A DNA stretch of 15,879 bases from Planctomycetota bacterium (GTDB taxonomy: Bacteria; Planctomycetota; Planctomycetia; Pirellulales; Pirellulaceae): positions 1 through 15,879 of the forward strand of contig JAPLNJ010000374.1 in assembly GCA_026692885.1 (NCBI GenBank), in the 5' to 3' direction. Each line of letters begins with the position of its first letter. Positions within the stretch are counted from its first letter, which is position 1. The position numbers were made by a program, and so were the translations under genes. This document shows, in pieces, positions 1-15,879 of the stretch. The notes below the pieces were generated by a model. It had not been told where the DNA came from and made no database searches. It saw only the letters and a list, made by a program, of their open reading frames with translations.

Positions 1-46
1 CCCGTTTTTTCCAATGTTTCTTGACTTAGCACCAAAGGAGAGCATC

Positions 47-97
47 ATGTCGCGCACGCTGGAGCGTGACGACTACTATGTTTGCGACACTTATTGA
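47..97 (+). CDS. Possible 16-residue small ORF with strong ribosome binding site
   Basis: An ATG at 47 sits 6 nt after AAAGGAG (34-40), one of the best Shine-Dalgarno matches in the window. It opens 16 codons (MSRTLERDDYYVCDTY) ending in TGA, 11 nt before the left arm of a perfect inverted repeat. I recognise no family. It may be a leader peptide ahead of a terminator hairpin, the beheaded start of a gene interrupted by the repeat, or chance. Only the RBS quality and the position support it. Confidence 0.2.
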   Translation: MSRTLERDDYYVCDTY

Positions 98-108
98 TGC
101 GCCGATCC

Positions 109-175
109 TAAGTGCGAAGCGTCAGCGAGGAAGGGGGAAGAAAAGCGGCGTTTCCTCGCTGACGCTTCGCACTTA
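109..175. repeat. Perfect 24-bp inverted repeat (GAAGCGTCAGCGAGG family)
   Basis: Arms 109-132 and 152-175 are exact reverse complements over 24 bases and flank a 19-nt loop. The arm contains GAAGCGTCAGCGAGG, which recurs at 12207-12221 and in related form at 12461-12474. As RNA it would form a very stable hairpin, so it may terminate transcription from either side. There is no clear T-tract. The dispersed copies point to a genomic repeat family. Confidence 0.85.
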
Positions 176-194
176 CAATGATCCGCTGCCAGCA

Positions 195-214
195 TTTTGC
201 GCAACGTTCCGATC
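195..214 (-). repeat. Copy of the GATCxGAACGTTGCGCAAAA dispersed repeat
   Basis: Read on the minus strand this is GATCGGAACGTTGCGCAAAA. The same core recurs at 12181-12196 (GATCAGAACGTTGCGCA) and 13129-13147 (GATCATAACGTTGCGCAAAA); a 12-base part (CGTTGCGCAAAA) is also at 2645-2656. It ends 31 nt before the chrA start. On the minus strand the order is this core, then the GAAGCGTCAGCGAGG arm, the same order as at 12173-12222, so the two modules travel together. Confidence 0.6.
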
Positions 215-244
215 GAGACACCCCATCGCTGCACGTGAATCGCC

Positions 245-1501
245 ATGTCGTCCCAACTCCTGCAAATCGCGAGACTGTTCTCGAAGCTGGGAACCATCGG
301 CTTCGGCGGTCCTGCGACGCACTTGGCGTTGATGGAAGACGAGGTGGTGGAACGGCGGCAGTGGCTTTCCCGCGACCAGTTCGTCGACTTGATCGGGGCC
401 ACGAATCTGATCCCAGGTCCGAATTCGACGGAGATGGCGTGCCACATCGGATACCTGCGCGGCGGCTTCCTGGGACTGCTGGTCGGTGGTCTGAGCTTCC
501 TGTTGCCAGCCACCCTGATCACCACCGCCTGCGCCTGGTGGTATATGCAATATGGACGGCAACCGCACGTGGTGCCGCTGATCGACGGCATCAAGCCGGC
601 GGTGTTGGCCATCATCTTCACGGCCGGCTGGCGCCTGGGCAAACAAGTCCTCCGCGGGTGGACCGTGGGCCTGATCGCCGCCGCGGTGGGCCTGGCGTCC
701 ATGTGGGACGTCTCGGAGATTGGCCTGTTGCTGACCGGCGGTGTGGTGGGCATGCTGGCGCTCCTGCGGCAGCGGCCTCGCGGGACGGCCCCCGTCAAGA
801 CCGGCGGCCGTCGCCTGGGAGCCGCCCTGTTGGCGGTCGCGATATCTGTTCCGGCCCGCGTGGCGCAGGCGGGCATCTGGATACCGGCACTCGTGGTCAC
901 CGCCGTCGGTCCTGGTAGCGCCACGCTGACGACGCTCGGCTGGTGCTTCCTGAAAATTGGCGCGGTCCTATACGGTACGGGCTATGTGCTGATCGCTTAC
1001 CTGCAGGGCGGCGTGGTCGGTCGCTACCAGTGGCTGAGCAACGAACAGTTGCTGGATGCTGTGGCCGCGGGGCAGTTGACTCCCGGCCCGATCGTCTCGA
1101 CCGCGACCTTCATCGGCTATGTGGTGATGGCTCAGCAAGGCGGCTGGTCCGACGGGCTGGCCGGTGCTGCCGTGGCCACGGTGGCCATCTTCCTGCCGTC
1201 CTTCGTGTTTGTCATGATCACCAATCCGCTGGTGCCCAAGCTGCGGAAGCATCGGTGGACGGCCGCGTTCCTGGATGCCGTGAATGCCGCCTCGATGGGC
1301 TTGATGGGCGCGGTGACGATCAAGTTGGCGGGCGGGCTGTTTTTTCCGACCGCGACCCTCTGGACGCCGCACTGGCCGAGTCTGATGATTGCGTCCGTCG
1401 CCACGGCGGTGGCCCTCCGGTGGAAGGTCAACGCCGTGTGGCTGGTGCTGGGCGGCGCAGCGCTGGGTCTGCTGTTTCACGGGATCGGACTGTTAGGTTG
1501 A
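245..1501 (+). CDS. chrA: Chromate transporter, two-domain ChrA (CHR family)
   Basis: Inner-membrane protein of 418 residues of the CHR superfamily, whose characterised members export chromate using the proton motive force. The length fits the bidomain (long-chain) class. The N-terminal CHR domain shows FGGPA (20-24) and NLIPGPNSTEM (54-64). The second domain begins near residue 235 with FLKIGAVLYGTGYV and has the corresponding TPGP at 279-282 and LPSFVFV further on. Alternating hydrophobic stretches across both halves fit about ten membrane segments. The ATG at 245 is the first start in frame; no convincing Shine-Dalgarno precedes it. No chrB regulator is visible next to it. fmt starts 11 nt after its stop, so the two may be cotranscribed. 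The family call is firm. Chromate as the physiological substrate is inferred; some relatives may move sulfate or have other roles. Confidence 0.93.
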   Translation: MSSQLLQIARLFSKLGTIGFGGPATHLALMEDEVVERRQWLSRDQFVDLIGATNLIPGPNSTEMACHIGYLRGGFLGLLVGGLSFLLPATLITTACAWWYMQYGRQPHVVPLIDGIKPAVLAIIFTAGWRLGKQVLRGWTVGLIAAAVGLASMWDVSEIGLLLTGGVVGMLALLRQRPRGTAPVKTGGRRLGAALLAVAISVPARVAQAGIWIPALVVTAVGPGSATLTTLGWCFLKIGAVLYGTGYVLIAYLQGGVVGRYQWLSNEQLLDAVAAGQLTPGPIVSTATFIGYVVMAQQGGWSDGLAGAAVATVAIFLPSFVFVMITNPLVPKLRKHRWTAAFLDAVNAASMGLMGAVTIKLAGGLFFPTATLWTPHWPSLMIASVATAVALRWKVNAVWLVLGGAALGLLFHGIGLLG

Positions 1502-1512
1502 GGATTTCCATC

Positions 1513-2505
1513 ATGCGTTTACTCATGCTGGGTACCGGCCCCTTTGCGGTGCCGACCTTGGCGTCTCTGTTGGCTTCGCCGCACATGGTGCTCGCGTTGG
1601 TCGCGCGACCAACACCACCGCCCGTGGGACGCCGGAAATCACCGCTGAATCCGATGCGGGACCTGGCCGAACAGCGGGGGCTGCCGAGCCTGACCCCGGA
1701 GCAGGTGAATGTGCCGGCGGTGCGCGAGCAATTGGCCGCCTTTCAGGCAGACCTGATGATCGTCTGCGATTACGGTCAGATCCTGTCGTCGGAAACGCTG
1801 GCGACGACGACGCTAGGAGGGATCAACCTGCATGCGTCGATTTTGCCACAGTACCGCGGTGCGGCCCCCATCAACTGGGCACTCCTGGATGGCCGGACGG
1901 AAACCGGGGTGAGCGTGATCCACATGACACCCCAGTTGGACGGCGGTCCGTGCCTGTTGCAGAGGCACACGGCCATCGGTCCGGCGGAAGATGCTATCGC
2001 GTTGGAACAACGTCTGGCGCAGCTGGGCGTGGACGCCGTGCACGAGGCCCTGACGATGATTTCTGCGTGGGATCGGCAGTCCCCGCTGGGAACCGTCCAA
2101 GACCCGGCCCTGGCCACGAAGGCCCCGCGGCTGAAAAAGTCCGACGGTCAGGTGCGTTGGACTCGCCCCGCAGAGCAGATCTGCAACCAAGTCCGCGCCC
2201 TCAAGCCCTGGCCGGGGACGTACACGGTCTGGCGCAACCGGCAGGGCAGCGAATTGCGATTGATCATCGATCAGGTGTCGGTCGCACCGCCTGCCTCGTG
2301 GTCCGCGCCGGCCCCGCCTGGCGAAGTCGTGAGCGTCGACCAGCAGCACTTATGGATTGCGACGGGCGCCGGGGTGCTCTCCCTGGACCGTCTGCAGCCG
2401 GCGGGCAAACGCCTGATGTGCGTCGAAGAGTTTCTGCGCGGGCATCCGGTCCAAGTCGGGGACCACTTCGAGTGCCTGTCAGCTTCTGCTGGGACTTTCA
2501 GCTGA
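1513..2505 (+). CDS. fmt: Methionyl-tRNA formyltransferase
   Basis: Cytosolic enzyme that formylates the amino group of Met-tRNAi with 10-formyl-THF, making fMet-tRNA for initiation. The 330-residue product has the Fmt order: an N-terminal Rossmann-like formyltransferase domain starting MRLLMLGTGPFAVPTL, then a C-terminal OB-fold domain. The catalytic trio is present: N105 and H107 in INLHASILPQYRGAAP, and D143 in QLDGG, matching N108, H110 and D146 of E. coli Fmt. KSDGQVRW and LKPWPGTYT mark the linker and C-terminal domain. The ATG at 1513 starts exactly at the conserved N-terminus, with GAGG about 9 nt upstream; the frame is open further upstream inside chrA, but that part is not family-like. 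The usual partner def (peptide deformylase) is not in the window, and chrA is an unusual neighbour. Confidence 0.96.
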   Translation: MRLLMLGTGPFAVPTLASLLASPHMVLALVARPTPPPVGRRKSPLNPMRDLAEQRGLPSLTPEQVNVPAVREQLAAFQADLMIVCDYGQILSSETLATTTLGGINLHASILPQYRGAAPINWALLDGRTETGVSVIHMTPQLDGGPCLLQRHTAIGPAEDAIALEQRLAQLGVDAVHEALTMISAWDRQSPLGTVQDPALATKAPRLKKSDGQVRWTRPAEQICNQVRALKPWPGTYTVWRNRQGSELRLIIDQVSVAPPASWSAPAPPGEVVSVDQQHLWIATGAGVLSLDRLQPAGKRLMCVEEFLRGHPVQVGDHFECLSASAGTFS

Positions 2506-2607
2506 CGCTGGTGGATGGCGAGCCGACTCCTGCACAGAGCGTGCTCATGACAAACAAGATTCCTCTCAGTTCCTGGCCTCGCCTGACATCTTTTCCGCCG
2601 CTTGAGC

Positions 2608-2637
2608 TTGACAGGAACTGTCCGGGCTCTCTATAAG
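2608..2637 (+). promoter_or_regulatory. Sigma70-type promoter for the CapD-like gene
   Basis: TTGACA at 2608-2613 and TATAAG at 2632-2637 are 18 nt apart, matching the consensus at 6/6 and 5/6 positions. A transcript would start near 2644. That leaves a leader of about 65 nt to the ATG at 2711, or about 250 nt to the alternative ATG at 2897. It lies in the 205-bp gap after fmt, so the dehydratase gene appears to have its own promoter. Confidence 0.65.
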
Positions 2638-2710
2638 TCCCCCCCGTTGCGCAAAACGTATCGGGAGCGGAGAAACGCGGTCCGGCACATTGGTCAGGAC
2701 GGAGACACAG

Positions 2711-4753
2711 ATGCTACGGCTGTTTCCAGGCGAAGCTGATGATGGGGCGTGTCGCCTCTTGGCTGGAGATCCTGCGGAACCAGGTCGCACTGCGATCAGC
2801 TCCGAGACCAGCGGCGAGCAAGCCGAGTTGCCGCCATTGGCGGACGTGGCGGTGCCTGCCAGCACCTGCCAGGCTACGCAGGGGCGGTCGCGGACGATGG
2901 TCGAGCCTTTCCTGGCAGCCTTCCACTTGCCACGTGGGAGCCTGTTGTGCTTCGTCTTGGCGCCGCTGTTCGGGCTCATCTATTACGGAGCCTATTGGCT
3001 GCGGTTCGAAGGTGAATCGCAGACCACGTGGTTGCGATCGTTCGCGACCACCGTCGCCGTGGTGGTGGTGATCAAAGTTTGTGTGTTCGGCTGGTTCCAT
3101 ATCTACCAGGGCTGGAACCGTTATGTGACATTTCACGATCTGATCGTCTTGGGCAAGGCCACCACGGTCAGCGCCGCGCTGGTCTCTCTGGGCGATTACC
3201 TGATACTGCACGGGTTAACTCCACCGCGCAGCGTATTCCTGCTGGATTGGGGCCTGACGCTGGTGGTCGTCGGCGTTTTGCGTTCGCTCGCACGGTTTAT
3301 CCAGGAGCGTGAGTTGCCGCTGCTGTTTGACCAGTCCACCCCGGTGTTTATCGTGGGTGCGAACGACTCCGGCGAAGCCCTCCTGCGCGCCATCCGCCGG
3401 AACCCGCAGCTCACCTACCGAGTCGTCGGATTCATTGCCGAAGAATCCCGTGCGGTGGGGACTCACATTTCCGGAGTGCCCGTGGTCGGTACGCTCGCAC
3501 AGACCTGCGATTTGGCCCGCCAATTCCGGGTCGAAGAGGTCCTGCTCACGGCCGGCGATTTGCCCGGGCGGCAGGTCCGGCGGCTGGTGGAAGCGGGCCG
3601 GCAAGCCCACGTCACCGTGAAGGTGCTGCCGAGTTATGAACAACTGCTCCACGGCAGCGTGGATCTGCAGCCACGGCAGGTCTCGATCGAGGACCTGCTG
3701 AGACGTGAGCCGGCGCAGCTCGATACCCGCGGCCTGCATCGCTGGATTGACGATCGCGTGTTCATGGTGACCGGCAGTGCCGGCAGTATCGGCTCCGAGG
3801 TCTGTCGTCAATTGCTGCAGTATTCGCCCCAGCGACTGATCGTGGTGGACCGTTCGGAAACGGGGCAGTTCTTCCTGGAACGGGAACTGCGGAAACTGGG
3901 CAGCGACGTCGAAGTGGAGGTGTGCCTGGCCGATCTCCTGGACGAGCCCCGGATGCGGAAGTTGCTCCGCACCTATCGCCCGGACGTGATTTTCCACGCG
4001 GCGGCCTACAAGCACGTGCCGCTGATGGAAGCCCACCCCGGAGAAGCCGTCAAGAACATCGTGCTCGCGACGCGGCAGCTGGCCGACTTGGCCCAGCAGT
4101 ATTGTACCGATGCGTTCGTGATGATCTCGACGGATAAAGCCGTCAACCCGACCAGTGTGATGGGCGCCTGCAAACGCACGGCCGAATTGTACGTCCAGTC
4201 GCTCGCGCAAACCTCCCAGTGCCGTTTTATCACGGTGCGGTTCGGCAACGTCTTGGATTCGGCGGGAAGCGTGGTGCCGATCTTCCGCCAACAGATCGCG
4301 GCAGGCGGCCCGGTCCTGGTGACCCACCCGGACATGCAGCGTTACTTCATGACCATTCCCGAAGCCGCCCGGCTCGTGCTGCAGGCGGGCATCCTCGGAC
4401 AGGGCGGCCACATCCTGCTGCTGGACATGGGCGAACCGGTTCGCATCGTCGACCTTGCCGAGGACATGATTCGTCTGTCCGGCCTGCGGGTGGGCGAAGA
4501 TGTGGCGATCGAATTCACAGGGTTGCGGCCCGGCGAAAAACTGTTCGAGGAACTGCATCTGTCGGGCGAGCAACACCTGCCCACCGCACACCCCAAGATC
4601 ATCGTCGTCGAACATCAGCCGTCGAACCATCAGCAGGTGGCCGCGGCGACCGCCGAAATGGTGCGCCAGGCCGACGGTGCACCGGAGGCGATTCTCGCCG
4701 AACTCGCCCGGTTAGTGCCGGAGTTCCGCGCCCCGGTTCGCGTTGCCGCGTGA
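2711..4753 (+). CDS. Membrane-bound nucleotide-sugar 4,6-dehydratase, CapD/WbpM/PglF class
   Basis: Probably dehydrates UDP-GlcNAc (or a related UDP-HexNAc) to the 4-keto-6-deoxy sugar, an early step to modified sugars of O-antigen, capsule or glycoprotein glycans. Of 680 residues, about 80-200 hold several membrane segments. A first Rossmann-like domain starts at FIVGANDSG (213-221). The catalytic NAD(P) domain starts at MVTGSAGSIG (352-361) and includes STDKAVNPTSVMGACKR. Here M484 and K488 form the Met-x3-Lys pair of the large dehydratases, replacing the usual Tyr-x3-Lys. LRPGEKLFEEL near the C-terminus is typical. The start is uncertain: ATG 2711 has GGAG 6 nt upstream; a TTG at 2690 is also in frame; ATG 2897 would remove a poorly conserved-looking 62-residue head and give a more usual length (618). 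The exact sugar is not determinable. Confidence 0.9.
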   Translation: MLRLFPGEADDGACRLLAGDPAEPGRTAISSETSGEQAELPPLADVAVPASTCQATQGRSRTMVEPFLAAFHLPRGSLLCFVLAPLFGLIYYGAYWLRFEGESQTTWLRSFATTVAVVVVIKVCVFGWFHIYQGWNRYVTFHDLIVLGKATTVSAALVSLGDYLILHGLTPPRSVFLLDWGLTLVVVGVLRSLARFIQERELPLLFDQSTPVFIVGANDSGEALLRAIRRNPQLTYRVVGFIAEESRAVGTHISGVPVVGTLAQTCDLARQFRVEEVLLTAGDLPGRQVRRLVEAGRQAHVTVKVLPSYEQLLHGSVDLQPRQVSIEDLLRREPAQLDTRGLHRWIDDRVFMVTGSAGSIGSEVCRQLLQYSPQRLIVVDRSETGQFFLERELRKLGSDVEVEVCLADLLDEPRMRKLLRTYRPDVIFHAAAYKHVPLMEAHPGEAVKNIVLATRQLADLAQQYCTDAFVMISTDKAVNPTSVMGACKRTAELYVQSLAQTSQCRFITVRFGNVLDSAGSVVPIFRQQIAAGGPVLVTHPDMQRYFMTIPEAARLVLQAGILGQGGHILLLDMGEPVRIVDLAEDMIRLSGLRVGEDVAIEFTGLRPGEKLFEELHLSGEQHLPTAHPKIIVVEHQPSNHQQVAAATAEMVRQADGAPEAILAELARLVPEFRAPVRVAA

Positions 4754-4943
4754 CGCCGCGCGGAACAAGAGTACCCGTGGGCCGGATTTGTAAGCCGACC
4801 TGGACGGTTTGAAGAACCATCTTACGGCTGCTTGTCTTGGGTCGATACCGCTCACGCAAACGTGAGGCTCCACGGGGCAAGCCGGGGACATCCTGTCGGC
4901 CGGACCGCAGAATCTCTTTCTTGACGCGTAAGGGCCAAGCACC

Positions 4944-4965
4944 CGTTTGGTGCTAGCACCAAACG
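4944..4965. terminator. Perfect 22-bp palindrome, possible terminator
   Basis: CGTTTGGTGCTAGCACCAAACG-type palindrome, self-complementary over all 22 positions with core GGTGCTAGCACC, followed by ATATTTT. GGGCCAA (4932-4938) and TTGGCCC (4971-4977) form an outer pair of complementary arms. The hairpin plus T-rich tail could end transcription of the CapD-like gene, 190 bp upstream. The intervening 4754-4943 holds no gene, only a 6-bp hairpin CTCACG-CAAA-CGTGAG at 4851-4866. A palindrome this perfect could also be a dimeric protein binding site. GCTAGCAC recurs at the inner edges of both large palindromic elements. Confidence 0.5.
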
Positions 4966-4981
4966 ATATTTTGGCCCCTGT

Positions 4982-5204
4982 GCGCAAAGCATGAGACTTA
5001 GCGGTTCAGCAGAGACGGGGTGTGAGACAAAGGGGTCAGACGTACAGATTTCAGTTTTCGCGGTCGTGTGCCCAAGCCTAGGGAAAGCCTGCTGCCCGCG
5101 AAAACTGAAATCTGTACGTCTGACCCCAGCTGGCGGTCCGTCTCTGCGAAACCGTAGGACCCCATGCTTGACACCGCCAACCCCGAAAACCGTTTCATGC
5201 TAGC
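4982..5204 (+). repeat. Palindromic element, copy 1 (32-bp perfect stem)
   Basis: A stem with arms 5032-5063 and 5096-5127 is exactly complementary over 32 bases (left arm begins GGGGTCAGACGTACAG and ends TTTTCGCGG) around a 32-nt loop. Similarity to the reverse complement of 10043-10265 covers the stem (identical), the loop (29 of 32 by eye) and both flanks (roughly 70-80%), out to GCGCAAAG on the left and GCTAGC on the right. No coding capacity is credible. It resembles REP-like or MITE-like palindromes moved in trans; GGGGTCAGAC ends remind me of repeats linked to RAYT/IS200-type transposases, which is an association only. It could also act as a bidirectional terminator. Confidence 0.85.
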
Positions 5205-5271
5205 ACCATGCGCCGCCATGACTTCCCGATCATTCTGCACCAGCGGGAGGGCTTTGGTGCGGCAGTCTGTC

Positions 5272-5301
5272 TTGACCTGGCAACGGCAAACCGCCTACGA
5301 T
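5272..5301 (+). promoter_or_regulatory. Promoter-like pair upstream of the GT39-like gene
   Basis: TTGACC (5272-5277) and TACGAT (5296-5301) are 18 nt apart, matching consensus at 5/6 and 4/6 positions. It lies just outside the inner edge of the palindromic element. If used, transcription would begin near 5308, which argues against translation from the ATG at 5300 (inside the -10 box) and for the GTG at 5357. Confidence 0.4.
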
Positions 5302-5356
5302 GGCTCGCTTTCATGCGCGGAGCGCAGGTGCTTTTCCAAGGGATTGGATACTCGCC

Positions 5357-6745
5357 GTGGATCGCCGACTGGTTGCCCTCATCCTGTTCATCGCTTGCGC
5401 GGTCCGTCTGGCCGCGGGGTGCTGGTGGCAACAGCAGCTACCGCCGGGCAAACGTTTTGGCTTTCCGGACAGCGAGGCGTATTGGCACCTGGCGCAGACC
5501 CTCGTCCGCGGCCAGCCGTTCCAAATGAACCCGGATCGGCGGGTGTTTCGCACGCCCGGCTACCCGGCGACATTAGCCAGCCTATTTCTCCTGGTGGGAG
5601 ATGATCCACCGGTCGTGTGGGCTCGAGCCTTAAACGCCCTCTTGGGCACGTTGGCCGTGGGCGGTGTCATGGGTTTGGCCTACTCCTTGTTCGATCGTCG
5701 CGCGGCGCTCCTGGCTGGACTTGCGGCGGCGGTCTGCCCGGAATCGATTGCGACCGGTGTCTTCGTATTGTCCGAGGCGCCGTTTTGTCCTCTGCTGCTG
5801 CTCCAACTCGTCCTGGGGACGTGGGCCTGGAAGTCGCGGGCGGCACCGCAGGCCGCCGGTTGGGCGACGGTCAGCGGCGTGGCGGCCGGACTGGCGACGC
5901 TGCTGCGCCCTAGTTGGCTGCTGTTCACGCCGTTCGCCCTGGCCGTGGCTTGGTTCGTGCGCCCTGGACGTACACAGCCTCCGGCCTGCCCCTTTCCCGG
6001 TGGCCGCAGATACACGCTGGTGAGTCTCTGCATGCTGCTGGGTCTGGTGACCGCAATGTCGCCCTGGTGGATTCGCAACTGGCGTGTCACGGGGAGCTTC
6101 GTGCCCACGACGCTCCAGGTTGGTGAAAGCCTGTACGACGGCTGGAACCCGCACGCCAACGGCGGCAGCGACATGCGGTTCGTGGATGAATTCCGGCAGC
6201 AATTGCGGACCGAAGATGCCCAGCGCGGTGCTACGTCGGAGGAATTGGCGACCTTCGAATCGCGGCTGGACCGGCGCATGTGGGACGCCGCCTTGGCTTG
6301 GGCCCAGGGCCAGCCGCGCCGGGTGGCCGAACTGGCCGTGGTCAAATTCCTGCGGATCTGGAACGTGTGGCCCAACGAACCCGGCTTGCAAAGTCCGTTG
6401 GTGCGAGTGGCCGTGCTGTGTGGGTATGCCCCCGTCTTGGTGTTCAGTGTGATCGGCGCGTGGAAGTTCGCCGGCCGGGGGTGGCCGTATCTGCTGTGCG
6501 GCTTGCCGGCCGTGTATTTTACGGCGTTGCACATGGTCTTTGTCGGTTCGTTGCGGTATCGGCAACCCGCCCTGCTGCCGCTGATCGTGCTGGCGGCGGG
6601 TGCCGCCTGGGAACTTGTTGTCAGAGGTGGCCTGCGTTCCCCAGCTCCCGTGGAGGATTCCCCTCGCCCAGGTATTCCGGGGAGCGAGGCCGGGGGTGAG
6701 GGGGTTTCATCCGCTTTCGGACTTAGCCCGTGCTTACATGCCTGA
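5357..6745 (+). CDS. GT39-like (PMT/ArnT-type) membrane glycosyltransferase
   Basis: Polytopic membrane protein of the GT-C fold. Family members transfer a sugar from a polyprenyl-phosphate donor to protein or lipid on the periplasmic face. From the GTG at 5357 it has 462 residues. A first membrane helix (about 4-21) is followed by FPDSEAYWHLAQ, whose Asp (D38) sits where GT39 enzymes keep the first-loop catalytic Asp. RTPGYP (65-70) is a common family motif. Hydrophobic helices follow to about residue 230, then MSPWWIRNWRVTGSFVPTT, a soluble segment, and further C-terminal helices. An ATG at 5300 would add 19 residues, but that stretch uses codons rare here (ATA, AGG) and overlaps a -10-like box. 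The last ~30 residues come from a GC-rich inverted repeat. It overlaps the AsmA-like gene by 8 nt. Donor and acceptor are unknown. Confidence 0.8.
   Translation: MDRRLVALILFIACAVRLAAGCWWQQQLPPGKRFGFPDSEAYWHLAQTLVRGQPFQMNPDRRVFRTPGYPATLASLFLLVGDDPPVVWARALNALLGTLAVGGVMGLAYSLFDRRAALLAGLAAAVCPESIATGVFVLSEAPFCPLLLLQLVLGTWAWKSRAAPQAAGWATVSGVAAGLATLLRPSWLLFTPFALAVAWFVRPGRTQPPACPFPGGRRYTLVSLCMLLGLVTAMSPWWIRNWRVTGSFVPTTLQVGESLYDGWNPHANGGSDMRFVDEFRQQLRTEDAQRGATSEELATFESRLDRRMWDAALAWAQGQPRRVAELAVVKFLRIWNVWPNEPGLQSPLVRVAVLCGYAPVLVFSVIGAWKFAGRGWPYLLCGLPAVYFTALHMVFVGSLRYRQPALLPLIVLAAGAAWELVVRGGLRSPAPVEDSPRPGIPGSEAGGEGVSSAFGLSPCLHA
6660..6703. repeat. GC-rich inverted repeat inside the end of the GT39-like gene
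   Basis: CCCCTCGCCC (6660-6669) pairs with GGGTGAGGGG (6694-6703), with one G-T pair, around GGGGAGCGAGGCCGG-type sequence. Similar CCCTCGCCC...GGGTGAGGG palindromes are common intergenic repeats in many bacteria, from general knowledge. Here it is translated as the low-complexity tail PRPGIPGSEAGGEG, suggesting a repeat inserted near the stop and extended the reading frame. Confidence 0.6.
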
Positions 6746-9700
6746 ACACCGGCTGGGAGTCTATGCCCGCTTCAACACTTGGGTCCGCAGGCTCTGCCTG
6801 GCGGCCATCCTGGTGGTCTGCGCGCTGCTGATCGGCCGGCAGGTGATCGGGAGAAAAGTCGATGACGAGATTCGCTCCGAAATTGCGTCTCGCTTCGCCC
6901 GCCACTACCCAGAGCACGTCGTCCGTGTGCGCGACGCGCGCTTGCTGGAAGGCCGGGGGATCGAAATCCATGGGATCTCGATCAGCCAGCGGAGCAGCGG
7001 CAAGAAGCTGGTGGAGATCGATGACATCTTTGCCACTTGCGCGATCAAGCTCGAGGACTTGCTGGCCTCACAGTCGCCGCGGGCAGAGCAGCTGACCATC
7101 CGGGGACTGAAGGTCTGGGCGAAACAGCAGGCAGATGGGTCGTGGAACGTGCAGCAACTCTGGCCGTTGCCGAGCTTCGGCAGCGGACATCCGCCCGTCC
7201 TGCTCCGAGACGGCACGGTGGAGTTGTCGCTGAACGACGGAGGCCGGCCGTCTTCCTGGAACTTGCGTAAGATCCAGCTGTCCGTCCTGACCGAGCCGGG
7301 ACGCAGGCTGCCCGATCCCGGCGCGCCGCCGTCGGCGGTCATCGAACCGGGAAACCAACGCACGCATCGGCCGCTCCCAGCCGCGCCGCAACCCGCGTTG
7401 CTGGTGCAGGGAACCCTGGAGGGCGATCACTTTCAGAGTGTCGACCTCAAGGCCCACTTCCACCCGCAGAACCAGGCCTGGAACGCGACCGGTGAACTAA
7501 AGGGCCTCCAGTTATCGCCCCAGTTGTTGGCGACGTTGCCCGCGACCTGGCAGGCGAAGTTGGGTCCCGCAGCCGCCGTCCGCGGCCAATTGAAGCTCGA
7601 TTTTCGAGTGGCCAGTCCGCCGACCGCCAACCAGCCGATCCAATTCACGGTCACGGGGGCGCTGACAGAAGGCGAGATCGTCGACGCTCGACTGCCCTAC
7701 CGCCTGCACGATGTCGCGGGCCAATTTTTCTGCGACAATCAGCGTCTGAGCATCGCAGAACTCACGGCGCGCAGCGGCCGGTCCACCTGGCGTTTGTCGC
7801 TCGATCGGGCCGGTCTGGAAGCCGGCCGCCCCCTGTCGTTGCGAGTGCAAGCGAAGCAGTTGGTCTTGGACGGCAGCATCGTCGAATGCCTGCCGGCTGA
7901 CGCGAAAGTGCTGTGGCGGAAGTACTTCCCGGCGGGTCTCGTCAATGCCGACGTGCGTCTGGTCTTCGACGGGGAACGCTGGCGGCCCGAGTTTGACGTC
8001 GAATGCCTTGACGTGGCATTCGAGTACTACAAGTTCCCGTATCGTGTCGAGGGCACCCGCGGCACCGTCCGACTGCAGGGCAATCGCCTGCAACTGCAGC
8101 TGGCCACGCTGGCCAACGGCCAAGTGGCCCACGTCAACGGCGAGTTCGAAAATCCAGGCGAGCAGCACACCGGCTGGCTCGAGGTGTCGTGCGACGGGCC
8201 GATTCCGATCGACGAAAAGCTGCTGTCGGCCATTGTCGATCCGCCGCAAGCCCAACCCATCGTGCGCGCGCTGCATCCGGGCGGCATGCTGACGTTCAAC
8301 GCCCGGTTCGTTCGCCGGACGCCGGGTGGGCCGCTCGAACGGAAGTGTACGCTCGACGTGAAACACGGCACGCTGCAGTACGACAAGTTCCCCTATCCGT
8401 TGAACTCGATCCAAGGCACCATGGACTGGGACAATACCGGCTGGACGTTCCGGCACTTGAGCGGCCGCAATAACAGCGGCTACATCGAATGCGAGGGCAC
8501 TTGGAAAACAAGCGGGCCCACGGCCGGCCAATTGGTGCTGAATATGACCGGCGCCGAGGTGCCCTTGGAAGACGCCTTGCGGGATGCGCTCAGCCCGGGC
8601 GCGAAGCGACTGTGGGGCGATTTGCGGCCCCGCGGGTCGGTCGATAGTCTTAAGGTCGACTTGCGCTACCACACGGCTTCGGCCCAGTTGGACCTGGACG
8701 TGTGGGCGCAGAAACTGCGCGGGCCCGGCGATGAGGGCTACAAAATCTCGCTGCAGCCGGTGTGGTTTCCGTATCGCCTGGAGGACGTCGTCGGCACGGT
8801 GCACTACCGCAACGGCCAAGTCACGCTGCAGAACATCTCCGCCGTCCATAATGATACCGAGATCAGCGTCGAGGGCGGCTGTGACTTCGACCGCAGCGGC
8901 GACTGGACTATCCGCCTGAATAAGCTGATGGCCGATCGGTTGCTGTTCGACCGCGATTTCTTGACGGCCCTGCCGCCCAGCTTGGGAAAAGCCATCACGA
9001 AGTTGAATCTGCAAGGTGCGGTCAATGTGCAGGGGTCGCTGGCGCTGGGCGGCGTCGCCCGCACGGAGGGCCGGCCGGCGGCGCGCTGGGACTTCCTGGT
9101 CGACGTCGAAAACGGCGGCCTGCGCAGCGGTCTGCCGCTGGAACATATCCACGGCGACGTACGCTTGTTCGGCGAGAGCGATCAGGACAGTTTCTACAGC
9201 CGGGGCGAATTGAACTTGGATTCCGTGGTCTACAAGGACGTCCAACTGACGCAAGTCCGCGGGCCGCTGTGGATCGATGCGAACCGTCTGGTGTTCGGCG
9301 CCGAAGCGGAACGCGGACGGAAGGACCAGCCGCCCCGCCCCCTGACGGCCAATGTCTTCGGCGGCATCCTCTCGGCGGATGCCAGTCTGGAGTTCGACGG
9401 CGACCTGCCGTTTCGGGTGCAGGCCCGCCTGGAACGCGGCGACCTGACCCAGATCGCCCGAGAGCTGGCCTGGAAGAACCAGAATATCGGCGGCAAAGCC
9501 AACGCACTGCTGAACCTTACCGGAACGCCGCAGGGCCCCCATTCGTGGCGCGGCAGCGGCTTCGTGCGGCTGTTTGAAGCCGACATCTACGAGGTCCCCG
9601 TCATGCTGGGACTGCTCAAGATCCTCAGCGTTCGCCGGCCGGATACGACTGCCTTCACCAGCAGCGACATCGATTACCACATCCAAGGCGAAGATGTGTA

Positions 9701-10046
9701 TCTGGATCGCATCAACTTCAACGGCGATGTGATCAGCCTCAAGGGCCGCGGCGAGCTGAACCTGGACCGCCAGATCGCCCTGACCTTCTATACGCTGGTC
9801 GGACACGGCGAACTCCGGCCGGCGGCCCTCCGCGCGATCTTGCGGACCGCTAGCAAGCAGATGCTGCTGATCCGCGTCACCGGCTCGCTGGATGAACCCC
9901 AGATGACCCGCGAGCCGCTGCCGATGCTGAAAGAAACGCTGGACCAAATCTTCCCGGAACTGGCCAACCGCCCACTTCCCACCCGCCTGCCGCCGACGAC
10001 TGCGACGGAGCCTGTCCGTCGCAACGGCCACACGCCGACGCGCTAG
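6738..10046 (+). CDS. AsmA/TamB-like membrane-anchored protein (1102 aa)
   Basis: One N-terminal membrane anchor (about residues 17-35) followed by over 1000 residues of predicted periplasmic beta-rich sequence. The C-terminus (LNLDRQIALTFYTLVG ... LLIRVTGSLDEPQM) is the hallmark of AsmA-like C-terminal domains. Relatives (AsmA, TamB, YhdP) are bridge-like lipid-transport or outer-membrane assembly proteins. An internal motif [FL]PYR[LV]xxVxGTV recurs at residues 319, 433, 551 and 677, with a weaker form at 799, a period of 114-126 residues. That fits repeating beta-groove modules. The ATG at 6738 overlaps the preceding stop (ATGCCTGA), suggesting translational coupling; no clear Shine-Dalgarno is seen. 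Its own TAG stop lies in GCTAGC, the first bases of palindromic element copy 2. Lipid transport is inferred from the family; no cargo can be assigned. Confidence 0.85.
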   Translation: MPEHRLGVYARFNTWVRRLCLAAILVVCALLIGRQVIGRKVDDEIRSEIASRFARHYPEHVVRVRDARLLEGRGIEIHGISISQRSSGKKLVEIDDIFATCAIKLEDLLASQSPRAEQLTIRGLKVWAKQQADGSWNVQQLWPLPSFGSGHPPVLLRDGTVELSLNDGGRPSSWNLRKIQLSVLTEPGRRLPDPGAPPSAVIEPGNQRTHRPLPAAPQPALLVQGTLEGDHFQSVDLKAHFHPQNQAWNATGELKGLQLSPQLLATLPATWQAKLGPAAAVRGQLKLDFRVASPPTANQPIQFTVTGALTEGEIVDARLPYRLHDVAGQFFCDNQRLSIAELTARSGRSTWRLSLDRAGLEAGRPLSLRVQAKQLVLDGSIVECLPADAKVLWRKYFPAGLVNADVRLVFDGERWRPEFDVECLDVAFEYYKFPYRVEGTRGTVRLQGNRLQLQLATLANGQVAHVNGEFENPGEQHTGWLEVSCDGPIPIDEKLLSAIVDPPQAQPIVRALHPGGMLTFNARFVRRTPGGPLERKCTLDVKHGTLQYDKFPYPLNSIQGTMDWDNTGWTFRHLSGRNNSGYIECEGTWKTSGPTAGQLVLNMTGAEVPLEDALRDALSPGAKRLWGDLRPRGSVDSLKVDLRYHTASAQLDLDVWAQKLRGPGDEGYKISLQPVWFPYRLEDVVGTVHYRNGQVTLQNISAVHNDTEISVEGGCDFDRSGDWTIRLNKLMADRLLFDRDFLTALPPSLGKAITKLNLQGAVNVQGSLALGGVARTEGRPAARWDFLVDVENGGLRSGLPLEHIHGDVRLFGESDQDSFYSRGELNLDSVVYKDVQLTQVRGPLWIDANRLVFGAEAERGRKDQPPRPLTANVFGGILSADASLEFDGDLPFRVQARLERGDLTQIARELAWKNQNIGGKANALLNLTGTPQGPHSWRGSGFVRLFEADIYEVPVMLGLLKILSVRRPDTTAFTSSDIDYHIQGEDVYLDRINFNGDVISLKGRGELNLDRQIALTFYTLVGHGELRPAALRAILRTASKQMLLIRVTGSLDEPQMTREPLPMLKETLDQIFPELANRPLPTRLPPTTATEPVRRNGHTPTR

Positions 10047-10265
10047 CACGAAACGGTGTTGCAGGGTTGTCCGTGTCAAGAATGGGGCTTTATGGTTTCG
10101 CCGAGAAGGAACGCGCGCCTGGGGTCAGACGTACAGATTTCAGTTTTCGCGGGCAGAAGGCTTTCCGTATGCTTGGGCACACGACCGCGAAAACTGAAAT
10201 CTGTACGTCTGACCCCTTGTCTGGCGCCCCGTCCTGGCTGAACCGTTAAGTCTCATTCTTTACGC
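10043..10265 (-). repeat. Palindromic element, copy 2 (inverted relative to copy 1)
   Basis: Arms 10121-10152 and 10185-10216 are the same perfect 32-bp stem as copy 1, with a 32-nt loop. Because the loop and flanks match copy 1 only as reverse complement, the copy lies in opposite orientation. The outer edge, TCTCATTCTTTACGC (10251-10265), matches GCGCAAAGCATGAGA of copy 1. The inner edge GCTAGC overlaps the AsmA-like stop codon. It lies 57 bp before the promoter-like sequence of dapF and probably stops transcription into dapF. Confidence 0.85.
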
Positions 10266-10319
10266 GAATTACCCGAAGAACTGTGGGGTGCTAGAGACGG
10301 GGAGGTACGCGACGTGGCC

Positions 10320-10347
10320 TTGAGCAGAAACGCCTGGCCGGTATGCT
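10320..10347 (+). promoter_or_regulatory. Promoter-like sequence upstream of dapF
   Basis: TTGAGC (10320-10325) and TATGCT (10342-10347) are 16 nt apart, each 4/6 to the sigma70 consensus. A start near 10354 would leave a leader of about 60 nt. The only other item between the palindromic element and dapF is the strong Shine-Dalgarno AAGGAG at 10403-10408, 5 nt before the ATG. Confidence 0.4.
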
Positions 10348-10413
10348 TACAGGAAGTCGGTTGGACCGCGCGGTATCAACGAACTGGACCACTCAACGGT
10401 CAAAGGAGTCTGC

Positions 10414-11247
10414 ATGCGTTTCACCAAGATGCACGGGGCCGGAAACGATTACGTCTACGTCAATGGCTTCCAGGAACAGCTGCCGGATGAGCTGCCGGAA
10501 CTGGCCCGCCGCATTTCGGATCGGCGGTTCGGAGTGGGCGGCGACGGCTTGATCCTGATCCGCCCGTCGGAACGTGCGGATGCCCGCATGCAGATGTTCA
10601 ATGCGGATGGGTCGGAGGCTGAGATGTGCGGCAACGGCATCCGCTGTGTCGCCAAGTACATTTACGATCACGGTATCTGTCGGCAGCCGGAACTGCGGAT
10701 CGAAACCGGTGCCGGTGTGCTCGCGTTGACGGTGGAAGCCGTCGCTGGCTTGGTCCAGCGGGTGTGCGTGGACATGGGAGAACCGATCTTGCAGGCCGCC
10801 CGGATCCCGACCACGTTGCCCGGCAGTCCGGTGGTGAACGTGCCGTTGACCGTCGGCGGCCGCACGTTCCAGGTCACCAGCGTCTCGCTGGGCAATCCGC
10901 ACTGTGTCCTGTTTGTCGACCAAGCGACGGATGACTTGGTCCTGGGGTGGGGACCGCAGATCGAAACCGACCCGCACTTTCCGGCCCGCGTCAATGTGGA
11001 ATTCATTGAGGTGCTTGGGCCCGGTGAGGTCCGCCAGCGAACGTGGGAACGCGGCTCCGGCGAAACCTGGGCCTGCGGCACCGGGGCCAGCGCCGTGTGC
11101 GTGGCGGGCGTGCTGACCGGACGGACGGCGCGCCGCATCGTGAACCATCTCCGCGGCGGGGACCTGGAATTGCACTGGAGCGAGGCCGACAACCACGTCT
11201 ACCTGACCGGCCCCGCCGCCGAGGTCTTTTCTGGGGACTGGCCCTGA
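10414..11247 (+). CDS. dapF: Diaminopimelate epimerase
   Basis: Cytosolic PLP-independent epimerase converting LL- to meso-diaminopimelate, the last step before lysine and the direct source of meso-DAP for peptidoglycan. The 277-residue length is standard. [16 protein letters not shown] opens the protein. The two catalytic cysteines are C72 in [10 protein letters not shown] and C221 in [10 protein letters not shown], corresponding to C73 and C217 of E. coli. GGDGLI and the Asn/Gly-rich substrate loops are intact. AAGGAG 5 nt before the ATG supports this start. The downstream acyltransferase begins 1 nt after the stop, so the two form a tight pair. Presence of dapF fits DAP-type peptidoglycan in this organism. 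Confidence 0.97.
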
Positions 11248-11248
11248 C

Positions 11249-11986
11249 ATGACGGACCTGCGTAAGCTGCAAGCCAAATGCGGTGGCTTGGCGATCTACA
11301 CCGCGGTCCGCCACTGGATGAGCACGTTGGACTACCAGGCGCTGTTCTACGACCGCAGCGTGGATTCCACCCATCCGACCTTTCGCGGTCCGGTGATCTA
11401 TATTTTCTGGCACGAGTACATTCCCACCCCCTTCTATCTGCGGCCGCATGCCAACATCGCGATGTTGATCAGCCGCCATCGCGACGCGGAATGGTTGTCG
11501 CAAGCGGCGCGGCACATGGGCTTTCAGACCGTGCGGGGTTCCACGCAACGCGGCGGCGAAATGGCGCTGCGCGAGTTGGCGCGTAAGGGCCGCGACATGA
11601 ATTTGGCCATCACGCCCGACGGACCGCGCGGTCCCCGCCGCCAGCTGGCCGCCGGCTGCATATTCTTGGCGTCCCGCCTGCAGTTGCCGCTGGTCAGCTT
11701 TGGCGTCGGCTACCACCGGCCGTGGCGGACGCCGACCTGGGACCGCTTCGCGGTGCCGCGGCCCTACTCGCCGGTGCGGATCGTCGTCGGCCCGCGCCTG
11801 CCGATCCCGTCCGGCCTGGACCGGGACGGCCTGGAGTCCTATCGGCAACGCGTGGAGCGACTGCTGAACCACTTGACCGACGAAGCCGAAGCCTGGGCCG
11901 CGTCCGGCGAGCGGCGGCTCGGACAAGTGGCGCTGACTCCCCAATCCGCCCGCCTGCGGCCCAGCCTTGGTTACCACGCTCGCTGA
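11249..11986 (+). CDS. DUF374-type lysophospholipid acyltransferase-like protein
   Basis: A 245-residue protein of the DUF374 branch of the LPLAT (PlsC/LpxL-like) superfamily. Members are thought to acylate lipid or lipid A-like acceptors at the inner membrane. Motif 1 is SRHRDAEWL, with H77 and the following acidic residues in the place of the HxxxxD/HxDGE catalytic motif. RGSTQRGG (96-103) and the acceptor-binding ITPDGPRGPR (121-130) are typical. IYIFWHEY at 50-57 is the conserved segment before motif 1. There is no obvious long transmembrane helix. It starts 1 nt after the dapF stop and has no SD of its own, so it is likely translationally coupled. Substrate is unknown; pairing with dapF suggests envelope biogenesis but proves nothing about chemistry. 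Confidence 0.87.
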   Translation: MTDLRKLQAKCGGLAIYTAVRHWMSTLDYQALFYDRSVDSTHPTFRGPVIYIFWHEYIPTPFYLRPHANIAMLISRHRDAEWLSQAARHMGFQTVRGSTQRGGEMALRELARKGRDMNLAITPDGPRGPRRQLAAGCIFLASRLQLPLVSFGVGYHRPWRTPTWDRFAVPRPYSPVRIVVGPRLPIPSGLDRDGLESYRQRVERLLNHLTDEAEAWAASGERRLGQVALTPQSARLRPSLGYHAR

Positions 11987-12172
11987 GTCAGACACCGCGA
12001 TTCTGCGATCGGTGCAGCGAATACGCAAGCGTCCTCATGCGGAGACGTACTGGGCTGATTTGTTTTGGCCCCTTTGGGCCGGAAGAGTCGTGGATAACTG
12101 TCCTTGCCATCGATTCTGTCGATCTGAAGTTGTCGAAGCCATCGTTCGGAGGATCGGTTTCTCAGGATGGCC
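11987..12172. other. Intergenic stretch without recognisable gene
   Basis: No credible coding sequence: the frames open here use atypical codons and run straight out of the acyltransferase or into repeats. The only structure I see is a short GC hairpin GGCCC-CTTT-GGGCC at 12067-12080 with no T-tract after it on either strand, so a terminator role is weak. The stretch leads directly into the repeat mosaic that begins at 12173. Confidence 0.4.
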
Positions 12173-12222
12173 GGGCCTTGATCAGAACGTTGCGCATCGT
12201 AAGCGCGAAGCGTCAGCGAGGA
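12173..12222 (+). repeat. Mosaic repeat: GATCAGAACGTTGCGCA joined to GAAGCGTCAGCGAGG
   Basis: Bases 12173-12196 (GGGCCTTGATCAGAACG then TTGCGCA) match the terminal repeat at 13121-13144 with about three mismatches. They are followed by TCGTAAGCGCGAAGCGTCAGCGAGG-type sequence, matching the arm at 109-132. The same two modules occur in the same order, inverted, at 115-214, where 15-20 extra bases separate them. This shows modular repeats that recombine or insert as blocks. Confidence 0.65.
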
Positions 12223-12227
12223 ACAGG

Positions 12228-12365
12228 GGCGATTTGGAGTGCGGCGGCTTGACGCCGCATGCGTGTCGCTTTCACATTCTCGGTGTGCGCTGCATGCCGG
12301 GCCAGCCTTTATTTCAAAGAAAGGCAGAGCCAAAGCGGTGTCGAGCCACCGCACTCCAAATCGCC
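12228..12365. repeat. 138-bp element with 31-bp terminal inverted repeats
   Basis: GGCGATTTGGAGTGCGG (12228-12244) is exactly complementary to 12349-12365. Allowing three mismatches the arms extend to 31 bp (12228-12258 and 12335-12365). Inside lies a smaller hairpin (GCCTTT...AAAGGC, 12305-12325 region). TTTGGAGTGCGGCGGCTTGACGCCGC-type sequences are familiar to me as abundant intergenic repeats of planctomycetes and their relatives. The size and terminal repeats fit a MITE-like element. Confidence 0.75.
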
Positions 12366-12415
12366 GCCGACCCAACCCGCAACACAGCCTCTTCGTCAGT
12401 CCCGTAACCCATTAA

Positions 12416-12474
12416 CCCGAAGCTTCCGCGAGGGAACTAAATCCCCTCCCCCCGCCCCGCGCTGACGCTTCGGG
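12416..12474. repeat. Imperfect inverted repeat of the GAAGCGTCAGCG family
   Basis: CCCGAAGC (12416-12423) is complementary to GCTTCGGG (12467-12474). The pairing extends to 20 positions with four mismatches (12416-12435 against 12455-12474). The right arm reads CGCGCTGACGCTTCGGG, related to the arms at 109-175 but diverged. The loop is pyrimidine-rich (CCCCTCCCCCCGCCCC region). Confidence 0.6.
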
Positions 12475-12491
12475 CTACTAGGAAAAACAGC

Positions 12492-12511
12492 GTCAGGCTG
12501 GAAAGCCTGAC
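12492..12511. repeat. Short perfect hairpin with GGAA loop
   Basis: GTCAGGCT (12492-12499), loop GGAA, AGCCTGAC (12504-12511): an 8-bp perfect stem with a GNRA tetraloop. GTCAGGCTGGAAAGCCTGAC is, to my knowledge, a common repeat in planctomycete intergenic DNA. It lies 4 nt before the GGAGGAG of the narH-like fragment, so it could be an insertion in that gene's leader. Confidence 0.6.
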
Positions 12512-12529
12512 CTACGGAGGAGTTCTACG

Positions 12530-12574
12530 GTGGACGTTCGAGCACAAATCTCCATGGTGTTTCACCTCGACAAG
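12530..12574 (+). pseudogene. narH: Remnant of the 5' end of a narH-like gene
   Basis: GGAGGAG (12516-12522) is 7 nt before a GTG that opens VDVRAQISMVFHLDK. This matches the start of respiratory nitrate reductase beta subunits (E. coli NarH begins MKIRSQVGMVLNLDK). In NarH the next residues are CIGCHTC, ligands of the first Fe-S cluster. Here the sequence becomes WTPGCSSS and then nonsense, ending at TGA 12692-12694 after 54 codons. So the RBS and first 15 codons survive and the rest is gone. Recognition is from memory of the family. Fifteen residues is short evidence, but the exact placement behind a strong RBS makes chance less likely. Confidence 0.5.
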
Positions 12575-12669
12575 TGGACACCGGGCTGCAGCTCGTCGAG
12601 GGCGGTACCACGGTTCTGCAATTCCAAACAGCCCATCCGGAGAACTAGGCCTCGTACGTTGCGCCACAA

Positions 12670-13260
12670 ATGCAGCAGCGGATCAATGACTTGATGATCG
12701 AGGCTCGCCGCGAAGGAATGAACCCGCGGGTGGCGAGTGGAACAGGCTATTGCAGCCCCGCCGAGCAACATCGGCTGTACTTGCTGAATAATGGCACCAC
12801 GAACGCCGAAGCGTGGCAATCGAATCACCAGTATGGTGTGGCCGTTGACATCGCCATGATGACCCGTGACGGTAGCGCACAGACCGCGGCATCAGATCCC
12901 AATCGGGCTCGGCTCGGCGCTCTCGGAGGCGTGTTTCAGCTCGAATGGGGCGACCACGGGTACGTCGATATTCCCCATTTCCGATGGCCTGGACTTCCGA
13001 CATGGCAGGATCTGCAGACGGCTTACGCTCGCGGAGCCGGCGTTCGCGTGGACCAGTTGACCGCGACCATCACCATTCCTGACGGGAATGGAATGCAGGA
13101 GGTGTGGAGATTCGTCGGAGCGGCCTTGATCATAACGTTGCGCAAAACGCTAGCAGCAAGAGGTCAGGGTGGCTGGGGCAGAGTGCAGCGATGCCCCAGA
13201 AACCGGGTACTGGGGCTTCGCTTAGGCTCAGCCGCCAGCCACCCGGGCTGCTGGCACTGA
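12670..13260 (+). CDS. M15-family peptidase (D,D- or L,D-type), probably degenerate
   Basis: Zinc peptidase of the VanY/CwlK/phage-endolysin type that cleaves peptidoglycan peptides. The zinc ligands are present: H53 and D60 in NHQYGVAVDIA, and H103 in DIPHFRWPG, with D100 in the usual DxxH position. LEWG (91-94) also fits. Signs of decay: the family's SGYRS motif reads SGTGYCSP, losing the Arg; no RBS precedes ATG 12670; and in-frame coding-like sequence upstream (LVEGGTTVLQFQTAHPEN, then TAG at 12646, then ASYVAPQ) suggests the start was lost. From residue 151 the frame runs into the repeat element at 13121, so the last 46 residues are repeat-derived. No signal peptide is seen. It may be a chromosomal cell-wall enzyme or prophage remnant; activity is doubtful. 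Confidence 0.6.
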   Translation: MQQRINDLMIEARREGMNPRVASGTGYCSPAEQHRLYLLNNGTTNAEAWQSNHQYGVAVDIAMMTRDGSAQTAASDPNRARLGALGGVFQLEWGDHGYVDIPHFRWPGLPTWQDLQTAYARGAGVRVDQLTATITIPDGNGMQEVWRFVGAALIITLRKTLAARGQGGWGRVQRCPRNRVLGLRLGSAASHPGCWH

Positions 13261-13290
13261 CGGCTGTGCGCAACCTAACGATCAAGGCCG
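13121..13290. repeat. 170-bp element with 24-bp terminal inverted repeats
   Basis: Left end 13121-13144 (CGGCCTTGATCATAACG then TTGCGCA) and right end 13267-13290 are inverted copies with three mismatches in 24. A second inner pair, GGGTGGCTGG (13168-13177) and CCAGCCACCC (13235-13244), gives a nested stem, with CTGGGGC and GCCCCAG blocks between. GGTGGCTGGGGCAGAG-type palindromes are familiar planctomycete repeats. The element supplies the 3' end of the M15 reading frame, including its TGA at 13258-13260. Confidence 0.75.
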
Positions 13291-13338
13291 TCGGAGCCGC
13301 TTAAGCGGTTATCCTGCAAATCGCCCGGCTTCTAACAA

Positions 13339-13368
13339 GGGGCCATGCCGGCTCGCCAGCATGGCCCC
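13339..13368. terminator. Strong hairpin between convergent genes, probable bidirectional terminator
   Basis: GGGGCCATGC (13339-13348) and GCATGGCCCC (13359-13368) are perfectly complementary around CGGCTCGCCA, whose GGC/GCC extends the stem. It lies 78 bp past the M15 stop and 67 bp past the stop of the minus-strand gene. On the minus strand it is followed by TTGTT. The placement between convergent genes and the stem strength favour termination of both. No gene lies in the rest of 13291-13435. Confidence 0.65.
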
Positions 13369-13435
13369 AGTTCAATTCCACGCCTTTTGCCCTCGCTGTT
13401 CCGTCCAAGGCATGTTGCGTCCACAGACGGTCGCG

Positions 13436-15879
13436 TTATGCCCTGGCGACCTCAGCGGCGATCGCGGAAATTGCTTGCTCCAATTCCGTCGTCTCGGCAG
13501 GCATGTCCACGAAGTCATCCGGAGATGGAGATTTCGTCGGGCGACAAAGTGTAGGGGAAATGAGGAACTTGGTGGATACGCCATCTTGTCGATGCGTTCG
13601 TAACCGTACTTGCGGGGACGCCGTGATGGTCGACCGTTGCTCAGTTAGACCGCGCGGAATCAGGCATTGGGCACCTGCAGTCTGCGCGAGCGGGTCCCCT
13701 CGACCATATTTCGGATGACTTGACGAAATGGATTCGATGAATGCTGCGTCCCGGGTCTGAAGCCGTAGGACGACGTCAGGCGGTTCGGTGAACTCTCCCT
13801 CGCCGCCGGACACCGTTGGAAACAGTCCCGCTCCAAACCTGTTGATGTAGTTGATGACAATCAAGACATCGGTCGGGGTAAGCTGGCCATCCCCGCTCGG
13901 ATCCAAGAACGGCGGCGGAGCTGGCGTGGGATATGAAGCAGTCGCTAAGTCCCTGGAACTGCTGGTATTGATGTCGCTAATCAGAGTGAGCACATCGATG
14001 GCCGTGATGTATCCATCGCCCGTGACGTCGCACGGGTGACGTGGGTTCTGCCAAGTCGGCCCAACGACCAGAGTAGTCCAGGCATCGCTGGCATCGCCCC
14101 CCAAGGCGTTACCGCCGACATCCTGAATGCCAGATCCTCCGGCCGTCAGCTGCAGCTCGTAACTGCCCGACACCCCCGTCAGGCCCGACAAGTTCCCCAG
14201 CGTCCACGTGAGGCTGTCGCTAGTGGTCAGCGTCTGGGCACCGGTGAGCAGGTTGCTGCCCCCATCGCGAGTCAACGCCACGTCGGCCAGGTCGAAGCCG
14301 CCGACCGCTTCGCTGAACACGATCTGGATGGACGTTACCGCCGTGTTCCGCGGATCTGGAGTCACGTCCACGATATCCACCGTCGGCGACGTGTCGTCAT
14401 CGTTCGTCGTGACCGACACCGTCTGGTCCGCCAGCGGGCGAAAGACGCTGTCCGAGCTGGCGTCCACCACCGACACCGTCACCAAGCTGCCCACCGCTCC
14501 GTCCACGATCGAATCGTCCACCGCCGTGATCGTCACCGTCTGCGTCGTGTTCCAGTTGGCCGGCGTGAACGTCAGCGTAGCCTTGTCCACCGTGGCTTCC
14601 GTCGCGTCGCTGGCCAGCACCGAGAACACCACGTCCGCAAGCGGCTGCCGCGTCAGTACCACCGTGAACGTATCCGTCGTGTTCGGCTCCGTCACCGTCG
14701 CCGTGGTCTTCGACAGCGTAAAGCCCGGCACGTCGTCGTCATTCGTCGTCACGACCACCGTCTGGTCCTCCGTCCCGTCGCTGGCCAGCGCCGAGAACAC
14801 CACGTCCGAGAGTGGCTGCCGCGTCAGCACCACCGCGAACGTGTCCGTCGTGTTCGGCTCCGTCACCGTCGCCGTGGTCTTCGACAGCGTAAAGCCCGGC
14901 ACGTCGTCGTCATTCGTCGTCACCGAAACCGTCTGGTCCGGCAGATCGCGAAAGGCGTTGTCCGAGCTGGCAGCCACCACGAACACCGTCACCAAGCTGC
15001 CCACCGCTCCGTCCACGGTCGAATCGTCCACCGCCGTGATCGTCACCGTCTGCGCTGTGTTCCAGTCGGCTGGCCTGAACGTCAGCAGGGCCTTGTCCAC
15101 CGTCGCTTCCGTGGCATCGCTCGCCGTCACGGAGAACACCACATTCGTGAGCGGCTGCCGCGTCAGCACCACCGTGAACGTGGCCGTCCCGGTCGGCTCC
15201 CAGACGTCGGCGGTCGCTCTTGACAGCGCGAACCCCGGCGTGTCGTCGTCATACGTCGTCACCCACACGATTCGATCCGCCATGACGTTCCAAGCCTCGT
15301 CAGAATCGGGGCCCACAACCGACAGGGTCACCGTGCTCATCACAGCACCATCCCCCGTGAGATCGTCCACCGCCGCGATCGTCACCGTCTGTGCCAGGTT
15401 CCAGTCGCTTGACGTAAATCTCAGCGTGGCCTTGTCCACCGTCGTCTCCGTCGCATCGCTGGCCGTCACCAAGATCACCACGTCCGCCAACGGCCGTCTC
15501 GCTAGCACGACCGTAAACGTGTCCTTCGTGTTGGGTTCCATCACACCTACCGTCGTCGTCGATAGAGTCAACCCCGGCAGATCGTTGTCGGTCGTCACCA
15601 CGCTCACCGTTTGGTTCGGCAAGGCGTCCCAGGCGTCGTCCGACTTGGCCGCGTCCACCGCGAGCGTGATCAGCGTCGTCTGGTTCCCGTCCACGATTAG
15701 GTCATCCACGCCGGTCACCGTGACTGTCTGCGCCTGGCTCCAGTTGGACGGTGTAAAGGTCAGCGTGGCCTTGTCCACCGTGGCCTCGCCTGGGTCACTA
15801 CTGCTCACCGCGAGCACGACGTTGGACAACGGCTGCCGGTTCAAGACCACCGCGAAGGTGTCCGTCGTACCCGCTTCGG
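13436..15879 (-). CDS. Large secreted Calx-beta-like repeat protein with C-terminal dockerin-type EF-hands (5' end outside window)
   Basis: The minus-strand frame is open through 15879, so only the C-terminal ~813 residues are seen. First come tandem ~113-residue beta-sandwich repeats with signatures FTVVLTRQPLADVVFSV, ATLTFTPANWNTTQTVTI and VDDSIVDG, ending TTNDDD; they resemble Calx-beta or related extracellular domains, and the Asp clusters suggest calcium binding. An Ig-like domain follows (VDIVDVTPDPRNTAVTSI ... LQLTAGGSGIQDVGGNAL). Then come two dockerin-type EF-hands, DVTGDGYITAIDVLTLI (about 13985-14034) and DPSGDGQLTPTDVLIVI (about 13855-13907). The tail of ~120 residues ends AISAIAAEVARA. 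This architecture is common in planctomycete surface proteins; there the EF-hands are not known to mean a cellulosome. One repeat is only 57 residues. Ligand and anchoring are unknown. Confidence 0.85.
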   Translation of the reverse strand, partial: EAGTTDTFAVVLNRQPLSNVVLAVSSSDPGEATVDKATLTFTPSNWSQAQTVTVTGVDDLIVDGNQTTLITLAVDAAKSDDAWDALPNQTVSVVTTDNDLPGLTLSTTTVGVMEPNTKDTFTVVLARRPLADVVILVTASDATETTVDKATLRFTSSDWNLAQTVTIAAVDDLTGDGAVMSTVTLSVVGPDSDEAWNVMADRIVWVTTYDDDTPGFALSRATADVWEPTGTATFTVVLTRQPLTNVVFSVTASDATEATVDKALLTFRPADWNTAQTVTITAVDDSTVDGAVGSLVTVFVVAASSDNAFRDLPDQTVSVTTNDDDVPGFTLSKTTATVTEPNTTDTFAVVLTRQPLSDVVFSALASDGTEDQTVVVTTNDDDVPGFTLSKTTATVTEPNTTDTFTVVLTRQPLADVVFSVLASDATEATVDKATLTFTPANWNTTQTVTITAVDDSIVDGAVGSLVTVSVVDASSDSVFRPLADQTVSVTTNDDDTSPTVDIVDVTPDPRNTAVTSIQIVFSEAVGGFDLADVALTRDGGSNLLTGAQTLTTSDSLTWTLGNLSGLTGVSGSYELQLTAGGSGIQDVGGNALGGDASDAWTTLVVGPTWQNPRHPCDVTGDGYITAIDVLTLISDINTSSSRDLATASYPTPAPPPFLDPSGDGQLTPTDVLIVINYINRFGAGLFPTVSGGEGEFTEPPDVVLRLQTRDAAFIESISSSHPKYGRGDPLAQTAGAQCLIPRGLTEQRSTITASPQVRLRTHRQDGVSTKFLISPTLCRPTKSPSPDDFVDMPAETTELEQAISAIAAEVARA
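14398..15879 (-). repeat. In-gene tandem repeat array, 339-bp period with one 171-bp unit
   Basis: The DDDxPGF-encoding junction recurs with start points 15572, 15233, 14894 and 14723, giving spacings of 339, 339 and 171 bp, with a last full unit ending near 14398. The short unit lacks 168 bp in frame (junction near 14768, ASDGTE joined to DQTVVV). Bases 14673-14752 and 14844-14923 are identical over 80 bp, so at least one duplication or conversion is recent. Confidence 0.85.

Follow-up and report, generated by a model that had tools for sequence, protein, structure and literature searches.

Composite palindromic elements on both sides of a GT39-AsmA gene pair in a planctomycete contig

The 15,879-bp stretch of Pirellulaceae DNA analysed here (contig JAPLNJ010000374.1, hereafter the window) carries two inverted copies of a long palindrome, one on each side of a pair of genes. 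This arrangement raises the question of whether the copies are mobile elements, borders of a movable segment or signals serving the genes between them. The most probable answer, at a probability of roughly 0.78, is that both are non-autonomous composite mobile palindromes, in which a dimer of Y1-type terminal repeats lies inside a separate inverted-arm element. This reading is favoured because the core ends match repeats found beside Y1 genes and because the outer element occurs alone. The features of the locus are as follows:

4896..4960, minus strand: solitary outer arm, the fifth, set back to back against copy 1, a CTAG palindrome being common to both
4953..5203, plus strand: composite palindromic element, copy 1, CTAG to CTAG, 251 bp (sequence, fold, copy comparison)
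4953..5031, plus strand: left outer arm of copy 1, starting with CTAGCACCAAACG
5032..5127, plus strand: core of copy 1, two inverted GGGGTCAG repeats forming a 96-bp dimer (32 stem/32 loop/32 stem)
5128..5203, minus strand: right outer arm of copy 1
5300..6745, plus strand: GT39/PMT_2-like glycosyltransferase, between the copies and outside the element (ORF and domain match)
6741..10046, plus strand: AsmA/YhdP-like protein, between the copies and outside the element (YhdP score below the curated cut-off; 98% match to the protein P0001)
10043..10294, minus strand: composite palindromic element, copy 2, CTAG to CTAG, 252 bp (sequence, fold, copy comparison)
10043..10120, plus strand: left outer arm of copy 2
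10121..10216, minus strand: core of copy 2, the 96-bp dimer of copy 1 again
10217..10294, minus strand: right outer arm of copy 2

The copies lie in opposite orientations and share, as the initial annotation reported, a perfect 32-nt stem (100% complementary and identical between copies; 5032-5063/5096-5127 in copy 1 and 10121-10152/10185-10216 in copy 2) around a 32-nt loop. The unit length of ~223 bp given there is too short, the outer side of each copy having been cut off. CTAG closes both ends of both copies, so that the units measure 251 and 252 bp and have two layers, with arms of 79/76 nt (copy 1) and 78/78 nt (copy 2) around the core. Each whole unit is predicted to fold as a single hairpin from one end to the other (-142.3 and -144.3 kcal/mol for the stretches containing the whole units, RNA parameters). 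Core and outer arms are one palindrome at the centre of another. The terminal CTAG is itself palindromic and fits a tag or a target duplication alike. IS5-like elements duplicate CTAG and TnpAREP cuts at a CT dinucleotide, and neither property is used here as evidence. The CTAG of the left arm of copy 2 also provides the stop codon of the AsmA gene (TAG, 10044-10046).

The stems agree at 64/64 positions, the loops at 29/32 and the outer arms at 119/160 aligned positions (core versus arms, Fisher p=8e-7); past the arms, identity drops to 10/20 and 20/53. The inverted match between the copies extends over 100 nt at 97%. Given this match and the related copies in other genomes, the hairpin pair is, judged by sequence comparison, beyond coincidence.

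The core is present at 39 of the 40 places fetched from relative G011 (40 of 148 candidates scored) and is exactly 96 bp long in 35 of these 39. With a core model, R1, 10 of the 241 family genomes gave matches at E<=0.001, 17 candidates being scored per genome. The window cores and most G011 cores start with GGGGTCAG and carry the GGGGWSAS motif at their repeat ends; the variant in relative G070, GGGCTCAG, is one base off this motif. Among 19 chosen cores, 11 of the 32 stem pairs have changed on both sides, with 98.2% of cells paired, a level that none of 500 shuffles reached. The exact stem 20-mer had no match in the genome contigs, no Rfam family matched at gathering scores, and blastn against plasmids and phages gave no match to E 0.01. 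A stem 16-mer had two matches in viral contigs, neither within a palindrome, which were taken as chance.

Palindromic outer flanks scored above the 99% null at 2/2 window cores, 7/39 cores in G011, 2/9 in G070, 1/8 in G018, 0/2 in G001, 0/1 in G199 and 0/3 beside transposase genes (5/64 cores were dropped, the core not being clean). That every core sits in a palindrome was therefore rejected as a general rule, the test being positive for a minority in G011, G070 and G018. Flanks common to another copy were found for 28/39, 5/9 and 0/8 cores of these three genomes, respectively, and the G018 and transposase-side cores occur without the CTAG-type arms of the window and G011. One G018 core (L271) lies inside a perfect short palindrome.

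The outer inverted-arm element, which ends in CTAGCACCAAACGG, is likewise found in relatives without the core, either empty or with other hairpins at its centre. Twenty-nine such elements were parsed from 28 chosen loci of G002: 13 measure 96-116 bp and have no central hairpin, 11 measure 139-149 bp and have one, and in the remaining 5 (214-310 bp) the central hairpin is itself interrupted again. The core was not seen in the printed sequences of these 29 elements. In G002, G064 and G070, unrelated hairpins occupy the centre between the same outer ends. Twenty G011 regions were considered for composites, mostly chosen as listed inverted pairs, and two of them (L395 and L397) were not parseable as such; 14 of the 18 parsed composites are 221-225 bp long, and 13 have arms that, in the sequences as printed, are equal within 3 nt. 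The window arms show a moderate sequence resemblance to G011 flanks, the best z values against 128 flanks being 6.0, 4.1, 3.7 and 3.1, the second of which is not of CTAG type. One G011 outer family (GTAGCAACGG...) begins with GTAG and looks like a GTAG REPIN. No autonomous outer element with the same ends was recognized by eye among the matches listed.

The link to a transposase comes from the core ends, as GGGGTCAG matches terminal repeats beside Y1/RAYT-type transposase genes of relatives. In G004, a core lies ~12 bp upstream of a gene for a protein with Y1_Tnp and Bac_DnaA_C domains; this gene has the full core on one side and, on the opposite side, half a repeat that has diverged; the tail of its protein was scored. 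In G070, a homologous gene with an interrupted frame lies between two complete cores, and the Y1 part alone was scored. On the NCBIfam RAYT model NF047646, the G004 protein reaches 73.5 bits and the G070 piece 60.3 bits, below the cut-off of 80. The two transposase loci with the core motif (L185, L187) were chosen because a core adjoined them. Across five genomes Y1_Tnp gave 53 matches, and the motif was absent from the 30 of these loci that were scanned. The flanking repeats were also evaluated at 30 transposase loci, 5 of which were excluded as lying at contig ends. At 18 of the 25 testable homologues, GGG[GC]TCAG faces inward from both sides at a distance of up to 250 bp, versus 0/20 at the control distance, and the inverted flanking repeats beat all 20 single-base shuffles at 24 of the 25. 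The best RAYT found in G011 lies at a contig edge, beside a different GGGGTCAG-type repeat. Arms of the window or G011 type were found beside none of the Y1 genes at 63 loci. The proposal of the initial annotation, that a RAYT/IS200-like transposase moves a non-autonomous element, is thus supported as far as the core ends match Y1-gene repeats; that a Y1/RAYT-type enzyme moved the core is what we infer from this match.

In the composite reading, the 96-bp core would consist of two terminal repeats of a RAYT/TIRYT-type Y1 (HUH) transposase, joined in inverted orientation, and this dimer probably entered the centre of the outer element. The composites would then have multiplied as one unit, as the narrow size range in G011 suggests, and core sequence may have been swapped between copies by conversion or re-insertion. 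Such an exchange would explain why the window copies are 97% identical in the core and 74% in the arms. A G011 copy, L392, has a core/arm discordance like that of the window copies, so that exchange would suffice; the conservation of the stem over decaying flanks noted by the initial annotation is real, and the selection invoked for it is not needed. In the pair L380/L391, the arms are 94% identical and the cores 99% identical, yet oppositely oriented. Both observations come from a comparison of 15 G011 copies, which omitted L394 as a duplicate and L393 and L398 as truncated. Core and arm distances in G011 correlate weakly (r=0.21, with 150 of 2000 permutations as high; core orientation uncorrected). 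Two features are unusual: elements nested at the hairpin centre, and cores that occur in both orientations within near-identical arms.

A tentative explanation of this nesting is that these are "Russian-doll" palindromes. Varied hairpin elements might repeatedly enter the exact tip of others, since the transposase works on single-stranded DNA with a preference for hairpin loops, or since products survive best there; the inner core could also flip. The centred cores of the window and G011, the other central hairpins in G002, G064 and G070, the third layer in 5/29 G002 elements, L271 and the pair L380/L391 are all compatible with it. Somewhat less likely still is a variant of the composite reading in which the composite is a single element and the smaller, core-free forms are deletions by replication slippage across hairpins. 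The G002 size classes can be read as a stepwise collapse, a 4-bp direct repeat borders the block by which a 116-bp and a 149-bp element (L409, L411) differ, as expected of slippage, and core remnants persist in collapsed G011 copies (L338, L342, L255, L256). However, the unrelated hairpins inside the same outer ends, as well as the cores without these arms beside transposase genes and in G018, speak against slippage.

The locus itself invites two further explanations. The copies occupy the two gaps flanking GT39-AsmA, and exactly two genes lie between them, as first annotated, so that 97% inverted repeats of 100 bp could be borders of an invertible or composite 5-kb segment. This is very improbable, as GT39-AsmA-DapF-DUF374 keeps one order and orientation in 4/4 relative loci fetched with all four genes, loci that lack the elements; the alternative orientation of the segment occurs in none of them, and the AsmA-DapF spacing is only 24 bp in the closest relative fetched. 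The border role proposed initially is therefore unsupported. The opposite orientation of the copies would be about a coin toss, because the core itself is palindromic. Retention of the hairpins as bidirectional terminators, insulators or mRNA stabilisers of the GT39-AsmA transcript would suit their intergenic position, very stable predicted fold and perfectly preserved stem. It is nevertheless unlikely, as neither core showed a T-tailed terminator in a consensus scan, and no core adjoins these four genes in the relatives searched. The same scan gave a weak T-tailed terminator at the tag palindrome (4944-4965), within chance expectation. The bracketing of GT39-AsmA by the hairpin pair looks like a coincidence rather than a switch.

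Bacterial MITEs are gene-free, have terminal inverted repeats and occur in many copies of near-constant length. The outer element resembles them in its terminal inverted repeats, multiple copies and near-constant length (G011 composites, G002 classes), and differs in that no parent insertion sequence was found among the matches listed. In the titles and abstract openings listed, mostly outside subscription journals, no planctomycete REP/TIR palindromes of a nested kind are described. As far as the source consulted describes them, REPINs (Bertels and Rainey 2011, PMC3116915) are similar as inverted pairs of short repeats that form a hairpin, occur in many copies and are linked to a RAYT-type transposase. 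In contrast, the core contains no short REP with a GTAG tag and has TIR-like repeats of 32 bp as its arms, and the outer arms in the window carry CTAG. The core is of the TIRYT/TIRtron kind published by Di Nocera et al. (2013, PMC3733652). According to the available part of that report, Y1 transposase genes are flanked by TIRYT repeats that share a GGGGWSAS motif; some of these repeats make up moderately abundant families, and many occur as dimers or clusters. Repeats of this kind recur in G004 beside a gene for a Y1 protein with an HTH/DnaA_C tail and in G070 on both sides of a Y1 gene. The planctomycete dimer differs as a fixed 32/32/32 palindrome, often centred in another palindrome. The available part of the report describes no such nesting, although it mentions hundreds of degenerate REPs next to unrelated stem-loops in two Pseudomonas species. 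TnpAREP subclass 2.1 (Quentin et al. 2018, PMC6006769) is comparable in that its Y1 proteins are long and end in Bac_DnaA_C or another HTH domain, and in its GGGG[AT][CG]A[CG] flanking repeats. Its genes had no REP-like sequence nearby in the available part of that survey, whereas two genes here that are probably of this type adjoin hairpin dimers of a kind also dispersed elsewhere. The planctomycete repeats would accordingly add a dispersed palindrome family linked to TIRYT-type genes, which lacked nearby REP-like sequences in the 2018 survey as far as available. They suggest that a core may stay conserved over decayed flanks through nested mobility and exchange rather than selection, and they offer a natural system for asking whether single-strand transposases target hairpin tips.

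The two inverted palindromic elements on either side of the GT39-AsmA gene pair match each other, in inverted orientation, at 97% over 100 nt. As the initial annotation had claimed, their 32-bp stems are perfect and identical and the loop measures 32 nt in both copies. The two loops differ at three sites. The described divergence of the flanks is also confirmed: 119 of the 160 aligned positions around this 96-bp core agree, and the similarity of the copies fades beyond. CTAG stands at both ends of both copies, and each unit is predicted to fold, end to end, into a single hairpin. Because of these four CTAG ends and the one-hairpin fold, the units were delimited as composites of core and surrounding inverted outer arms:

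4953-5203, composite element copy 1, CTAG to CTAG
10043-10294, composite element copy 2, CTAG to CTAG

A lone additional outer arm adjoins copy 1, and the stop codon of AsmA is the TAG within the left CTAG of copy 2. Directly upstream of the GT39 start lies a sigma-70-like consensus match (5272-5301, + strand; one found, 0.1 expected).

Other repeats are present in the window. One, around GAAGCGTCAGCGAGG, is dispersed in both orientations (105-137, 152-180, 12195-12228 and 12449-12476) and was not found in loci L003-L082. Another, GGCCTTGATCAKAACGTTGCGCA, has two close copies (12174-12196 and 13122-13144), an inverted pair (13121-13176/13235-13290) and a partial relative (185-217). A 31-nt inverted repeat (12228-12258/12335-12365), 90% complementary with its arms 76 nt apart, is possibly another palindromic element. 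Within the dockerin-bearing protein at 13436-15850 (- strand) there are long repeats at spacings of 171/339 nt.

The core is a dispersed repeat family. BLAST matched it in one of eight genomes and in three of the 241 family genomes, i.e., those grouped with the genome of contig L003. A covariance model of the core detected it in at least ten of the 241, with the scoring of 17 candidates in each genome, and, with 10 scored in each, in at least 16 of 396 order-level genomes, most of these latter matches being weak and two of the 16 genomes already counted in the family set. For genome G011, scoring covered 40 of 148 candidates; of the 40 places fetched, 39 contain the motif, and in 35 of these it is exactly 96 bp long. 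Stem arms of different copies are 92% alike, their loops 65%. Within one core, the arms match at 95.6%, versus a mean of 92.5% for arms re-paired among elements (maximum 93.9% in 2000 re-pairings). Strong covariation was found in the stem of 19 chosen cores.

The outer element appears to be separate from the core. A model of the outer arms, built with two G011 copies included, matches further genomes, with clear hits in G004, G011, G070 and G201; in G070, the same outer ends surround other palindromes. By size, the 29 outer elements at 28 chosen G002 loci form classes: 13 lack a central hairpin, 11 have one, and in five that hairpin is interrupted in turn. Four G002 elements of 307-310 bp (L410, L412, L444, L448) have at least three nested palindromic layers. 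The exact 14-mer CTAGCACCAAACGG is present in 10 of the 241 genomes, with 43 copies each in G002 and G011 and none of the reversed control pattern. In one core subtype of G011, 27 of 33 cores are surrounded by a second outer family (GTAGCAACGG...), in the other subtype none of seven; Fisher's p of 9e-5 overstates this association, as the copies are related. This second family also occurs without a core. At six further G011 loci (L243, L252-L254, L257, L258), single GTAG-tagged hairpins are fused to a CACGCTGCTCGCCAGCGTGG-like hairpin, forming another compound repeat.

Composites seem to act as units while their cores change independently. Among 18 parsed G011 composites, 14 are 221-225 bp long, and in 13 the two arms, as printed, differ by no more than 3 nt in length. 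The core points one way in 10 of the 15 compared and the other way in five; L380 and L391, with cores 99% and arms 94% identical, differ from each other in core orientation. The L392 core is 93-96% like that of three copies whose arms are just 70-74% alike, a discordance of the same kind as in the window pair. Of the 47 G011 pairs whose arms are less than 82% identical, none attains the core identity of the window pair (96.9%); the highest is 95.9%.

The encoded proteins suggest a Pirellulaceae-like planctomycete as the host of the window. Close matches of DapF include one from a named Pirellulaceae (82% identity, protein search); L003 is the nearest contig among the matches listed (79%). GT39-AsmA-DapF-DUF374 share one order and orientation in the relatives L004, L006, L010 and L023, of which L006, a G004 contig labelled Rhodopirellula, was reached apart from the family set. 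Across 20 relative loci, the core model matched only L006 (433-513), more than 4 kb from GT39, and L019 (14489-14576), a locus where neither GT39 nor AsmA was detected. The AsmA-DapF gap is 24 bp in L003 versus 367 bp in the window. Since the relatives' loci have no core at GT39-AsmA and this gap is so much shorter, copy 2 seems to have been gained in the window's lineage, though the element may instead have been lost in L003. The opposite orientation of two elements 5 kb apart would require no special cause.

The likely mobiliser of the core is a Y1_Tnp protein that is encoded in G004 and carries a Bac_DnaA_C tail. A core lies about 12 bp upstream of its gene, and a diverged half repeat on the downstream side; a homologous gene of G070, with one in-frame stop, is flanked by a complete core on each side. 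Both genes were picked because a core adjoined them, and a scan of 30 further Y1 loci, drawn from five genomes, did not find the motif. Of the homologues of the G004 protein, 25 could be tested; in 18 of them inward GGG[GC]TCAG motifs lie on both sides within 250 bp, versus none of 20 when a control distance was used. The protein scores below the cut-off of the NCBIfam RAYT model. The flanking-repeat pattern of these genes agrees with that of the TIRYT/TIRtrons, Y1 transposases with terminal repeats (PMC3733652), and with TnpAREP subclass 2.1 (PMC6006769).
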